Shown in pieces: positions 1 to 64,000 of a stretch of DNA of 64,000 nucleotides. Source of the DNA: Bdellovibrio sp. NC01 (GTDB lineage: Bacteria; Bdellovibrionota; Bdellovibrionia; Bdellovibrionales; Bdellovibrionaceae); contig NZ_CP030034.1 of assembly GCF_006874625.1 (NCBI RefSeq), forward strand, positions 2,542,001 through 2,606,000, in the 5' to 3' direction. Within the stretch, counting starts at the first letter, position 1; the number at the start of each line of letters is the position of its first letter. A program made the position numbers and the translations under genes. The notes under the pieces were generated by a model. It was not told the origin of the DNA. It made no database searches and worked only from the letters and a program-made list of their open reading frames with translations.

Positions 1-327
1 TTCAGATTGTGCAGCTTGAGAAACCAATTCGTTACGCACCAAGTTTTCCAAGGCTTGCTGACGAAGTAGTTGACGCTGAGAGCTAAAGTCCATTTGCGAG
101 CCGAACAGGTTTTGATAGTACTGTTGCACACGGTTTTCTTCCTGTTGGAAGTCCGCGATAGAGATCAAAGAGTTGTTCACGCGAGCGACAGAACCAACAC
201 CCGCGCCAAGACGACCTGGCAAACCGAAAAATACGAAAACAAGAATGATAGCACCGAAGAGAACGATCGCTGTCGCGTTCTTCGCTGAGAGTTTTCTCTT
301 CATTTTATCTGCCATAGTGTCGCTCAT
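1..327 (-). CDS. SurA N-terminal domain (PpiD-like) periplasmic folding factor, partial
   Basis: Only the first 109 codons are in the window; the gene runs off the left edge. The start ATG at 327-325 has a GGAAGG ribosome site about 6 bases upstream. The protein begins with a short basic cytoplasmic segment (residues 1-16), one membrane span (about 17-35, ending FFGLPGRLG), then a periplasmic stretch containing FQQEENRVQQYYQ and LRQQALENLVRNELVSQAA, which is the typical SurA_N chaperone helix pattern of PpiD/SurA peptidyl-prolyl isomerases. Such proteins hold unfolded outer-membrane or periplasmic proteins. It is divergent from mreC. Whether a parvulin catalytic domain follows cannot be seen here. 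Confidence 0.8.
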   Translation of the reverse strand, partial: MSDTMADKMKRKLSAKNATAIVLFGAIILVFVFFGLPGRLGAGVGSVARVNNSLISIADFQQEENRVQQYYQNLFGSQMDFSSQRQLLRQQALENLVRNELVSQAAQSE

Positions 328-484
328 AAATAGTTCCTTCCTTGAACTCCCCGCCTCGCGCGGAAAGTTGCGATGTCAATTAGCCAGAACATTAGCCAAC
401 TATTTTTATATTTTTTCAAGTGGAAATTGTTGAATTCCTTAACTCTTTTGAATAGCGTTGGGATGTAGCTGACAGCTTAGGTAG
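199..484. promoter_or_regulatory. divergent promoter region between SurA-like gene and mreC (328-484)
   Basis: The unshared part, 328-484, is AT-rich (for example around 395-450) and must hold the promoters of both the SurA-like gene and the mreC operon. A loose -35/-10 arrangement exists near 428-460 (TTGAAT then GAATAG) but it is weak. No operator or hairpin is evident. Confidence 0.25.
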
Positions 485-491
485 GTGACAT

Positions 492-1529
492 TTGAACTTT
501 TTCAACTTTGATCTCAAGAAACTCGTGCTTATTGGAATCGTGCTGGCTTTGCCACTCCTTTCCATCAATATGCAGCAAAGACCGCAAGAGTCGCACTGGT
601 TGGTAAAACCATTCAGTCTTCTCGGCTCCGCTGTGTCCGAAACATTTTATAGCTTCAGCCACGGTGTCAAAGGCACGACAGCCATGTACGTGGATTTGAT
701 CAACATCAAAAAGCAAAGCGAAGAATTGCACAGCGCAAATAACGAACTTCAAGCGCGTTTAGAAAAGATGAATGAGTTGTCTTTGGAAAATGATCGCTTG
801 CGCGAGCTTCTTTCTTTCAAACAACAAACTAAGATGTCTTTAACTTCAGCGCAAGTTATCGGTCGCGATCTGGTTATCGATCACAACACGATCACAATTA
901 ATAAAGGAACACAGGATGGCATCAAAGCCGGCCAAGCTGTTGTGACAACAGGTGGTGTACTTGGTTACATCTTTAAACCAGAACCGTTCACGGCTCACGT
1001 GATGTTGATTACAGATCGTTATGCGGTTGTTGACGGTATCGTTCAAAGAACTCGTGCTCACGGTATCGTTGAAGGCAAAAGCCAAAACGGTTGCGCCTTG
1101 AAATACGTGGAAAGAACAGAAGACGTGAAACAAGGTGACCTGGTTGTCACTGGCGGCCTTGATAACATCTTCCCTAAAGGTTTCCCGGTTGCGATCGTTG
1201 AAAGCGTTGAAAGAAAAACCTTCAGCGTTTCTTTGAAAGTCGATTTGCGCCCGGTAGTTGATCCTTATAAAGTTGAAGAAGTGTTCGTTGTGGTTGATGC
1301 AGCCAAAGAAGATTTCGGCGATAAGTATGCACTTCCAGGCACAACTGCGGCTGATGCAACAGCAGTTCCCGGCACAGGCGCAACTCCTTCGGCCGCAGCG
1401 ACACCTGCTGCTTCCCCTGCTGCAACAACGGCGACCGCTCCTGTAGCGCCAGCAGCGCCATCTGCAAAACCGGCGACTCCTAAGCCAACAACGGCGACGA
1501 CTGCCAAGCCTGAGGAGAAAAGACAGTGA
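492..1529 (+). CDS. mreC: rod shape-determining protein MreC
   Basis: MreC is the periplasmic scaffold of the elongasome and links MreB/MreD to PBP2. The product has an N-terminal membrane anchor (about residues 11-28, VLIGIVLALPLLSI), a coiled coil (about 70-115, rich in NELQARLEKMNEL-type heptads) and the double beta-barrel MreC core (about 115-275; GTQDGIKAGQAVVT and GDLVVTGGLDNIFPKGFPV are diagnostic). The start is TTG with AGGTG five bases upstream. An Ala/Pro/Thr-rich tail of about 65 residues follows the core and looks disordered; this is longer than in many MreC proteins. The stop overlaps the mreD start by 4 bases, so the four cell-shape genes are translationally coupled. mreB is not adjacent within the window. 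Confidence 0.95.
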   Translation: MNFFNFDLKKLVLIGIVLALPLLSINMQQRPQESHWLVKPFSLLGSAVSETFYSFSHGVKGTTAMYVDLINIKKQSEELHSANNELQARLEKMNELSLENDRLRELLSFKQQTKMSLTSAQVIGRDLVIDHNTITINKGTQDGIKAGQAVVTTGGVLGYIFKPEPFTAHVMLITDRYAVVDGIVQRTRAHGIVEGKSQNGCALKYVERTEDVKQGDLVVTGGLDNIFPKGFPVAIVESVERKTFSVSLKVDLRPVVDPYKVEEVFVVVDAAKEDFGDKYALPGTTAADATAVPGTGATPSAAATPAASPAATTATAPVAPAAPSAKPATPKPTTATTAKPEEKRQ

Positions 1530-2062
1530 AATTGCGCTGGAACTTCTTGTTAAACTTTTTAATTCTGCTTGCTGCTTTGTTAGCAGTTGCAGGATTCCAG
1601 ACGACGTTCTGGTTTCAGCTCTTCGGCAATGTGCCTGCACCTTTGTTGTGGTTGAACCTTATCGTCTATGTGACTCTTTATCGTAAACCCTTCCCAGCGA
1701 TCTTCACGGTTTATGCAATGGGCTTCATTTTGCTCACATTTACTGCGATGCCACTGAAGATGATGTGGATTACTTTGCTGATTCTCTTTACGTTGGTCTA
1801 TTTGATCAAGAGTCGCGTCTTTTGGTCAGGCTCAGGTTATTATACAATCATGTGCGGATTCTCTGCCGTGGCCTATCACCTGATTTTCTTCTTCACTTCA
1901 TTGGTGTTAGAGAAAAACCCCGCGAGCTTCGAGATTGTCGATCGCTTGGTACAAATTATTCTAACTCCTTCATTTGCGTTTCCTATGTACTGGATCCTCG
2001 CCAAACTCGATAAAGTCACACAAGACGAACTCGTGCATGAGCCCGGAGGATTGGAGCTATGA
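1526..2062 (+). CDS. mreD: rod shape-determining protein MreD
   Basis: A small polytopic inner-membrane protein of 178 residues with about five hydrophobic segments, the usual size and shape of MreD, which sits with MreC and RodA in the elongation complex. The GTG start is in a GTGA overlap with the mreC stop and the stop overlaps mrdA in the same way. The assignment rests mostly on position in the mreC-mreD-mrdA-rodA order and on topology, since MreD sequences are poorly conserved. Confidence 0.88.
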   Translation: MKLRWNFLLNFLILLAALLAVAGFQTTFWFQLFGNVPAPLLWLNLIVYVTLYRKPFPAIFTVYAMGFILLTFTAMPLKMMWITLLILFTLVYLIKSRVFWSGSGYYTIMCGFSAVAYHLIFFFTSLVLEKNPASFEIVDRLVQIILTPSFAFPMYWILAKLDKVTQDELVHEPGGLEL

Positions 2063-4053
2063 GTACTTACGTTAGTAATCCGGACGAGGCAAAAGAGTAT
2101 CAGAATCGATACCGCCTGTTTTACATTGTTATCGCTGCGACTTTCACAATCTTCACGATGCGTTTGTGGTATCTACAAATCATCTCGGGTAATGAGCTTC
2201 GCGAGTTCTCTGAAAAAAATCGTATCAAACAAAATAAAATCGCGGCGCCTCGTGGTTTGATGTTGGATCGTGACGGCAAAGTATTGGTAGAAAATCTACC
2301 AGGCTTTGAAGCGATCTTGTCCCCGCAATATATCGAAGACTTGAACGAGCTTGCTAAAGACGTCGCTCCGGTTTTGGGTATGGAGCCAGATAAGTTGATT
2401 CAAAAAGTTCAAAAGAGCCGCAAACAAAACGGTCCTTTTGCACAAATTCGTTTGAAAGAAAACTTAAGCCGCGAAGAAGTCTTTCGTTTGAAACGCATGC
2501 GCTTGGATACTCCGGGACTTGAAATCCGTGAATCTATCGTGCGCTACTACCCGCTTCGTGAAAATGGCGCGCAACTTTTTGGTTACGTGTCTGAGATCTC
2601 GAAACGTCAGATCCCTGTTCTGAATGAGCTTTATAAAGGTAACTTGAAGTTTGACCAAGGTGATATCATCGGTAAGTCAGGCTTAGAGGAAACTTTGGAA
2701 CGCGACATTCGTGGTACTGACGGTATCAGCTTTATTCAAGTCGATGCCCATGGTCGCGAGGCTGTGACGCAAACTCCGAATATCTACGGCGAACAAATCA
2801 AAGATCAAATCGCGGTTCACGGTAACAATGCCGTTTTGACGATTGACCGTGATCTTCAAGAACAGGCGTTTGAGTCGTTCTTGAAATCTGGCGTGGATGC
2901 TCGTGGTCACATCGGTGCGATCTTTGCGATGAAAACAAACGGCGAAGTTTTGGCGTGGGTTTCCACTCCATCATTCGACCCGAATGAATTCTCGACAGGG
3001 ATTACTCCACAAACGTGGTCAAAGCTGATCAACGATCCGTTTAAACCTCTTCGTAATAAAGTTATCCAAGATCACAATGCCCCTGGTTCGACTTTCAAAC
3101 CATTGGTGGCAGTTGCCGCTTTGGGTGAAAAAGTTATTACGCCGACAACAATCGTCAGTGCACCGGGTGTGTTCTTCTTCGGTCGTCGTCCATACCATGA
3201 CTCTTTGAAACAAGGTCACGGTAACATCACGGTTTACCAAGCAATCGAAGAATCATCGAACGTGTTCTTCTATAAAATGGGTATCGCGTTGGGCGTAGAT
3301 AAAATGTACGACTACATCCACAACCTAGGTATCGGTCAAAAAACAGGTATCGAGTTGTCGCGTGAAGTTTCCGGTATCATGCCGAACTCTGCGTGGAAAA
3401 AAGCCACTGTAGGTGAAGAATGGCAAGCCGGTGAAAACTTAAGTACTGCCATCGGTCAGGGCTTCGTGACGGTGACTCCGATCTCTATGGCGGTTGCTTA
3501 CAATGCGATCGCGACAGAGGGCAAAGTTGTTAAGCCTTTCGTTGTTCGTAAAATCTTAGACCAAGACGGAAAAGTTTTGCGCGAGAATTTCCCACAAGTT
3601 GTGCGCGATCTTCAACAAGCGCAACCAAACGGCGTGAAAATCACTCCGGAAACGTTTAAAGTTGTTAAAGAAGGTATGCGCCTGGTTGCGAACGGTCCTA
3701 AGGGTACAGCTCGTTACTGGAAAGTTCCTGGCGTTGAGTTCGCTGGTAAAACAGGTACGGCTCAGGTCATGGGCTTCTCTGCGGATCAGATCTATTCAAG
3801 CTGTACGTCTCGTCCAATGCATATGCGACATCATGGTTGGTTCGTATCTTATGCGCCGGCAGACAATCCAGAGATCGTGATCGCGATCTTGGCGGAACAT
3901 GCCTGCCACGGTAACACGGGCGCGGTTCCAATCGCCCGCGAGATCTATCAAAAGTATTTCGAAAAATATCACCCTGACATCATTGCGAATGCTTTGAAAA
4001 ACAAAGGTGTTAAGAAAAAAGCAGAAGCAGCTGCTACAAGTGAGGGCGAGTAA
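2059..4053 (+). CDS. mrdA: penicillin-binding protein 2 (elongation transpeptidase)
   Basis: PBP2 crosslinks new peptidoglycan during side-wall growth. The protein has an N-terminal membrane anchor (about residues 20-42), a dimerisation/pedestal region containing the RGLMLDRDGKVL motif, and a transpeptidase domain. The catalytic motifs are all present: S344-T-F-K347, S399-S-N401 and K564-T-G566. At 664 residues it is the normal length. It starts in an ATGA overlap with mreD and ends in a TAATG overlap with rodA. The Lys/Ala-rich C-terminus (KNKGVKKKAEAAATS) is a small lineage-specific tail. In a predator this enzyme may also act during filament growth inside prey; that is inference. Confidence 0.96.
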   Translation: MSTYVSNPDEAKEYQNRYRLFYIVIAATFTIFTMRLWYLQIISGNELREFSEKNRIKQNKIAAPRGLMLDRDGKVLVENLPGFEAILSPQYIEDLNELAKDVAPVLGMEPDKLIQKVQKSRKQNGPFAQIRLKENLSREEVFRLKRMRLDTPGLEIRESIVRYYPLRENGAQLFGYVSEISKRQIPVLNELYKGNLKFDQGDIIGKSGLEETLERDIRGTDGISFIQVDAHGREAVTQTPNIYGEQIKDQIAVHGNNAVLTIDRDLQEQAFESFLKSGVDARGHIGAIFAMKTNGEVLAWVSTPSFDPNEFSTGITPQTWSKLINDPFKPLRNKVIQDHNAPGSTFKPLVAVAALGEKVITPTTIVSAPGVFFFGRRPYHDSLKQGHGNITVYQAIEESSNVFFYKMGIALGVDKMYDYIHNLGIGQKTGIELSREVSGIMPNSAWKKATVGEEWQAGENLSTAIGQGFVTVTPISMAVAYNAIATEGKVVKPFVVRKILDQDGKVLRENFPQVVRDLQQAQPNGVKITPETFKVVKEGMRLVANGPKGTARYWKVPGVEFAGKTGTAQVMGFSADQIYSSCTSRPMHMRHHGWFVSYAPADNPEIVIAILAEHACHGNTGAVPIAREIYQKYFEKYHPDIIANALKNKGVKKKAEAAATSEGE

Positions 4054-5177
4054 TGTTTAATTCACTTCATGTTGAAGAAAGAACGCTCTTCAAAAAGTTA
4101 GATATCAATTTGATCGTTGTGATCCTGGCATTGAACGTCATTGGTTTGATCAATTTGTACAGTGCGACTCACGGCCCTACTTCTGCGGAAGTTTCTGGTT
4201 TGTTCATTTCACAAATCATGTGGTTGTTCGTAGGTTGGACGGTCTTCTTGGTCACGACGTTGTTAGACTATAATATCGTCAATCGTATCGCGATTGTGAT
4301 CTATGTGCTGAATTTGGGTGCCATCGTTTATACGACTTTCTTTGGTCGTGTCGCTTTGGGTGCGCAACGTTGGATCGACCTTGGTTTCTTCCGTTACCAA
4401 CCGTCTGAAACGATGAAGCTTGCATTGATCATGATGATGGCAAAGATCCTGGCGAATAAAAATACTCACGGCAACGGCATGGGCTTTAAAGAAATGTTTG
4501 GTCCGTTGTTGGTTCTTGGTATTCCATTCGTATTCGTCGTTGAACAACCTGACTTGGGTACAGCGATGATGTTGGCAGCCATCGGTGGCTCGATGTTGTT
4601 GTTTGCGAAGGTTAAAAAATGGATCTTAGCAACAGCCGTTGTTGCGGGAATCATCGCCTTGCCTGTGGCTTGGAAGTTTGTACTTCATGACTACCAAAAA
4701 AACCGTGTCTTGACGTTCCTATCGCCAACGAACGACCCGCGCGGAACTGGTTACAACTCGATTCAATCTAAAATCGCAGTGGGTTCTGGTCGCTTCTTCG
4801 GTAAAGGCTTCATGAAGGGTACGCAATCCCAACTTGAATTCCTTCCCGAGCGTCACACGGACTTTATTTATTCCGTATTGTCTGAAGAACATGGCTTCGT
4901 CGGCAGTGTGGCGGTGATGGGTTTATTCTGTTTCTTGTTCTTAACGGGAATCAGAATTGCAACGAACGCGCGCGACAAGTTCGGCGCCTTACTGACCGTC
5001 GGAGTTCTGTGTTACGTGTTCTGGCATATGTTCGTGAACATGGGCATGGTTATCGGTTTGCTACCGATCGTGGGTGTTCCCCTGCCGCTACTGTCTTACG
5101 GTGGTTCGAGCATGTTAACCACGATGGCCGGTCTTGGTTTAGTCAGCTCTGTCGCTTACCGCAGATACCTGTTCTAA
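4053..5177 (+). CDS. rodA: SEDS peptidoglycan glycosyltransferase RodA
   Basis: RodA polymerises lipid II into glycan strands and partners PBP2. The 374-residue product has about ten membrane spans and the SEDS signatures: GAQRWIDLGFFRYQPSE, VEQPDLGTAM, FLPERHTDFIYSVLSEEHGF and the C-terminal GLLPIVGVPLPLLSYGGSS. It overlaps the mrdA stop by one base and is the last gene of the operon, followed within about 20 bases by a strong hairpin terminator. Confidence 0.96.
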   Translation: MFNSLHVEERTLFKKLDINLIVVILALNVIGLINLYSATHGPTSAEVSGLFISQIMWLFVGWTVFLVTTLLDYNIVNRIAIVIYVLNLGAIVYTTFFGRVALGAQRWIDLGFFRYQPSETMKLALIMMMAKILANKNTHGNGMGFKEMFGPLLVLGIPFVFVVEQPDLGTAMMLAAIGGSMLLFAKVKKWILATAVVAGIIALPVAWKFVLHDYQKNRVLTFLSPTNDPRGTGYNSIQSKIAVGSGRFFGKGFMKGTQSQLEFLPERHTDFIYSVLSEEHGFVGSVAVMGLFCFLFLTGIRIATNARDKFGALLTVGVLCYVFWHMFVNMGMVIGLLPIVGVPLPLLSYGGSSMLTTMAGLGLVSSVAYRRYLF

Positions 5178-5198
5178 AATTTAAAATCATCAAAAACA

Positions 5199-5232
5199 AA
5201 AAAGGCTTCGAGAAATCGAAGCCTTTTTTGTT
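5199..5232. terminator. bidirectional rho-independent terminator after rodA
   Basis: A ten-base-pair stem (AAGGCTTCGA / TCGAAGCCTT) with a GAAA tetraloop is flanked by an A-run on the left and a T-run on the right. It can therefore end both the rodA operon (+) and the thioesterase operon (-). Confidence 0.9.
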
Positions 5233-5280
5233 TCAAGTTCCCAATCGCAGATGAATGAACTTAAGATTCTGCGAAAGAAT

Positions 5281-5673
5281 TTATTTAGTACGATATTTAA
5301 AAGATCCTTGGCCGGATGCGATCAAAACGCCCGTCTCGGTGAAAACCTGCGCTTCAGAGAAAAAGATCTTACGTCCTCCGCCAATCTTTTTTGCAACTGC
5401 TTTCAAAACACCAGAATTCGTCGACGACACAAAATTGACATTCAAAGTGATCGTCACACCGTGCACTTCAGGCTGACCGGGAGGCGCATAAAAACCGGCA
5501 TATCCACAAGCCGCATCGACAAGCGTTGAAACAACGCCGCCTTGAAGGGCCCCTTGACGATTCATGTGCCACGTTTGAATGGGCATCTCAAATTCAGCAT
5601 ACCCTTCTTCCCACTTCAAAAGCTTAATTCCCATCTGCGCCAAAAACGGATTCACAGGCTGAGCCACAGACAT
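5281..5673 (-). CDS. PaaI-type hotdog-fold thioesterase
   Basis: A 130-residue single hotdog domain of the PaaI/YdiI type, which hydrolyses acyl-CoA thioesters. The signature region is NRQGALQGGVVSTLVDAACGYAGF (around residues 38-61), where the helix-start HxGxxxG/D-type motif of the family is modified to QGALQGG; the acidic residue in LVDAACG is kept. The start has GGAGG eight bases upstream. It lies 15 bases downstream of... more exactly upstream of the MDR oxidoreductase gene on the same strand, so the two are probably co-transcribed. The substrate cannot be told from sequence. Confidence 0.85.
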   Translation of the reverse strand: MSVAQPVNPFLAQMGIKLLKWEEGYAEFEMPIQTWHMNRQGALQGGVVSTLVDAACGYAGFYAPPGQPEVHGVTITLNVNFVSSTNSGVLKAVAKKIGGGRKIFFSEAQVFTETGVLIASGQGSFKYRTK

Positions 5674-5688
5674 ACAATACCTCCACGC

Positions 5689-6699
5689 TTAACGAATTTT
5701 GATCACAACTTTTCCGCGACTTCGCCCTTGCTCTAAATACTCAACCGCCAGTTGTGATTCTTCGAACGAAAATACTTTATCAATGATCGGTTTAATCTTA
5801 CCGGCCTCAATCAACTGAGCAATTTGCGCTAACTGACTGCCAGAAGAATGCATAAAAATAAATCGATAGTGAGCCCGAGCTTTCGCCGCAAGCTTATTCG
5901 CCTTACGTCCCACCAAGCGCAACACTTCACGCTTAAAGAAATTCAAACCCATATCTTGGGCAAGGCGCTGATCAGGATCCCCTGAAATCGAAACCACCCA
6001 TCCACCAGGACGCAAAACTTGAAAAGACTTATACAGAGCTTCTCCGCCTAACGTATCAAAAACAATATCGACATTCTGTAAAACGTCTTCAAATTTCTTC
6101 GAGGTATAATCAATGACTTCATCCGCACCAAGGCCGCGCACAAACTCTACGTTCCGAGAACTTGTCGTCGTAATAACATATGCGCCGAATTGTTTCGCAA
6201 GCTGAACCGCAAATGAACCCACTCCACCGGATCCTGCCTGAATGAAAACGTGATCGCCGCTTTTCATGTGAGCAGTATCAAACAACGCCTGCCAACTTGT
6301 CAGACCTACAAGCGGAATACTTGCAGCCTCTTCAAAAGATAAATTCTTAGGCATCAGCGCCAGTTCGTTTTCATTCACGGCAATAAACTGCGCCAAACTC
6401 CCCGTACGCCCATTGCGAGGACGAGAAAAAACTTTGTCACCGACTTTAAATCGCGTGACCTTACTACCAACGGCAGTAACCACCCCAGCAAGATCATGCC
6501 CCATAATCCAAGGAAAAGAATAAGAGCGGATAAATCTAATTTTTCCATCACGAATTTTGAAATCAATCGGATTCAAACTAGCCGCATGAATCTCAACCAA
6601 CGCATCACACGCCCCACAAACAGGAACGTCAATATCCACCAAAGAAAGTTTCTGATCACGCCCATACTTAGAAATTACAGCAGCCTTCATCTTCGCCAT
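5689..6699 (-). CDS. zinc-independent MDR-family NADPH:quinone/enone oxidoreductase
   Basis: A medium-chain dehydrogenase/reductase of 336 residues. It has the GroES-like N-terminal fold (SLNPIDFKIRDG, GHDLAGVVTAVGS) and a Rossmann domain with QAGSGGVGSFAVQLAK for NADPH binding. The cysteines of the structural zinc site are absent, matching the quinone oxidoreductase branch. I start it at ATG 6699 (MAKMKAAVI); the open frame continues upstream to 6867, but that part is a hydrophobic run plus translated palindromic repeats. No strong ribosome site is visible, so MKAAVI at 6690 is possible. Confidence 0.82.
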   Translation of the reverse strand: MAKMKAAVISKYGRDQKLSLVDIDVPVCGACDALVEIHAASLNPIDFKIRDGKIRFIRSYSFPWIMGHDLAGVVTAVGSKVTRFKVGDKVFSRPRNGRTGSLAQFIAVNENELALMPKNLSFEEAASIPLVGLTSWQALFDTAHMKSGDHVFIQAGSGGVGSFAVQLAKQFGAYVITTTSSRNVEFVRGLGADEVIDYTSKKFEDVLQNVDIVFDTLGGEALYKSFQVLRPGGWVVSISGDPDQRLAQDMGLNFFKREVLRLVGRKANKLAAKARAHYRFIFMHSSGSQLAQIAQLIEAGKIKPIIDKVFSFEESQLAVEYLEQGRSRGKVVIKIR

Positions 6700-6784
6700 A
6701 ACAAAACTCTGCACCCATCCAAGAACAATGACAAGAACCACGAACACCAAAACCCAAATACAATACTTGCACCCCCGTAATACC

Positions 6785-6910
6785 AAAAAGTGCCTGGCAC
6801 CTTTTCCGAGAAAGTGCCAGGCACTTTTGCGGAAAAAACGGCAGGCACCATTTGCCAACGCACCCACGCAGTAAAAAAGAAGCAGGCACCCAAAAAAACG
6901 ACAGACACCC
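6785..6910. repeat. cluster of GTGCCTGGCAC palindromic repeats (REP-like)
   Basis: Two near-perfect copies, GTGCCTGGCAC at 6790-6800 and GTGCCAGGCAC at 6814-6824, lie 24 bases apart, each followed or preceded by A/T runs. Three decayed half-sites (GGCAGGCACC at 6840, AGCAGGCACC at 6881, ACAGACACCC at 6901) follow. The arrangement resembles REP sequences mobilised by RAYT-type transposases, but no such transposase is in the window. Confidence 0.75.
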
Positions 6911-7001
6911 TTTTTATGCCTTTGAACCGAATCTCGGTTGCTATGTTCCTTAAGAACTTATCCAACTCGCATGAATGAATTCGAAGAGATGATTTTCGGA
7001 T

Positions 7002-7201
7002 CTAGCACAATTCGCAGAGTGGGATGCTGGATGCGCCTCTCCGAAGAGCGGCCTTCGTCGGCGCCACAGCCAAGGCCGAAAGGCATTGGCCTTTCAGCAG
7101 TGGCGCGAACGGAAGCGCAGCTTCCGCGACGATTGAGCCTGGACGGCGTGCCGCTCGCAGCGAGAGGCGCAGGAAGCGTCCCACTCTGCGAATCCCCGCT
7201 A
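7002..7201. repeat. 200-bp GC-rich imperfect palindrome
   Basis: The arms at 7010-7041 and 7162-7193 are inverted copies matching at 28 of 32 positions (both contain TTCGCAGAGTGGGA and TGCGCCTCTC). The outermost CTAGC/GCTAG (7002-7006, 7197-7201) also pair, as does an inner GAGCGGC/GCCGCTC. The centre has smaller hairpins such as GGAAGCGCAGCTTCC. It is much more GC-rich than its surroundings. Confidence 0.8.
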
Positions 7202-7468
7202 GAACCACGAACAAACAACAACTCGCAATTCATGCATACGGAAGTTCGGAAATAGGCGCGTCTCAAGAAGAACGTAGCAAAGTGAGAATTCGTTCCGAAG
7301 TGAATAACTATCTTTCAGTCATTGTCGACACTTTGGTTGACACCCCCTCTTGCCAACTTGAAAGAGTGGCTTCTGGCATCCGCCCCAACGTGGGATCTGA
7401 TTCATTTCAACAGCTTAGCATCTCGGCATGACCCTTGAACTATAGGTTTGTATCAGGAGGACGCGGAT

Positions 7469-8191
7469 ATGAAAACGAAACATCTCAATTCTACACTCGC
7501 AGTAATGACCGCAACACTCACGTTGGTTCTATTTAATAACTTTGATTTCTTTAGCTGGAATAAGCCAGCTGCACCTTCAATGGAAGGCGTCAGCGAAGCT
7601 TCTCGCGTATCACACGCTAAAGAACTTTTGGGCCGCAACTACATTGGTAGTGACGCACAAAAAATCGAAGGCCGTAAATCATTGAATTATATGATCTACA
7701 ATAAAGTGCAAACGCAATTGCCTGCACAATTCAAAGGTCACGCAAAAGCTATTACACGCACTGTGATTGCAGAGAGCGCTAAATATCATTTAGATCCAGT
7801 ATTCGTATTAGCTGTGATTAAAACAGAAAGTAAATTCAATCCATTAACTGTAGGTCGTTACGGTGAAATTGGTTTGATGCAAGTAAAGCCTGATACGGCT
7901 GAGTGGATTGCGAAGAAATTCAAAATCACTTGGAATGGTAAACAGACTCTACAAAATCCAGAATCGAATATCAAAATCGGTTTGGCTTATATGAATTACC
8001 TAAGAAGTAAATTCAACAGCAAACCAGTTCGATACGTTTCTGCTTACAACATGGGTCCTGGGAACATGTTCCGCTTGATCTCGAAAAACGTGAATCCAAA
8101 CGAATACAACTCTCGCGTGATGAGAAACTATAAAGAGTTGTATGCGAAGTTAGCAGTACGCCCAAGTATCACAACTGTTGCGGCAAACTAA
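7469..8191 (+). CDS. lytic transglycosylase, SLT domain
   Basis: Cleaves the MurNAc-GlcNAc bond of peptidoglycan. The 240-residue protein has an N-terminal hydrophobic segment (about residues 8-24) that is a signal anchor, then an SLT domain with all the family motifs: E120-S catalytic (IKTESKFNP), GEIGLMQVKP and AYNMGPGNM. The start at ATG 7469 is chosen for the perfect AGGAGG site nine bases upstream; a frame from 7448 exists but lacks one. In this lineage such enzymes help remodel self or prey wall; which applies here is unknown. Confidence 0.93.
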   Translation: MKTKHLNSTLAVMTATLTLVLFNNFDFFSWNKPAAPSMEGVSEASRVSHAKELLGRNYIGSDAQKIEGRKSLNYMIYNKVQTQLPAQFKGHAKAITRTVIAESAKYHLDPVFVLAVIKTESKFNPLTVGRYGEIGLMQVKPDTAEWIAKKFKITWNGKQTLQNPESNIKIGLAYMNYLRSKFNSKPVRYVSAYNMGPGNMFRLISKNVNPNEYNSRVMRNYKELYAKLAVRPSITTVAAN

Positions 8192-8314
8192 ATTTATGCT
8201 TGAGGTCCCAAGTGTAATATTCACGCACCAGAATGAACGCCCTAAACTTAGAAAGCTTTTGTTTAGCAAAATCTCCGGTAGGATTGCTAGACAGAAGCTA
8301 CAAAGGGGATGTTC

Positions 8315-8995
8315 ATGTTTAACGTACGCTACGTTTTGTTGAGCCCGCATCATACGAACGAACAATCGCGACGACTCTTAAATCAAACTTACGAATCATG
8401 GAAAAAGACCTTCAATCAAGTTCTAGGAAGCGCAGATGCTCACCTAGAACTTGATGACTTTTTTAGGTATGACATGATCGGAGTTCTGCTGCAGGGAGAT
8501 TCCATCATCGGTTCGCACTACTACAGTCTGTTCAATCTCGAATTAGACTGCTGCTTAGATCACCATTATATGGATGATATCTACCAAGAAACTCGAGACA
8601 AGCTTAAAGCCGCCGGCCACAAATCCATTTACTCACTTGAGTACACGAACATCGTGCCCGAGTGGCGCAAGCGAAGCATGGCCAATATAAGATGGGTCGA
8701 TGTTTTGATTGGCTGCGCACTGAAGTTCTTAGATGAATCCCCGGAAGACGGTATTATCGGAACCCCCCGTATCGACATCAAGATGGACGAAACAACTTCA
8801 CGCATGGGGGCCCTGACGATTCAACCACCCGTCAAAAAAATGAATTACGAATGCGCTGTGATTTATTGGCCGAAGCTGAGCGATCGCAAACTCTATAGTC
8901 CCGAGCTACAGCGGCTGGTCGATTCAATCTGGAGTAAGCACGAGGATTTCTTAATGCCAAAACCAGAAGCACAGCCAGTTAAAAAGATCGCTTAA
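8315..8995 (+). CDS. GNAT/FeeM-like putative acyltransferase
   Basis: I do not recognise a named family with confidence. The 226-residue product has features of the acyl-CoA N-acyltransferase fold: a beta-strand pair around GVLLQGDSIIGSHYYSLF, and a strand-helix unit EYTNIVPEWRKRSMANIRWVDVLIGCALKFL that resembles the GNAT beta4-alpha3 region. The start at 8315 has AAGGGG six bases upstream. No signal peptide is present. It is followed 50 bases later by a heme-oxygenase-like oxidase gene on the same strand, so the pair may act in one small-molecule pathway. That functional link is inference. Confidence 0.5.
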   Translation: MFNVRYVLLSPHHTNEQSRRLLNQTYESWKKTFNQVLGSADAHLELDDFFRYDMIGVLLQGDSIIGSHYYSLFNLELDCCLDHHYMDDIYQETRDKLKAAGHKSIYSLEYTNIVPEWRKRSMANIRWVDVLIGCALKFLDESPEDGIIGTPRIDIKMDETTSRMGALTIQPPVKKMNYECAVIYWPKLSDRKLYSPELQRLVDSIWSKHEDFLMPKPEAQPVKKIA

Positions 8996-9045
8996 TCTGT
9001 TTTTTAAAATTTAAATATTTTTGAATTCTTCTGAAAGGACGTTTT

Positions 9046-9693
9046 ATGGGAAAAATCTTAACGACCGATGCTATTCTTGCAGCTTTAGAAAAACCAAAAA
9101 AAGCCCTGCGCGAATCACCCTGGGAAGATAAAAACTTTTATGCCGAATGGGTTGCACAAACCGGTCACTTTGTCAGACATTCAACTCGTCTACTAGCACT
9201 CGCAGCCGCACGCTGCACACAAGAACAACAAGCATTTCACAATCGCTTCATTCCCCATGCGACCGAAGAAAAAGGTCACGAAAAATTAGCCTTTATGGAT
9301 TTAAAAAATCTAGGCTTTCAAGAAAAAGATTTTCCAGAAGCACCAGCCACGCAGTCCTTGTATCAACCGCAATATTATTGGATTGAATACAAAAACTCTT
9401 TGGCGTTCTTTGGTTATATTCTGTGCTTAGAGATTCTTGCGAAAGACGCTGGTCCGCATATCGAAGCAAAGACCACAAAAGCTTTCGGCCCGAAATGCAG
9501 CCACTTCATCCGTGTACACGTTGAAGAAGACGAAGGCCACGTGGAAGAAGCGATGAAAATGGTCACAAGCATCGAAGGCCCTGAAGAAAAAATCATTCTG
9601 GATAACCTGATCCAAAGCTGCGACAACTACACGAAAATGGTCGAATACTGTCGCGAAAGAGCAACATCTAAAAAATTAAGAGCTGCGGGCTAA
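9046..9693 (+). CDS. heme-oxygenase-like diiron oxidase (HDO/TenA-PqqC-like)
   Basis: A 215-residue all-helical protein. It carries a plausible set of ligands for an HDO-type diiron centre: E75 and H78 (EEKGH), E129 (CLEILA), then H158, D162 and H165 (HVEEDEGH). Characterised HDO enzymes (for example UndA, BesC, CADD) oxidise fatty acids, amino acids or side chains; the substrate here is unknown. The start has AAGGACG upstream and the gene ends just before a terminator. The preceding gene is an acyltransferase-like protein, which makes an acyl or amino-acyl substrate attractive. Confidence 0.75.
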   Translation: MGKILTTDAILAALEKPKKALRESPWEDKNFYAEWVAQTGHFVRHSTRLLALAAARCTQEQQAFHNRFIPHATEEKGHEKLAFMDLKNLGFQEKDFPEAPATQSLYQPQYYWIEYKNSLAFFGYILCLEILAKDAGPHIEAKTTKAFGPKCSHFIRVHVEEDEGHVEEAMKMVTSIEGPEEKIILDNLIQSCDNYTKMVEYCRERATSKKLRAAG

Positions 9694-9711
9694 TCGTAGA
9701 CTCTAAAAAAA

Positions 9712-9741
9712 CTAAAGGCAGCCGGTTGGGGCTGCCTTTAG
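9712..9741. terminator. bidirectional terminator
   Basis: CTAAAGGCAGCC / GGCTGCCTTTAG forms a twelve-base-pair stem with a six-base loop between two convergent genes. A-runs are on the left and a short AAAATC on the right. Confidence 0.8.
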
Positions 9742-9766
9742 CAAAATCTAAATTTAAAAATCAAAA

Positions 9767-10450
9767 TTAGTTCGCAAGCGGATTCGCTTCGATCACAACC
9801 ATGAATGCTTGGGCCGTCTTATTCACTGTAAGAGGGCTCAAAAGTTTTGCGCGGTATTTGTTTGAAAGCAATTCCGCAGACGCAAGCTCAGTCACAACGT
9901 GCTCTTTTGTTTCAGAGAAAATGTGACCTTCAACTTCACCCGTCAAAAGCTTGTTACTTTCTTCGAACAACTTACGAGTGATTTCACCATCATCGCGAGA
10001 GAACAAATTCCACCATTCAAGCGAGTAAAGCTCTTCAATCGAGTAAGAGCAGAAATCGTAATAACGAAGGTTACGGTAAACTTGGCGACTTTCACCATTG
10101 TAGATTTCGATGATGTCGTCATCTTTGATCAACGAGAAAAGGTCTGACTTCGGAGTCAAACCAAGCTTGCGCAAAGCTTTCCATGTAAATGACAAGTTGT
10201 CGCGCAGGCTTGAACCTTCAGAAAGTTGTTCTTGGCAAAGTTCAATATAGAATTTGATGCTACGGATGATTTCAACTTGCTTGTCGGCAGAAAGTTTTCC
10301 GAAGTGAGGAAGACCATCTTTATAAGGACGAACACGGAATCCAGAAGAGCTGCAGATCATCGACAACTTCATCGCATCACGTTTGAATTCCTCGTGAAGA
10401 AGTTGCATAGAAAGGACTGGATTAGTGATGTGCTTAATATCGAATTCCAC
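9767..10450 (-). CDS. uncharacterised soluble protein, paralog of the gene at 40735
   Basis: I do not recognise this family. The 227-residue cytoplasmic protein has no signal peptide. It aligns over its length with the product at 40735-41376: RVRPYKDGLPHF against VVRPYQSPALPYF, DDIIEIYNGESRQVYRNLRYYDFCSYSIEELY against GDVVEFYNHNHTQIFRTFNYFEYTSYTIEDIY, and DGEITRKLFE against DQDITQKIIE. The central part could be a PAS-like or ligand-binding fold, but that is a guess from the strand/helix rhythm. It starts at ATG 10450 and is followed by the shared terminator at 9712. Confidence 0.7.
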   Translation of the reverse strand: MEFDIKHITNPVLSMQLLHEEFKRDAMKLSMICSSSGFRVRPYKDGLPHFGKLSADKQVEIIRSIKFYIELCQEQLSEGSSLRDNLSFTWKALRKLGLTPKSDLFSLIKDDDIIEIYNGESRQVYRNLRYYDFCSYSIEELYSLEWWNLFSRDDGEITRKLFEESNKLLTGEVEGHIFSETKEHVVTELASAELLSNKYRAKLLSPLTVNKTAQAFMVVIEANPLAN

Positions 10451-10606
10451 TAGTTATGTTTCCTTAAATTTCCTAAAATTTTACTTTCGTTGCAGCATTA
10501 CAAGAATGCTCACTCATTTAATGTCGAACCTTTAGGATGCGAATGCAATCGCTTCTGGTTTCATTACAGGAATTTTAGGTTAGCAAACTAGGTGGTATTT
10601 AACACT

Positions 10607-10640
10607 TGAAAAATAGAAAGGGGCCGCATTGGCCCCTCTC
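10607..10640 (-). terminator. terminator of trxA
   Basis: Read on the minus strand, GGGGCC-AATGC-GGCCCC is followed by TTTCTATTTTTC. It lies 30 bases past the thioredoxin stop. Confidence 0.8.
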
Positions 10641-10671
10641 GATAGTTGCTGTGATGAATCTAAACTAAGAC

Positions 10672-10998
10672 TTATGTGTTCTTAGAAAGGAAATCAACGA
10701 TTGCGTCTTTTGGATGATTACCAACCAATTGACCTACTTCGCTGCCACCTTTGAAAAGCAACATTGCAGGAATACCGCGAATGCCGTACTTGCCTGGAGT
10801 TCCAGGATTCTCATCCACGTTTACTTTTACGATTTTAACTTTTCCACCCAACTCTTGAGCTACTTCTTCCAATTTTGGAGCCAAGGCACGGCAAGGGCCA
10901 CACCACTCTGCCCAAAAATCAACAAGTACTGGAGTTGAAGAATTCAAAACTTCTGCTTCAAAAGAACTATCTGTTACTGCTGTAGTCAATGTGCCCAT
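10672..10998 (-). CDS. trxA: thioredoxin
   Basis: A 108-residue thioredoxin, the standard length. The redox motif W32-C33-G-P-C36 and the cis-proline loop (RGIPAML) are present. The start at 10998 has GGAGG five bases upstream; the open frame extends to 11064 but without a ribosome site. It reduces disulfides in the cytoplasm. A good sigma-70-like promoter precedes it and it has its own terminator, so it is probably monocistronic. Confidence 0.95.
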   Translation of the reverse strand: MGTLTTAVTDSSFEAEVLNSSTPVLVDFWAEWCGPCRALAPKLEEVAQELGGKVKIVKVNVDENPGTPGKYGIRGIPAMLLFKGGSEVGQLVGNHPKDAIVDFLSKNT

Positions 10999-11034
10999 TA
11001 CGGCCTCCGTCTTCAAATACCTTATCACACTTAT

Positions 11035-11064
11035 TAAATATGAACACGCAAACCTTATAGTCAA
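11035..11064 (-). promoter_or_regulatory. putative sigma-70-type promoter of trxA
   Basis: On the minus strand TTGACT (11064-11059) is followed after 18 bases by TATTTA (11040-11035), placing the start site some 30 bases before the trxA ATG. Confidence 0.5.
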
Positions 11065-11107
11065 GCCTGCGAGGTATCAATCACTTTTTGACCCGAAGTA
11101 CGCATGA

Positions 11108-12133
11108 TTACTTCTTGAAAAGAGCCTTTGTAAATTGACGGCGCAACTCATCAAGTTCACTGATGTTTTTTGGGTCCCAGTCCTTCTCAAGCTCTTTTTG
11201 GCGACGGCGTGTCTCAACACGAGTTAAAGTACTTTTAGGAGAGATTTTCACATCAGCCGTCATGGCCGCGTATTTCTTCATCTTCTCAGCCAACTTTTCA
11301 TCGGCCTTTTTAAGATCCACAAGAGCTGCTTCTTGCTCTGGAGTTGCTTGATCGGAAGGCAATTCTGACGGCACTTCGACGCGTTCAACTTCAGGTTCAC
11401 CACCACCTAAAAGCTCACGCTCAAGCGATTTCAAATCAACATCCGGGAACGCTTGCTCTTCCGTGCTACCACCAAGGGAACTCTCGTCGCGATCGGCTTC
11501 CGTCATACGTTCGCCGAACTTAAAGCGCATGGATTCTTTTTGATTTTCAGTATTTAGATCGAACTCTTGAGAAGCCTGTTGAGCTTCCTCATCCGTATGC
11601 CCTTGCAGAGGAAAGGCCGCGCCACCACTCTTTGCTTCGCCTTCTGTCGTCCCTTTTACAAGGATCGCTTCAGCTTCAGTTTGGTGTTTACCGGAAACAC
11701 TTGTGACTCCGGTTTTCTGTGGGCTTTCAACATGCATCGCTTTATTCAAACGCTCCAGCAACACGGCTTCATCATGACCCAACAACTTTGCAAGGACTTG
11801 CAAAATTCTTAAAGGTGCAACCGGCGCTTCCAAAATCATGTCGACACGAATTTTGATTAAATCTTGCGGAGACGGTTTTAAGTTTGCTGGAAAAATCAGC
11901 ACCGCTTTACCACTCCAACGCGCCATCTCTTTCAAACGTTTGCCAACGCCTAAAGAGCTGACCTTACCCCCACGACCACTTCCAATAACCACATCGGGGT
12001 TGAAAGACAGCATTTGTTCAGCAACCGAGTATTCGCTGGATAAACCAATGACGTCAAAGCCCACTTTCTTCAAAGTCGACTCGACACTCATTAAGTCAGC
12101 ATAATCCTCGTACACCAAAAGAATCTTATTCAT
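11108..12133 (-). CDS. pseudo-receiver (CheY-like) protein with acidic linker
   Basis: The first about 115 residues have the alternating strand/helix pattern of a response-regulator receiver (MNKILLVYEDYADLMSVE, FNPDVVIGSGRGG). The usual phospho-acceptor aspartate after the third strand is replaced: the position reads PDVVIGSG rather than PDLVLLD. The rest, about residues 130-260, is low-complexity and acidic, and the tail is basic and helical (RVETRRRQKELEKDW). I start it at 12133 because the frame to 12214 adds an unrelated leader. It diverges from the LptF/LptG-type gene. Function is unknown; a phosphorylation-independent protein-interaction role is plausible. Confidence 0.65.
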   Translation of the reverse strand: MNKILLVYEDYADLMSVESTLKKVGFDVIGLSSEYSVAEQMLSFNPDVVIGSGRGGKVSSLGVGKRLKEMARWSGKAVLIFPANLKPSPQDLIKIRVDMILEAPVAPLRILQVLAKLLGHDEAVLLERLNKAMHVESPQKTGVTSVSGKHQTEAEAILVKGTTEGEAKSGGAAFPLQGHTDEEAQQASQEFDLNTENQKESMRFKFGERMTEADRDESSLGGSTEEQAFPDVDLKSLERELLGGGEPEVERVEVPSELPSDQATPEQEAALVDLKKADEKLAEKMKKYAAMTADVKISPKSTLTRVETRRRQKELEKDWDPKNISELDELRRQFTKALFKK

Positions 12134-12244
12134 ACCACTATTGTCAGATATGCGCAGCGCGAGGTCAATAAACCACTGACTGGACGATAGGCGCGATGAC
12201 TCTGTCTGATCCATTAGCTACAATACGCCAAGGAATGGAGAACC

Positions 12245-13351
12245 ATGTTCAGTATCTTTAATGGCCGAAAAGCTGCGCAGTACATTTTTTTCGAAATGCT
12301 TCCGAGTTTCATTCTTGGACTGATGGTCTTCATCTCAATCATCCTGATGTTTCAGGTATTACGACTGACAGAGTTCGCCCTTGTTCACGGCGTCTCGTTA
12401 AAAGTCATCGGCGAGATCGTCGGATATGTGATTATCTCTTTGCTCCCAGTGCTATTTCCGATGGCCCTGCTCTTTTCAGTCTTACTAACCTATGGCCGCT
12501 TAAGCCAAGATTCAGAAATCGTCGCGATGAAAGCGAGCGGCCTTGCAATGGGCACCTTGCTTTTGCCAGCGGTCGTTTTAGCGATCATGGTGGGAACTAT
12601 TTCCGCACAAACTTCTTTCGTGATTGCCCCTTGGGGGAACCGTCAGTTTGAAGTTTTATTTAGCCGCTTAGCAAATACCAAAGCCACAGCCGTCATCAAA
12701 GAGGGAACTTTCGCTGAAGGTTTCTTCGACATGGTCGTTTACGCCAACGAAGTAAATTCCAAAGAAGGTCGTCTTAAAAAAGTATTTATCTATGACGAAA
12801 AAAATGGCGATGTGCCGCTGACGATCATCGCGAAAGAAGGATCGGTCATGCCTGATCCAGAACGCCCAGGCCAAGAAGTGCTTTTGCGTTTAAACAATGG
12901 TGAAATCCACCGCCAAGCAAAGACACACACAAAAATCAGTTTCGATAGTTATGATGTGCATTTTGCTGAGCCCGATTACACAGAAGAAAAAGCAAAGTCG
13001 CCACAATCACTGACTTTGGAAGAAGTGCGTGAGCGCTTGAAAGAAGATATCAAAGATCCAGAACAAAAACGCATCATGGAAACAGAGCTACACAAGCGCT
13101 GGGCTATTTCTTTATTGTGTGTGGTGTTTGCATTGATCGGCGTGGGTCTTGGAACAACGACGAATCGTCGTGCAGCGAAGGCTGGCGGCATGATCATGTG
13201 TATTGGTTTAATTATCTTCTATTGGGTTCTGTACGTCGCTGCAGAAGGTGCGGCACGAAGCGGAGCCATTCCAGTACCTATCGCAATCTGGGCTCCGAAC
13301 ATCATTTTTGGTGCTTTAGCTTTTGAGTCTTTAAGAAGAAACTGGAATTAG
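12245..13351 (+). CDS. LptF/LptG family LPS export permease
   Basis: Inner-membrane half of the LptBFG transporter that extracts LPS from the inner membrane. The 368-residue product has the expected arrangement: membrane spans 1-3 in the first about 130 residues (including PVLFPMALLFSVLLTYGRLSQDSEIVAMKASG, the coupling region that contacts LptB), a periplasmic jellyroll (about 130-270) and three C-terminal spans. ATG 12245 is preceded by GGAG. Only one copy is in the window; its partner and LptB must be elsewhere. Confidence 0.9.
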   Translation: MFSIFNGRKAAQYIFFEMLPSFILGLMVFISIILMFQVLRLTEFALVHGVSLKVIGEIVGYVIISLLPVLFPMALLFSVLLTYGRLSQDSEIVAMKASGLAMGTLLLPAVVLAIMVGTISAQTSFVIAPWGNRQFEVLFSRLANTKATAVIKEGTFAEGFFDMVVYANEVNSKEGRLKKVFIYDEKNGDVPLTIIAKEGSVMPDPERPGQEVLLRLNNGEIHRQAKTHTKISFDSYDVHFAEPDYTEEKAKSPQSLTLEEVRERLKEDIKDPEQKRIMETELHKRWAISLLCVVFALIGVGLGTTTNRRAAKAGGMIMCIGLIIFYWVLYVAAEGAARSGAIPVPIAIWAPNIIFGALAFESLRRNWN

Positions 13352-13506
13352 GGAAGAGCTGAAAAATTAGAGCGATGCAGTAGCATCCTTACCACCACGG
13401 TCATCCTTGACCACATCGCCCCTCCCTTGAATCAAATGTTACGGGCATTTGCCCGCGACTTGCAAAAGAATTTTTTAGATCATTTCATTTTTTTGGCAGA
13501 GATTTT

Positions 13507-13523
13507 GGTGACTTACAGTCACC
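13507..13523 (-). terminator. weak hairpin after dprA
   Basis: GGTGAC-TTACA-GTCACC forms a six-base-pair stem just past the dprA stop. There is no clear T-run, so termination activity is uncertain. A second small hairpin (CGGGCATTTGCCCG) lies near 13442-13455. Confidence 0.35.
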
Positions 13524-13530
13524 ACTATCC

Positions 13531-14472
13531 CTAGTGGGGCAATCCATCCAATCCCCCAACCCCTACTGCGGCCACTTTTTCACTTATTAACTCAGAGTGA
13601 AAGAACATGGATAAATCTTGAGCATCGCGAACCATGGTGGCCCCTTCACTTAACAAATCCAAGCACCCGGCAAAGTGTGGATCTTGAGGGTGACCGGGGA
13701 CAACCCACACCGGTCGTCCCAATTGCACCGCTTGATTCGCCGTGATCAATGTTCCACTGCGCCTGCGTGCTTCCACCAGCAGCGTTGCCGCTCCCATCGC
13801 GGCGATCAGGCGATTGCGATGATGAAAAAGATGTTTGTGCATGGTTTGTTCGTGATCGTATTCACTTAAAAAACAGCCACCCGCTTCAAGCACCGGATCA
13901 ATCCACTGCGCGAGTGTGTTTGGATACATATCTTTTAAGCCGCTTGGCAGAATCACAACGGTGGGACAGCTTTTACGTAAAGCAATGCCATGGGCTTTTT
14001 GATCGACTCCCCGTGCGCCACCACTAACAATCAAAGCCTTTTCGACTTCACAAAAATCAGAAAGTTCTTTTTCCATCCAGCGCAGCGATTCAAAACTGGG
14101 ATCGCGACTGCCAACAACTGAAAGGCTTCTTTCTAAAAGCCACGCAGGCGAACCACGAAAGCTTAAGATCAACGGCGGATCTGCCATTAGATAGCAACTG
14201 CTGGGATAAATTTCGTCGCCGTAAACCGTAAACTGAATGCCTTCAAGTTTGCGCTGGATGAATTGTTCGGTCAGACGATCCAACATCGCGTGACTGTCTT
14301 CCAAGGTAAACATCATTTCGGGAATAAGCGTTTCCACCATCTGCATGATGTTGGCGACATTCAATGCTTTGGCTTTGGCAAGACGCAGATAAATCTGATG
14401 AACGCCGTCGCGGTGTTTTTTATAAAAGGGATGATTCTTAATTAAATGAGAAAATGCGTATAGGTCTGTCAT
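13531..14472 (-). CDS. dprA: DNA-processing protein DprA
   Basis: DprA binds incoming single-stranded DNA during transformation and loads RecA. The 313-residue protein has a short N-terminal helical region and the Rossmann-like DprA domain: SVVGSRDPS, IVSGGARGVDQKAH, VVILPSGLKDMYP, FHHRNRLIAAM and SGTLITANQAVQLGRPVWVVPG. The call is strong. The start is odd: ATG 14472 sits at the end of the T-run of the preceding gene's terminator and has no ribosome site. N-terminal residues still read as coding, so I keep this start. A split comEC lies 2.5 kb away. Confidence 0.93.
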   Translation of the reverse strand: MTDLYAFSHLIKNHPFYKKHRDGVHQIYLRLAKAKALNVANIMQMVETLIPEMMFTLEDSHAMLDRLTEQFIQRKLEGIQFTVYGDEIYPSSCYLMADPPLILSFRGSPAWLLERSLSVVGSRDPSFESLRWMEKELSDFCEVEKALIVSGGARGVDQKAHGIALRKSCPTVVILPSGLKDMYPNTLAQWIDPVLEAGGCFLSEYDHEQTMHKHLFHHRNRLIAAMGAATLLVEARRRSGTLITANQAVQLGRPVWVVPGHPQDPHFAGCLDLLSEGATMVRDAQDLSMFFHSELISEKVAAVGVGGLDGLPH

Positions 14473-14515
14473 AAAAACAAAAAGGCCTGCAAATTTGCAG
14501 GCCTTTCGTTTTTAT
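14473..14515 (-). terminator. terminator/attenuator abutting the dprA start
   Basis: A perfect 26-base palindrome at 14481-14506 (AAAGGCCTGC-AAATTT-GCAGGCCTTT) is followed on the minus strand by TTGTTTTT and then directly by the dprA ATG. It ends the LysM gene, and dprA must be reached by read-through or a promoter inside the hairpin. Confidence 0.85.
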
Positions 14516-14516
14516 C

Positions 14517-16172
14517 TTAAAGTTCTAAATCGGAATCGTCAGTTCCGCCGCTCGACGGTGCGCTTTGCACAGGTCCGCTGTCCAAACTCTCAAACTCTTT
14601 TTCTAAATCGTCGTTTGAGTTATTTGTTGATGGCGCGGGGCCAACATCTGCCGCAGGCGTATCCTGTACCGGCATGTTCTTGGCGCTCTTCACAACCTGG
14701 CCAACATAGTCACCTTTTAAGATGTCATCTGTTGAAGATGTGATGTACGCCGTCGCAAAGCCGTTGCTGACTTTAACGATCTTCGCCAAACCGATTTGAC
14801 GATCGTTGATGATCGCATCCGTTTGACGGTTGCGAACTGCTTCATCTGCAAAAATACCGAATGTTTGACCTTCTTGCAGACCCGAATTTGTCCCGGCATC
14901 CAAGAACACCAAAGAGTTTGATGCAAAGATCGAACGATTCGTACCCAACTGACCACCGATGATTCGCGCGCCAGGTCCAGATGCCAAAGAGCTTGGACGA
15001 GGATCGATCATTGGCAATTGACCCGGAATCAACAACGATCCGACTTCCACCGGCTGAATCGCTTTTTTCACGATAGCTCTGTAGATATTTTTTTGATCGT
15101 TCACTTTTTCAAGAACTTCGATCTGTCCTTGAACTTCGACCATCTGCGCTTGGCGTTTCTTACGAGTCGGATCGTCGATCATTGCCATGTTTTTTTCCAC
15201 GACAAAGTCTTTACCGCCACCTTGATCCAAACGCACATAGATGTAAACAAAGTCACCGGCTGATTTCAAATCCAGTTCCGTCGCCGTTACAACACCCACA
15301 CCTGCAATCGGGCCATCGTTCAGATAGTAACCCAGATACTCAAGGCCTGTGCTTGTCACCTTCGGTGGAACTTGCACTTCGACTTTTGGTTTTTCATCCA
15401 AGAAAATACCAAAACGTTTTGATGGCAAACTTCCAGGAAGTGTTTTTAAAACCGGCTCGCGCTTTTTCTTTTTCGCAGGAATCGTCACACCCGCTAATGA
15501 AGCATCGGTTTTGCTAGAATCAACCAATTGATCTTTTTCGCCAGAGCCTTCTGCTAACTCCACTGTTGGTGCATCTGACATGTCACCGGCGAAGAAACGA
15601 ATCGACATTTTCGGATCGATCTCATGCGGATTGCCAATAGCGCCATTATTGAATGACCAAATTTTTGGCCAGAAGTTTGGATCACCAAAGAACGTTGTCG
15701 AAATATCCCACAGAGTATTGCCCTTCTGAACTTGATAAGTTTCAGCAGCGCGTTTACCCGAAGCTTTTTCCCACGCCTCTGTTGAAGTGGGTTGTTCGTT
15801 ATACTTTTTGTAGATGCGATTGAACTTAGCCTCTTGAGCATAGTCAGGATCGTTACCCATTGGAGCCGCAGGCGTCGCAGGAACCGTTTGCTGTGGTTGA
15901 GCTAACTGCGTGTCTTGCGGTGCAGGCTCGGCAATATCAGAGTGCTGGATCGCCGGCGCAGAATCTGTTGAACCTGATTCAGGAATTTCTTTGAATTCTG
16001 GAACTGTGGGTTCAACGACCTCGTGTTCCTTTTTAGGTTCAAGCACGTCTAAAGGATCTGCATCCCAACTTGTTTCAGGTGGGGCTTCCTCTTGTGCATG
16101 AACCTTGTGAGCATTCACTAACAAGGCACAGAAAATCATCGTCAATAAAACTGAGAACTTCTTGTTCTTCAC
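14517..16172 (-). CDS. secreted LysM-domain protein
   Basis: A 551-residue exported protein. It has a signal peptide (about residues 1-26, ending VHAQ), a Pro/Glu-rich linker, one LysM domain (about 140-195: YQVQKGNTLWDISTTFFGDPNFWPKI) that should bind peptidoglycan, and a long C-terminal domain of unknown fold (SLASGPGARIIGG, DAGTNSGLQEGQTFGIF). The tail is acidic and Ser-rich. Position before dprA is common for LysM proteins in deltaproteobacterial-type genomes. The TPR gene lies 47 bases upstream on the same strand, with a hairpin between. It is probably periplasmic. Confidence 0.85.
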   Translation of the reverse strand: MKNKKFSVLLTMIFCALLVNAHKVHAQEEAPPETSWDADPLDVLEPKKEHEVVEPTVPEFKEIPESGSTDSAPAIQHSDIAEPAPQDTQLAQPQQTVPATPAAPMGNDPDYAQEAKFNRIYKKYNEQPTSTEAWEKASGKRAAETYQVQKGNTLWDISTTFFGDPNFWPKIWSFNNGAIGNPHEIDPKMSIRFFAGDMSDAPTVELAEGSGEKDQLVDSSKTDASLAGVTIPAKKKKREPVLKTLPGSLPSKRFGIFLDEKPKVEVQVPPKVTSTGLEYLGYYLNDGPIAGVGVVTATELDLKSAGDFVYIYVRLDQGGGKDFVVEKNMAMIDDPTRKKRQAQMVEVQGQIEVLEKVNDQKNIYRAIVKKAIQPVEVGSLLIPGQLPMIDPRPSSLASGPGARIIGGQLGTNRSIFASNSLVFLDAGTNSGLQEGQTFGIFADEAVRNRQTDAIINDRQIGLAKIVKVSNGFATAYITSSTDDILKGDYVGQVVKSAKNMPVQDTPAADVGPAPSTNNSNDDLEKEFESLDSGPVQSAPSSGGTDDSDLEL

Positions 16173-16190
16173 TGTTGTCTTCCTTGATCG

Positions 16191-16220
16191 TTGCTACTCC
16201 GACGAAGTCGGAGTGTAGAC
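16191..16220. repeat. dispersed hairpin, copy 1
   Basis: ACTCCGAC-GAA-GTCGGAGT forms an eight-base-pair stem with flanking TTGCT. The same element occurs at 52098-52131 with G-C pairs where this copy has A-T. It lies between the TPR and LysM genes and has no T-run. Confidence 0.75.
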
Positions 16221-16747
16221 TAGTTCAACATCTTTAATTCAGCGTTCGCTCTGAATGATTCAGGGCTGCCTGGATATTTTGCTCTAACTTCGACCAATGA
16301 ACGTTTTGCGAATTCACCCAAGTTCATTTTTTTGTACGTCATTGCTTTTGCAAATGTCGCGGCAGTGACTTTGTCACTCTTTGGATATTCTTTTTCAACG
16401 CGACCGAAATAACGAATCGCTTCTGGATAGTTGTTGTGATTCACAGCCAAGCGACCTGCAAGATACAAGGCGTTGTCGGCGTAAGAACTGCTTGGAAAGC
16501 GGCTGAGCAAGCTTTGCATGCGGCTCTTAAATGCAATTTCATCATCCGCTTCATAAGCGCTCACCATTTCAGCATACAGGTTCATATCACTTTCTTTCGA
16601 AATGTCTTTTCCAGTAAGCTCAACGAGTAGTTGCTGTTCTTTGATTTCTTTGTAAGATGCCTTGTGAGACGTGTTATTTGACTTGGCGTTTACGACCAAC
16701 GGTAGGCTTAAAAATACGGTTGCTGCGAAAAGTCTAAGTTGCTTCAT
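16220..16747 (-). CDS. exported TPR protein (YbgF/CpoB- or BamD-like)
   Basis: A 175-residue protein with a signal peptide (MKQLRLFAATVFLSLPLVVNA) followed by about three tetratricopeptide-like helical pairs (MQSLLSRFPSSSYADNALYLAGRLA, AIRYFGRVEKEYPKSDKV, AKRSLVEVRAKYPGSPE). The xFPxSxxAxxAxYxxG pattern is typical of the Tol-associated CpoB C-terminus and of BamD. Its partner cannot be told, but adjacency to the LysM gene suggests a periplasmic envelope role. The upstream region 16748-17050 holds its promoter. Confidence 0.75.
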   Translation of the reverse strand: MKQLRLFAATVFLSLPLVVNAKSNNTSHKASYKEIKEQQLLVELTGKDISKESDMNLYAEMVSAYEADDEIAFKSRMQSLLSRFPSSSYADNALYLAGRLAVNHNNYPEAIRYFGRVEKEYPKSDKVTAATFAKAMTYKKMNLGEFAKRSLVEVRAKYPGSPESFRANAELKMLN

Positions 16748-17050
16748 CTATCGACACCTCTTCTTATTTCCTAAGTATGACACGCTTCAAGAATTGCAAA
16801 CAAGCAGGACTTATCCACATAAAATGTTGAGTTATTGTAATGCTGGACCTTGGACCTGTTTATTTTCAAGGGTTTCAGCGAATTGCCACCTTTTTAGGCT
16901 GCATTTAAATACATGAAATTGCAAATGAATTTTTAAAATAAGCGGTGTTTTTAAGCTGCCAAATTTCAGATCTTAAAATCCGACCGCGGGAGACGCGCGG
17001 AGGCGAAGACAGATAATTTTAGAAATCCTGACTGAATCGAAATTTGCTAA
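16748..17050. other. intergenic region between TPR gene and comEC N-terminal gene
   Basis: This divergent region of about 300 bases has no credible gene. It contains one perfect DnaA-box consensus (TTATCCACA, 16811-16819), a small GC-rich palindrome (CCGCG...CGCGG near 16983) and AT-rich stretches that could carry promoters. There is no DnaA-box cluster, so it is not an origin on present evidence. Confidence 0.5.
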
Positions 17051-17971
17051 GTGATTGATTCCATGATCATTCTACTTCTTCTTGCTTTGACATTAGGCAA
17101 TTCAAATTCTTCACTCTTGCTCGAAAAGACGTCAGATATTGCGGCAATCTTTCATCGAAATTGTGTACAGATTCTGCCGACAGAGTCTGTAAATCCTAAA
17201 ACTCTGTCATCACTTCTGTGTGGTGAAAACATCACAGAAAATTCTCTGAAACAAAATCTGATCAAGACTTCGCTCATTCACATCTTTGTTATTTCAGGGT
17301 CGCACTTAATTTTGCTTGATGAGCTTTTGAGCATTTTAAAAATTCCACTCTTTGTAAGATTCATTTTTTTGACCGGCTATTCGCTGGCGACAGGCTGGCA
17401 AGCGCCTGCGGTTCGCGCACTGATTGCCTTAGCAACGCGCACATTTTTTAAATTTTATAAGTGGCCCTTCTCGTCTGACTTAACCATCTTATGTGCTGGA
17501 ATGATCACTCTATGTTTGTATCCCGCATGGTGGAATTCGCTGTCACTATTGATGAGTTGGTGTGCGGCCCTTGCCTTATGTTGGACGAGTGTTCTAAGAA
17601 TTCGTGAAAACTTTTGGCGCACGTTTCTGTCACAGCTTGCGATTTTTCTGTTCATGAGTTTACCGCTTTTAGGGATTGGCAATCTGCATCCTTTAAGCGT
17701 GATCTTTAATCTTTTGCTGGCGCCAGTCGTGTCGTTTGTTTTGCTGCCGCTGGCTTTCTTAAGTGTGTTGATTCATCCCTTATTAAAAGTTTTCGACTTT
17801 GTGATGGCTTTGTTTTCCACAACGTTAAATGTATTTTCAGATCCAATCACTGTAACTGCTGGCGAACGCACCTCCATTGGATTTTTGTGGTTGTGGATTT
17901 TCGCGTGGCACGTGATCTTTCATTTTTTACGATTAAAAATTTACCAAGGACGTGATCATGCGCGTGAATAA
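17051..17971 (+). CDS. ComEC/Rec2 channel domain (split gene, N-terminal part)
   Basis: The 306-residue product is hydrophobic with about seven to eight membrane spans. It contains IHIFVISGSHLILL, the HxxxxSGxH motif of the ComEC competence domain, and the transmembrane layout of the DNA-translocating channel. Normally this is fused to a metallo-beta-lactamase domain in one long protein; here that domain is the next gene. The N-terminal OB-fold of classical ComEC appears short or missing. The stop overlaps the next gene's start by 14 bases. It probably moves single-stranded DNA across the inner membrane during transformation. Confidence 0.8.
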   Translation: MIDSMIILLLLALTLGNSNSSLLLEKTSDIAAIFHRNCVQILPTESVNPKTLSSLLCGENITENSLKQNLIKTSLIHIFVISGSHLILLDELLSILKIPLFVRFIFLTGYSLATGWQAPAVRALIALATRTFFKFYKWPFSSDLTILCAGMITLCLYPAWWNSLSLLMSWCAALALCWTSVLRIRENFWRTFLSQLAIFLFMSLPLLGIGNLHPLSVIFNLLLAPVVSFVLLPLAFLSVLIHPLLKVFDFVMALFSTTLNVFSDPITVTAGERTSIGFLWLWIFAWHVIFHFLRLKIYQGRDHARE

Positions 17972-18752
17972 CCTGCCCGCGCTTTTGTGTTTCTTGATCG
18001 TGTCACTTAGCGCCAGTCCTGCGCGCGATCTTTTGGCGCATTCTTATTTCGTCGTGTGGAATGTGGGACAAGGTCAGTGGACAACCGCAATTGATGCGGA
18101 AACGTGTCGACACTTTGATATGGGCGGCGAGTTCTTTCCTTTGCGCCGTTTGAAAGCTTTATGTTCTTCAAAACGCAATGAGATTTTCTTAAGTCATTGG
18201 GATTGGGATCATATCGGTGGGCTTGCGAAATGGCGTTTGGATTCTTGTATCGTGATGCCACCGCTTGGGAAAACTTCTGAACGCAAAAAACTCTTGATAG
18301 AGAAATTCACTCCCTGTGGCTCAAAGAGCGACTCGGCAGAGAAAACAAGTACGACGAAGTTTCTTTGCGTAGATTCAAAAAGAAATTCAAATTGTGAAAC
18401 CTCCCTCTATGCTTGGAAACCAACGATCGCGAAAAATACCAATGAGCAAAGCCAAGTTATTTCCTTTAAAGAATTCCTGATTCCCGGGGATTCTCCTAAA
18501 ACAGAAGAGGTCTATTGGGAAAATCAGCCGTGGGTTGCGCACAACAAGGTTCTGATCCTGGGCCACCATGGCAGCCGCACTAGCACTTCATCTGAGCTTT
18601 TGGATAGAATGCCGCGTTTGACCATGGCTATCGCGTCGGCGCGCTGGCAACGTTATCAGCATCCCCATGCGGAAACGGTGGCATTGCTTCGTAAACGCCA
18701 CGTAGCGCTTCTTCGCACGGAAGACTGGGGTAATCTGTGGTTTGAGCTCTAA
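17958..18752 (+). CDS. ComEC metallo-beta-lactamase domain (split gene, C-terminal part)
   Basis: A 264-residue protein with a probable signal peptide (MRVNNLPALLCFLIVSLSASP) and the MBL-fold motifs of ComEC C-termini: NVGQGQ, SHWDWDHIGGL (HxDxDH metal ligands), PGDS and LGHHGSRTSTS. In ComEC this domain is thought to degrade the non-transported strand. ATG 17958 has AAGGACG upstream, inside the preceding gene. The signal peptide suggests export to the periplasm as a separate subunit, which is unlike the usual tethered domain. Confidence 0.82.
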   Translation: MRVNNLPALLCFLIVSLSASPARDLLAHSYFVVWNVGQGQWTTAIDAETCRHFDMGGEFFPLRRLKALCSSKRNEIFLSHWDWDHIGGLAKWRLDSCIVMPPLGKTSERKKLLIEKFTPCGSKSDSAEKTSTTKFLCVDSKRNSNCETSLYAWKPTIAKNTNEQSQVISFKEFLIPGDSPKTEEVYWENQPWVAHNKVLILGHHGSRTSTSSELLDRMPRLTMAIASARWQRYQHPHAETVALLRKRHVALLRTEDWGNLWFEL

Positions 18753-18783
18753 CGGCTTTCGTCACCCTGTCAGAACGATGTTG

Positions 18784-18796
18784 TCTCATTTTGAGA
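18784..18796. promoter_or_regulatory. TCTCA-TTT-TGAGA palindrome, copy 1
   Basis: A perfect five-base inverted repeat with three-base spacer, embedded in TTGTCTCATTTTGAGA, 76 bases before the protease start. The same palindrome occurs at 52138 and 60826. Confidence 0.45.
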
Positions 18797-18871
18797 ATTA
18801 AAGTCTCATCTTCATTTAAAAGTTCATGGAGTTTTCTGGGAACGGCCCCGGCATTGCATTTCGTTCATGTG

Positions 18872-20062
18872 ATGAAATTACTGTCAGCGGCTCTAGTTTT
18901 TATTTTCAGCATTGTGACTTCAATAACGGCCTTTGCGGGGGCACCGGCGTGTCGTTCGGTCTTTGCTTTAACTTTTGATGAAACTCCGTGGGGACAGCTT
19001 CGTCCTGATTTCAATCACAACAATAAATACACCCTTGAAATCAAACAGGAAGCACCGATTAAAAATCAATGCAATCTTGGAACATGTCATCTGCATGCGT
19101 GGCTGACTGTTTTAGAAAATTCTTACACGGCAAAAACAGGTCAATCGATTCCGCTCGATAATCACTATGAAAGCGCGCAACATCTTTTGAAGCGCTCGAT
19201 CGAACAGCTTTACAATAAAGACCAAAAAGCAGATATCGCACTAGGTGCAGGTCCACTGCCCTCTAAAATGAACATTCAAGAGTTTGGTTTAGTACCCGCT
19301 GGCGTTTGGGCTCCAAAAACTGAATTTTATGTTCAGCCCAATTCAGGAAAATACACAGAGTATTTAGAAAACATCATCGCCCGCACAAAGCTTTTGCGCG
19401 AACAAGCGAAGACCGAAGACGAACAGAAAGCCGTCAATAAATTGGGTGAACAACAAATCCGTCAGCTTTTTAAAGCCATCGTCGGCGACTTGCCACAAAC
19501 TTTTGTCTATGACGGTCAAACCTACACACCGAAGAGTTTCGGTGAAGCTTATTTTAAATTCTTTGAACAATCGTGGGTTCAAGTGATCATCAACGTGAAC
19601 CGCAAAGTGAAATCAAACCAAACGACTTTTAAAAACAGCGATGCGCAGATCACAATGCCTTTGGATAGAGTGCAAGCTTCAGCTAAGGCCCTATTAGACG
19701 CAGGACAAACGGTGTTCTTGTCGTATGAACATCACGCCGAATATGTCGACAAAGCAACCGGCATCATTTCAATCAAAGCTTTTTATATTCCCGAATTTGC
19801 AAAACCACTGACACGTCAGGAACGCGCGACTTTCAATAAAAACGATGGCGGTCACGCGGTAGAAATCGTGGGCTACGACGCTGATCCAATCACAGGTGAA
19901 ATTATAAAGTGGAAAATTAAAAATAGCTGGGGCACCAAATCTGGCGATCAAGGTTATTACCACATGTACAACGACTACTTCCGCGCGTTCGCGAAAAGTA
20001 TCACGTACCAGCGCCCTACTGCGACGATCACAATTCAAATGAACAAACCAACGCAGCAATAA
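18872..20062 (+). CDS. exported papain-family (C1-like) cysteine protease
   Basis: I start at ATG 18872, which begins a good signal peptide (MKLLSAALVFIFSIVTSITAFAG); the frame extends to a TTG at 18791 without one. The 396-residue product has the papain triad region: QCNLGTCHLHAW with the catalytic cysteine (oxyanion Gln-x5-Cys), GGHAVEIVGYD with the histidine, and IKNSWGTKSGDQGYYHM with the asparagine. Between the Cys and His is an unusually long insert of about 250 residues. A secreted protease fits the extracellular digestion of prey proteins; that role is inference. Confidence 0.8.
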   Translation: MKLLSAALVFIFSIVTSITAFAGAPACRSVFALTFDETPWGQLRPDFNHNNKYTLEIKQEAPIKNQCNLGTCHLHAWLTVLENSYTAKTGQSIPLDNHYESAQHLLKRSIEQLYNKDQKADIALGAGPLPSKMNIQEFGLVPAGVWAPKTEFYVQPNSGKYTEYLENIIARTKLLREQAKTEDEQKAVNKLGEQQIRQLFKAIVGDLPQTFVYDGQTYTPKSFGEAYFKFFEQSWVQVIINVNRKVKSNQTTFKNSDAQITMPLDRVQASAKALLDAGQTVFLSYEHHAEYVDKATGIISIKAFYIPEFAKPLTRQERATFNKNDGGHAVEIVGYDADPITGEIIKWKIKNSWGTKSGDQGYYHMYNDYFRAFAKSITYQRPTATITIQMNKPTQQ

Positions 20063-20065
20063 ATA

Positions 20066-20096
20066 AAAAAAGGGAGTCTTTGCAGACTCCCTTTTC
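20066..20096. terminator. bidirectional terminator
   Basis: AAGGGAGTCT-TTGC-AGACTCCCTT with A-run left and TTTTC right, between the protease gene and the convergent alanine dehydrogenase gene. Confidence 0.88.
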
Positions 20097-20117
20097 AACT
20101 TAAAATTTAAGTTCGAA

Positions 20118-21224
20118 TTACGCCTTGTATGGGCGGTATTCCATGTGAAGGTCTTTAGCAACCGGCTCGTAGCATACGTAACCGTTGTAAACGTTCAAAC
20201 CTTTCATCAATGCTGGAGATTTCGCAACAGCATCTTCAACACCCATGTTTGCAAGCATCAAACCGTACTTAGTCGTAACGTTAGTCAACGCGTAAGTAGA
20301 AGTTCTTGGAGCAACACCTGGCATGTTAGGTACGCAGTAATGGATTACGCCATCAACTTCGTATGTTGGGTTTGTGTGAGAAGTTGGACGGCAAGTTTCG
20401 ATACAACCACCTTGGTCAACCGCAACGTCAACAACTACTGAACCTTTAGACATAGAAGAAATCATCTCTTTAGAAACAAGAGTTGGAGCTTTGTGACCAG
20501 TGATCAATACACCACCGATAACTAGATCAGACTCACGAACTGATTCTTCGATATTTTTTGGGTTTGAGTAAAGAGTCATGCAACGACCTTGGAAAACGTC
20601 GTCAAGGTATTCAAGACGAGCTGTGTTTACGTCAAGGATAGTTACAGAAGCGCCAAGGCCTACTGCCATTTTCGCAGCGTTCGTACCAACAACACCACCA
20701 CCGATGATTGTTACTTTACCTGGCTTAACACCAGTCACGCCACCAAGAAGGATACCCTTACCGCCGTGGTCTTTTTGCAAGTAGAAAGCACCGATTTGCG
20801 TCGCCATACGGCCCGCAACTTCAGACATTGGAGTCAACAATGGCAATGAACCGTTGTCCAATTGGATTGTTTCGTAAGCAACCGCTTTAACTTTACGTTC
20901 GCAAAGAACTTTAGTTAGTTTTGGTTCAGCAGCCAAGTGAAGGTATGTGTAGATGATTTGATTTTCTCTCATCAACTCATATTCATCTGGAAGTGGTTCT
21001 TTAACTTTTTGGATCATGTCCGCTTTCGCGTACACTTCTTTCTTGCTGTCGATAATTTTCGCGCCAGCTTTTTCGTATTGTTCGTTTGTGATACCAGAAC
21101 CAATACCAGCATCTTTTTCAACGATAACTGTGTGGCCTTCGTTCACGTACTGACGAACACCCGCTTCAGTCATACCTACGCGGTTCTCAGAAATTTTAAT
21201 TTCCTTTGGAACACCGATAATCAT
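20118..21224 (-). CDS. ald: alanine dehydrogenase
   Basis: Catalyses L-alanine + NAD+ to pyruvate + ammonia + NADH. The 368-residue protein matches the family throughout: [81 protein letters not shown] (nucleotide binding, about residues 170-197) and [22 protein letters not shown]. The start has AGGAGTG upstream. It is flanked by its own upstream region and a shared terminator, so it is a single-gene unit; it would feed alanine from digested protein into pyruvate. Confidence 0.96.
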
Positions 21225-21477
21225 GTCTTCACTCCTGAATGGCGCCAGAATTCCCTCCTCTGCAGAGAAAAATCAACTAGACGCGTTATTTATCTTTTGG
21301 CAACTCTGGAAATATGCCAGATCGGTAATAAAAAGCAACTAGCTCCGTTTGACGCCGTCGCGAAAAGAGATCGGGCCGCGCTATATTGGACCTCACGTTT
21401 TAATTTTGAAGACCTAAGGTCGCGGGACCACCGCTTTCACCCTACTCAATGGGGCCAAACCTTGTTTTACTAGTTCT

Positions 21478-22125
21478 ATGAACACCAGCATGCGCAAGAA
21501 AACCTTAACCGCGATCGAAGACGAAGGCATCCTTCTGGTCTATCCGATCCAAAATAAAAACGATCCGAATTCGGTGTGGCACAAACTTTTTCCCCGCTCC
21601 GAAATGCGCTGGGAATGGGATGCAGATGGCGATCAACGTGTGTCGGATTTGTGGTTGTTGAAAGAAGAACTTTCGCGTTCAGGCTTGGTCGTTTACACAA
21701 AGTGGTATCAGAATCGAGCCACGTTTTTTTCAAAAGAAGTTTTTACCAACATGATGGCCTTCATGCACACCGATGCGCCCCTGTCTTCCGAAAGCAATAC
21801 GATCTTGGAAGCGCTGGAAATGGATTCGCCGTTATCAACCAAACAAATTAAAGTCGCGGCCGACCTTCAAGGTCGCTACATGGAAGCTTCGTACAATCGT
21901 GCGATGAAAGCTTTGTGGCAACGTATGCTGGTCGTAGCTTGGGGCGAAGTCGAAGATTCAAGCTTCCCGTCTTTAGCTGTCGGTGCGACCAAAAATATTT
22001 ACGAAGATTTGTATCTTCAGGCGCAAGAAACCGATCCTGAAAAGGCCCGCAAGTATCTTGAAAAACGCCTGTCCCCGGATAACAAATTTTGGAAATTTGC
22101 GCAGAAAATACAAAAGACTTTGTAG
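21478..22125 (+). CDS. AlkZ-related winged-helix protein
   Basis: A 215-residue cytoplasmic protein without signal peptide. The layout EDEGILLVYP, LFPRSEMRWEWDADGDQRVSDLWLLKEEL, ARATFFSKEVF-type segment and the final helical wing region resemble the small AlkZ-related proteins (HTH_42 superfamily relatives of the YcaQ/AlkZ crosslink-repair glycosylases). I cannot see the catalytic QxD/QxQ motif of true AlkZ, so DNA-repair activity is doubtful. The start could also be MRKKTLT a few codons on. Confidence 0.55.
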   Translation: MNTSMRKKTLTAIEDEGILLVYPIQNKNDPNSVWHKLFPRSEMRWEWDADGDQRVSDLWLLKEELSRSGLVVYTKWYQNRATFFSKEVFTNMMAFMHTDAPLSSESNTILEALEMDSPLSTKQIKVAADLQGRYMEASYNRAMKALWQRMLVVAWGEVEDSSFPSLAVGATKNIYEDLYLQAQETDPEKARKYLEKRLSPDNKFWKFAQKIQKTL

Positions 22126-22318
22126 AGCAAAAAGCCTAAGAGTCCCGACCAAATTAAACTCTTGTCATTCTGTACGATTTTAGAGGGAAAACAGCCTTTT
22201 TGTGTGTTTAAAAAGTCGACACTCAAGGATTTTTTTCCTCACCTTTATCCTGTCAGGATTTCATCGCATAAATTCGTTATATTCCTACGGTTTATTAAAT
22301 TCACTATCAGAGGATGAA

Positions 22319-23968
22319 ATGAAAACTTTCAGCTTAATTGCAGCCATTCTTTCTTTCAGCTCGCTAGCGTTTGCGGGTGCTGCCGATTGGAAAATCACTC
22401 AACCACAATGGACAGAGCAACACGAAGCTTTGTTCGGTCAATTCGTTACTCAAATCGCAACGGCTGTTGAAAAGCGCCAATGCGGTACCGTCAAAGACTG
22501 TTTGCAAAGTCCTGCGAATCCTTATTATGGCACGGACCCTTCAGGTCTTCGCTATTTCGCAGACTGCGCGGATTTCCCTTATTATTTGCGCGCTTATTTT
22601 GCGTGGAAAAATGGTTTGCCGTTTTCTTATGAAAGCGCTGTCACGCCACGTCCCCTGCCAACGGGTGAAGTTGTTAAGGACGTTCGTTACTCGCCACTGG
22701 GTAACATCGTCACAAAACGCACGGACTTGATCACAAAAAGAATTTTGATGGTTAAGAACTCTTATCCAAATGCTGTTGAAATCTTGAATGATACTTTTGC
22801 TGACTACGTTTCTACGGCGTCTTACCGTATGAGCGGTTTGGATGAAGGCGAAATGTACAGCGACTTGTATCCAGTTAAAATTTCTCGCGATGCGATTCGT
22901 GCAGGTACTGTCGTTTACGATCCAAATGGTCACGCGGCTTTGATTTACAAAGTCACTGATGAAGGCCGTTTGTTCTATGTTGATGCTCATCCTGACAATT
23001 CATTGACGACAGGTATGTTCACGCCGAAGTTTTCACGTAGCAATCCAAATCAAGGTGCAGGTTTTAAAAACTTCAGACCTTTGATGTTGATCGATTCAAA
23101 ACCGGATTCTTCTGGCATCTATGCTGGTGGTAAAATTGTAGGCGTGCCGAATTACTCTTTGCCATTGTTTGGTACAGAGCAATTCTACGGCACGAATCCA
23201 GATCCAGGCGGTCAATGGAACCAAGGTAAGTTCGTTGTTAACGGCAACACTGTGAACTTCTATGACTATGTTCGTTTGAAATTAACAATCGGTGCGCAAC
23301 ATCTTGATCCGATTGCTGACATGAAAAACTTGGTTTCAGACATTTGCTCAAGCTTGAAAGACCGTGTGGCTGCGGTTGATGCAGCTCGTACTTCAGGTGT
23401 GCAATTGAAACCGCATCCAGATCGTTTGCCAGGTAATATCTATGGTACGGATGGCGAGTGGGAATCTTTTGCGACTCCGTCACGTGATGCGCGTTTGAAG
23501 GTGGCTTTTGCGGATCTTTTGAATTCAGCAAGAACTGCGATTGATAAATATCGTGCTCACGATCCATCGATTAAATACAACGGTGGCAATTTGGCGAATG
23601 ATTTGTTCCAAGCTTATGCGCAAGGTGCAACTTCTTGCCAATTCTCTTACACGACTTCAAACGGTAAGAGCGTGATGATGAATCTTGAAGCCGCAAGACA
23701 ACGTCTGTTTGCAATGAGCTTCGACCCTTACCACTGCGTAGAATCACGCTGGGGTGCTCGCCTTCCACAAGAATTGGAAGCGTGTGCTGACGATGCAAAT
23801 AAAAAACAATGGTACGCGCAAGAACAATGGTTGCGTAACCAAACAGATCGTCGTTATGACGTGCGTATGGATTACTCGCTTCAAGAACTTGTGGGACCAA
23901 TGCCAGGTGTCGGCGTTGCGAATCCTCCGGATGTCGACATCGTAGGTTATTTAAAATCGCAAATGTAA
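22319..23968 (+). CDS. secreted putative papain-like/NlpC-like protein
   Basis: Start at 22319 is set by AGAGGA five bases upstream and by a signal peptide (MKTFSLIAAILSFSSLAFAG). The 549-residue mature protein has a possible Cys-His hydrolase core: FADCADFPYYLRAYFAWKNGLPF with a helix-starting cysteine (about residue 70), and GTVVYDPNGHAALIYKV with a histidine (about residue 200). The last 300 residues are not recognised. It is the first of three exported genes (22319-25803). Function unknown; peptidoglycan or peptide hydrolysis would fit. Confidence 0.55.
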   Translation: MKTFSLIAAILSFSSLAFAGAADWKITQPQWTEQHEALFGQFVTQIATAVEKRQCGTVKDCLQSPANPYYGTDPSGLRYFADCADFPYYLRAYFAWKNGLPFSYESAVTPRPLPTGEVVKDVRYSPLGNIVTKRTDLITKRILMVKNSYPNAVEILNDTFADYVSTASYRMSGLDEGEMYSDLYPVKISRDAIRAGTVVYDPNGHAALIYKVTDEGRLFYVDAHPDNSLTTGMFTPKFSRSNPNQGAGFKNFRPLMLIDSKPDSSGIYAGGKIVGVPNYSLPLFGTEQFYGTNPDPGGQWNQGKFVVNGNTVNFYDYVRLKLTIGAQHLDPIADMKNLVSDICSSLKDRVAAVDAARTSGVQLKPHPDRLPGNIYGTDGEWESFATPSRDARLKVAFADLLNSARTAIDKYRAHDPSIKYNGGNLANDLFQAYAQGATSCQFSYTTSNGKSVMMNLEAARQRLFAMSFDPYHCVESRWGARLPQELEACADDANKKQWYAQEQWLRNQTDRRYDVRMDYSLQELVGPMPGVGVANPPDVDIVGYLKSQM

Positions 23969-23996
23969 TTTGCTAATCTAAATTTATCCCGGTATG

Positions 23997-24030
23997 AAAG
24001 CCCCGCATAGTTTGTCGGGGCTTTTTTATT
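23997..24030 (+). terminator. rho-independent terminator
   Basis: AAGCCCCG / CGGGGCTT stem with a ten-base loop followed by TTTTATTTC, just after the 549-residue secreted protein gene. Confidence 0.85.
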
Positions 24031-24043
24031 TCTGGGGGCATTC

Positions 24044-24883
24044 TTGAAATTCCGCTTTGTATTTCTGTCTTTAATGACGTCAGCAACTGCGACCATCTCA
24101 GCAGCGTCACCGCCCCCCGCTTTGCAATGCTTGTGGGCTTCCTATCACAACTTTAAAATTTCTGCCGATCACCGTGAATTGATCTTTGCCGATAACGGTG
24201 TTTTGCCTTTTTCAAATATCACCTCTGAAGAGTTCTTTAAAAACTTTGCGGTGCTTGCTGAAACTCCGACGGCCGCCGACCAAATGTTTTTTGTTCCTTA
24301 CAAGTCTGGCTTTGCCACGGATGCACATGGAAACAAAATCTTGCCGCCGCCAACTGAACGTGAAGAAGCTGGGCGCATTCGTTTTGAACCGTTCTTTTTA
24401 AAATCTTACGGCGATCGTCCTGCCGTCGTTGAAAAAGATCTGGTATCAGTCGTTTGGGTTGATGGCAAAAAAGTTTCTTTCAATAGACGATATGGCGCCG
24501 CCACTGCTTTACAAAAAGTGTCAGAGCAATTGAGTGCTTTATTGAAAACCCATCCAGAATATAAAAAATTTGTCGTGTCGCCACTCGGCGGCACTTACAA
24601 CTGGCGCGTGGTTGCTGGGACAAAAAATCTGAGTGTGCATTCATTTGGTGTGGCAATCGACATCAATCTTGATCACTCCAACTATTGGAAGTGGGAAATG
24701 AAGGACGGTCGCATCACTTACAATAATGCCATCCCCTTCGAAGTCGTTGAGGTTTTCGAAAGAAACGGATTTATTTGGGGTGGCAAGTGGCACCACTACG
24801 ATACCATGCACTTCGAGTATCGCCCGGAACTTTTGATAAGTTCGGATGCTTGCGCCACTGAATTTTTAAAATATCGCGATTAA
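24044..24883 (+). CDS. exported M15-family D,D/L,D-carboxypeptidase (VanY/CwlK-like)
   Basis: A 279-residue protein with a signal peptide (MKFRFVFLSLMTSATATISA). The zinc-site motifs of peptidase family M15 are present: SVHSFGVAIDIN (HxxGxAxD, first His and Asp) and WGGKWHHYDTMHFEYRPEL (ExxHxxxMHFE-like end with the third ligand). It would trim peptide stems of peptidoglycan. The start is TTG at 24044 with GGGGG upstream, only 14 bases past the preceding terminator, so its promoter must lie in or before that hairpin. Confidence 0.82.
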   Translation: MKFRFVFLSLMTSATATISAASPPPALQCLWASYHNFKISADHRELIFADNGVLPFSNITSEEFFKNFAVLAETPTAADQMFFVPYKSGFATDAHGNKILPPPTEREEAGRIRFEPFFLKSYGDRPAVVEKDLVSVVWVDGKKVSFNRRYGAATALQKVSEQLSALLKTHPEYKKFVVSPLGGTYNWRVVAGTKNLSVHSFGVAIDINLDHSNYWKWEMKDGRITYNNAIPFEVVEVFERNGFIWGGKWHHYDTMHFEYRPELLISSDACATEFLKYRD

Positions 24884-24924
24884 TTTTTATAGAGTTCTTA
24901 TTTAAAAGACTAAAGGATTTTGCA

Positions 24925-25803
24925 ATGAAAACGTTAAGTTTATTTTTGGCATCTCTTTTCGCTTCGTCGGCGTTTGCTGGCGGATTTAACGGTTCCATCT
25001 CTTACACGGATAAAGAACGCGCCCAGCATGCCGCTGGTATTCAAACAGTGATGAGTGCGGCTTCTGAATGTTTGCAAGCAGATCTTGAACATCACAGAAA
25101 ATTCTATGCACAATTTGGCGTGTCGCCTTATTATGGTTCCGCTTCAGCGTTTTCTAAATTGTCTCCAGCGGCTCGTCGTGAAGAATTGCGCAAATTAGGA
25201 GTGAATCCTGCTTTGGCTGACGAAATGCAACCAACAAGCTGTATTGGTCTTGCGATGAAATGCTTGGAAAAAGGTTTCACGGCAGCAGGTCAAACAAATT
25301 TGTGGCCTCGCCTTCGTAACTTTGCTGATGCAAACGATATGGATGGCACAGCCTTGCAAGCGGGCTTACGCGAATTAGGATGGAAAGTTTTGTATTGGAA
25401 TCCTGACGTCACTAAAAACAAAGACTGGGATGCAAAAGAAAAAGCGAACGATTACTTCAATAAAAAACGCTTCTGGGGTTACCACGAATATCGTTGGTCC
25501 ACAGTGCAAAACTCACGCACGTATATGTACAACAAAGTGGACGATATCACGACATTGGTTAACTTTGGCATGAATCCACCAGCGAAGTTTAAAGACATTC
25601 CATTCTTTATCGGTACGGCCCATACGGGTTACCACGTTTTCCCTGGCGCATTCGGCAAAGTGATTGAAGGTCACAGCACGCGCGCGATCACCGATTCGCA
25701 AACGGTTGAATCGTCGGACTTCAATCCTCTAGCAAATGGCGGCGGCCCACGTGGCGCTTACAAATCGGGCTTGATGGCGATTCCGCCGGGCTATCTACAA
25801 TAA
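24925..25803 (+). CDS. secreted protein of unknown function with Cys/His pair
   Basis: I do not recognise this family. The 292-residue product has a clear signal peptide (MKTLSLFLASLFASSAFAGG). It contains PTSCIGLAMKCLEKGF, where a cysteine starts a hydrophobic helix, and HTGYHVFPGAFGKVIEGHST, where histidines sit on strands. That is the order seen in NlpC/P60- and papain-like hydrolases, so a cysteine hydrolase is possible. It lies 41 bases after the M15 gene and may be co-transcribed with it. ATG 24925 has AAAGGA upstream. Confidence 0.55.
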   Translation: MKTLSLFLASLFASSAFAGGFNGSISYTDKERAQHAAGIQTVMSAASECLQADLEHHRKFYAQFGVSPYYGSASAFSKLSPAARREELRKLGVNPALADEMQPTSCIGLAMKCLEKGFTAAGQTNLWPRLRNFADANDMDGTALQAGLRELGWKVLYWNPDVTKNKDWDAKEKANDYFNKKRFWGYHEYRWSTVQNSRTYMYNKVDDITTLVNFGMNPPAKFKDIPFFIGTAHTGYHVFPGAFGKVIEGHSTRAITDSQTVESSDFNPLANGGGPRGAYKSGLMAIPPGYLQ

Positions 25804-25814
25804 CAAACCAAATT

Positions 25815-25842
25815 AAAAAGGCTCCTAAAAGGAGCCTTTTTT
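25815..25842. terminator. bidirectional terminator
   Basis: AAAAAGGCTCC-TAAAA-GGAGCCTTTTTT lies between convergent genes; it overlaps the stop codon of the AhpD-like gene. Confidence 0.9.
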
Positions 25843-26176
25843 ATTTCAGATTTTCAAATGCATCCATAGTTCGCGCCGAATAAACAAGAGCCGCTCCGGC
25901 GTTCACTGCGACCGCTACTCCCAATGCTTCCATGATTTCCGCTTGGGTAGCGCCGTGTTTTTTCGCAGCATCCGTATGAACAACGATACAGCCATCACAT
26001 TGGCGCGTCACTGCAACTGCCAAAGCGATAAGTTCACGCGTTTTAGCATCAAGCTTTGGATCGGCTGGCTTAGCGCCAGAGATCGCAGCATAGCCCTTTA
26101 TGACGTCAGGGTTCAATTTCGCAATTCCACTCATGCGAGTTTTAATTTCAGAGATGTATTCATTCCAGTTAAGCAT
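25841..26176 (-). CDS. carboxymuconolactone decarboxylase/AhpD-like protein
   Basis: A 111-residue AhpD-fold protein. The redox motif CDGCIVVH (CxxC-x3-H, about residues 60-67) of alkylhydroperoxidase-type members is intact, as are ELIALAVAV and EIMEALGVAV. It likely reduces peroxides or acts as a thiol oxidoreductase. The AraC-type regulator gene lies 69 bases upstream on the same strand and may control it. Confidence 0.88.
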   Translation of the reverse strand: MLNWNEYISEIKTRMSGIAKLNPDVIKGYAAISGAKPADPKLDAKTRELIALAVAVTRQCDGCIVVHTDAAKKHGATQAEIMEALGVAVAVNAGAALVYSARTMDAFENLK

Positions 26177-26245
26177 ATAAGCTCCTTCGTTGATGACACT
26201 AGAATATCAACGAAGATGGTTCTTCTCCATGGACTGGATTGACAA

Positions 26246-27073
26246 TCAGGTGGACAAATCTGCCACGATGGAAATGCCATTTTTCTGACGGAATACCTGA
26301 GGCGATACCCCAACCGCCTTCTTGAAGAAACGACTGAAATAATGTTCGTCTTCGAAATTCAGTGAAAAAGCGATTTCTTTCACACTCTCGTATGTCAAAT
26401 GCAGTTTCTTTTTTGCTTCTAACACCACACGCTCTTGAATCAATTGCGAGGGGCTTTTTGCGAAATATCGCGCACTCTTCTTAGTCAAAGCATTCGCAGT
26501 CATATTAAGAAGGTCGGCATATTCGGCAGGACTGCGTTTGGTAAGAAAATGTTCATCAATCAAAGATTTGAATTTTTCCATTTGCTCATCACGACGAGTC
26601 AGCAAAGGTCCCTGCTTTAAATCTTTACGCTTAATCCGACTTGTCAGAGCTAAAAACAGCTGCAGATACGAGGTCAGAATTGAATGATCCTGCGTCTTTA
26701 GCTTGAGCTCAATTGCGATCTGATTAAAAAGATCTTTCACTCTCGGTAAGTCGGCTTTATTTAGTGCCAACACCGGCGATAGATAAACGTTATTAAAAAG
26801 CAAACCATTGCATGCAACTTCAGGCTTGTGAAACTCGATGCAATAGAAATCTCCATGAAACTCAAGTACCTGTGCTTTTGCAGCAGTCCCGTGCATAGCT
26901 ATTTGCAAAGATTGAAATGGCGTTACAAAGATCAAACACGGCGACTTGAACGAGTAAATGCCGCCATCGATTTGACAGGTTCCTTGTCCCGAAGAAATAA
27001 AAAAGGCTGAGTACAACTCAACCCTTTGATCTTTCGTAAAATTTTTAAGTGCTATGTTTCGCAGTTGCATCAC
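26246..27073 (-). CDS. AraC-family transcriptional regulator
   Basis: A 275-residue protein: an N-terminal cupin-like sensing domain (about 1-150; GGIYSFKSPCLIFVTPFQSLQIA) and a C-terminal double helix-turn-helix (about 170-270; AKKKLHLTYESVKEIAFSLNFEDEHYFSRFFKKAVGVSPQVFRQKNG), which is the classical AraC signature. It reads in the same direction as the AhpD-like gene, and this pairing is common for redox-stress enzymes. The effector is unknown. Confidence 0.9.
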   Translation of the reverse strand: MMQLRNIALKNFTKDQRVELYSAFFISSGQGTCQIDGGIYSFKSPCLIFVTPFQSLQIAMHGTAAKAQVLEFHGDFYCIEFHKPEVACNGLLFNNVYLSPVLALNKADLPRVKDLFNQIAIELKLKTQDHSILTSYLQLFLALTSRIKRKDLKQGPLLTRRDEQMEKFKSLIDEHFLTKRSPAEYADLLNMTANALTKKSARYFAKSPSQLIQERVVLEAKKKLHLTYESVKEIAFSLNFEDEHYFSRFFKKAVGVSPQVFRQKNGISIVADLST

Positions 27074-27140
27074 ATAACGATAGCAGATTTATCACACTCT
27101 GCCACCATGACGCAAATCTCAACCAAAAGTAAGTCCGTAC

Positions 27141-28052
27141 CTAAAGAGTCGGAAGAGACCACCCCGAGTAACGTTGCACTTCTTCGGAAATATCGGCGCC
27201 TAGCTCGACGTGACGGTATGAATTTGGTGAGTCCCAGATTTTCTTAACAAGCTTGTTCATCACATCGTGACCGGCTTTATAAAGAACAACGTGACCCATC
27301 AGCGGCATTTCCAACGTGACAAGATCACCTAAAGCGTCCAAGGCTTTATGACGAACGAATTCGTCAGCCCAACGCAAACCTTCAGGGTTCACAACGGCTT
27401 CGTTATCAAGCACCACACAGTTATCAAGGCTTCCGCCTTTTGCTAATCCACGCGCCTGCAATGCTTCAACGTCTTTCAAGAAACCAAATGTTCTGGCACT
27501 TGCGATATCACGACCAAATGATTGTTCATTCACATCCAAATCAACCGTTTGCTTACCGATTTTTGGATGAGGGAAATCAATCGTCACTGTCACACGCAAG
27601 CCATGATAAGGCACCACGTATGCATGCTTATCACCTTCGCTGAAATAAATCGGCTCTGTGATATAGCAATATTTGCGGGGTTGATCTTGCTCAACGATGC
27701 CCACATCCAGAAGGGCTTTCAAGAAAGCTCCGGCACTGCCATCGCAGATTGGAATTTCAGGGCCATCAAGTTCGATAAAGATGTTATCGATACGTAAAGC
27801 CGACAATGCAGATACACAGTGTTCGATCGTTGCGACAGAGAATTTTTCGCCACCGATCGTTGTCTGATGAGAGGTTGCATTGACATTACGTGCGCTGACT
27901 TTCAACGACGGAGAACCCGGCAAATCACTACGAATGAAGTACACACCTGTATCAGGTGGCGCTGGTCTGAAAGTCAAAGTACAAGGATCGCCAGAGTGAA
28001 TACCGATCCCGTTAACTACTGTTCTTTTACGAATGGTCTTTTGTAAAAACAT
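27141..28052 (-). CDS. lpxC: UDP-3-O-acyl-N-acetylglucosamine deacetylase LpxC
   Basis: Catalyses the committed step of lipid A synthesis. The 303-residue protein has both LpxC subdomains and all zinc and catalytic residues: E77-H78 (TIEHCVSAL), H235 and D239 (VRHKALDALGD) and H262 (KAGHD). The usual N-terminal TVVNGIGIHSG motif is present. It follows the asparaginase gene by 21 bases and is the last gene of the ruvC-ruvA-ruvB-asparaginase-lpxC run; such a link between LPS synthesis and recombination genes is unusual. Confidence 0.96.
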   Translation of the reverse strand: MFLQKTIRKRTVVNGIGIHSGDPCTLTFRPAPPDTGVYFIRSDLPGSPSLKVSARNVNATSHQTTIGGEKFSVATIEHCVSALSALRIDNIFIELDGPEIPICDGSAGAFLKALLDVGIVEQDQPRKYCYITEPIYFSEGDKHAYVVPYHGLRVTVTIDFPHPKIGKQTVDLDVNEQSFGRDIASARTFGFLKDVEALQARGLAKGGSLDNCVVLDNEAVVNPEGLRWADEFVRHKALDALGDLVTLEMPLMGHVVLYKAGHDVMNKLVKKIWDSPNSYRHVELGADISEEVQRYSGWSLPTL

Positions 28053-28073
28053 ACTAGTTAGACATTACTCTAA

Positions 28074-29078
28074 CTACTGGGGCTTCGCAATGCGCAACTG
28101 CCCGACAACGTCGCCTTTCCAGTTTGTGACTTTAGGCTGACTGAATTGTGATAAGGCCTTTGCTTCATCGATTGTCATGCCACCTAATTGCACAAGAAGT
28201 TGCACCGTTGCCAATTGAGTCGCTCTGCCTGCACCGTCAGAGCATTTTAAAGCGAACGCGACCTTTTTCGCTGGAATAAATCCTGCCATTACACCTTCGG
28301 CTCCGCCTTTAACAATCGCGCGACCTTGTGTCTTTTCAATCACAGCTGTGGCGAATTCACCACTGCCTGAAATGAAGAACGGATTTGTTGTCACCGCTTT
28401 GATAATGCGATCTACCGCGGTTTTGCGCGCACCTGTTAATTTGGAATCGATAAAAGTTGCCATACCGTGTGCGATGTTTTGCAAAGGCATTGCATACGTC
28501 GGAATACCACAGCCATCAATTCCATGAATGGCTTTTGCGTGATCAAACTTTGTTGCCTCCGATAGAACTTTGCGCAGACGTTTTTGCGCTGGATGTTCTG
28601 GATTTTCATAACCGTGAGGATCTTCATGCAAGTGCATGCACGTCGTGATGATACCTGAATGTTTACCAGCACAGTTGTTACAGAACACAGTGGGCTTTAG
28701 ATTGCGGCGAATAAAATCGTGAGCCGACGCTTCGTTGTATGGCAGATGAGGCGCACACACGTACATGCTTTCTGGAATTTTTACTTTCTCTGCCCACTCA
28801 TGCAAAACTGCGAGATGTTCTTTTTCACCACGATGGGATGCGCACGCCAATGCGATCATGCGATCGTCTAATTGAAAGTGCTCAGCCGCGCCACTTTCTA
28901 CAAGAGGAATGGCTTGTAACATTTTAATCGCGCTTCGCGGGAAGGTTACGAACTGAGTATTACCCCAGCTGTGTAAAGGATGTCCTGCTTCATTAACTAC
29001 GCTTGCGACAACGTTGTGTGAACTTTCAACGATGGCTCCACGAGTGACTTCGATGACGATTGGCTGTTTTGATAACAT
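28074..29078 (-). CDS. asparaginase (AnsA-type, PF06089 family)
   Basis: A 334-residue protein with the motifs of the small asparaginase family unrelated to E. coli types I and II: EVTRGAIVESSH, ALACASHRGEKEHL, CNNCAGKHSG and IDGCGIPTYAMPL. It should hydrolyse L-asparagine to aspartate and ammonia in the cytoplasm. It sits between ruvB (44 bases upstream) and lpxC. It fits catabolism of protein-derived amino acids. Confidence 0.88.
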   Translation of the reverse strand: MLSKQPIVIEVTRGAIVESSHNVVASVVNEAGHPLHSWGNTQFVTFPRSAIKMLQAIPLVESGAAEHFQLDDRMIALACASHRGEKEHLAVLHEWAEKVKIPESMYVCAPHLPYNEASAHDFIRRNLKPTVFCNNCAGKHSGIITTCMHLHEDPHGYENPEHPAQKRLRKVLSEATKFDHAKAIHGIDGCGIPTYAMPLQNIAHGMATFIDSKLTGARKTAVDRIIKAVTTNPFFISGSGEFATAVIEKTQGRAIVKGGAEGVMAGFIPAKKVAFALKCSDGAGRATQLATVQLLVQLGGMTIDEAKALSQFSQPKVTNWKGDVVGQLRIAKPQ

Positions 29079-29122
29079 CGCTTCCTTCTCCGGCGGCAGA
29101 TACCACCGGGAAGACGGCAGAT

Positions 29123-30157
29123 CTACTTATCCAAGTCGATAGATTCCATAAGTGTATTCTTGGCGAATTCAGTGATCACACGACCGCGTGGAGTCTTCTG
29201 AATGAAGCCTTCTTGAATCAAGAAGGGCTCATACACTTCCTCGAGCGTGTCACGTTCCTCACTAAGGGCCGCAGCTATTGTATCAATTCCTACGGGGCCA
29301 CCACTATATTTTTCTGAGATTAGACTCAAAATACGACGGTCCATAAGGTCCAGACCATAATGATCCACACCCAACTGATTAAGAGCATAAATCGCGATTT
29401 CCTGAGTGATGCGACCATTTCCTTTAACTTGTGCATAGTCACGCACACGTTTTAACAAACGATTCGCAATACGAGGAGTTCCACGCGAACGGCGAGCCAC
29501 TTCCGCAGCGCCCTGCTCGTCCATTTCCACTTTGAGAATTTCTGCGGATCTCATCAAGATTTTTTGCAACGCTGCTTTGTCATAAAACTGCAGACGTTCA
29601 ACGATACCGAAACGATCGCGGAATGGAGGATTCAATAAACCCGCACGCGTCGTCGCGCCAACTAACGTAAATGGTGCCAATTGGAATTTCATTGAACGCG
29701 CGCCCAGGCCGTCACCTGTCACGATGTCGATGTAATAATCTTCCATCGCCGTGTACAAGTACTCTTCAACGTGACGACTGAGACGATGAATCTCGTCAAT
29801 GAATAGGACCGAGTTTGGTTTTAATGAAGTTAAGATCGCAGCCAAATCGCCTTTTTTATCGATCGCCGGTGCTGACGTCATTTTGATATCAGAACCCAAA
29901 TCGTTCGCGATGATCTGCGCAAGTGTCGTTTTACCCAAGCCCGGAGGACCGCTTAACAACACGTGATCCAAAGGTTCTTGACGGAGTTTTGCTGCCGCCA
30001 CGAAAACTTTGATTTTATCTTTAACAATGTCCTGACCCGCAAATGCCGAAAAATCATGGGGACGTAATTCATTCTCCCACGCCTTCTCGCCACCGCCAGA
30101 GCTTACGTTATCCGTCATATCACTGTCCATGAGACTGCCTTCTAGAATGCGACTCAT
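29123..30157 (-). CDS. ruvB: Holliday junction branch migration ATPase RuvB
   Basis: A 344-residue AAA+ motor. Walker A (GPPGLGKTT), Walker B ([10 protein letters not shown]), the sensor motif [12 protein letters not shown] and the arginine-finger region FRDRFGI are all present, with the C-terminal winged helix (about 270-335). It overlaps the ruvA stop by 4 bases (ATGA). It drives branch migration with RuvA. The first about 20 residues before [12 protein letters not shown] are poorly conserved, and an internal ATG could be the true start. Confidence 0.96.
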
Positions 30158-30735
30158 GACAAGCTACCCGACAATGTTTGGAAGCCTTTACGAACGCCAT
30201 CTTCCAACGAAATATCTGTTGGCAAGCCTGATACGAATTGATCGACCAATTGCGATTTGTAACCAAGATTTAACAACGCAGATGTAATTTGTGTCAGAGT
30301 TTCTGACTTCACTTTCGTTGTTTCTTCGATAGAAACCAATTTGCCTTTCAAAGTCAGAATGATCTGCTCTGCCGTTTTCTTACCGACTTTAGGTAAAGCG
30401 GAAAGACCTTTGGCATTACCCGCTTCAATCAATTCATGAATTTGCGCAGGACGACCGCCCGACAAAATGCTCAACGCCATTTTTGGACCGACGCCATTTA
30501 CTTTCAACAGCGACAAGAACAAAGATTTTTCTTCTTTTGAGTGAAAACCAAAAAGCGTCAAAGCATCTTCACGCACGTGAGTGTGAATCCACACGATGAT
30601 GTCTTTACCTAACAACGTTTGGAAGTCTTCCAACGTATAAGCTGAAGAATAGATTTCATAGCCTACGCCATGTACGTCAATAAGTGCTGAGTCGCTCAAC
30701 ACTTCAATAATTTTTCCGCGTAGGTACCCGATCAT
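30154..30735 (-). CDS. ruvA: Holliday junction DNA helicase subunit RuvA
   Basis: A 193-residue protein with the three RuvA domains: the OB fold ([28 protein letters not shown]), the double HhH region ([15 protein letters not shown] and [20 protein letters not shown]) and the C-terminal domain that contacts RuvB. It overlaps ruvC (upstream) and ruvB (downstream) by 4 bases each, giving coupled translation. Confidence 0.96.
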
Positions 30736-31238
30736 AAATTCACCGCTCTTTGTATAACTAATTTCTTTTTAATTTCGAAAGCATGATAGCAAGCCATCGC
30801 CAAGGCATCGGAAGCATCGATGCGATTGATCGCTTTGATGTTCAAGATGGCTTTCAAAACCGCTTGCACATCTTCTTTGCTGGAACCACCGTTGCCAGTG
30901 ATTCCTTTTTTGACAGATCTTGTGGCGTACTCTTCAACCTTGGCTTTACCAAGTCCGGCTTCGTACATAATCACACCACGCGCGTGACCCAGCTTAAATG
31001 CACTGTCAGCATTTTTCCCCAGAAAGATTTTCTCAATCACCACTTGATGAGGTTTGTATTTCTCCATGACTTCGCGAAACGCAGAGCCAAGTTCTGCCAT
31101 ACGCACAGGAAAGTCTTCCTCTGCATCAAGCAAAATCACACCGTGATTGATATGTTCAATTTTTCCGTTTTCAACGCGCACGACGCCGAAACCAGTAATG
31201 CGGGAACCCGGGTCCACACCAAGAATCGTCAAACTCAT
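30732..31238 (-). CDS. ruvC: Holliday junction resolvase RuvC
   Basis: A 168-residue RNase H-fold nuclease. Catalytic acidic residues lie in LGVDPGSRITGFG (first Asp), VVIEKIFLGKN (Glu) and the C-terminal DASDALAMACYHA pair. I start at ATG 31238; the open frame extends to a TTG at 31274 but without family similarity. It heads the ruvCAB-asparaginase-lpxC unit and is divergent from a TPR gene. Confidence 0.95.
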   Translation of the reverse strand: MSLTILGVDPGSRITGFGVVRVENGKIEHINHGVILLDAEEDFPVRMAELGSAFREVMEKYKPHQVVIEKIFLGKNADSAFKLGHARGVIMYEAGLGKAKVEEYATRSVKKGITGNGGSSKEDVQAVLKAILNIKAINRIDASDALAMACYHAFEIKKKLVIQRAVNL

Positions 31239-31322
31239 AGAGATAATTTCACGCCGAAGGTATTGCTTAGTCAATGAATCTGCTTTAAGATTTTTTTATC
31301 GAAGACCGGAGAACGCGGATTG

Positions 31323-32147
31323 ATGCCGAAAATTGAAGCTAGCGCAGTTGAAAGATATCAGAATATCCTCGCAAAAGACCCTGCGTCTCAGGTTTTCGCG
31401 CCTTTGGCTGAAGCTTATCGCGAGATGGGCATGGTGAAAGAGGCTCTGGCAACTGTGACTGCGGGCGTTCAACGCCACCCGCAATTTGTGGGAGGATTGG
31501 TCACATACGCTAAAATTCTGCGTGACACCGGAAAATTTGCTCAAGCTTTAGACATTCTGAAACGCGCGACAGGCTTGGCTCCCGAGAATATCTTAGCTCA
31601 TCAATTAACTGCGGAAGTTCAACTTGCGAATAAAAATCCGAAGGAAGCATTGAAGGCTTTCAAGATGGTTTTATTCTTAAATCCGAACTCTCAATCAGCG
31701 CAAAAAGCTGTGCAGAAATTAGAATCTTTGACTGCGGACGAATACGACGAAGAAGTTTTCGCGATGGCGAAACTTCCACAGGTCAACTTAGATGCTCCGC
31801 CTGAAAAACCAGCACCGGAAACTCCCGCAATTCCAGAGCCGATGTACAAACCTGCACCACCGCCTAAAAATAAGGCGATGGAACGAATGTTGTCTTTGAT
31901 TGATGCCTTCATCGTGCGCAACGATTTAGAAAAAGCGCATGCTCTTTTAAAAGATACACGTGTGGAATTTGGCGATCATCCCGAAATTCAAAGACGTATG
32001 AAGACCCTTCAAGTTCGTTATAATGAACCTGAAGAGCCAATGCCACTGAAGCCTTTGCGCTCGCGTGAAGAACTCATCCAACAAAAGAAGCTCGAAGTTT
32101 TAGAAATGATGCTTCGCAAAATCGAAGACTATCGCTCTCAGATTTGA
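31323..32147 (+). CDS. tetratricopeptide repeat protein
   Basis: A 274-residue cytoplasmic protein. About three TPR units occupy residues 8-135 (LAKDPASQVFAPLAEAYREMGMVKEAL, ILRDTGKFAQALDILKRATGLAPENILAHQLTAE), followed by a proline-rich linker (about 158-185) and a charged helical C-terminus. ATG 31323 follows a possible TTG start at 31320; GGAG at 31308 serves either. It lies 54 bases before efp, so the two may be one unit. The partner is unknown. Confidence 0.75.
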   Translation: MPKIEASAVERYQNILAKDPASQVFAPLAEAYREMGMVKEALATVTAGVQRHPQFVGGLVTYAKILRDTGKFAQALDILKRATGLAPENILAHQLTAEVQLANKNPKEALKAFKMVLFLNPNSQSAQKAVQKLESLTADEYDEEVFAMAKLPQVNLDAPPEKPAPETPAIPEPMYKPAPPPKNKAMERMLSLIDAFIVRNDLEKAHALLKDTRVEFGDHPEIQRRMKTLQVRYNEPEEPMPLKPLRSREELIQQKKLEVLEMMLRKIEDYRSQI

Positions 32148-32201
32148 CTTCCCCCCTGCGTTCTAGGCATATTGGTTCTTTCCAATTGAAAGAGGACTAC
32201 T

Positions 32202-32768
32202 ATGTACGAAACGTCGGATTTTAGAAAAAACTTGAAGATCATGGTTGAAGGCAAGCCTTACGTGATCGTGGATTTCCAACACGTTAAGCCTGGTAAAGGC
32301 AACCAATTCACTCGCACAAAATTGAGAAACATGCTGACAGGTCAAAACCTTGAAGTAACTTTCAAATCTGGTGAAAAATTCGAAGTACCAAACGTTGAAA
32401 ACAAAGAGATGAACTTCTTGTACAAAGACGACACTGGTTTCAACTTCATGTCGAATGAAACTTACGAGCAAATCGCAATGTCTGAAGAAGACCTTGGCGA
32501 ATCTAAATACTACCTAACTGAAGGCCTTAAAGTTGTAGTTCTTTTCTACAATGAAAAAGCTGTTGCAGTTGACGTTCCAAAAGCTGTGAACTTGGCAGTT
32601 GCTAAAACGGACCCAGGTATCAAAGGTGACCGTGTTACTGGCGCAACTAAACCAGCAACTATGGAAACGGGCTTGAATGTTGGCGTGCCTTTGCACATCA
32701 ACGAAGGCGACGTTCTTCGCATCGATACTTCGACTGGCGAATACGTAGAGCGCGTCAGCCAAAAGTAA
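32202..32768 (+). CDS. efp: elongation factor P
   Basis: A 188-residue EF-P with three beta-barrel domains. The modifiable lysine is K32 in VKPGKGNQFTR, at the tip of domain I, followed by the FKSGEKFEV and VTGATKPATMETGL motifs. EF-P rescues ribosomes stalled at polyproline. The MreC, TamB and LysM proteins nearby carry Pro-rich segments, though this is only suggestive. The start has AAGAGGA upstream. Confidence 0.96.
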   Translation: MYETSDFRKNLKIMVEGKPYVIVDFQHVKPGKGNQFTRTKLRNMLTGQNLEVTFKSGEKFEVPNVENKEMNFLYKDDTGFNFMSNETYEQIAMSEEDLGESKYYLTEGLKVVVLFYNEKAVAVDVPKAVNLAVAKTDPGIKGDRVTGATKPATMETGLNVGVPLHINEGDVLRIDTSTGEYVERVSQK

Positions 32769-32801
32769 TTGGCAAAAATAGTTCGATAACGCGAAATATT
32801 A

Positions 32802-32890
32802 AGTCTCCGCAAACACTCGTTTTTATATAAAAATACGAGTGAACTTTAGACTCCCGCGCAAGCGGGAGACTGAAGGCAGCGTAGGAGACT
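32802..32890 (+). promoter_or_regulatory. structured leader of the TPR-tamB-tamA operon, possible SD switch
   Basis: AGTCTCC at 32802-32808 is exactly complementary to GGAGACT at 32865-32871 and again at 32884-32890; the second contains the ribosome-binding GGAG of the next gene. Two local hairpins lie between: CACTCGT/ACGAGTG (32814-32841) and CTCCCGC-GCAA-GCGGGAG (32851-32868). The pairings compete, so the leader could fold with the ribosome site open or closed. Confidence 0.5.
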
Positions 32891-32896
32891 TTTTTC

Positions 32897-33946
32897 TTGT
32901 CCACTTTCATTGAGTTAGAAATTCAAAATTTGCTGAATCAGACTCAAGATCTTGATGAAGTGGCCGCACGTTTAACGAGTGCACTTGAATCTTCTCCGGA
33001 CCAATTTACTTCCGACAACATCACAGCTTATGCGCGCTTCTTGAATGCAAGTGGTAGACACCACAAGCTGACTGAATTTATTTTGCATCACCTTGATAAC
33101 GAAAACTTCCCAGTACCCTGGCCGTATTTTTTTGAAGCCTTGGGACATTCCACTTTAGAGCTTGATGCAAAAACTGTAAAAGCCGTTGTTGAAGGTGTGA
33201 TCGAAGCCGGCGCTGAAAGCGAAGCTTCACGCTCACAGGCTTTGAACAAGTACGAACCGTTGATTGGCGAATGGCGTAGCAATCGCAAATACAAAATTCA
33301 CCGCGACTATTCGAAAAACAAAAAGGCCCTGCTGGATCAATTGATCACTCTGCGCACGCAGCAATTGTACGAACAAGAAAAAAATCTTCTGCAACGTCTG
33401 CAAAAACTTTATCCAGGTGATAACGACATCCAACGCGAAGTTCGTGAACACCAGCAACGTTATGCTTTAGAGATTCTTTCGCGTCGCTCGCCAAAAGCCC
33501 GCACTATCACTGCGGAAGATTTGCAAGTTCGCGATCCACAAGTTGAAGAGACTTTGAAAATCGTTTTGCAATCCATGCTTGAACACGCAGAACAAGAACC
33601 AGATATGGCTTTTGATTTTGCCGTCGCAGCGTTCATGCTTGAAGGCTATGAAGAAGCTTTAGCGATTTTAAAATTCTGCGAACCTACAGAAGCATTATTG
33701 TGGTTGCACCTTGAAGTTCTTTTGAAGTGCCGTCGCTTTGTGGAATTGCTGACTGGGATTGCACACGTTGAACTTTCTTTATCTCATGATCCGGAAACTT
33801 TCTTTGCAACAGCGTACTTGCGTGCGCAAGCATTGTGGGGCTTGGGACAAAAACATACAGCCATTGAAGTGATGGAAGGATTGCTAGCCTCTCGCCCTCA
33901 CTATCGCGCGGCAAGTGCTTTGCTTAGTATTTGGAGCGGTCAATGA
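32897..33946 (+). CDS. TPR-like helical protein, first gene of tam operon
   Basis: A 349-residue cytoplasmic protein of helical repeats with charged heptads in the middle (about 150-185, QLYEQEKNLLQRLQKLYPG). No family name is recognised. The start is TTG at 32897 with GGAG nine bases upstream, in the structured leader. Its stop overlaps tamB (ATGA), so it is translated together with the TamB/TamA-like outer-membrane transport genes and may assist them; that is inference. Confidence 0.7.
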   Translation: MSTFIELEIQNLLNQTQDLDEVAARLTSALESSPDQFTSDNITAYARFLNASGRHHKLTEFILHHLDNENFPVPWPYFFEALGHSTLELDAKTVKAVVEGVIEAGAESEASRSQALNKYEPLIGEWRSNRKYKIHRDYSKNKKALLDQLITLRTQQLYEQEKNLLQRLQKLYPGDNDIQREVREHQQRYALEILSRRSPKARTITAEDLQVRDPQVEETLKIVLQSMLEHAEQEPDMAFDFAVAAFMLEGYEEALAILKFCEPTEALLWLHLEVLLKCRRFVELLTGIAHVELSLSHDPETFFATAYLRAQALWGLGQKHTAIEVMEGLLASRPHYRAASALLSIWSGQ

Positions 33947-36900
33947 AGCGCGTCTTCTGGATCCTGATCACTCCAACATTGGTGTTCTTGATTTTGTGGG
34001 GCCTTGGCAGTTGGCTGATCATTCCGCGTGTTGAGCAATGGGCCCTTAAGGAATTGCAAAGCTATTCGAAGTCATCCCTGCCCGTCGATATTTCTGCGGC
34101 AAAATTGCGTTTGCGTATTTTACGTCCCTCGCTTTCGATGGAAGACATTCAAATTACTCCAAAGGGTGATTTGACGAAAATGCTTTCAAACATTCGTATC
34201 GCCAGTGCGCGTGTGCATTTGGATTTCTTCCAATTGCTTGGCGGTCGAGTCAATCTTTCGGCAGTGGTTGTGGATACACCGGAAGTTCGTATTAACGTTG
34301 ATTCTTTATTGGAAGATAAGACTCCATCCAAACCACTTCCCATTGATGAGATCTTTGCGATCACAGAAAAACTTCCGCTACAAAAAATCTTTGTTCAGAA
34401 TGTTCACGTGTTAGTTGAATCACCTAAAGCCGGTTTTGCAGTTGAAGTGCAAAATGGTGGTTTGCTTTTAACAAACATGGGCAAGAACATCACAGCGAAG
34501 GCGGACGTTCCTAGCTTGCAAGTGAATATGAAAGAATTCGGCAACTACAGCGGTTCTTTCGACACACACATGTATTTAACTCGTCAGTCATTGCGCATTT
34601 TGCAGTTAGGCGCTCATCTTGATCAATCCGAATTCATTGTGCGTGGCGAGCTGACGCCGTTTAAAGACATCACGGTTAAACCCGCTGGTGTTATGTCACT
34701 ATCTGCAAAAGTTTCTTTGGCAGACGTTTTTAATGAACTGAAAAAAGCTCGCCCCGATTTGAAGCTGCCTGAACTTTCGGGCAACGTAACGACAGAAGCA
34801 GAAGCTCGTTTCAATGGTACGAATGATGTGCGCGGCAATGCGCAGATTACAACTCAAGCGGTTGTTGTCGGTAAATTCGAGTTGGGCGACGCAAGCATTC
34901 AGGGCCAATATAAAAATCGCGTCGTCTCGTTTTCAGAAGTGAATCTGAAACACCCCGCCGGCAATGCTTCTTTAACTAATTCACAAATTGATCTAGATAA
35001 TGGCATTTCGTTTAAGACTCGTGCCAAAGTGGAATCTTTGGATTTGCAGAAACTTTTTGTTTCTATCGATCTTAAAAATATTCCAGCGGGCCTTGAAGCC
35101 AGCGGTGAGTTCCCGTGTTCAGGCCAGGTGAAGCCTAATTTTTCGGTCGTGTGTGATGGCGCAAAACTTTCTGCCAAAGATATTTGGGTAAAATCTGAAA
35201 ACAATAAAAAAGGCACGGCTATCTTAAACATCAATACGATGAGTGCCAATGGTCGCGTTGAAGTGACGTCACAAGCTGTGGCCTACAACGCCAACTTGGC
35301 CTTAGGCGATAGCACTGGCACAAGTGACGGCGTCATCGATTTCGATAAGGGCTTTAAGATCAATTATAAAACGAAAAGTCTGGATTTTAAGAACGTCAAA
35401 AATCTTGCGAATCTTAAAATGAAAGGCAGCGCGAGTATTGAAGGCACGACAGAAGGCAACTCTGACACCGCCACGTTCAATATGAGCCTCAATGCCCGCG
35501 ATTTTGTTTTTGAAGATTTTGACTTAGGCAATGTCATTTCCAATGTCAGTCTTCTGCACGGTCACTTGTTGTTTAAAGATATCGCCGGTGCACAGAACAA
35601 AACGCAATACATTGGTGATTTGGACGTTGATCTTACGAACAGCCGCTTATCAGGACAGATTTCTTCACCGACAACAGAACTTGCTGATGTTGCAAAAATT
35701 CTGGATGGTTTCTATCGCTTCCCGATCGCTGTTTCTGGTACGGGTGCTGCAAAAGCCCACATTGATGGTCCACTGAATTTCTGGAAGATGAATTACCATG
35801 TGGAATCAAGCTTCAAGAACGTGGGCTTGGGGACTGAGAATTTCGATCAACTTCACTTCAATGTGGACGCGACGAATGGCAACTTGAAAGCCACGAAAGT
35901 TCAATTGTTGAAAAATGCGTCGGTCATTAATGTCACTGGCGGCATTTCTTCTGAACAAGTGATGAATCTTTTAGTCGACGGTAAAAACTGGCGTCTTGAA
36001 GAATCCAGCATGATCAACAAGATCAATTCGAATATCTACGGCAATTTGAATTTCTCTTCTGAAATCAAAGACACGACTCGTGATCCCCATGTCATGATCA
36101 AAGGCGCGATCACAGACACAGTTCTTGAAGATCAAGAAATCCCAAATTCAAATTTCGTGGTGAAGCTTGATAAACGCTCTATCTCGGGTCAGGTTTCTTT
36201 GTTCGGCGATAAAATGAATGGCGAATTCCAATTCCCTTACGATAAAGGCACAGTGCCGATGATCGTAAAAATGAAGACGAACAAATGGAACTTCTCTAGC
36301 CTTCTTGCGATGGTGGGTGGTGCAAATTTAGCGGCTGAATATGATTCGTCGCTGACTTCGAATATTGATTTGCGCTCGAACAGCGGTGAATTCTTCCGTT
36401 CCAGCGGTAAGATTCACATTGACCACTTCTTCCTGAAACGTGGTCACATGAGTTTGACAAACAGCGGTCCGATCGATGTGACTTCTGAAAACGGCGTGAT
36501 CAATTTCAGAAATTTCTTGCTCCAAGGTCCACAAAATTCAATTCGCGTTTCCGGTAATAACTTTACGACAGAACGTTTGAATCTTGGCGTTGAAACAAAA
36601 GTGGATCTGCGCCTGTTGCAAATCTTTATGCCGTTCCTTGAAGATCTTGGTGGGCCGTTAAATATTTCCGCAAATATCAGTGGCCCGATGCTAAGACCAC
36701 AAATCTTGGGTACTGCTAATCTTGCCAATGCGTTTGTGAAACTTAAAGGCTTCCCACACCCTATCGAAAGACTTTCAACTGAAGTCGCGTTTTCACAAAG
36801 CCGTATCATGATCAATGATATCCGCGGGCAAATGGCTGGTGGAACAATCACAGGTGAAGGCAGCATCACGATCAAAGGCATTAAAGATCTTCCGACGTCC

Positions 36901-37914
36901 ATTCAACTACGCGCTGAAAATGTATCATTGAATGTCCCTGATAAAATCCGCACTAACGGTACAGCTGATTTGACGTTTGCTGGTCACTGGTTCCCGTTCA
37001 CTTTGTCAGGCGTTTATCACGTATCTGGTGGTATCGTTGAAAAAGAATTCACCGGTGGCAGTTCTGGTATCGTCGATGTCAGACAAAGTGTTTATTTGCC
37101 AAAAGTAATTCGTGAAACGCAGTTCGAACCGATTCTTTTGGATCTACAGATTATTTTAGATCGCCCACTAGCGGTTAAGAACTCGATCTTTGACGGTTCT
37201 GCGAGCGGAAACTTGCAAGTGAAAGGTCCCCCAACGAATCCAATTCTTTTGGGTCGTATCCAGGCAGAGAAAAAATCAAAACTTATCTTTAAAGATAAAG
37301 TTTTCGACATTCAAAATGCGACAATCGATTTTAACGATACAACAGAAATCAACCCAATTTTGTTCGCTACGGCAACCGCACGCGTGAACGAATACGATTT
37401 AACGTTGATCGCACAAGGTCCAGCGAAGAGTTTGCAAATCAAAATGGCTTCGGTACCACCGTTGAGCGATCAGGATATTATTTCGTTAATCGCATTGGGT
37501 GTCACATCGACAAGTTTGGATCAAACTGCGGGTGCGCAAAAGAACGTCGCGGAAAATGCGGGTCTTGAAATTGGTGGTGCCGTTATTGCAAAACCAATCA
37601 ACAAGATCACGGAAAGCACAATTGGCTTTAACGTAGCGGTGACGTCGCAATACGATTCGACTCGCAACATCAGTATTCCGAAAATTACGTTAAGTCGTAA
37701 ATTGTCAGAGCGTTTCAAAGTCTCTGGCAGCCGTTCCGTGGGTGACATCGAAGGTTACGATGTGAAGCTTGAGTATCTTTTGAACTCAAACTGGAATGCC
37801 GTCGGTTCTTATGAAAATAAGAGCTTGTATGAAAACGGTACTTTGCAAAACACACAACAAGAAATGGAAAGTGTGTTCGGTCTTGATTTGGAATTTAAGC
37901 GGGAGTTTAAATGA
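33943..37914 (+). CDS. tamB: translocation and assembly module protein TamB (AsmA-like)
   Basis: A 1323-residue protein with one N-terminal membrane span (MKRVFWILITPTLVFLILWGLGSWLI) and a long beta-taco repeat domain typical of the AsmA/TamB/DUF748 superfamily, ending in a conserved C-terminal TamB domain (about residues 1000-1323; PTNPILLGRIQAEKKSKLIFKDKVFDIQNATIDFND, VPPLSDQDIISLIALGVTS). Such proteins bridge the periplasm to carry phospholipids or to help assemble outer-membrane proteins. ATG 33943 has GGAGCGG upstream and it overlaps both neighbours by 4 bases. Confidence 0.9.
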   Translation: MKRVFWILITPTLVFLILWGLGSWLIIPRVEQWALKELQSYSKSSLPVDISAAKLRLRILRPSLSMEDIQITPKGDLTKMLSNIRIASARVHLDFFQLLGGRVNLSAVVVDTPEVRINVDSLLEDKTPSKPLPIDEIFAITEKLPLQKIFVQNVHVLVESPKAGFAVEVQNGGLLLTNMGKNITAKADVPSLQVNMKEFGNYSGSFDTHMYLTRQSLRILQLGAHLDQSEFIVRGELTPFKDITVKPAGVMSLSAKVSLADVFNELKKARPDLKLPELSGNVTTEAEARFNGTNDVRGNAQITTQAVVVGKFELGDASIQGQYKNRVVSFSEVNLKHPAGNASLTNSQIDLDNGISFKTRAKVESLDLQKLFVSIDLKNIPAGLEASGEFPCSGQVKPNFSVVCDGAKLSAKDIWVKSENNKKGTAILNINTMSANGRVEVTSQAVAYNANLALGDSTGTSDGVIDFDKGFKINYKTKSLDFKNVKNLANLKMKGSASIEGTTEGNSDTATFNMSLNARDFVFEDFDLGNVISNVSLLHGHLLFKDIAGAQNKTQYIGDLDVDLTNSRLSGQISSPTTELADVAKILDGFYRFPIAVSGTGAAKAHIDGPLNFWKMNYHVESSFKNVGLGTENFDQLHFNVDATNGNLKATKVQLLKNASVINVTGGISSEQVMNLLVDGKNWRLEESSMINKINSNIYGNLNFSSEIKDTTRDPHVMIKGAITDTVLEDQEIPNSNFVVKLDKRSISGQVSLFGDKMNGEFQFPYDKGTVPMIVKMKTNKWNFSSLLAMVGGANLAAEYDSSLTSNIDLRSNSGEFFRSSGKIHIDHFFLKRGHMSLTNSGPIDVTSENGVINFRNFLLQGPQNSIRVSGNNFTTERLNLGVETKVDLRLLQIFMPFLEDLGGPLNISANISGPMLRPQILGTANLANAFVKLKGFPHPIERLSTEVAFSQSRIMINDIRGQMAGGTITGEGSITIKGIKDLPTSIQLRAENVSLNVPDKIRTNGTADLTFAGHWFPFTLSGVYHVSGGIVEKEFTGGSSGIVDVRQSVYLPKVIRETQFEPILLDLQIILDRPLAVKNSIFDGSASGNLQVKGPPTNPILLGRIQAEKKSKLIFKDKVFDIQNATIDFNDTTEINPILFATATARVNEYDLTLIAQGPAKSLQIKMASVPPLSDQDIISLIALGVTSTSLDQTAGAQKNVAENAGLEIGGAVIAKPINKITESTIGFNVAVTSQYDSTRNISIPKITLSRKLSERFKVSGSRSVGDIEGYDVKLEYLLNSNWNAVGSYENKSLYENGTLQNTQQEMESVFGLDLEFKREFK

Positions 37915-40703
37915 TTCTGGGTTCTCGAGCTCTCCGCTTGTCTGCAGCATTGTTGATTTCATTGGCAGTTCTACCCGCTTGGGCGAAGAAACCATTGGAT
38001 CTTTCAAACTTCCCCCCGGAAGTTCGCACGGAAGTTTATAAGCGTTTCCCTTTTGCTGAACGCGAGCGTCTTTCTTTAGATCAAATCGATGAGGTCATTC
38101 GTCTGTTGCAACTGAAGCCAGACTACGATCGTCTGCAAGTTTTTGATGAAGCCAACAGTTATAAAATCAAATATCTGAAAACCAAGCGCATTGGTGACGT
38201 TAAATTTGAAGGTATAAACTTCTACTCGAAAACAGATGCTTTAATTACTTTCGGAGTTAAAGCTGGCGACGTCTTCGATCAGCAGACATTGATTGAACAA
38301 GGCGAGAAACTACGTCAAGCGTATAAAGATCAGGGTTATTTCAACGCCGTGGTTGATATCGAGATGCCTCCGCGTGAAGACGGCAACGTCGACATCATTG
38401 TAAAAGTCACTGAAAACAAACGGACACTGATCAACAAAATCGTTATTCAAAGTGCGAATGGCGAATTGAATAAAACATTAGGCAATAAACTTGATAGTCG
38501 CTTAGATTCCGCGTTAACAGACAAGAATTTAGCCGATATCAACTCGCGGGCGCGCGCCTTCTTGATTGATAAGAAATACGTGCGCGCAGAAATCATCGGT
38601 CCTAACATTTCTTACAGCGCAGACGAATCTGAAGCGACGTTGCTGTATCGTATCGAGCACGTCGAAAAATATCAGTTTGATTTCAAGGGCAATACGATTC
38701 GCAAGGGCCGCATTGAAAATGCCTTAGAGCTTGATAACTATTACTCGACGAATCCAAATATTGGTTCCGAGCTTGCGATTAAGATCCGTAACTACTATTG
38801 GTCACAAGGTTATGCGCGTGCAGAAGTCACATTCCAGGAAACTGATGTCGATACATTCTCGCGCAAGATTGTATTTGAAATTGAAGAAGGCCCGCAGATT
38901 AAGATCGCTGATATTGTGATCAACGGTAAATTCAGCCGTCGTGCAGGATACTATTCGCGTTTTATTAAAAACCACAGTTCTGAAATCGTCGCCGACAACA
39001 TCTATAACAAAGACGACCTGGATACAGGCTTTAGAAACCTTGTTCTGCAAATGCAGAATGACGGTTACCTGCAAGCGAAGATCGTTTCAACGCGCATTCA
39101 ATACAACCGCGAAAAAACTCAAGTCACGATCCATGTGAATATTGACGAAGGCCCATTGACGACTATTAAAACGGTCGAGTTCAGCGGCAACACGGCTTAT
39201 TCGAATGAAGAACTCTTAAAAGTCACAAAGATCAAACCAGGTGCCTTAAAGCTTAGCCAGATCGAAGAAGCGGTTGCGAATATCAAAAGCTTCTATCGTG
39301 ATAACGGTTACATCGAAATGCAGCTTCTGAATGAAAAAGAAGATCTGGTTACTTACGACGAAACAAACACTCAAGCGATTCTGAACTTTAAAATCTTTGA
39401 AGGTCCACAAGTTCGTGCAGCCTCAATCGTTCTTGAAGGCAATACGTTTACTCGCGATTCTGTGATCAAAATGGAATTGGAAGTAAAACAGGGTGAATTG
39501 ATTACCCCGCAAAAAATTGAAGACTCGATCACTCACCTGCAACGTACGGGTTTCTTTTCGACTGTTGAAGTGCGCACTGTCGAAGAAAAAACGAACGTCG
39601 CTAATCGTACCGTATTGGTGAAAGTGACAGAGCGTGATCCGGGTCTTTTGACTTTGGGTGGTGGTGCAACGAACGAAAGAACGTTCACACTTCGTGGTTA
39701 CGCGGCGGTTGCTTATCGTAACTTGATGGGTACCGGTCGTGGTATTTCCCTTCGTCTTGAAGGCAACTACAACGTAACGGAATTTAAGTATCTTGAAAGT
39801 AAATTGATCATGGGCTACCTCGAGCCGTATTTATTCAATACGCGCGTTCGTGGCCGCGTGAACTTTACGTTATCAAGTCAGATCACTGATTACGATGTCG
39901 GTCAGGTCACTGATTTGAACTCGTACACGTACACCATCGAACGCGATTTCACGACGCACATTTTAGGCACGTGGGATATATGGTCATTGGCACAAGTAAA
40001 AGACCGTGGTTTGACTGACAAGTATCCGTACAAACCGACTCGCCAAGATATCGTGACGACGGGACCAAATGTCGATATCGATTATCGCGACAACCCATTC
40101 AATCCCACTCGCGGAACGTTCACACGTATTAATGCGGAATACGCAGATCCTGCGATCGGTGCGACAGAGACTATTAAATACTGGCGTGCTGTCGGTAGCT
40201 TCACACATTACTTGCAAACAGCGACTTGGCAAAAACAACCGGTCGTATGGGCGAATCAAGTGCGTGGTGGTTATCTAAAAAATTTGGCGAACATGCCTGA
40301 CGATGACAATGGTGTGCCTTGGGATAAAAAAGGTTTCAGCTTAGGTGGTACATCTACTGTGCGCGGTTACGAACCAGGTGTTGAATATTTCCCAAGTAAA
40401 AGAGATTTGGGCATCGAAGGCACGTCGAATAAGTATTACTTAACGACAGATTCAACGATGTTCTTATTTAAGTCAGAATTGCGCTTCCCTGTTTGGGGCA
40501 GCCTTGGTGGCGCGGTCTTCTATGATGGCGGTGAAGTATTAATTCAAGGTTTAGATATCAATGAGCCGTACCGTGCAGGTACTGGTTTTGGTATTCGCTA
40601 CAACACTCCGGTCGGCCCTTTGAGTGTCGATATGGCGTGGAAATTAAATCAACAGCCGGGTGAAAGCCCTTGGCGTATCCATCTATCAATCGGTACTTAC
40701 TAA
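37911..40703 (+). CDS. BamA/TamA-family outer-membrane protein with about six POTRA domains
   Basis: A 930-residue protein with a signal peptide (about 1-25). I count six POTRA-like units (about residues 82-170, 170-248, 249-325, 326-415, 416-498, 499-577), each ending in a GxY-x-N/R-A-x-V-type strand (QGYFNAVVDI, QGYARAEVTF, DGYLQAKIVS, NGYIEMQLL, TGFFSTVEV). A sixteen-strand barrel follows (about 578-930) with the VRGYEPG loop motif and a C-terminal aromatic. Gene order after tamB says TamA role, but six POTRA exceed TamA (three) and BamA (five), so a specialised BamA-like TamA is best. ATGA overlap with tamB. Confidence 0.88.
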   Translation: MILGSRALRLSAALLISLAVLPAWAKKPLDLSNFPPEVRTEVYKRFPFAERERLSLDQIDEVIRLLQLKPDYDRLQVFDEANSYKIKYLKTKRIGDVKFEGINFYSKTDALITFGVKAGDVFDQQTLIEQGEKLRQAYKDQGYFNAVVDIEMPPREDGNVDIIVKVTENKRTLINKIVIQSANGELNKTLGNKLDSRLDSALTDKNLADINSRARAFLIDKKYVRAEIIGPNISYSADESEATLLYRIEHVEKYQFDFKGNTIRKGRIENALELDNYYSTNPNIGSELAIKIRNYYWSQGYARAEVTFQETDVDTFSRKIVFEIEEGPQIKIADIVINGKFSRRAGYYSRFIKNHSSEIVADNIYNKDDLDTGFRNLVLQMQNDGYLQAKIVSTRIQYNREKTQVTIHVNIDEGPLTTIKTVEFSGNTAYSNEELLKVTKIKPGALKLSQIEEAVANIKSFYRDNGYIEMQLLNEKEDLVTYDETNTQAILNFKIFEGPQVRAASIVLEGNTFTRDSVIKMELEVKQGELITPQKIEDSITHLQRTGFFSTVEVRTVEEKTNVANRTVLVKVTERDPGLLTLGGGATNERTFTLRGYAAVAYRNLMGTGRGISLRLEGNYNVTEFKYLESKLIMGYLEPYLFNTRVRGRVNFTLSSQITDYDVGQVTDLNSYTYTIERDFTTHILGTWDIWSLAQVKDRGLTDKYPYKPTRQDIVTTGPNVDIDYRDNPFNPTRGTFTRINAEYADPAIGATETIKYWRAVGSFTHYLQTATWQKQPVVWANQVRGGYLKNLANMPDDDNGVPWDKKGFSLGGTSTVRGYEPGVEYFPSKRDLGIEGTSNKYYLTTDSTMFLFKSELRFPVWGSLGGAVFYDGGEVLIQGLDINEPYRAGTGFGIRYNTPVGPLSVDMAWKLNQQPGESPWRIHLSIGTY

Positions 40704-40722
40704 GAGTACCGATTCTTAATTT
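40689..40722 (+). terminator. terminator overlapping the tamA-like stop codon
   Basis: AATCGGTACT / AGTACCGATT gives a ten-base-pair stem with a seven-base loop that contains the stop codon TAA (40701-40703), followed by CTTAATTTAAAATTT. The T-run is imperfect. Confidence 0.55.
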
Positions 40723-40734
40723 AAAATTTAAAAA

Positions 40735-41376
40735 TTAAAGAAGCGGTTCAACACGCAGAACGTTGACGTAACCGATTTGCACATCGTTTTCATCAAACAA
40801 CGGAGCCACCCAATTGCCCTTGTTGCGTAGTTGAAGCTTTTCAAGCGACGTGCGCTCGGTGATCAAGTGAGTGCCCACATCCAAGAACACCACACCTAAG
40901 TTTGCGCCTGTAAAAACCGGCGTCGCCATCTCGATGATTTTTTGCGTGATATCTTGATCGCGTTCATAAAGGGTGAACCACGGACGGCAGTAGATATCTT
41001 CAATCGTGTAGCTTGTGTATTCGAAGTAATTGAACGTTCTGAAAATCTGCGTGTGATTGTGATTGTAAAACTCAACCACGTCACCTGGCTCTAGAACTTT
41101 GTAAACATCTTCATTGAAGTACAAACCATTGTATTTCAATGCGTAGTTAACAAGAAGACGCGCGTCTTTAATCGCGTGTCCATCTGCTTGGGCTTCGTTG
41201 CAGATCTCAAGGTATTTTTCAAGTTCGTTGCAAGCGGCGTTTTGCATGTCGTCCGGTAAAGAGCGGAAATACGGCAAAGCAGGGCTTTGATAAGGTCTGA
41301 CGACCCACCCTTCTTTTTCAATTAAGCTGCTGAGTTCTTCACTCTTTTCCAAAAATCTTTTTACAAGAACGCCCAT
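40735..41376 (-). CDS. uncharacterised soluble protein, paralog of the gene at 9767
   Basis: I do not recognise this family. The 213-residue cytoplasmic protein aligns with the product at 9767-10450 over most of its length (see that entry for matched motifs), with LRVEPLL at the C-terminus. No signal or membrane segment. It lies downstream of an XRE-type regulator gene with a terminator between, so it has its own promoter. The two paralogs sit 30 kb apart, both as single genes. Confidence 0.7.
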   Translation of the reverse strand: MGVLVKRFLEKSEELSSLIEKEGWVVRPYQSPALPYFRSLPDDMQNAACNELEKYLEICNEAQADGHAIKDARLLVNYALKYNGLYFNEDVYKVLEPGDVVEFYNHNHTQIFRTFNYFEYTSYTIEDIYCRPWFTLYERDQDITQKIIEMATPVFTGANLGVVFLDVGTHLITERTSLEKLQLRNKGNWVAPLFDENDVQIGYVNVLRVEPLL

Positions 41377-41417
41377 GAAAGTACCTAAATAAAACTTAAT
41401 TTAATCTTAAGAAACGA

Positions 41418-41442
41418 AAAAGCCCCAAAACTTGGGGCTTTT
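41418..41442 (-). terminator. terminator of the XRE regulator gene
   Basis: AAAAGCCCCAA / TTGGGGCTTTT with a three-base loop, between the regulator stop (41468) and the next gene's start (41376) on the same strand. Confidence 0.85.
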
Positions 41443-41467
41443 AAAATTCTTATTTTTTAAAGTTACC

Positions 41468-41746
41468 TTAGCGCGCTTTGCTTGTCGCGAATTTTCTGCG
41501 AAGGTCCTGTGTTACTTCCTGGATCGTCGCATTCAATGTCACTTCAAACAAATCTTCAGCAGATACTTTATAAAGTTCGCCCAAGCGTTTCAAAGCGTTG
41601 ATTGGTGGATGAGAAACACCACGTTCCCAGTTAGAGATAAATTGCGGAGTTGAATACCCCAATTTATCAGCAACATCTCTTTGAGAGAGGCCCGCAGCGA
41701 CACGTTTTTGTTTCAAGAAATCTGCTAGCATATTTTTTTGTTTCAT
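41468..41746 (-). CDS. XRE-family helix-turn-helix regulator
   Basis: A 92-residue Cro/CI-type regulator: LADFLKQKRVAAGLSQRDVADKLGYSTPQFISNWERGVSHPPINALKRLGELY is a textbook HTH_3 domain. The short helical tail probably mediates dimerisation. It is divergent from the acyl-ACP thioesterase gene, so it may repress itself and that gene from the shared intergenic region. The start ATG 41746 is close to a loose AGGGAATTC site. Confidence 0.92.
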   Translation of the reverse strand: MKQKNMLADFLKQKRVAAGLSQRDVADKLGYSTPQFISNWERGVSHPPINALKRLGELYKVSAEDLFEVTLNATIQEVTQDLRRKFATSKAR

Positions 41747-41950
41747 GTGAATTCCCTAAATATTAGTTAGCATAAACATAATCATACAAACGTGACAAGT
41801 ATTTGCTTTTGACTATTGTTTGACTGCGTTCCATCTAAACAAACATAGTATACATCACGCGACCCAAATTACTGCCTGTTTTTTTGCAAAACATCCTCAA
41901 GTTTAAAGAACTTGTTATGCCCGATTACAAGAGTAAAATCTGAGTATCGA
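41747..41950. promoter_or_regulatory. divergent control region of XRE regulator and thioesterase genes
   Basis: AT-rich intergenic region. It contains the direct repeat TTTGACT at 41808 and 41819 (11 bases apart) and repeated AAACATA elements near 41772 and 41841, which are candidates for regulator binding and promoter elements. Confidence 0.35.
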
Positions 41951-42739
41951 ATGGAGAATCCCTCACGTATGTCTCGAGAAATACAACGCTTGTGGAGCGA
42001 AGAATTTAAGATCACTAGTCTTCTGGTAAATCCCTTGGGCCGACTTGGGCTCTATGGAATTCTGAATGCCATCCAAGAAACAGCGTGGATGCATGCAGAG
42101 ACTTTGGGCTTCGGAATGAAAGACATGGAGCGACAAGGATTGTTCTGGGTACTCACGCGTCAGTCACTTCAGATGAGCAGTTGGCCTGCTTTTGGTCAGA
42201 CGGTGCGCGTAGAGACATGGTTACGTCCACCTCAAGGTGCTTTTGTAGCTCGTGAATTCTATATTAAAGATGCGGACGGAAATATTATCGGCAAGTGCTC
42301 CACGAGTTGGTTGGCTTTAGATCGCGCGACGAAAAAGATTTTACCTTCCGCAAACCTGCGTCCTTGGGAAGACATCTGTTTAGATCAGGAAAACGGCCTA
42401 GAGACTGAAAAGATCGCTGTCTCTGGTGAGTACGAAACATTAGCGAAGTATCGCGTGCGCAACTCAGATCTTGATACAAATCAACATGTGAACAACACGA
42501 AATATTCGCAGTGGATCTTGGATGCGATCCCCTACTCTTTTCACCAAAATTTGAAACTGACGGGTTACGCTGTCAATTTTCTGGCAGAGACTCATCTGGG
42601 CGACAAAGTGAAAGTGGAGCGTTCGTGCGCGACGGCGGATTCTTCTTCAGCCGATAAAGGTTCCAGCATTTATCGCGGACTTCGTGCTGAAGACGAAAAG
42701 ATTCTTTTTACAGCGCGAATGGATTGGGAGAAGATCTAA
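41951..42739 (+). CDS. acyl-ACP thioesterase family protein (FatA-like)
   Basis: A double-hotdog thioesterase of about 262 residues. The first hotdog (WSEEFKITSLLVNPLGRLGLYGILNAIQETAWMHAETLGFG) and second (YRVRNSDLDTNQHVNNTKYSQWILDAI) carry the signature HVNNTKYSQW with catalytic Asn/His region. It likely releases fatty acids from acyl-ACP and may tune membrane lipid supply. Start is uncertain between MENPSR (41951) and MSREIQ (41969); GGAGA precedes the latter at 11 bases. It is 2 bases from the next gene. Confidence 0.85.
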   Translation: MENPSRMSREIQRLWSEEFKITSLLVNPLGRLGLYGILNAIQETAWMHAETLGFGMKDMERQGLFWVLTRQSLQMSSWPAFGQTVRVETWLRPPQGAFVAREFYIKDADGNIIGKCSTSWLALDRATKKILPSANLRPWEDICLDQENGLETEKIAVSGEYETLAKYRVRNSDLDTNQHVNNTKYSQWILDAIPYSFHQNLKLTGYAVNFLAETHLGDKVKVERSCATADSSSADKGSSIYRGLRAEDEKILFTARMDWEKI

Positions 42740-42741
42740 GA

Positions 42742-43269
42742 ATGAATTCTTTAAAGCCCTTCGCCGCGAATGAAAACACGCAGAAAATTTCTGTTGAAGT
42801 CACTCACTTCCAAACATCTCCGGAAGAGTTGCTGGTGGAGTTTCGCATTTTAGGCGCAGTCGACTCGATCGTTTTTCCTGCATCATCTTTGGTGGAATCG
42901 CGCCGTGATGAGCTGTGGAAGCAGACGTGTTTGGAATGTTTTTTCACGGGCTCTTTAGAAGACAATACTCCTTATTATGAAGTGAATTGTTCCCCGAATG
43001 GTGACTGGAATGCCTATGCTTTCAGCGGTTATCGTCAGGGCATGCGCGAGGCAACCGGCTTGCGAGTAAAACTGGCGCATCGTGAAGGTGCAAAAGATGA
43101 AGCTTTGTTCCGCGTGCAAGTGCGTGGTGAAGAGTTGCGTTCTGCCAAGCACTTGGGCGTCACGGCGGTCGTTGAATTTAAAGACGGAACACGCAGTTAT
43201 TTCGCTCTTGCTCACGTCGGTGCTCAGCCCGATTTTCATTTAAAGAAGTCCTTTCAGATTTCGCTCTGA
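42742..43269 (+). CDS. DOMON-like domain protein
   Basis: A 175-residue protein with no signal peptide. The motif RRDELWKQTCLECFFTG...YYEVNCSPNGDWNAYAFSGYRQGM is characteristic of a small DOMON-like family common in proteobacteria. It is a beta-sandwich fold thought to bind sugars or heme in other proteins, but the role here is unknown. It follows the thioesterase gene by 2 bases, so they are an operon. The start could also be an earlier in-frame ATG at 42724. Confidence 0.78.
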   Translation: MNSLKPFAANENTQKISVEVTHFQTSPEELLVEFRILGAVDSIVFPASSLVESRRDELWKQTCLECFFTGSLEDNTPYYEVNCSPNGDWNAYAFSGYRQGMREATGLRVKLAHREGAKDEALFRVQVRGEELRSAKHLGVTAVVEFKDGTRSYFALAHVGAQPDFHLKKSFQISL

Positions 43270-43387
43270 ATCAAGCTGTCCTTTCATTGACGCTCCTTTG
43301 AGGCCACGCTAATTTTGCTTGTTTTAATAAGACAAAATTGCGCGACGCATCGTTAGACTCTGCGTTCGCCTCCTGAAAGGAATGCTC

Positions 43388-44896
43388 ATGAAGAAGCACA
43401 CAGTACGTGTTTATCCGTCTAAAGAAAAACTAGATCGTAAAGATCAATTGGCTTGGAAGATCGCTGAAATCGCATCTGACAATGCGCCAATCAAAGCTGA
43501 CGTTACTGATATGGTTATCAACCGTATCATCGATAACGCGTCTGTAGCGATCGCGGCTGCTAACCGCCGTCCGGTTGCTTCTGCTCGTGCTATGGCGATT
43601 GCCCATCCACGCAACGGTGGTGCTACTGTATTTGGTATGCCAAACGATCAAAAATTTGACTGTGAGTGGGCTGCATGGGCGAACGGTACTGCGGTTCGTG
43701 AATTGGATTTCCATGACACTTACTTGGCTGCTGACTACTCTCACCCTGGTGACAACATTCCAGCGATCTTGGCGGTTGCTCAACAAATGGGTAAAAATGG
43801 TAAAGAGCTTTTGAAAGGTATCGTGACTGGTTATGAAGTTCACGTTGATCTAGTAAAAGCGATCTGCTTGCACGAATACAAAAAAGACCATATCGCTCAC
43901 TTGTGCCCTGCTCAAGCTGCGGGTATCGGTACATTGTTGTCTCTTCCAACTGAAACTATTTTCCAAGCTGTGCAACAAGCGGTTCACGTTTCTTTCACAA
44001 CTCGTCAATCTCGTAAAGGTGAGATCTCTTCTTGGAAAGCTTACGCTCCTGCACACGCTGGTAAACTAGCTGTTGAAGCTGTAGACCGTGTTATGCGTGG
44101 CGAAGGCGCTCCATCTCCAATCTACGAAGGTGAAGACTCAGTTATCGCTTACATGCTTTCTGGTAAAAACGGTAAATATGAAGTTCCACTTCCAGAAGTT
44201 GGCGAAGAAAAACGCGCGATCCTTGAGACGTACACAAAAGAACACTCTGCTGAATACCAATCTCAAGCATTGATCGACTTGGCTCGCAAAATGAAGCCAA
44301 TGATCAAAAACTTCGACGATATCAAAGATATCGTGATCCACACTTCTCACCACACTCACTACGTGATTGGTACTGGTGCGAACGATCCACAAAAAATGGA
44401 TCCAAATGCGTCTCGCGAAACTCTTGATCACTCGATCATGTACATCTTCGCAGTGGCTCTTCAAGACGGAACTTGGCACCATGTTAATTCATACGCTCCA
44501 GAGCGTGCGAAACGTGCTGACACTGTGGCTTTGTGGCACAAAATTTCGACTGTTGAAGACAAACAATGGACTGCTTGGTACCACGAGACAGATCCAGACA
44601 AAAAACGCTTCGGCGGCCGCGTAGAAATCACGATGAAAGATGGTTCTAAAATCGTTGATGAACTAGGCGTAGCAGATGCGCATCCAGCGGGTGCTCGTCC
44701 ATTCAAACGTGCTGACTACATCCGTAAGTTCGATACGCTTACTGAAGGTATCATCACAAAAGCAGAACGCGATCGTTTCATCGGTCTTGTTGAGAATTTG
44801 GAAAACTTGACTGCTGAACAAGTTCAACAGTTGAACGTTCAAATTCCTATCGACAAGTTGACGAACAATAAACGCGATACAAAAGGTATCTTCTAA
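43388..44896 (+). CDS. prpD: 2-methylcitrate dehydratase PrpD (MmgE/PrpD family)
   Basis: Dehydrates 2-methylcitrate in the propionate-degrading methylcitrate cycle. The 503-residue product matches the PrpD family: [81 protein letters not shown], and VRVDVTLKDGSK-type C-terminal segment. ATG 43388 has AAAGG seven bases upstream; the frame's first ATG at 43382 is too close to it. prpB follows after 336 non-coding bases containing a long palindrome. Confidence 0.93.
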
Positions 44897-44905
44897 ACGA
44901 AGACC

Positions 44906-45031
44906 GCCAGCGGAGAGGAGGAGCCTGTTTCTTACGGGACACGGCATCCTGCCTCACCGCTTCGCCTGCGGCGAGGGCCATCCAGGCCCCGCGGAGGTCC
45001 CTTCAGAACCAGGCTCCTCCTCTCCGCCGGC
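44906..45031. repeat. 126-bp GC-rich imperfect palindrome
   Basis: The arms 44906-44931 and 45006-45031 are inverted copies with 24 of 26 matching positions (GCGGAGAGGAGGAGCCTG core). The inside contains GGGACACGGCATCCTG and GGGCCATCCAGGC, which resemble parts of the 7002-7201 element. It has no T-run, so it is not a simple terminator. Confidence 0.8.
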
Positions 45032-45185
45032 TCATTGTTATAAGACTTTGTCCCGATTCTTACTCACAAACTGTTCCTAAGAATTGAATTTCGTTGAGAA
45101 CAAATCCGCAGCGAATCTTTTAAAGTCTCAAAAGACCTCGAAATGGCGTGGAAGTGAGAGTAGAATGAGTGCGAACGTTTGTAGT

Positions 45186-45215
45186 TTGTGAAATTGGTTT
45201 TTTCTTTTCTATAAA
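45186..45215 (+). promoter_or_regulatory. putative promoter of prpB
   Basis: TTGTGA (45186-45191), 18-base spacer, TATAAA (45210-45215). It would start transcription only about 11 bases before the prpB ATG, so the ribosome site GGAGG at 45223 would be at the transcript's 5' end. Confidence 0.3.
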
Positions 45216-45232
45216 TTTCCTTGGAGGAAATT

Positions 45233-46132
45233 ATGTTGTTTCCTGAATTAACTCCGGCGCAGAAGCGTGCGAATTTTAGAGCTGCATTGAAGACTGGTAA
45301 ATTGCTTCAGTTTCCTGGTTCTTGGTCACCGTTGGTTTCGATGGCGATTGAAAAACAGGGATTTGATGGAGTTTATATTTCTGGGTCTGTGCTTTCGAAT
45401 GACTTGGGTTACCCAGACATCGGTTTGACGTCTTTGACTGAAGTCGGTCTTCGTGGGCGTCAGATTGCGCGTACGACGAAACTTCCAACGATCATTGATA
45501 TCGACACTGGTTTCGGTGAACCGATGAGTGCGACTCGCACTGTGCAAGAGATGATTGAAATGGGTTTAGCTGGTTGTCATATTGAAGACCAAGTAAATCC
45601 AAAACGTTGTGGTCACTTGGATGGTAAATCGTTGGTGACTCGTGACGAAGCGACTCGCAAAGTAGCGGCCGCTGCTCGTGGTAAAAAATTGGATGAAAAT
45701 TTCCTATTGATTGCTCGTACAGACGCTCGTGCTTCTGAAGGTTTGGATGCAGCGATTGATCGCGCCAAAGCGTACATCGATGCGGGTGCGGATTGCATCT
45801 TCACGGAAGCTTTGGAAGACGAAAAAGAATTTGAAAAATTCCGTAAAGCCGTTTCTGTTCCTTTGCTTGCGAACATGACTGAATTCGGTAAAGGCCGCTT
45901 GTTCACTTACCAAGAACTTTCAAATCTTGGTTACAACATCGTGATCTATCCAGTGACAACATTCCGTCTTGCGATGGGTGCTACTGTGAATGGCTTGGCA
46001 GAGATCAAAGAAAAAGGAACTCAAGAAGGTTTGCTAGGTAAAATGCAAACTCGTAAAGAGCTTTACGCTTTGACTCGTTATGATGAGTACAACAGCTTCG
46101 ACCAAAATATTTTCAATTTTAAATTGAAATAA
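45233..46132 (+). CDS. prpB: methylisocitrate lyase PrpB
   Basis: Cleaves 2-methylisocitrate to pyruvate and succinate, the last step of the methylcitrate cycle. The 299-residue protein shows KRCGHLDGKSLV (family K-[KR]-CGH catalytic motif), DIDTGFGEP (metal-binding Asp) and NMTEFGKGRLFTYQEL. ATG 45233 has GGAGG five bases upstream. It ends before a strong terminator, so transcription stops before the secreted/TIGR02147 pair on the other strand. Confidence 0.94.
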   Translation: MLFPELTPAQKRANFRAALKTGKLLQFPGSWSPLVSMAIEKQGFDGVYISGSVLSNDLGYPDIGLTSLTEVGLRGRQIARTTKLPTIIDIDTGFGEPMSATRTVQEMIEMGLAGCHIEDQVNPKRCGHLDGKSLVTRDEATRKVAAAARGKKLDENFLLIARTDARASEGLDAAIDRAKAYIDAGADCIFTEALEDEKEFEKFRKAVSVPLLANMTEFGKGRLFTYQELSNLGYNIVIYPVTTFRLAMGATVNGLAEIKEKGTQEGLLGKMQTRKELYALTRYDEYNSFDQNIFNFKLK

Positions 46133-46154
46133 TCTTGCCGGATATCAGATAAGC

Positions 46155-46180
46155 AAAAAGGCCTCGTACGAGGCCTTTTT
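46155..46180. terminator. bidirectional terminator
   Basis: AAAAAGGCCTCGTACGAGGCCTTTTT, a perfect 26-base palindrome between prpB and the convergent regulator gene. Confidence 0.92.
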
Positions 46181-46208
46181 ATTTCTACTCAAGCAAAATC
46201 GGAATGTC

Positions 46209-46946
46209 TTAAGCTTTTGTCGTCATCGGAACTAAGTGCATAGAAAGCATGTACACTTCAGAACGATTCCCCGTCTCTAAATAGTCAGAAAATCTGCGAC
46301 GGAATTTCTTCAACTTCTCTTTTGCTTCCGGCATTTTACTTGGATCAATCGCCAAAACCATCGCTGATGAATCGCGCAGTTCTAATGGCACATTGTCGAT
46401 GGCCTTTTCGATCACCTTTAAACGACGCTTATGCCCCTCGCGCAACACTTCTGATGGTACTTCGGTGCTGGTTTGTGTTTTGCGTGCTTGCGGTGTCAAA
46501 CGGCCGTTCTTGGTTGTAAGCAAACTCAAGCGCTTCAACGTTTCGATCGCTTGTTGCGCTTCCTCTTCAGTAATACCTAGGCGACGCGCAGCTGTTGAGG
46601 TTTTGTGATCAAAACCTTTGGTTTCAATCAATGACAACATCGCGACGTAACTTGGATCAGACAAAAATTTGAATTCATCTTCTTGCAGAATCTTACCGTA
46701 AACTTCGCGGCAACTTTCTTGCTCAACACAAGCCAGGAACTCTTTCATCTGTTCAGAATTTAGATTTAATTTCGGGCCAATTTTTTGTGCGATTGATTCT
46801 GTAATTTGGCGCTGCCCGTTCATTAGCTCTGACAGGCGACCGCTGCCGATTTCCAAATGTTTCGCAAAGGCACGCAATGAATAGCGCACGTTTTTTTCTT
46901 TACGAAGCTCGTAGGCTTTTTTTAAGTATTCTGCAGAAGCTAACAT
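46209..46946 (-). CDS. TIGR02147-family regulator-like protein
   Basis: A 245-residue protein matching the TIGR02147 family seen in Bdellovibrio and Fibrobacter relatives: a N-terminal helix-turn-helix (YSLRAFAKHLEIGSGRLSELMNGQRQITESIAQKI, about 20-60), a winged-helix-like middle (about 95-160; DPSYVAMLSLIETKGFDHKTSTAARRLGITEEEAQQAIETLKRLSLL) and a C-terminal segment (VLAIDPSKMPEAKEKLKKFRRRF). It starts in a TAATG overlap with the upstream secreted-protein gene, so the two are made together and it may regulate that protein. Confidence 0.85.
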   Translation of the reverse strand: MLASAEYLKKAYELRKEKNVRYSLRAFAKHLEIGSGRLSELMNGQRQITESIAQKIGPKLNLNSEQMKEFLACVEQESCREVYGKILQEDEFKFLSDPSYVAMLSLIETKGFDHKTSTAARRLGITEEEAQQAIETLKRLSLLTTKNGRLTPQARKTQTSTEVPSEVLREGHKRRLKVIEKAIDNVPLELRDSSAMVLAIDPSKMPEAKEKLKKFRRRFSDYLETGNRSEVYMLSMHLVPMTTKA

Positions 46947-47383
46947 TAGGGTTGTCTCACTTTGCAGATAAATGGTGATTTTGTTTTCATGACGTCAGAG
47001 TCGAAAGTCAGATTGATTTTAATGTCTTCGCCCCAACGTATCGCTTCAATTGTCATATTGTGAAACCTGTAGCACTTAGGCATGAAACACTCTTCAGGCA
47101 AACGATACAAACGTGTGACAGTTAAACCGTTACTGATAAAAGCAAGTTCATACATGAAGCGCAGTGGAGGATATTTTTCACCGCTGCTATCGACAAGAGT
47201 CAGATCCAGATAATGACCATCTTTTTCAAGCGTTGCGCTGCTGGAAACGCTCTCCGTCCCGAAGAACAAACCAAAGGCCGCATCGCAATCAAGTGGCTGA
47301 TCGAAAGAGCCATTGCCCCATTCGTGTCCGGCAAAACTGAATGGCATCGTCGCAAGTACAAGCTTAACCAAAAAATTTCCCAC
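46946..47383 (-). CDS. small secreted protein coupled to TIGR02147 regulator
   Basis: I do not recognise the family. The GTG start at 47383 has AGGGGG upstream and begins a signal peptide (MGNFLVKLVLATMPFSFAG, reading GTG as Met); the open frame to 47419 lacks these. The 145-residue mature part has four cysteines (C in DCDAAF, ECFMPKCYRF, FICKV) and strand-rich character, so disulfides are likely. Stop and regulator start overlap. A similar secreted-plus-regulator arrangement is at 52969-54893, though sequences differ. Confidence 0.6.
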   Translation of the reverse strand: MGNFLVKLVLATMPFSFAGHEWGNGSFDQPLDCDAAFGLFFGTESVSSSATLEKDGHYLDLTLVDSSGEKYPPLRFMYELAFISNGLTVTRLYRLPEECFMPKCYRFHNMTIEAIRWGEDIKINLTFDSDVMKTKSPFICKVRQP

Positions 47384-47702
47384 CGTAGTGTCCCCCTGAT
47401 AATTTTTCGGATTATTCAAAGTTTTATTTTTTGCGTATCAGCAGAATGATGCCAAGAGGATTTGAATTACATCGCTCCCGGTTTACTTCGGGATCGTCAC
47501 TGTTGAAGTGATTTTACCAACTTTTTTGGAAACCCAGTTTTTGCGATTTCAATAGGTTAACCAAATTCTTAGGGTCTCGAACCATGAACAACTTACTGCG
47601 TTGAAAGGATGTCTGTTTTTTACTTTGACTTCTTTTTAACATTTGTTAAGTTACCTCGAACCGCTTCCAACCGGGCCGTAAGTACCCGGAATCGAGGGAT
47701 TT
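47384..47702. other. gene-free region before the phospholipase D-like gene
   Basis: Contains the divergent promoter regions of the secreted-protein gene and the phospholipase D-like gene, an inverted repeat near 47478-47495 (CCCGGTTTACTTCGGG-like) and the structured leader at 47654-47697. No credible gene is seen. Confidence 0.55.
47654..47697 (+). promoter_or_regulatory. structured leader masking the SD of the phospholipase D-like gene
   Basis: CCTCGA (47654-47659) pairs with TCGAGG (47692-47697), which contains most of the GAGGGA ribosome site. An inner stem CCGGG (47671-47675) / CCCGG (47685-47689) encloses the loop CCGTAAGTA. The compact two-stem shape just before the ATG at 47703 looks like a translational switch, but it matches no riboswitch class I know. 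Confidence 0.5.
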
Positions 47703-48737
47703 ATGAGAATCTTGTCTTTGGTTCTGAGCGCGTTTCTGTTCTTGCCACTTGTGAGCTCTGCGAATGACACCCTGTCGATCGCACCGGAAGATGGTCACCG
47801 TCTTTTTCTAGATAATATTGATGCCGCAAAATCTTCGATCAACATGTTGATGTATCATTTGTCTGATCTCGATGTTGTGAATCACTTGATCAGCGCCTCT
47901 TCGCGAGGAGTGAAAATTCAAATCATCCTCGACGAAAAAGTCATGGCTGGCGGAACTGCGAAAACGATCGCAGATAATTTGCAAGCTCATGGTATCGCCG
48001 TGAAACCAAGCTCCCCGTTCTTCTCGATCTCTCACGCAAAGTCTGCGACGTTTGATCATTCTTGGGCCCTCGTGACGTCGATTAATCTGACTCGTACAGC
48101 AGATTTCACTCGCGATTTTGGTATTCGCACTGATGATCAAGATGTTGTGAATGAGTTTGATAAAGTGTTCGCTTCCGACTGGCAAAATGCTGACAACAAA
48201 ACTGGAAACACACCGGAATTGAGTGTCGAAAAATTAGCATGGAGTCCGGTGAATTCGAAAGACAAGCTGCTTGCTCTGATTCAATCAGCGCAGCAAAGCA
48301 TCTATCTTGAAGTCGAAAATTTAGGCGATAAAGATATTCTGGCCGCCCTCGGAGATAAGTCGAAAAACGATGTGAAAGTCGTTGTTGTTGTACCCGCTTG
48401 TGTCGAGGGCGGTGGAACTCGCAATGTCCCGTTCATGAAAGATTTGGCAGCGAGCGGAGTTGAAGCAATTCTTTCCGTTCCGCCTTACTCGAATTCAAAT
48501 CCCTACATTCATGCGAAGAGCATCGTCGTTGATGGTCAAACGGTGTACGTCGGATCAGAAAATTTTAGCTACAACAGCCTGACGGCAGCGCGCGAATTGG
48601 GAATCATTGAACAAGATTCCGACATCAGTTCGAGCGTTCAAAATACGATCGCCCAAGACGCGTCGCTTGGAAAATCCGCACAAACATTGCCTGCCACGTT
48701 TAAGTGTTCCGTCTCTGCGACAGATCAGTCGCCTTAG
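47703..48737 (+). CDS. secreted phospholipase D-like protein (two HKD motifs)
   Basis: A 344-residue protein with a signal peptide (MRILSLVLSAFLFLPLVSSA). Two PLD half-domains follow: the first HKD variant is SHAKSATFD (about residues 115-123), the second is IHAKSIVVDGQTVYVGSENFS (about 270-290). The family includes phospholipases, nucleases and cardiolipin synthases; export argues for a lipase or nuclease acting outside the cytoplasm. It lies between regulator and citrate synthase genes and has its own structured leader. A role in prey-membrane or DNA degradation is inference. Confidence 0.85.
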   Translation: MRILSLVLSAFLFLPLVSSANDTLSIAPEDGHRLFLDNIDAAKSSINMLMYHLSDLDVVNHLISASSRGVKIQIILDEKVMAGGTAKTIADNLQAHGIAVKPSSPFFSISHAKSATFDHSWALVTSINLTRTADFTRDFGIRTDDQDVVNEFDKVFASDWQNADNKTGNTPELSVEKLAWSPVNSKDKLLALIQSAQQSIYLEVENLGDKDILAALGDKSKNDVKVVVVVPACVEGGGTRNVPFMKDLAASGVEAILSVPPYSNSNPYIHAKSIVVDGQTVYVGSENFSYNSLTAARELGIIEQDSDISSSVQNTIAQDASLGKSAQTLPATFKCSVSATDQSP

Positions 48738-48871
48738 AGGTTCGCCATATCGCAAAAAAGTCCTTGGCTGGTTGACCTAACAAATGCCAAGGGCTAGCTT
48801 GAGCCATTACCTTTTAGATAAATAACACGCCACATCGCGAACACACTTCGCACGGCGTTTCCGGAGGAAAA

Positions 48872-50038
48872 ATGGCTGAATATATCAATCCAGATTACGT
48901 TCCAGAACCAGAGAAAATGAACGTTAAAAAAGGTCTTGAGGGCGTTGTTATGGATACGTCTTCAGTATCTAAAGTAAACCCTCACACAAACTCTTTGATC
49001 TACCGCGGTTACCCAGTTCAAGACTTGGCTGAAAACTGCTCATTCGAAGAAGTTGCTTTCTTGATGTACAACGGTGAATTGCCAACTGCTGCGCAATTGG
49101 CTGACTTCACGAAAAAAGAGCGCGGCTACCGCGATATCTCTGCAACTTTGTTGAACGTGATCAAAGCTCTTCCACAAAAATGCCACCCAATGGATTCAAT
49201 CCGCACAGCGGTTTCTTTCTTGGGCGCGGAAGATGCTCGTATCTGGGATTCTTCTCCAGCTACAAACATGGACAAAGCGATTCAATTGTTGGCGAAAATC
49301 CCAACAATGGTTGCTGCTGACTACCGTTTCAAAAAAGGTTTGGACTTTATTGCTCCAAAATCTGATTTGTCTATCGCTGAAAACTTCTTCCACATGTGTT
49401 TCGGTAAAGTTCCACAAAAAGAAGTTGTTAAAGCTTTCGACGTTTCTTTGATCCTTTACGCTGAACACAGCTTCAATGCTTCTACTTTCACAGCACGTGT
49501 TGTGACTTCAACTCAATCTGATATCTATTCTGCAACTGTAGCGGGTATCGGCGCGTTGAAAGGTCCTTTGCACGGTGGTGCTAACGAAATGGTTATGCAC
49601 ATGATGAAAGAGATCGCAGATCCTGCAAAAGCAGAACGATGGATGTTGGATGCTCTAGCTCAGAAGAAAAAAGTTATGGGCTTCGGTCACCGCGTTTACC
49701 GTTCTGGCGACTCTCGCGTTCCAACAATGAAGAAGTACGCACAAGTTATGGCTGACGTAACTGGCGAACAAAAATGGATGCAAATGTACGCTTCATTGGA
49801 AAAAGTTATGGTTGAGAAGAAAAAAATCTACCCTAACTTGGATTTCCCAGCGGGTCCTGCTTACTACATGATGGGCTTCGAGATCGACTTCTTTACACCG
49901 ATCTTCGTTATGGCTCGTACAACAGGCTGGTCTGCTCACATCATGGAGCAAACTGCTGACAACCGCATCATCCGTCCTCTTTCAGAGTACGTAGGTGCAG
50001 AACAACGTAAAGTTGTTCCTTTGTCTGAACGTAAATAA
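48872..50038 (+). CDS. prpC: 2-methylcitrate/citrate synthase
   Basis: Condenses propionyl-CoA (or acetyl-CoA) with oxaloacetate. The 388-residue length and N-terminus (GLEGVVMDTSSVSKVNPHTNSLIYRGYPVQDLAENCSFEEVAFLMYNGELP) match the short PrpC-type enzymes. Catalytic regions are the His in AEHSFNAS, GPLHGGANE with His, and the FGHRVYRSGDSRVP segment; an Asp follows in LDFPAGPAYY. It may serve both TCA and methylcitrate cycles. ATG 48872 has GGAGG upstream. It is separated from prpDB by the PLD and regulator genes. Confidence 0.9.
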   Translation: MAEYINPDYVPEPEKMNVKKGLEGVVMDTSSVSKVNPHTNSLIYRGYPVQDLAENCSFEEVAFLMYNGELPTAAQLADFTKKERGYRDISATLLNVIKALPQKCHPMDSIRTAVSFLGAEDARIWDSSPATNMDKAIQLLAKIPTMVAADYRFKKGLDFIAPKSDLSIAENFFHMCFGKVPQKEVVKAFDVSLILYAEHSFNASTFTARVVTSTQSDIYSATVAGIGALKGPLHGGANEMVMHMMKEIADPAKAERWMLDALAQKKKVMGFGHRVYRSGDSRVPTMKKYAQVMADVTGEQKWMQMYASLEKVMVEKKKIYPNLDFPAGPAYYMMGFEIDFFTPIFVMARTTGWSAHIMEQTADNRIIRPLSEYVGAEQRKVVPLSERK

Positions 50039-50052
50039 TTTCTGACGAAATG

Positions 50053-50084
50053 AAAAAGCCCGGTGATGAACCGGGCTTTTTTTT
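50053..50084. terminator. terminator after citrate synthase gene
   Basis: AAAAGCCCGGT-GATGA-ACCGGGCTTTTTTTT: eleven-base-pair stem with long T-run. It also serves the convergent small secreted-protein gene. Confidence 0.92.
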
Positions 50085-50089
50085 GCGAT

Positions 50090-50446
50090 CTATTTACAGC
50101 ATCCCACCACGAGTTGGTCGTTTTGTAGGAGCCAGATTTCTTTTGAGTATGTGGCGTCTGACATGCCGTCTGTGCATTTTTCATCGGCGCGAACTGTGAT
50201 CGTTACATCACCGGCTGCTCCTTTGCCTTTAAGGACTTCGCCGAAAGATTCTGGTACGCCGATGGGTGACGTACGCAATGTGATTTTATAAGACTGATCT
50301 TTTTCGCCAGGGGCTGCGACGATGATTTTGTCGCCGGTGATTTTAGCGTTCCAAAAAGGCTCAGTGCCCATACATCTTAAATCTTGCGCGGCTGCGAACG
50401 CATTTCCTGCGAACAGCAGAACGATGACGGCCATGTAGTTTTTCAT
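50090..50446 (-). CDS. secreted COG3650-like protein
   Basis: A 118-residue exported protein with signal peptide (MKNYMAVIVLLFAGNAFA). The motif LRCMGTEPFWNAKI near the mature N-terminus resembles the CxGxEPFW motif of COG3650-type periplasmic proteins of unknown function. There are four cysteines in the mature part, two at the C-terminus (VVGCCK). It faces the beta-lactamase gene divergently. No catalytic residue is apparent. Confidence 0.65.
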   Translation of the reverse strand: MKNYMAVIVLLFAGNAFAAAQDLRCMGTEPFWNAKITGDKIIVAAPGEKDQSYKITLRTSPIGVPESFGEVLKGKGAAGDVTITVRADEKCTDGMSDATYSKEIWLLQNDQLVVGCCK

Positions 50447-50539
50447 TTGAAGACTCCCTTGTTTTTTTGAATCAATCTTGAGTTAATATCTAAAGATTTC
50501 TTCTTCAACTTACGACTTCGCAAAGAATCGGATTTCATA

Positions 50540-51427
50540 ATGACTGGTAAAAAATTATTCTTCGCTAGCTTGGCCGCACTTGCTTTTGTTAATTGTTCTT
50601 CGACGCCGGATAAGTCATCAGATACAGAGACAAAGAGCGAAAATGCTAAACCTATTATCAGCAGTTTTGAAACGCTTACGAACGCATTTAAAGATAAAGA
50701 GGGCTGCTTTCTTTTATACGACGTCACGAACAAAGAATACGTTGAACAATTCAATCCCGAGCGTTGCCAACTGGCAACTGCCCCCTGCTCAACTTTCAAA
50801 GTTCCACTGGCTGTGATGGGTTTTGATTCTGGCGTACTGAAAGATGAAAATACAAAATTCAAATGGAATCACAAGAAGCACGAGATCTCCGAATGGAATC
50901 AAGATCAGACAGCTGCGACATGGATGAAGTATTCTGTGCTTTGGTATTCGCAAGTTATCACAAAAAGACTAGGCCGCGCGAAGGTGCAAAACTATTTGGA
51001 TTCAATGAATTATGGCAATCATGATTTTTCTGGCAACATTGAATCCGCGTGGTTAACGAATGGAAAAGTGCCGAATCATAAACGCAACTCGGTGCAAATC
51101 AACGCTTATCAACAGGTTGATTTTCTAAAAAAATTATTTGCTTCGACTTTACCGCAATCACAAAATGCGCAAGAGCTGACTCGCAAAATTATGTATTTAG
51201 AAAAAACCCCAGATGGTTGGGATTTTTCTGGAAAGACAGGTTCAGGTTATACGGGCGCTAAATTGGACCGCCGTTTGGGATGGTTCGTGGCGCATCTTAA
51301 AAAAGGCACACAAGAGTATGTGGCCGTGGTCACTTTCAACGACAAAACTTCGAATGAAGATCTATTCGGTGGTAAAGAGTCCAAAGCCATCATGATCGAA
51401 GCACTGAAGGCTCGTGGGATGTATTAG
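50540..51427 (+). CDS. class D beta-lactamase (OXA-like)
   Basis: A 295-residue serine beta-lactamase. Class D motifs are in place: S84-T-F-K87, S132-V-L (SxV box, in YSVLWYSQ), Y158-G-N160 and K232-T-G234. It has an N-terminal hydrophobic segment ending FVNCSS; this resembles a lipoprotein signal, but Asn before Cys is atypical, so ordinary secretion or lipidation are both possible. In a peptidoglycan-eating predator a penicillin-sensor or resistance role is plausible. The stop overlaps by 4 bases the next, convergent, gene. Confidence 0.9.
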   Translation: MTGKKLFFASLAALAFVNCSSTPDKSSDTETKSENAKPIISSFETLTNAFKDKEGCFLLYDVTNKEYVEQFNPERCQLATAPCSTFKVPLAVMGFDSGVLKDENTKFKWNHKKHEISEWNQDQTAATWMKYSVLWYSQVITKRLGRAKVQNYLDSMNYGNHDFSGNIESAWLTNGKVPNHKRNSVQINAYQQVDFLKKLFASTLPQSQNAQELTRKIMYLEKTPDGWDFSGKTGSGYTGAKLDRRLGWFVAHLKKGTQEYVAVVTFNDKTSNEDLFGGKESKAIMIEALKARGMY

Positions 51428-51996
51428 TTGCTGGCGAAATTAAAGCGGATCATCTTTTGGTCAAAGCCTAAGCGTTCCGCATTGTAAGCCGCTAACGCCG
51501 TGCTAAAGCGGCGGGCAAAAAGGTCACGATGTTGCGCGTATTCAAGGCTTTCGCGCGACACCGCAAGCGACAATAAGTAGTCACTCTTAACTAAAAGATT
51601 TTGGAATTCCAATTCACTGAATTTTGCGAAGGGACCTGCTTTACGATGCGCACTGAATAGTGCCGTCATGCGGGTCATGTGCACCATGAGTTCTTCGGCG
51701 TATTCCGCCTTCAGTTTTGTTTCATCAACGTTGTGAATCCATTTCTGAATGGAATTCATCGCCATCGAATTAATGATGGCTCCCGCTTTCTCGTCCAGGC
51801 TTTCAGCAAGGACAGAGGCTGAACGCAAAACCGGCGTTACATTCGGTTGCTTCTTTGGAGTGCTGACCACCGTTTTCACAATGGCGCCCTTCTGCGGCTG
51901 ACTCATTTTGAGAACACGCTTCTTCGTGCGGGCTTCCGCTGTGCTGAATGCTGTTATAACCGCTAGAACTAGAATTAGGCACGACTTCATCTTCAT
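51424..51996 (-). CDS. secreted protein of unknown function
   Basis: I do not recognise this gene. The 190-residue product has a signal peptide (MKMKSCLILVLAVITAFSTAEA), then a basic, Lys-rich linker (about 23-60) and a helical C-terminal half (about 65-190). A short motif YAEELMVHMTRMTALF might be a helix pair. It is tail-to-tail with the beta-lactamase gene. Upstream lie a 26-bp tandem repeat and a TCTCA palindrome (52138-52150). Confidence 0.5.
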   Translation of the reverse strand: MKMKSCLILVLAVITAFSTAEARTKKRVLKMSQPQKGAIVKTVVSTPKKQPNVTPVLRSASVLAESLDEKAGAIINSMAMNSIQKWIHNVDETKLKAEYAEELMVHMTRMTALFSAHRKAGPFAKFSELEFQNLLVKSDYLLSLAVSRESLEYAQHRDLFARRFSTALAAYNAERLGFDQKMIRFNFASN

Positions 51997-52039
51997 TTAC
52001 TATCCTCGATTAATGAACTTAATGAGTAGTACTACAAAC

Positions 52040-52131
52040 GCCGTGCCTGCTTACGCTCCGGCTTCGCCGTGCCTGCTTACACTCAGGCTTCGCCGTGCTT
52101 GCTTACACTCCGGCTTCGCCGGAGTAGCAAG
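52040..52131. repeat. three tandem 26-bp repeats ending in hairpin
   Basis: Units at 52040-52065, 52066-52091 and 52092-52117 differ at one to three positions each (GCCGTGCCTGCTTACGCTCC-type). The last unit plus 52118-52131 forms the hairpin below. No spacers, so not a CRISPR. Confidence 0.85.
52098..52131. repeat. dispersed hairpin, copy 2
   Basis: ACTCCGGC (52107-52114) - TTC - GCCGGAGT (52118-52125), extended by CTTGCT/AGCAAG across a three-base bulge. It shares the loop and flank with the 16191-16220 copy, with compensatory base-pair changes. Confidence 0.75.
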
Positions 52132-52137
52132 TCTATG

Positions 52138-52150
52138 TCTCATCCTGAGA
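52138..52150. promoter_or_regulatory. TCTCA-TCC-TGAGA palindrome, copy 2
   Basis: Inverted repeat in TGTCTCATCCTGAGATT, about 140 bases before the secreted-protein gene (start 51996) and near the rnk stop. Same architecture as copies at 18784 and 60826. Confidence 0.4.
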
Positions 52151-52160
52151 TTATGGTTAC

Positions 52161-52565
52161 TTAGAGTTCGTAGTGGCCTTCCGCTTCAGGTTGGAAGCTG
52201 ACGGCTTTCACAGTCAATTTTTTGATCGTGCCGTTTGGAAGTTTCCAATCGATAGATTGACCTACTGACAAACCTAACAGGGCAACGCCGATAGGCGCTA
52301 GAATAGAGATTTTGCCAGCTTCTAAATTCGCATCTTTGGGATAAACCAAAGTCATTTCCTGTTCAGTGCCATTCAATTCATCGACAAAACGCACGCGTGA
52401 ATTCATCGTCACGATCGTCGGTGGAATATCTTTTTGTGCAATGACGTTGGCGCGACTAAGCTCTTCTTCAAGCGCCAAACCCGCTTCGCTTTCAGTTTGC
52501 GCTGCCAATGATGAAAGACGTTGATAATCTAAATCTGTAACAAAAATTCGCGGTTGCGATTCCAT
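52161..52565 (-). CDS. rnk: Rnk/GreA-like regulator of nucleoside diphosphate kinase
   Basis: A 134-residue GreA C-terminal-fold protein of the Rnk type: PRIFVTDLDYQRLSSLA and SILAPIGVALLGLSVGQSIDWKLPNG are the family hallmarks, and it lacks the long coiled coil with acidic tip that GreA uses, so it should bind RNA polymerase's secondary channel more weakly. The start has AGGAG upstream. A hairpin (AGTAAATTT/AAATTTACT, 52630-52656) lies in its leader. Confidence 0.8.
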   Translation of the reverse strand: MESQPRIFVTDLDYQRLSSLAAQTESEAGLALEEELSRANVIAQKDIPPTIVTMNSRVRFVDELNGTEQEMTLVYPKDANLEAGKISILAPIGVALLGLSVGQSIDWKLPNGTIKKLTVKAVSFQPEAEGHYEL

Positions 52566-52968
52566 GCAATTCTCCTATGAGGGGATTAAAAATATTTTTA
52601 AAATGTTGCGTAGTCAGAGAGGGCTAAAAGTAAATTTCGTAGCGGGAAAATTTACTTACGAGATGAGCTTTGCGCGCACAACAGCTTCAAAGCCCTTGGG
52701 GACTTTAAAAACTTCGATAGAAGCTTGTTGATAGTAGAAAAAAGTTCTTTTGCGCACATGATGTGAACAACTATAACACGCTTATGCTTGGAATAAAACG
52801 CTAACTATTGTGAAGCAAATCGCCACAAACTAGACAAAACCCTGATTTGTCCAGAATCACCAAAGCCAAACAACACATGTCCCGCATTTTCATTAAAGCT
52901 TCGTTTTTACGATTGCTTGAATGTCATCCTCGATGGCACATCGGATTCATCAACAAAAAGGAGATCAA
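52566..52968. other. gene-free region between rnk and secreted-protein gene
   Basis: About 400 bases with no credible gene. It contains the AGTAAATTT/AAATTTACT hairpin (about 52630-52656) and AT-rich stretches around 52740-52860, the likely site of divergent promoters for rnk and the secreted protein. Confidence 0.5.
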
Positions 52969-53448
52969 ATGAAATCACTTATGGTTCTTGCATTGTCTTT
53001 GTTCGCAGCTTCTTCTGCATTCGCAGGTAAATACTCAGTAAACACTTCTTGGGAAGTTCTTACTAAAGCTTTTGACTTAAAAATCGAAGCTCCTACAGTA
53101 AAAATGGGCACTCAAATTGGTTACATGGATGTTTGTCTTGATGGCGATATGCTTCGCACTATCAACCCAGTAGCAATCACTAAAACAGTTCACGGTAAAG
53201 AAAAAGACACTGTTGTAGTTATCGGTCACAAATACCTTTCTACTTCATTGAACTACAAACACACAGTTTCTGTTTGTGAATACGTTGGTGGTCACGAAAA
53301 TCAACGTTATGTTTGCCACGATGAAGTTGAGTCTGGCACATACCCAACAACTGTAAACGTAAGCGTTTACTCTTGGAAAACTCAAGGCGAGCGCGAAGTT
53401 GTAAACTTCTTGTTCAAAAAGCCTTTCACAGTTCAAGCTTGCCAATAG
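52969..53448 (+). CDS. secreted cysteine-containing protein, paralog of 54396 gene
   Basis: Start at 52969 is fixed by AAAGGAG and a signal peptide (MKSLMVLALSLFAASSAFAG). The 159-residue product aligns with that at 54396-54893: YMDVCLDGDMLRTINPV against VTGICVSGEYARTIEPI, and SVCEYVGGHENQRYVCHDEVE...NFLFKKPFTVQACQ against SVDCLDYRNGYCVRYDRSLK...LYKVKYQLPNCE. Both have four cysteines in similar spacing, so a conserved disulfide beta-fold is likely. A regulator gene lies between the two. Function unknown; secreted effector or adhesin is conceivable. Confidence 0.65.
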   Translation: MKSLMVLALSLFAASSAFAGKYSVNTSWEVLTKAFDLKIEAPTVKMGTQIGYMDVCLDGDMLRTINPVAITKTVHGKEKDTVVVIGHKYLSTSLNYKHTVSVCEYVGGHENQRYVCHDEVESGTYPTTVNVSVYSWKTQGEREVVNFLFKKPFTVQACQ

Positions 53449-53465
53449 TATTTATTAGTTAGCTC

Positions 53466-53499
53466 AGAAACCCCTTATCCCCCGGGATAAGGGGTTTTG
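53466..53499 (+). terminator. terminator after the secreted-protein gene
   Basis: CCCCTTATCC-CCCG-GGATAAGGGG followed by TTTTGTCCC. It partly isolates the first secreted gene from the regulator gene. Confidence 0.88.
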
Positions 53500-53526
53500 T
53501 CCCAAAAAAGTGGACAAACCTTGGAC

Positions 53527-54399
53527 ATGTCTGAAATAAGCCCCGTTCCAAGTGATTCCGGTGGAGAAATTCGTCCTCTCCTTTTATACCTAAGCACAAT
53601 GAATTCAGAACTTCAGGAACTCTCTCTTTCGAATGTCCCTCAGGTCAATTTGCGCGAGCAAGTTCAACAGGATATCACCCATTATCTTGAGCATTTCGAC
53701 AATCCTAAGAAGGCCTTGGCAAACCTCAGTAAACGCTCTGAAATTCATATCAAAACCTTACGCCGTCTTTTGCTGCTTTCCCATAATCCGAGCTATCAAA
53801 CTCTGTATAAGCTGTATTCCGTGATCCTGGGCGCTAACAATGTTCAAGACATCATTGCCGCGGCCCCTGCTGTAGTTCGCGCTAAGCTTAAAAAGAACGA
53901 TCCACAGGTCAATCAAGGCGCACGTTTCAGCTATCTGGCGGATGTTGAGGCCGAGCTACAAAATGACCGTGTTTTTGCAGAACTTTATGTCCTGGCTGAT
54001 ACGGCTCCTTTTACGCGTTTAACAGCACAAAAACGTTTTGGTGAGTATGGCTTGGAAGTTCTGCATAAGATGCTAGATATGCGCGTGGTGCACTTACAAC
54101 AAGACGGCACTTTCGTTTTAGGCAGTCGCAGAGCTTCGTTTGGTGCGGCGACTATCAAAAAAGTCGGCCTGCAACTGACGCAAAGCTATTCTAAGCCAGA
54201 AAACACCGATATCAATTATGCCAATCACATGTCGTTGTATTTCGAATCCATCAGCGAAGTCACTTTGCGAAAGTGGATCGATATTGATGAAAAAGCCTTT
54301 AAAGAAAAATTAGAACTACTTAAGCAACCAGGCGCTAAAGGCGCGATCCCCGCTTATACATTCTCGAGCACTGACACTTTGAAAGAGCCCGCTAAATGA
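53527..54399 (+). CDS. HTH regulator-like protein (TIGR02147-like architecture)
   Basis: A 290-residue protein without signal peptide. Near the N-terminus NLSKRSEIHIKTLRRLLLLSHNPSYQTLYKLYSVI looks like a helix-turn-helix (XRE-like). The middle (RVFAELYVLADTAPFTRLTAQKRFGEYGLEVLHKMLDMRVVHLQQDGTFVL) is winged-helix-like, and the C-terminus (SLYFESISEVTLRKWIDIDEKAFKEKL) recalls TIGR02147 ends. I am not sure of the family. It overlaps the downstream secreted gene by 4 bases (ATGA) and may control both secreted paralogs. Confidence 0.6.
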   Translation: MSEISPVPSDSGGEIRPLLLYLSTMNSELQELSLSNVPQVNLREQVQQDITHYLEHFDNPKKALANLSKRSEIHIKTLRRLLLLSHNPSYQTLYKLYSVILGANNVQDIIAAAPAVVRAKLKKNDPQVNQGARFSYLADVEAELQNDRVFAELYVLADTAPFTRLTAQKRFGEYGLEVLHKMLDMRVVHLQQDGTFVLGSRRASFGAATIKKVGLQLTQSYSKPENTDINYANHMSLYFESISEVTLRKWIDIDEKAFKEKLELLKQPGAKGAIPAYTFSSTDTLKEPAK

Positions 54400-54893
54400 A
54401 ATTTTTAATCATCCTTACTTTAACTTTCATCTCGACAATGTCCTTCGCTCTTGGTGGTGGCGGCAGCGCTGGCGGTTCAGGCAATTCCATTTCGCGCGAT
54501 GAGCTTCTGAAGTTAGATCGCAAATATGACGTCAACGTTCCTGTGATGCAAATGCAAGGTCGTGCTATTGGTGTGACTGGTATCTGTGTCTCGGGCGAAT
54601 ATGCGCGCACGATAGAACCAATTAAAACGGATTCTCCATTGATTCTGTCTAGAAACAATGGCCCAGACAAAGTTCTTCGTGTTGATAGCAAGGAAGAGAT
54701 TCTGACTCAGCCATTGACGGAAGAAAGTGTTGATTGCCTTGATTATCGCAACGGCTATTGCGTTCGTTATGATCGCAGTCTTAAAACTCTGCCAACATCC
54801 TTTGAGATGGATGTGCGTGACTATGCACGGGGCAGACAAAGTTTTGGACGCCTGCTTTATAAGGTGAAATATCAGCTTCCCAACTGCGAGTAG
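54396..54893 (+). CDS. secreted cysteine-containing protein, paralog of 52969 gene
   Basis: A 165-residue protein with signal peptide (MKFLIILTLTFISTMSFA), a Gly/Ser-rich stretch (LGGGGSAGGSGNS) and the cysteine-rich fold shared with the product at 52969 (motifs listed there). It starts in an ATGA overlap with the regulator gene, so the two are co-translated. The two paralogs differ at the N-terminal linker. Function unknown. Confidence 0.65.
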   Translation: MKFLIILTLTFISTMSFALGGGGSAGGSGNSISRDELLKLDRKYDVNVPVMQMQGRAIGVTGICVSGEYARTIEPIKTDSPLILSRNNGPDKVLRVDSKEEILTQPLTEESVDCLDYRNGYCVRYDRSLKTLPTSFEMDVRDYARGRQSFGRLLYKVKYQLPNCE

Positions 54894-55078
54894 AAATTAG
54901 CTAATTCCAAGCGCCCTCTGGCTAGGGGGTGCTTGACCTAGATATGTGACACTTTTGAGCTCTTGTCATAAGTGTACTCAGAGTAAACCTCATACAATCC
55001 AATTCCTTTCATCTTATGGTGGTCTTAGCTTTGCTAAATGGCTTTCGGACTACTTAAATTACTGAAAAAGGAATCCCT

Positions 55079-55822
55079 ATGAAACGCCTGGTTGGATTTA
55101 TTTTAGCTTCTGCATTTGTGACCCCAGCATTTGCCGTCAATACGGAAGTCATTACTCATAAAAACTGCAAATTGGCGACTGAATCTGAAGCGCAAGAAAA
55201 ATTGGACTCGGTTATCCTAGGTAAGGGTTTTAAAAAAGCTGAATTTACAGTCACAAATGTTCGCGATGGCAAAGAGCACGTTCTTATTGCGAATTCCGAC
55301 GGTTTAATTTCGAAAAGAAATGACAATGAAACCAATGTCGTTTTGGAAAGCTTGCAACTGCCTGCTTTGCCAGCCCTTCGACTTTATCGCGAGAATGGAC
55401 AACCGATTTCAGCCTCAAAAGAAGATATCACTAGTCACGCGATCTCAATGAATTTTCAAAACTTTGATATCGGCAATAACGAAAAATTTTATTTTGAACT
55501 TGTCGTGCAAATCAACGAGCCGACAAACCTGACTGAGAGTGGTTATTTTATTAAATATGATTTGAAACCCGTTTATGAAAAGGTTGTCTTCAAATCCAAA
55601 GTAACGACATTTAAAAAAGCCCTTATCAACATGGTCAATCAGTCGGCAAATAGTGAAGAGAAAAAAGAATTTGCAGCGAGCTTGAAAGATCCAAAACAAA
55701 TGAAGGATTTGGAAGAGCAGCTTTCTGAAGGTTTCACAAGAACCGGTCTGCTGTATAAATTGGGTGCAGCTGGTCTGCAAGCCGTTTCCGCGAACTTGCC
55801 AACTTGTATCGTACAGCCTTAA
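55079..55822 (+). CDS. secreted protein of unknown function
   Basis: I do not recognise this gene. A 247-residue product with a signal peptide (MKRLVGFILASAFVTPAFA), strand-rich middle and a Cys near each end (HKNCKL, LPTCIVQP) that could form a disulfide. A Lys/Glu-rich region (about 185-225) looks helical. It lies 185 bases after the secreted paralog gene and is convergent with the hemoglobin gene. ATG 55079 has AAAGGAA upstream. Confidence 0.5.
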   Translation: MKRLVGFILASAFVTPAFAVNTEVITHKNCKLATESEAQEKLDSVILGKGFKKAEFTVTNVRDGKEHVLIANSDGLISKRNDNETNVVLESLQLPALPALRLYRENGQPISASKEDITSHAISMNFQNFDIGNNEKFYFELVVQINEPTNLTESGYFIKYDLKPVYEKVVFKSKVTTFKKALINMVNQSANSEEKKEFAASLKDPKQMKDLEEQLSEGFTRTGLLYKLGAAGLQAVSANLPTCIVQP

Positions 55823-56199
55823 TCCAAAAGATTTAAATTGATCATGAAATTGCGGGCGATTCTAAACGCCCGCGTCTTTGCCTCTTCGGCTTTCATTCCA
55901 ATAAAATGCTCATCAATCGTTTCAACAAAAAGACGCAGCCATTGCTCAAAGTGTGAAGGCACAAGATTCAACTTCATGTGCGGAGGAAATGGACGGCCAC
56001 GATAAGTATCTTCGCCTAATAACAAATCACTCCAGAAATTGTAGAGCTTCGGCAAATGCTCTTCCCAATTTACTTTCGCCACATCGTTGAAGATGGGACC
56101 AATCAAAGAATCTTTACGAACTTTATCGTAAAAACGGTCGACCAGGATTTGAATGTCTTCGCGAGTTTCGATGGGTTTGCGATTGTCTTTTGCGCTCAT
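55819..56199 (-). CDS. group III truncated hemoglobin
   Basis: A 126-residue 2-over-2 globin of the group III (Ctb-like) type: YDKVRKDSLIGPIF, LYNFWSDLLLGEDTYRGRPFPPHMKLNL with the proximal histidine in PPHMKL, and HFEQWLRLFVETIDEHF. It binds O2 or NO, likely protecting from nitrosative stress. Its stop overlaps by 4 bases the convergent secreted-protein gene. ATG 56199 is followed upstream by a region with no strong ribosome site. Confidence 0.9.
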   Translation of the reverse strand: MSAKDNRKPIETREDIQILVDRFYDKVRKDSLIGPIFNDVAKVNWEEHLPKLYNFWSDLLLGEDTYRGRPFPPHMKLNLVPSHFEQWLRLFVETIDEHFIGMKAEEAKTRAFRIARNFMINLNLLD

Positions 56200-56256
56200 G
56201 ATGCCTCATCATAGCGCACTGTTTGAAAACAAGCTATGCAACTGTCAGGTGGAAAT

Positions 56257-56613
56257 TTATGCTTCTACGAGTTCGATAGAATGACCATCTGGATCAAGAA
56301 TGATCGATTTCATCCCATCTGGCATCTCAGTTGGATCAAGAATGCACATCGCGCCGTTCACTTTTTGAAGCTGAGCGACACTTTTTTCCAATTCGGTAAT
56401 ACGAAATCCCAATTGCAAACTTGGAATTTGAGACTTTTGCGTGTTTTTGATTGAATACAGAGAGAATTCAACACCATTGTGCGTGGCTCTGTACACTTCG
56501 CTGCCCTTATCGACTTTGATGGCTTTAAATTGAAAGCCTATAATTCGATAAAAATCGAGCATGTCCTGTAGATGCATAGTATTTATTGTGATAGAAGTGA
56601 AAACCAAGCTCAT
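56257..56613 (-). CDS. VOC-family (glyoxalase/bleomycin-resistance fold) protein
   Basis: A 118-residue VOC domain: MSLVFTSITINTMHLQDMLDFYRIIGFQF opens the first beta-alpha-beta unit and ILDPTEMPDGMKSIILDPDGHSIELVEA closes the second, with the usual metal-site Glu near the end. The substrate is unknown; these range from glyoxalase I to antibiotic binders. It lies between the truncated hemoglobin gene and pepN and diverges from pepN by 26 bases. Confidence 0.85.
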   Translation of the reverse strand: MSLVFTSITINTMHLQDMLDFYRIIGFQFKAIKVDKGSEVYRATHNGVEFSLYSIKNTQKSQIPSLQLGFRITELEKSVAQLQKVNGAMCILDPTEMPDGMKSIILDPDGHSIELVEA

Positions 56614-56639
56614 TCACCTATTATCGGAAGCGAGGCATT

Positions 56640-59267
56640 ATGAAACAAGAAAAAATTTATCTAAAGGACTATAAAGGCCCAGCTTTTTCCGTCGAATCTA
56701 TCAACCTCGACTTCAACTTGAATGAAGACTTTTGTCGAGTTGTGGCAACAAGCCAGGTGAAACAGCTCACTGCGGGCGCTGAATTGCGTTTAAACGGCGA
56801 AGACTTGAAATTGATCTCGATCAAAATCAATGGTCAGGCATTGAGCGCTGATCAATATCAAATCACTCCTGAAGAGTTGATCGTAAAATCTGTTCCTGCA
56901 ACGTTCACTTTGGAAGTGGAAACAGAACTTGAGCCACAAAACAACACGTCTCTTGAAGGCTTGTATAAATCAAGCGGCATCTTCTGTACGCAGTGTGAGG
57001 CCCAAGGCTTTAGAAAAATCACTTATTTCTTCGATCGTCCTGACGTGATGACTTCGTACTCTGTGACAATTGAAGCGGATAAAAAGAAATACCCGGTTCT
57101 TCTTTCTAACGGCGATCGCATCAAAGAAGAAGATTTGGGCAACGGTCGTCACAAAGCTTACTGGAAAGATCCACACAAAAAGCCTTGTTACTTGTTCGCA
57201 CTCGTTGCTGGTGACTTGGGTGTAATTCGTGATTCATTCACGACAGCTTCTGGTCGCAAGGTGAATTTAGAAGTCTATGCTTCTCACGGCAAACAAGAGC
57301 GTTGCTGGCATGCTATGGATTCGTTGAAAAAAGCGATGAAATGGGATGAAGAAGTTTTCGGTCTTGAATACGACTTGAATGACTACATGATCGTTGCCAT
57401 CGACGATTTCAATGCCGGTGCGATGGAAAATAAAGGTTTGAACATCTTTAACTCTCGCTTGGTTCTTGCGGATACTTCTTCTGCAACGGACACGGATTTC
57501 CACAGCATTGAATCCGTCGTCGCGCACGAATACTTCCATAACTGGACAGGCAACCGCGTGACAGTTGCTAACTGGTTCCAACTTTCTTTGAAAGAAGGTC
57601 TGACTGTATTCCGTGACCAAGAATTCTCTGCGGATATGACAGAGCGTGCGGTTCAACGTATTGAAGATGTCGATGCTTTGCGAGCGGGTCAATTTGCTGA
57701 AGATGCCGGTCCTAATGCGCACCCTGTCCGTCCTGAATCATGCATGGCAGTTGATAACTTCTTCACAATGACGATCTACGAAAAAGGATCTGAATTGATC
57801 CGCATGATGCAAACGATTGTGGGCCGTAAAGGTTTCCGCAAAGGTATGGATGAATATTTCAAACGCCATGACGGTCAAGCTGTGACGACAGAAGATTTCG
57901 CTGCCGCGATTGCTGAACCGAATGGCAAAGACTTCACACAATTTAAACGTTGGTACAATCAATCAGGAACTCCCGTTGTAAGCGTTCATGAAAAATATGA
58001 CGCTGCCTCTGGCGAGTATCACCTGACTTTGGAACAATCGTGCCCGCCGACTCCAGGACAACCAACAAAAGAGCCGTTCCATATCCCATTGATGATGGGC
58101 TTATTGGATAAAAACGGTGCTGAGTTGCCGTTGAACTGTGAAAAAATCACGATCAATACAGATGGCAAACATTTGATCGAACTTAAAGAAGCCAAAGAAA
58201 CTTACGTGTTCAAAGGTTTGAAAGAACGTCCTGTGCTTTCAATCTTGCGTGAATTTTCTGCGCCAGTGAACCTTCACTGGGATGCTTCTGAAGATGATTT
58301 GTTCTTCTTGATGAACAAAGACGTCGATTCTTTCAACCGTCGCGAGATGGCGCAAAAAATCGGCCTTCGTGTTCTTTCAAGCTTGATCGGTCAAGCGCGC
58401 GAAGGGCAGCCATTGGTTGTTGATCAAAAATACTTGCAAGCGATGAGCGCAATCATCCGTGATGAGCACATGGATCCGTCATTCAAAGCGAAGATGTTGC
58501 AACTTCCAAGCTATGCTATTTTGGCGCAATCTGAAAAAGTATTGGATGCAGATGCGTTCCACCAAGCACGCATGGCTGTTCGTTATGCTCTTGCGAAAGA
58601 AAACAAATCTGCACTGCTTGATATCTATCGCAAGTATCATGGTGTTGAGCCTAAGAGCCGCAGTACAAAAGTATTCGGTCACCGTCAGTTGAAAAACTTG
58701 GTTCTTCACTTGCTTGCTGATCTTCATGATGCCGAAGTTTTTGAAATGGTAAATCACCAATACACAAGCGCGCAAAACATGACAGATAAGATGACGGCTT
58801 TGATGATCTTGGCTGACTCCAACTCTGCTCACCGTCCGAAGGCTCTGCAACACTTCCATGACGAATGGAAAAACGATTCGGTTGTGATCAATAAGTGGTT
58901 CACAGCGCAAGCAACTTCGACTTCGCGTTCAGAAGTTTTGCAAGACGTAATGGATTTAACAAAACATCCAACGTTCAATTTGCAAAATCCTAACAACGTG
59001 TATTCACTGCTTCGCGCTTTCGGTGCGAACATCGTGCGCTTCAATGATCCAAAATTGAATTCTTACGAGTTCTATGCGGATAAAATCCTTGAAGTCGACG
59101 CGAAGAATCCGCAAGTTGCGGCTCGCCTGTGCGCAGCGTTTAACTTCGTGCAAAAGCTTGAACCTTCGATGAAGGATAAAGCCATGGCGCAAATCAAACG
59201 CATGGTTGAGTTGCCGCACTTATCGAAGAACTCACGAGAGCTTCTTCAGTCCGCCCTAACGACATAA
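56640..59267 (+). CDS. pepN: aminopeptidase N (M1 family)
   Basis: An 875-residue zinc metallo-aminopeptidase matching the E. coli PepN type. GAMEN exopeptidase motif at G260-N264, H296-E-x2-H300 with the third ligand E319 (WFQLSLKEGLTVFRDQEF), and a helical C-terminal DUF3458-like region. No signal peptide, so cytoplasmic. It releases amino acids from peptides, feeding the catabolic genes above. ATG 56640 directly follows the VOC gene's promoter; a strong terminator follows the stop. Confidence 0.96.
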   Translation: MKQEKIYLKDYKGPAFSVESINLDFNLNEDFCRVVATSQVKQLTAGAELRLNGEDLKLISIKINGQALSADQYQITPEELIVKSVPATFTLEVETELEPQNNTSLEGLYKSSGIFCTQCEAQGFRKITYFFDRPDVMTSYSVTIEADKKKYPVLLSNGDRIKEEDLGNGRHKAYWKDPHKKPCYLFALVAGDLGVIRDSFTTASGRKVNLEVYASHGKQERCWHAMDSLKKAMKWDEEVFGLEYDLNDYMIVAIDDFNAGAMENKGLNIFNSRLVLADTSSATDTDFHSIESVVAHEYFHNWTGNRVTVANWFQLSLKEGLTVFRDQEFSADMTERAVQRIEDVDALRAGQFAEDAGPNAHPVRPESCMAVDNFFTMTIYEKGSELIRMMQTIVGRKGFRKGMDEYFKRHDGQAVTTEDFAAAIAEPNGKDFTQFKRWYNQSGTPVVSVHEKYDAASGEYHLTLEQSCPPTPGQPTKEPFHIPLMMGLLDKNGAELPLNCEKITINTDGKHLIELKEAKETYVFKGLKERPVLSILREFSAPVNLHWDASEDDLFFLMNKDVDSFNRREMAQKIGLRVLSSLIGQAREGQPLVVDQKYLQAMSAIIRDEHMDPSFKAKMLQLPSYAILAQSEKVLDADAFHQARMAVRYALAKENKSALLDIYRKYHGVEPKSRSTKVFGHRQLKNLVLHLLADLHDAEVFEMVNHQYTSAQNMTDKMTALMILADSNSAHRPKALQHFHDEWKNDSVVINKWFTAQATSTSRSEVLQDVMDLTKHPTFNLQNPNNVYSLLRAFGANIVRFNDPKLNSYEFYADKILEVDAKNPQVAARLCAAFNFVQKLEPSMKDKAMAQIKRMVELPHLSKNSRELLQSALTT

Positions 59268-59301
59268 CAAAAAAGGGAGCTTTCGAGCTCCCTTTTTTTT
59301 A
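59268..59301. terminator. bidirectional terminator after pepN
   Basis: AAAAAGGGAGCT-TTCG-AGCTCCCTTTTTTTT is a strong stem with a stable TTCG loop, between pepN and convergent folE. Confidence 0.93.
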
Positions 59302-59319
59302 TTCTAAATTTCTTAAGAA

Positions 59320-60039
59320 TTAGCCTTTGTGTTGCAAGTGACAGTGACGAAGGAACTCTTCACGAGTGTGAGGCAACGTCTTAAAGTGCCCACGCAGATC
59401 GGAAGTCGCTGTCGTGCTGTGAGTGTCTTCGATACCTCTCATCATCACGCAATAGTGTTTGGCATTGATGTGAACAGCCACATGATCTGTTTCAAGCACG
59501 TATTGCAAGCAATCCGCAATTTGTTTCGTCAAACGCTCTTGCACCTGTGGACGGCGCGAGAAGTACTGAACGATACGATTGATTTTTGAAAGACCAATCA
59601 CTTTCTTATTCGGGATATACGCAACCGTCGCGATACCGTCGATTGGTAAGAAGTGATGTTCGCAGAATGACAGACATTCGATGTTTTGCACTACGATCAT
59701 TTGATCGTACTTCATCGTGTTTTCAATCACTGTCATCTTAGGGAACTTATGTGGATCCAAACCGCCAAACACTTCGTTCACGTACATCTTGGCGATACGT
59801 TTTGGTGTATCCACAAGACTGTCGTCATTCAAATCAAGACCTAGAACTTCCAGGATCTCTGTGAACTTGGTTGTGATTTTTTCGATCTTTTGTTCGTTAC
59901 TCAAACCATTATGGATCATCGGAGTCGGACGAACGTTGTCCAAGATCTTCTTCACACTCATAGGAATGATGTGAGTCTCTTCTGGAGCGATTTCGATTTG
60001 TTTCTTAGGTGTTTTCTTCGAGTTCTTTTTCTTAGCCAT
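59320..60039 (-). CDS. folE: GTP cyclohydrolase I
   Basis: Makes 7,8-dihydroneopterin triphosphate from GTP, the first step of folate synthesis. The 239-residue protein has the catalytic zinc set C126, H129 and C197 in [12 protein letters not shown] and [15 protein letters not shown], with the downstream SDLRGHF motif. An N-terminal Lys-rich extension ([14 protein letters not shown]) precedes the core and is not part of the E. coli enzyme. It is 31 bases after the PilZ gene on the same strand, so the two are likely an operon. Confidence 0.95.
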
Positions 60040-60070
60040 GGTTTACCTTCACGATGCTTATGCCCGAATC

Positions 60071-60751
60071 TTATGCTTTTGGCAAATTCTGGCTCGAAAG
60101 CCATTGGCGAATGAGCTCTTGTTCTGCCGCAGAAGTGTCCTCGAAATGAACGCGAATAAAGCTCTCTTGAACGTCAAGGATTTGACCGTGACAAAGAATA
60201 TCGTTGATCTCAGTCAACGCCAATGACACACGGTCCCCTTTTTTAAAGGTACTACCCTGCGGCACGGCAATACGTGCTCCAGTGTATGACAAGTCCACGG
60301 TTTGCGACTGAATGGAGCCATTAATCACAACCGGAATTTGTGCGGCAAAACGCGAACCCGTTGGCGCAAACCAATGTTGGCGACGATCCAAGTAAGGGTA
60401 GCGAAAGAAATAGAAAACAGAACCAACGATAAATGCGACAAGCAAACAATCCAAAAGCTTCGCAGTTTGTGTGACAGGATTTCCACCAGGGCCAATTGCC
60501 AACACAATCGTGTAACCTGTGTAGCCCACAAATGAAAGGCAAAGGATAATGCCCAACATCCATGAAGATTTATGGCGAACCATCAAACTTGCACCTGCTC
60601 CAAAAATAAGAATCCAACTGACGACATCAAAAAGATAACTGCCAGTGCGTTGCCCTGTCAGGATATCCATTAAAGGAGTTGCGATTAATACTGCTGCTGC
60701 AAGTTGAACTACGAAAGGACGTTCAAGACCGGCGGTTTTTGCTGTTTCCAT
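60071..60751 (-). CDS. membrane-anchored PilZ-domain protein
   Basis: A 226-residue protein with about four membrane spans in the first 130 residues and a C-terminal PilZ-like domain (about 140-226). The second PilZ motif reads DLSYTGARI (family D/NxSxxG), and arginines before it (YLDRRQHWFAPTGSRF) could supply the RxxxR cyclic-di-GMP motif, though the spacing is loose. It would sense cyclic di-GMP at the membrane. It precedes folE. Confidence 0.72.
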   Translation of the reverse strand: METAKTAGLERPFVVQLAAAVLIATPLMDILTGQRTGSYLFDVVSWILIFGAGASLMVRHKSSWMLGIILCLSFVGYTGYTIVLAIGPGGNPVTQTAKLLDCLLVAFIVGSVFYFFRYPYLDRRQHWFAPTGSRFAAQIPVVINGSIQSQTVDLSYTGARIAVPQGSTFKKGDRVSLALTEINDILCHGQILDVQESFIRVHFEDTSAAEQELIRQWLSSQNLPKA

Positions 60752-60825
60752 CGCCTAACTTATCGGTTTGATTCTAGTTTGTTTATAATTTTTTATTGAT
60801 TCTCGGACCTGGTCTTCTATAGTTG

Positions 60826-60838
60826 TCTCATTGTGAGA
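60826..60838. promoter_or_regulatory. TCTCA-TTG-TGAGA palindrome, copy 3
   Basis: TTGTCTCA (60823-60830) - TTG - TGAGACAA (60834-60841) is a perfect eight-base inverted repeat. It contains the GTG start codon (60833) of the beta-barrel protein gene. A TATAGT -10-like element lies at 60815-60820. Confidence 0.5.
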
Positions 60839-62008
60839 CAAAATAAATTTACATTCTTATTATTGCCGCTTTTATTTCTTTTAAACACACAAGAGGCTTC
60901 GGCTTATCCTGATTTTATCGGATACGGCTACTCGTCTTGTATCACTTGCCACTACAACGGTCTGGGCGGCGGAGCATTGAACGATTACGGTCGTGCTTTG
61001 TTTGCGACAGAAATCACAGCTCGTGACGTCTATTCAAAACGCACAGAAGAAGAAACAATTGCGGCGCAGTCTGGTTTCTTGGGCTCCACACAACTTCCGT
61101 GGTGGATTCGCCCTGGCTTAAAATATCGCGGCTTGTGGTATCAAACGAACCCAGGCAGCAACCAGAAAATGGAAAAATGGATCAACATGCAAGAAGACAT
61201 CAACATGAACTTCTTTGCAGACAAAAAGCAGACTGTCGCGTTGATCACAACTGCTTCTTATGCGGATCAATATCCTCCGCACGCTGAAGTGAAGCAATGG
61301 CAGATGTACATGAAAGAGTACTATCTGCGCTACAAATGGAACAATAATTTGTGGATCTACGCCGGGCAGATGGACAAAGCTTTTGGTATTCGCAATGCCG
61401 ACCATACGGCTGTGAATCGTTCGATCAACAGAACATCTTTGCTGGGACAATTTGACCAATCCTTGGGTGCGACTGTGCACTTCACATATCCGACATGGGA
61501 CGTGGCTGCGAACGTGTTCTTCGGTAACTCTTACGAAGATGATCCTGAAAAACAAAAAGGTCTCGCGGTTAGCGGTGAATACCAAGTTTTTGAGAAATTC
61601 AAAATCGGTGGTTCAGCAATGACGTCACAAAGTGATTTTGTGAAATGGAACATGCTGGCGTTCACATCACGCATCGGCCTATCAAAAGGCAGTTCGATTC
61701 TTGCAGAAATTGGTTTGAAAGATCAAACGACGAAAGCGTCTGACACAAATATTCTTGGTACATATGCGTGGATTCAATCACTTGTAAACATCCGCCGCGG
61801 TTACAATTTGTTATCAACAATCGAGGCCAGCAAATCGGATATCAAAAAATCTTCCGCAGAAAATTTACGTTGGAGCGTAGGCACGATGTTCTTCCCTATT
61901 CCGCGTACTGAAATCCGCATTATGGCTGTGAATGGAAAAACCTATGAAGACGGCAGCGGTCAATACGACAGCTGGATGCTTCAATCACAATTGCACGTGT
62001 CATACTAA
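60833..62008 (+). CDS. CxxCH-motif beta-barrel outer-membrane protein
   Basis: A 391-residue product with a signal peptide (MRQNKFTFLLLPLLFLLNTQEASA) and, just after it, SSCITCHYNGLGGGALNDYGRAL, a c-type heme-binding CxxCH motif. The rest (about 70-391) is strand-rich with aromatic-girdle patterns ending in QLHVSY, like an outer-membrane barrel. A porin with a periplasmic heme at its N-terminus would be unusual. The GTG start at 60833 has no ribosome site and lies inside a palindrome, so a leaderless mRNA is possible. It is 12 bases from the next gene. Confidence 0.72.
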   Translation: MRQNKFTFLLLPLLFLLNTQEASAYPDFIGYGYSSCITCHYNGLGGGALNDYGRALFATEITARDVYSKRTEEETIAAQSGFLGSTQLPWWIRPGLKYRGLWYQTNPGSNQKMEKWINMQEDINMNFFADKKQTVALITTASYADQYPPHAEVKQWQMYMKEYYLRYKWNNNLWIYAGQMDKAFGIRNADHTAVNRSINRTSLLGQFDQSLGATVHFTYPTWDVAANVFFGNSYEDDPEKQKGLAVSGEYQVFEKFKIGGSAMTSQSDFVKWNMLAFTSRIGLSKGSSILAEIGLKDQTTKASDTNILGTYAWIQSLVNIRRGYNLLSTIEASKSDIKKSSAENLRWSVGTMFFPIPRTEIRIMAVNGKTYEDGSGQYDSWMLQSQLHVSY

Positions 62009-62020
62009 GAAGGAGATAGC

Positions 62021-62743
62021 ATGAAACAATATATTCTGACTTCACTACTTGCTGTTTCTTTGATTTCATCAGCCGCGTTTGCGCAAGAGACCAAAACAGA
62101 CGAGGCCGCACCAAAGGCTGAAGCTGAAAGTGCTGCGATGGCGCCTGAATCGACGGAGGCAACTTCTTCGACTGAAACTGCTGCGCCCGCGGAAAATACT
62201 TCTGTAACGGAAATCAAACCGAAGAAAAAAGTGTCTTCGATTTCTTCTTACGCTGTGGGTCTTTCAACTTTGCAGTGGAACGAACCGTTGATCTTGAAAC
62301 AAGCGGGTCAAACTTATAACGACGTTGCGAACTACAGCGGTCTTTCGATCAGCTTCCAGAAAGAAGTTGTGTATTACCGTTGGGGTTGGAACTTTGGTGG
62401 CTTCTTTGGTACGGGACGCGCTAATGGTGGCGGCAACGTTTCTGCGATTACTTATCAAAAAGACAAACAAGCTTTTACAATTTTGGGGATCAGCCCGCGC
62501 GCATTCTGGCGCCTGTCTGGTCGCGTGAATGTTGGCGTTACTGGCATGGCTTACATGCGCAGCGTAGACTGGCCTTCAGATACACCGGGCTTAACAGTTG
62601 ATACGACTCGCAACTTTACTTTGACAGCTCTTGCAGATTTGAATTTGCGTCTGACTGACACGATTGATTTTTATCAGGGGATTGGGCCTTTGGATAAAGG
62701 TGCCACGTTCTGGAAGATTGGATTAGCTTACAGATTCTATTAA
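62021..62743 (+). CDS. outer-membrane beta-barrel-like protein with Ala/Glu-rich linker
   Basis: A 240-residue protein with a signal peptide (MKQYILTSLLAVSLISSAAFAQ), an Ala/Glu/Thr-rich disordered linker (about 23-68) and a strand-rich C-terminal domain (about 75-240) ending in a C-terminal aromatic (LAYRFY) typical of barrels assembled by the Bam machinery. AAGGAGA lies six bases upstream of the ATG. It is co-transcribed with the preceding heme-motif barrel gene. Confidence 0.65.
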   Translation: MKQYILTSLLAVSLISSAAFAQETKTDEAAPKAEAESAAMAPESTEATSSTETAAPAENTSVTEIKPKKKVSSISSYAVGLSTLQWNEPLILKQAGQTYNDVANYSGLSISFQKEVVYYRWGWNFGGFFGTGRANGGGNVSAITYQKDKQAFTILGISPRAFWRLSGRVNVGVTGMAYMRSVDWPSDTPGLTVDTTRNFTLTALADLNLRLTDTIDFYQGIGPLDKGATFWKIGLAYRFY

Positions 62744-62747
62744 AAAT

Positions 62748-62783
62748 AAAAAAAGCCGTCAGAGATGACGGCTTTTTTCTTTT
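62748..62783. terminator. bidirectional terminator
   Basis: AAAAAGCCGTCA-GAGA-TGACGGCTTTTTTC, between the barrel gene and convergent yceI-like gene. Confidence 0.93.
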
Positions 62784-62798
62784 TAAATTTCGTACAAA

Positions 62799-63284
62799 TT
62801 AATTTTTCACTGGCACGGCTACATGAAGAACCACTTCGTCTTCAACACCGACACCCATGTAATTGATGTCTTTGATACCGTAATCAGCAATATTTACTTT
62901 GAAATCTGCTTTCAAAACTTTGCCTTCGATTTTGTAAGTACCTTCGACTTCTTTTTCGATACCACGAACTTTTAGAACACCTTTACCCTTACCACCTTTA
63001 CCTGTCGCAGAGACAAGAACTGCTTCTGGGAATTTATCTGTTTCAAGATGCTTTTGCGTGTGCTTATCACGAAGCTCTACGCCCGTTTTCAAAGACTTCA
63101 AATTGACGACGATGTTTTGTGCAGAAACTTCGTCACCTTTAACGACAGCTTCGCCTTTTACTTCTGAAGTTTTCGCTTTGAAATCACCCATCGGGTTCAA
63201 TGTCACATCAACAGTTACTGACTGAGCAAATGCAGCGCTGCTAATTCCCATCGCGACAATCAATGATGCAAAAGTAAGTTTCAT
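62799..63284 (-). CDS. YceI-family periplasmic protein
   Basis: A 161-residue lipocalin-fold protein with signal peptide (MKLTFASLIVAMGISSAAFAQ). Hallmarks are the repeated VKGEAVVKGDEVSAQNIVVNLKSLKTGVELRDKHTQKHLETDKFPEAVLVS region and a C-terminal VEDEVVLHVAVPVKN strand. Such proteins bind isoprenoid quinones or lipids. AGGAGAT precedes the ATG. It is 56 bases downstream of the cytochrome-like gene on the same strand. Confidence 0.9.
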   Translation of the reverse strand: MKLTFASLIVAMGISSAAFAQSVTVDVTLNPMGDFKAKTSEVKGEAVVKGDEVSAQNIVVNLKSLKTGVELRDKHTQKHLETDKFPEAVLVSATGKGGKGKGVLKVRGIEKEVEGTYKIEGKVLKADFKVNIADYGIKDINYMGVGVEDEVVLHVAVPVKN

Positions 63285-63340
63285 TTCTAAGATCTCCTGT
63301 GGTTTTAATGCTTTCGAAAAAAATTATACCTTAATAATTA

Positions 63341-64000
63341 CTATTTAATACTCAGAATCCAGTCAGCGATCTTCTGTCTGTCCGCTGCACTTAACTGCCC
63401 GCCTTGTGGCATGTCGTTACGACCACCTGACACGCCCGCACCTTTTAAAGCAGAATAAAGCTTCGATCCACTTAAGCTTCCTTTTACAACCCAGCCACTG
63501 CTAATAGCTTTACTAAGGGTCAGGTTTACAAGGTTCGAGTGACAGCTTGTGCAGTTCGTATCTACAACCGCTTTCGCAGCAACCAACAATGGATCAGGTG
63601 CAACTACTGTCGAATCGTCCTGATAATTCATCAAAGACGGATCGTAGATCACGTTCGCAATTGAATTCTCACTCGCGATATAACGAGACATCACGTTCAA
63701 CTGCGGAGGCGTTAACAACAAATTTTCATCTGCTGGCACCGAGTACACCATAGCATCAAGAACATTTCCCAATGTCACGGTTTTATCTACATATGAAAAC
63801 TCAGTGGGAACGCCGGTTGTTGTGATTGTTCCTGTTTGGACAACACCGTTTACTAAAAGTGTGATGTCCTTCGGCTGAATACCAAACGAAACCGCGATAA
63901 CCATTTTATCGCCTTCGCTTGGAACATTTGCTGTTAATGAGGTGTAACGAGAAGCATCGGAAAAATGATACGCCGTAATTTTATTACTACTGACAGAAAC
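63341..64000 (-). CDS. c-type cytochrome-like protein, partial
   Basis: The frame is open to the window edge, so the N-terminus is missing. The C-terminal part has a cytochrome c motif NCTSCHSNLVNL (CxxCH) followed by a methionine-containing region (GGRNDMPQGGQLSAADRQKIADWILSIK) as the probable axial ligand. The upstream visible part is strand-rich and has no heme motif; it may be a separate domain. An exported electron-transfer or binding role is likely. Confidence 0.75.
   Translation of the reverse strand, partial: VSVSSNKITAYHFSDASRYTSLTANVPSEGDKMVIAVSFGIQPKDITLLVNGVVQTGTITTTGVPTEFSYVDKTVTLGNVLDAMVYSVPADENLLLTPPQLNVMSRYIASENSIANVIYDPSLMNYQDDSTVVAPDPLLVAAKAVVDTNCTSCHSNLVNLTLSKAISSGWVVKGSLSGSKLYSALKGAGVSGGRNDMPQGGQLSAADRQKIADWILSIK

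Follow-up and report, generated by a model that had tools for sequence, protein, structure and literature searches.

What does the leader of the TPR–tamB–tamA operon of Bdellovibrio do, lying directly behind efp and folding, as predicted, over the ribosome site of the operon's own first gene? The window analysed here is a stretch of 64,000 nucleotides of Bdellovibrio sp. NC01, in which the genes concerned are arranged as follows.

32202–32768, + strand: efp, with three EF-P domains; the upstream gene and, in our model, the source of read-through RNA.
32897–33946, + strand: TPR gene, a Bd2492/SgmX1 homologue, with a TTG start.
33931–40703, + strand: tamB-like and tamA-like genes of the operon, with Pfam TamB, POTRA and Omp85 matches.

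These matches bear out the envelope-assembly genes (TPR, TamB and TamA-like) that the original prediction placed downstream of the leader, the Pfam TPR matches in the TPR gene itself being below Pfam's curated cut-off. The gene order equals bd2492–bd2494–bd2495 of B. bacteriovorus HD100, for which co-transcription was found by RT–PCR on attack-phase RNA (PMC3983030). Bd2492, renamed SgmX1 in PMC11025332, is reported to bind MglA and to be required for the invasion of prey; tamA could not be deleted, and its product is reported to be essential (PMC3983030). efp lies upstream of the TPR gene in all 23 loci of the genus (in one, where the contig starts, only its end is present). In the window, efp is flanked by two TPR genes (31320–33946), the upstream one (31320–32147) being probably, by gene order, the homologue of the Bd2490/SgmX2 described in PMC11025332. 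Within the open-access full-text literature, we found no earlier description of the leader or promoter of the Bd2492 operon.

The original prediction was of a riboswitch-like leader in which one AGTCTCC segment could pair with either of two GGAGACT segments. The segments are indeed there, AGTCTCC at 32802–32808 and GGAGACT at 32865–32871 and 32884–32890, the second copy containing the Shine–Dalgarno (SD) sequence GGAG (32884–32887), 13 nt 5′ of the TTG at 32897. The predicted fold of the window region (minimum free energy −48.3 kcal/mol, z = −5.1; 0 of 200 shuffles equally stable) is branched, with a closing stem P1 (AAGUCUCC/GGAGACUU) followed by P2 and P3, which correspond to the two local hairpins expected between the segments.

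32801–32808, + strand: 5′ arm of P1, AAGTCTCC, from the fold and genus conservation.
32814–32841, + strand: P2 hairpin of the predicted fold, spanning a putative −10 box.
32844–32875, + strand: P3 hairpin of the predicted fold, with a GCAA loop, containing the first GGAGACT copy.
32884–32891, + strand: 3′ arm of P1, GGAGACTT, with the SD GGAG at 32884–32887, from the fold and conservation.
32890–32895, + strand: terminator-like U-tract directly beside the base of P1; 22 of the 23 genus loci have 5 or more T in 8.

The first GGAGACT copy, described as free-standing, proves to belong to a GC-rich 7-bp hairpin, whose 3′ arm contains it. Forcing AGTCTCC onto it gives −34.9 instead of −48.3 kcal/mol, a cost of 13.4 kcal/mol, and the pair probability of AGTCTCC is 0.98 with the SD copy versus 6e-9 with the first copy; the two folds are therefore not in competition. 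Complementary segments do recur in relatives as far as P1 is concerned, which is kept in all 23 genus loci; its 5′ arm has a perfect second partner in one of them, that of the window. Three loci (L016, L020 and L024) have a 7-pair alternative needing G·U pairs and the remaining genus loci have 4–6 pairs. On energy and absence of conservation together we reject the alternative pairing as a switch, and an Rfam scan of the region returned no family, neither at the gathering score nor at E ≤ 1, leaving the riboswitch-like behaviour unsupported.

P1 itself is a different matter. The genus is represented by 24 genomes, 23 of them with the TPR gene (start codon TTG in 22 loci and GTG in one), and P1 is present in all 23. 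Its 5′ arm reads TTAAGTCTCCGC in 22 and its SD arm GCGGAGGCT in 20, with the arms pairing in every case; among the ten inner pairs, six are intact in 23 of 23 loci and the other four in 20 to 22. Covariation in relatives, by which the original prediction proposed to judge the pairing, is thin in P1 because its pairs are nearly invariant: locus L009 has one double change (G–C to A–U) and a neighbouring U·G to C–G, and no P1 covariation occurs in the 12 loci taken for alignment from the 16 outside the window's clade. Within that clade, an alignment of four of the seven loci contains a double change in 5 of 22 predicted pairs, one of them in P1, and P2 and P3 change their letters while the pairing stays. 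Both GCAA and UUCG loops are found among the P2 and P3 hairpins of the genus loci, and the position of P3 is taken in four loci (L006, L007, L009 and L012) by a hairpin of quite different sequence.

Measured from two bases 5′ of TTAAG to the start codon, the folding z-scores of the 23 genus loci run from −4.1 to −7.9 (mean −6.3). As a control, we took 233 upstream regions with an SD from the same genome: their minimum z is −4.7 and none reaches −6, these being rough scores from 40 shuffles per region; 19 non-genus loci, selected for having the DNA element described below, give a mean z of −0.8 (range −3.5 to 1.1). The 8-bp P1 of the window, taken by itself, ranks 21 of 276 among SD-covering stems in a sample of the same genome, which rules out P1 alone as an outlier, and stem length by itself is therefore no proof. 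What goes beyond chance is the conservation of P1 in 23 of 23 genus members together with the folding z of the whole region, not the 8-bp stem alone. We conclude that the predicted stem over the ribosome site of the operon's first gene is real and kept by relatives. By eye, locus L055, of a genus without the full P1, has a shorter AGTCTC/GAGACT complement overlapping the SD upstream of its TPR gene, either by chance or as a parallel case.

Most of the 5′ arm of P1 is also contained in a block of DNA with a wider distribution than the stem, and we infer from this block and its surroundings the promoter activity and start point listed here.

32799–32807, + strand: TTAAGTCTC, upstream block of a family-wide element, at about −42 to −34 from the putative start.
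32829–32834, + strand: putative −10 box, AAAAAT, from its fixed distance to TTAAGTCTC and from leaderless starts in relatives.
32841, + strand: putative transcription start of the TPR–tamB–tamA operon, from the 6-nt spacing in leaderless relatives.

The element, TTAAGTCTC-N22-AAAATA, has a spacer of 22 bases (23 in L028 and L069), and its hexamer, AAAAAT in the window, is mostly CAAAAT in relatives. The family sample comprises 66 genomes, 63 with a TPR match, of which 23 belong to the genus and 40 do not; 31 of these 40 were examined upstream of the gene, G031, G033, G036, G067, G073, G079, G081, G084 and G085 being left out. The element is present in the genus, in 18 of the 31 and in one order-level locus (19 order-level genomes have a match and nine were examined, G052 having a weak element copy), and is absent from 13 of the 31, namely 11 loci of genus g3, G062, and G083, in which the contig stops at this point. 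It is seen in other genera without the P1 stem, and we infer that it is ancestral, older than the genus Bdellovibrio. In genus g3 (L044, L047, L048, L049, L051–L054, L057, L058 and L060), the missing element goes with short efp–TPR gaps, as would be expected had the TPR gene become part of the efp transcript. Many family loci also have a TAAC(GC)-type block some 13 bases upstream of TTAAGTCTC (32785–32793 in the window), perhaps half of an activator site.

The element follows the TPR gene rather than efp, staying with the former in the three loci in which efp is not adjacent (L029, L030 and L036), in one of which, L030, a canonical terminator stands directly after efp. It also stands at a constant distance from leaderless starts. 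Among the 19 non-genus motif loci, which were selected for having the motif and of which five score 11–12 of 15, close to what chance reaches at best with other spacings, the distance from NAAAAT to the first in-frame start is exactly 6 nt in seven (six GTG, one ATG) and 7 and 8 nt in two further loci. By eye, NAAAAT-N6-GTG is also present in L063 and L064, two order-level loci in which TTAAGTCTC is not clear. The TPR gene looks leaderless in L032, L038, L039, L040, L043, L046 and L050, and also in L063, L064 and L069, with GTG or ATG 6–7 nt after NAAAAT; these loci come from several Bdellovibrionaceae genera and from two order-level genomes. The conserved single-stranded loop GCAAAATA is thus better explained as a −10 box than as an aptamer, because other genera keep it, beside leaderless starts, where the RNA has no comparable structure.

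R1, a model of the element based on sequence alone, was built from an alignment of the 19 non-genus motif loci and 14 genus loci. Most family genomes contain a single strong R1 site, which lies at the TPR gene; matches in the 33 source loci are not independent because these loci built the model, and independent recovery comes from G036, absent from the training set, with a match just upstream of a TPR fragment (E 3.9e-5). The element is single-copy and seemingly on no other gene of the family genomes, whereas a promoter used by a general factor would normally recur. The idea of a regulon was discarded: the exact pattern and R1 both give the TPR locus, and matches are otherwise at control or chance level. 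A scan of the region with the sigma-70 consensus gave no match at the element, NAAAAT being a weak −10 box. The Bdellovibrio FliA (sigma-28) motif is TTAAG-N16-CCGATA (PMC3627812), and a FliA promoter was rejected on an alignment read by eye, TTAAG being present and CCGATA not seen at that spacing.

With a start at 32841, 7 nt past the hexamer as in the leaderless relatives, the transcript would be without the 5′ arm of P1 and nearly all of P2. Folding the two kinds of RNA separately gives a mean z over the 23 loci of −0.1 for RNA from the putative start, as against −6.3 for the segment in read-through RNA. The median energy needed to open five bases at the SD is 4.0 (range 2.2–7.4) kcal/mol in the former and 14.4 (7.4–15.6) kcal/mol in the latter; without the P1 5′ arm, the SD of promoter-born RNA would therefore be much easier to open. 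In upstream-begun RNA, the predicted unpaired probability of the SD is 0.00–0.02 in 23 of 23 genus loci, which agrees with the earlier claim of a structure over the first gene's ribosome site, and without the 5′ arm it varies from 0.00 (L018) to 0.98 (L013), with 0.26 in the window. No other simple terminator was found between efp and the TPR start codon. L016, the one exception to the U-tract after P1, keeps P1, so SD hiding may matter by itself.

The locus looks more like insulation against read-through from efp than like a riboswitch, and we propose, with about an even chance of being right, that a promoter and a genus-specific read-through lock together uncouple the sgmX1–tamB–tamA operon from efp. 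The first device would be the operon's own promoter, TTAAGTCTC-N22-AAAATA, with a start near 32841, and the second an RNA structure specific to the genus that would form only in RNA arriving from efp. In that RNA, the transcribed promoter sequence would pair with the operon leader, including the SD and the base beside the U-tract, so that read-through transcripts would be terminated or, if continuing, left untranslated at the TTG. Promoter-born RNA, without the P1 5′ arm, would have an SD that opens much more easily.

The start codons of the relatives suggest how such a lock may have come about. In the leaderless genera, read-through RNA from efp would lack a clear SD where the start codon lies. 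In Bdellovibrio, where the start codon lies 20–56 nt downstream of the putative start point and is led by an SD, it may have moved downstream and gained the SD, the new leader becoming complementary to the promoter sequence that precedes it. Both layouts would give one rule, that mainly promoter-born RNA is translated. In other genera efp adjoins the TPR gene without P1; the lock is therefore not needed everywhere. A bolder account, which we offer tentatively and think likelier to be wrong than right, is that the promoter sequence of a predation operon, once transcribed, serves as the antisense half of a terminator and translation lock, that this arose at the change from leaderless to SD-led initiation and restores the leaderless rule, and that the arms, at near-helical spacing, are also read as DNA.

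Other readings have to be weighed against the promoter and lock. The plainest, which we consider unlikely, dispenses with the promoter and takes P1 and the U-tract as the terminator of efp, an attenuator allowing a fixed low read-through to the operon. The strong stem, the U-tract and the lack of a sigma-70-like site all suit it, but it leaves unexplained the DNA element in genera without the stem, the constant distance from element to leaderless start and the persistence of the element at TPR genes that have no adjacent efp; moreover, an essential operon translated solely from locked RNA would be poorly expressed. A riboswitch or factor-controlled leader, in which the opening of P1 in upstream-begun RNA would depend on a ligand, protein or small RNA and switch on translation or transcription, with no need of the second GGAGACT, would make sense of a conserved unpaired loop beside an SD-hiding stem. 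It appears quite improbable, given that the alternative pairing lacks conservation and is, in the window, less stable by 13.4 kcal/mol, that Rfam offers no match and that the loop is kept also where the RNA structure is absent.

It is also conceivable that the repeat acts as DNA: a regulator bound both to TTAAGTCTCCGC and to the inverted copy at the SD would loop the DNA, and the RNA stem would be a by-product. The arm-to-arm distances (52–53, 63, 72–74 and 84–85, with one of 60) fall near multiples of a 10.5-bp helical turn, with a Rayleigh length at period 10.5 of 0.894 for the 23 loci and 0.77 for the 8 distinct values, and the T-to-C arm mismatch occurs also in single element copies of other genera. 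The tree, however, shows few independent length changes; P2 and P3 keep their pairing despite changed letters and have GCAA and UUCG loops; and most genera keeping the element are without the 3′ arm. We find this reading hard to credit. If the promoter with its read-through lock is correct, it explains how the Bd2492/SgmX1–TamAB operon stays independent of efp, reveals a read-through lock of the phage type operating on a bacterial chromosome and provides a worked comparison of a leaderless gene becoming SD-led without coming under its neighbour's control.

Parts of the arrangement resemble known systems. With intrinsic (rho-independent) terminators it shares a GC-rich stem and an immediate U-tract, 15–60 nt after the efp stop, but here the loop is large and branched, the 3′ arm doubles as the SD of the next gene and one locus, L016, is without the U-tract. 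In the fold-back inhibition of IS10, read-through RNA hides the ribosome-binding site and RNA from the element's own promoter does not, much as predicted here, although the IS10 gene is the transposase of a mobile element. The TPR genes of other genera, starting a few nucleotides after a −10-like hexamer, recall the leaderless genes with an ORF-adjacent −10 box described in PMC12340547; the hexamer there is TANNNT and here NAAAAT, and the Bdellovibrio start is 20–56 nt further downstream, with an SD. The closest precedent for the proposed lock would be the control of I-TevI in phage T4, where only transcripts started upstream form the hairpin, late-promoter RNA being without part of it (PMC2988022). 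In both cases, a structure, here a predicted one, hides the ribosome-binding site in RNA started upstream, and a promoter between the arms, here a putative one, would yield RNA that cannot form the stem. I-TevI is a mobile endonuclease gene, whereas the present locus is a core operon of a bacterial chromosome, with a multi-branched stem followed by a U-tract, a putative promoter and conservation through the genus.
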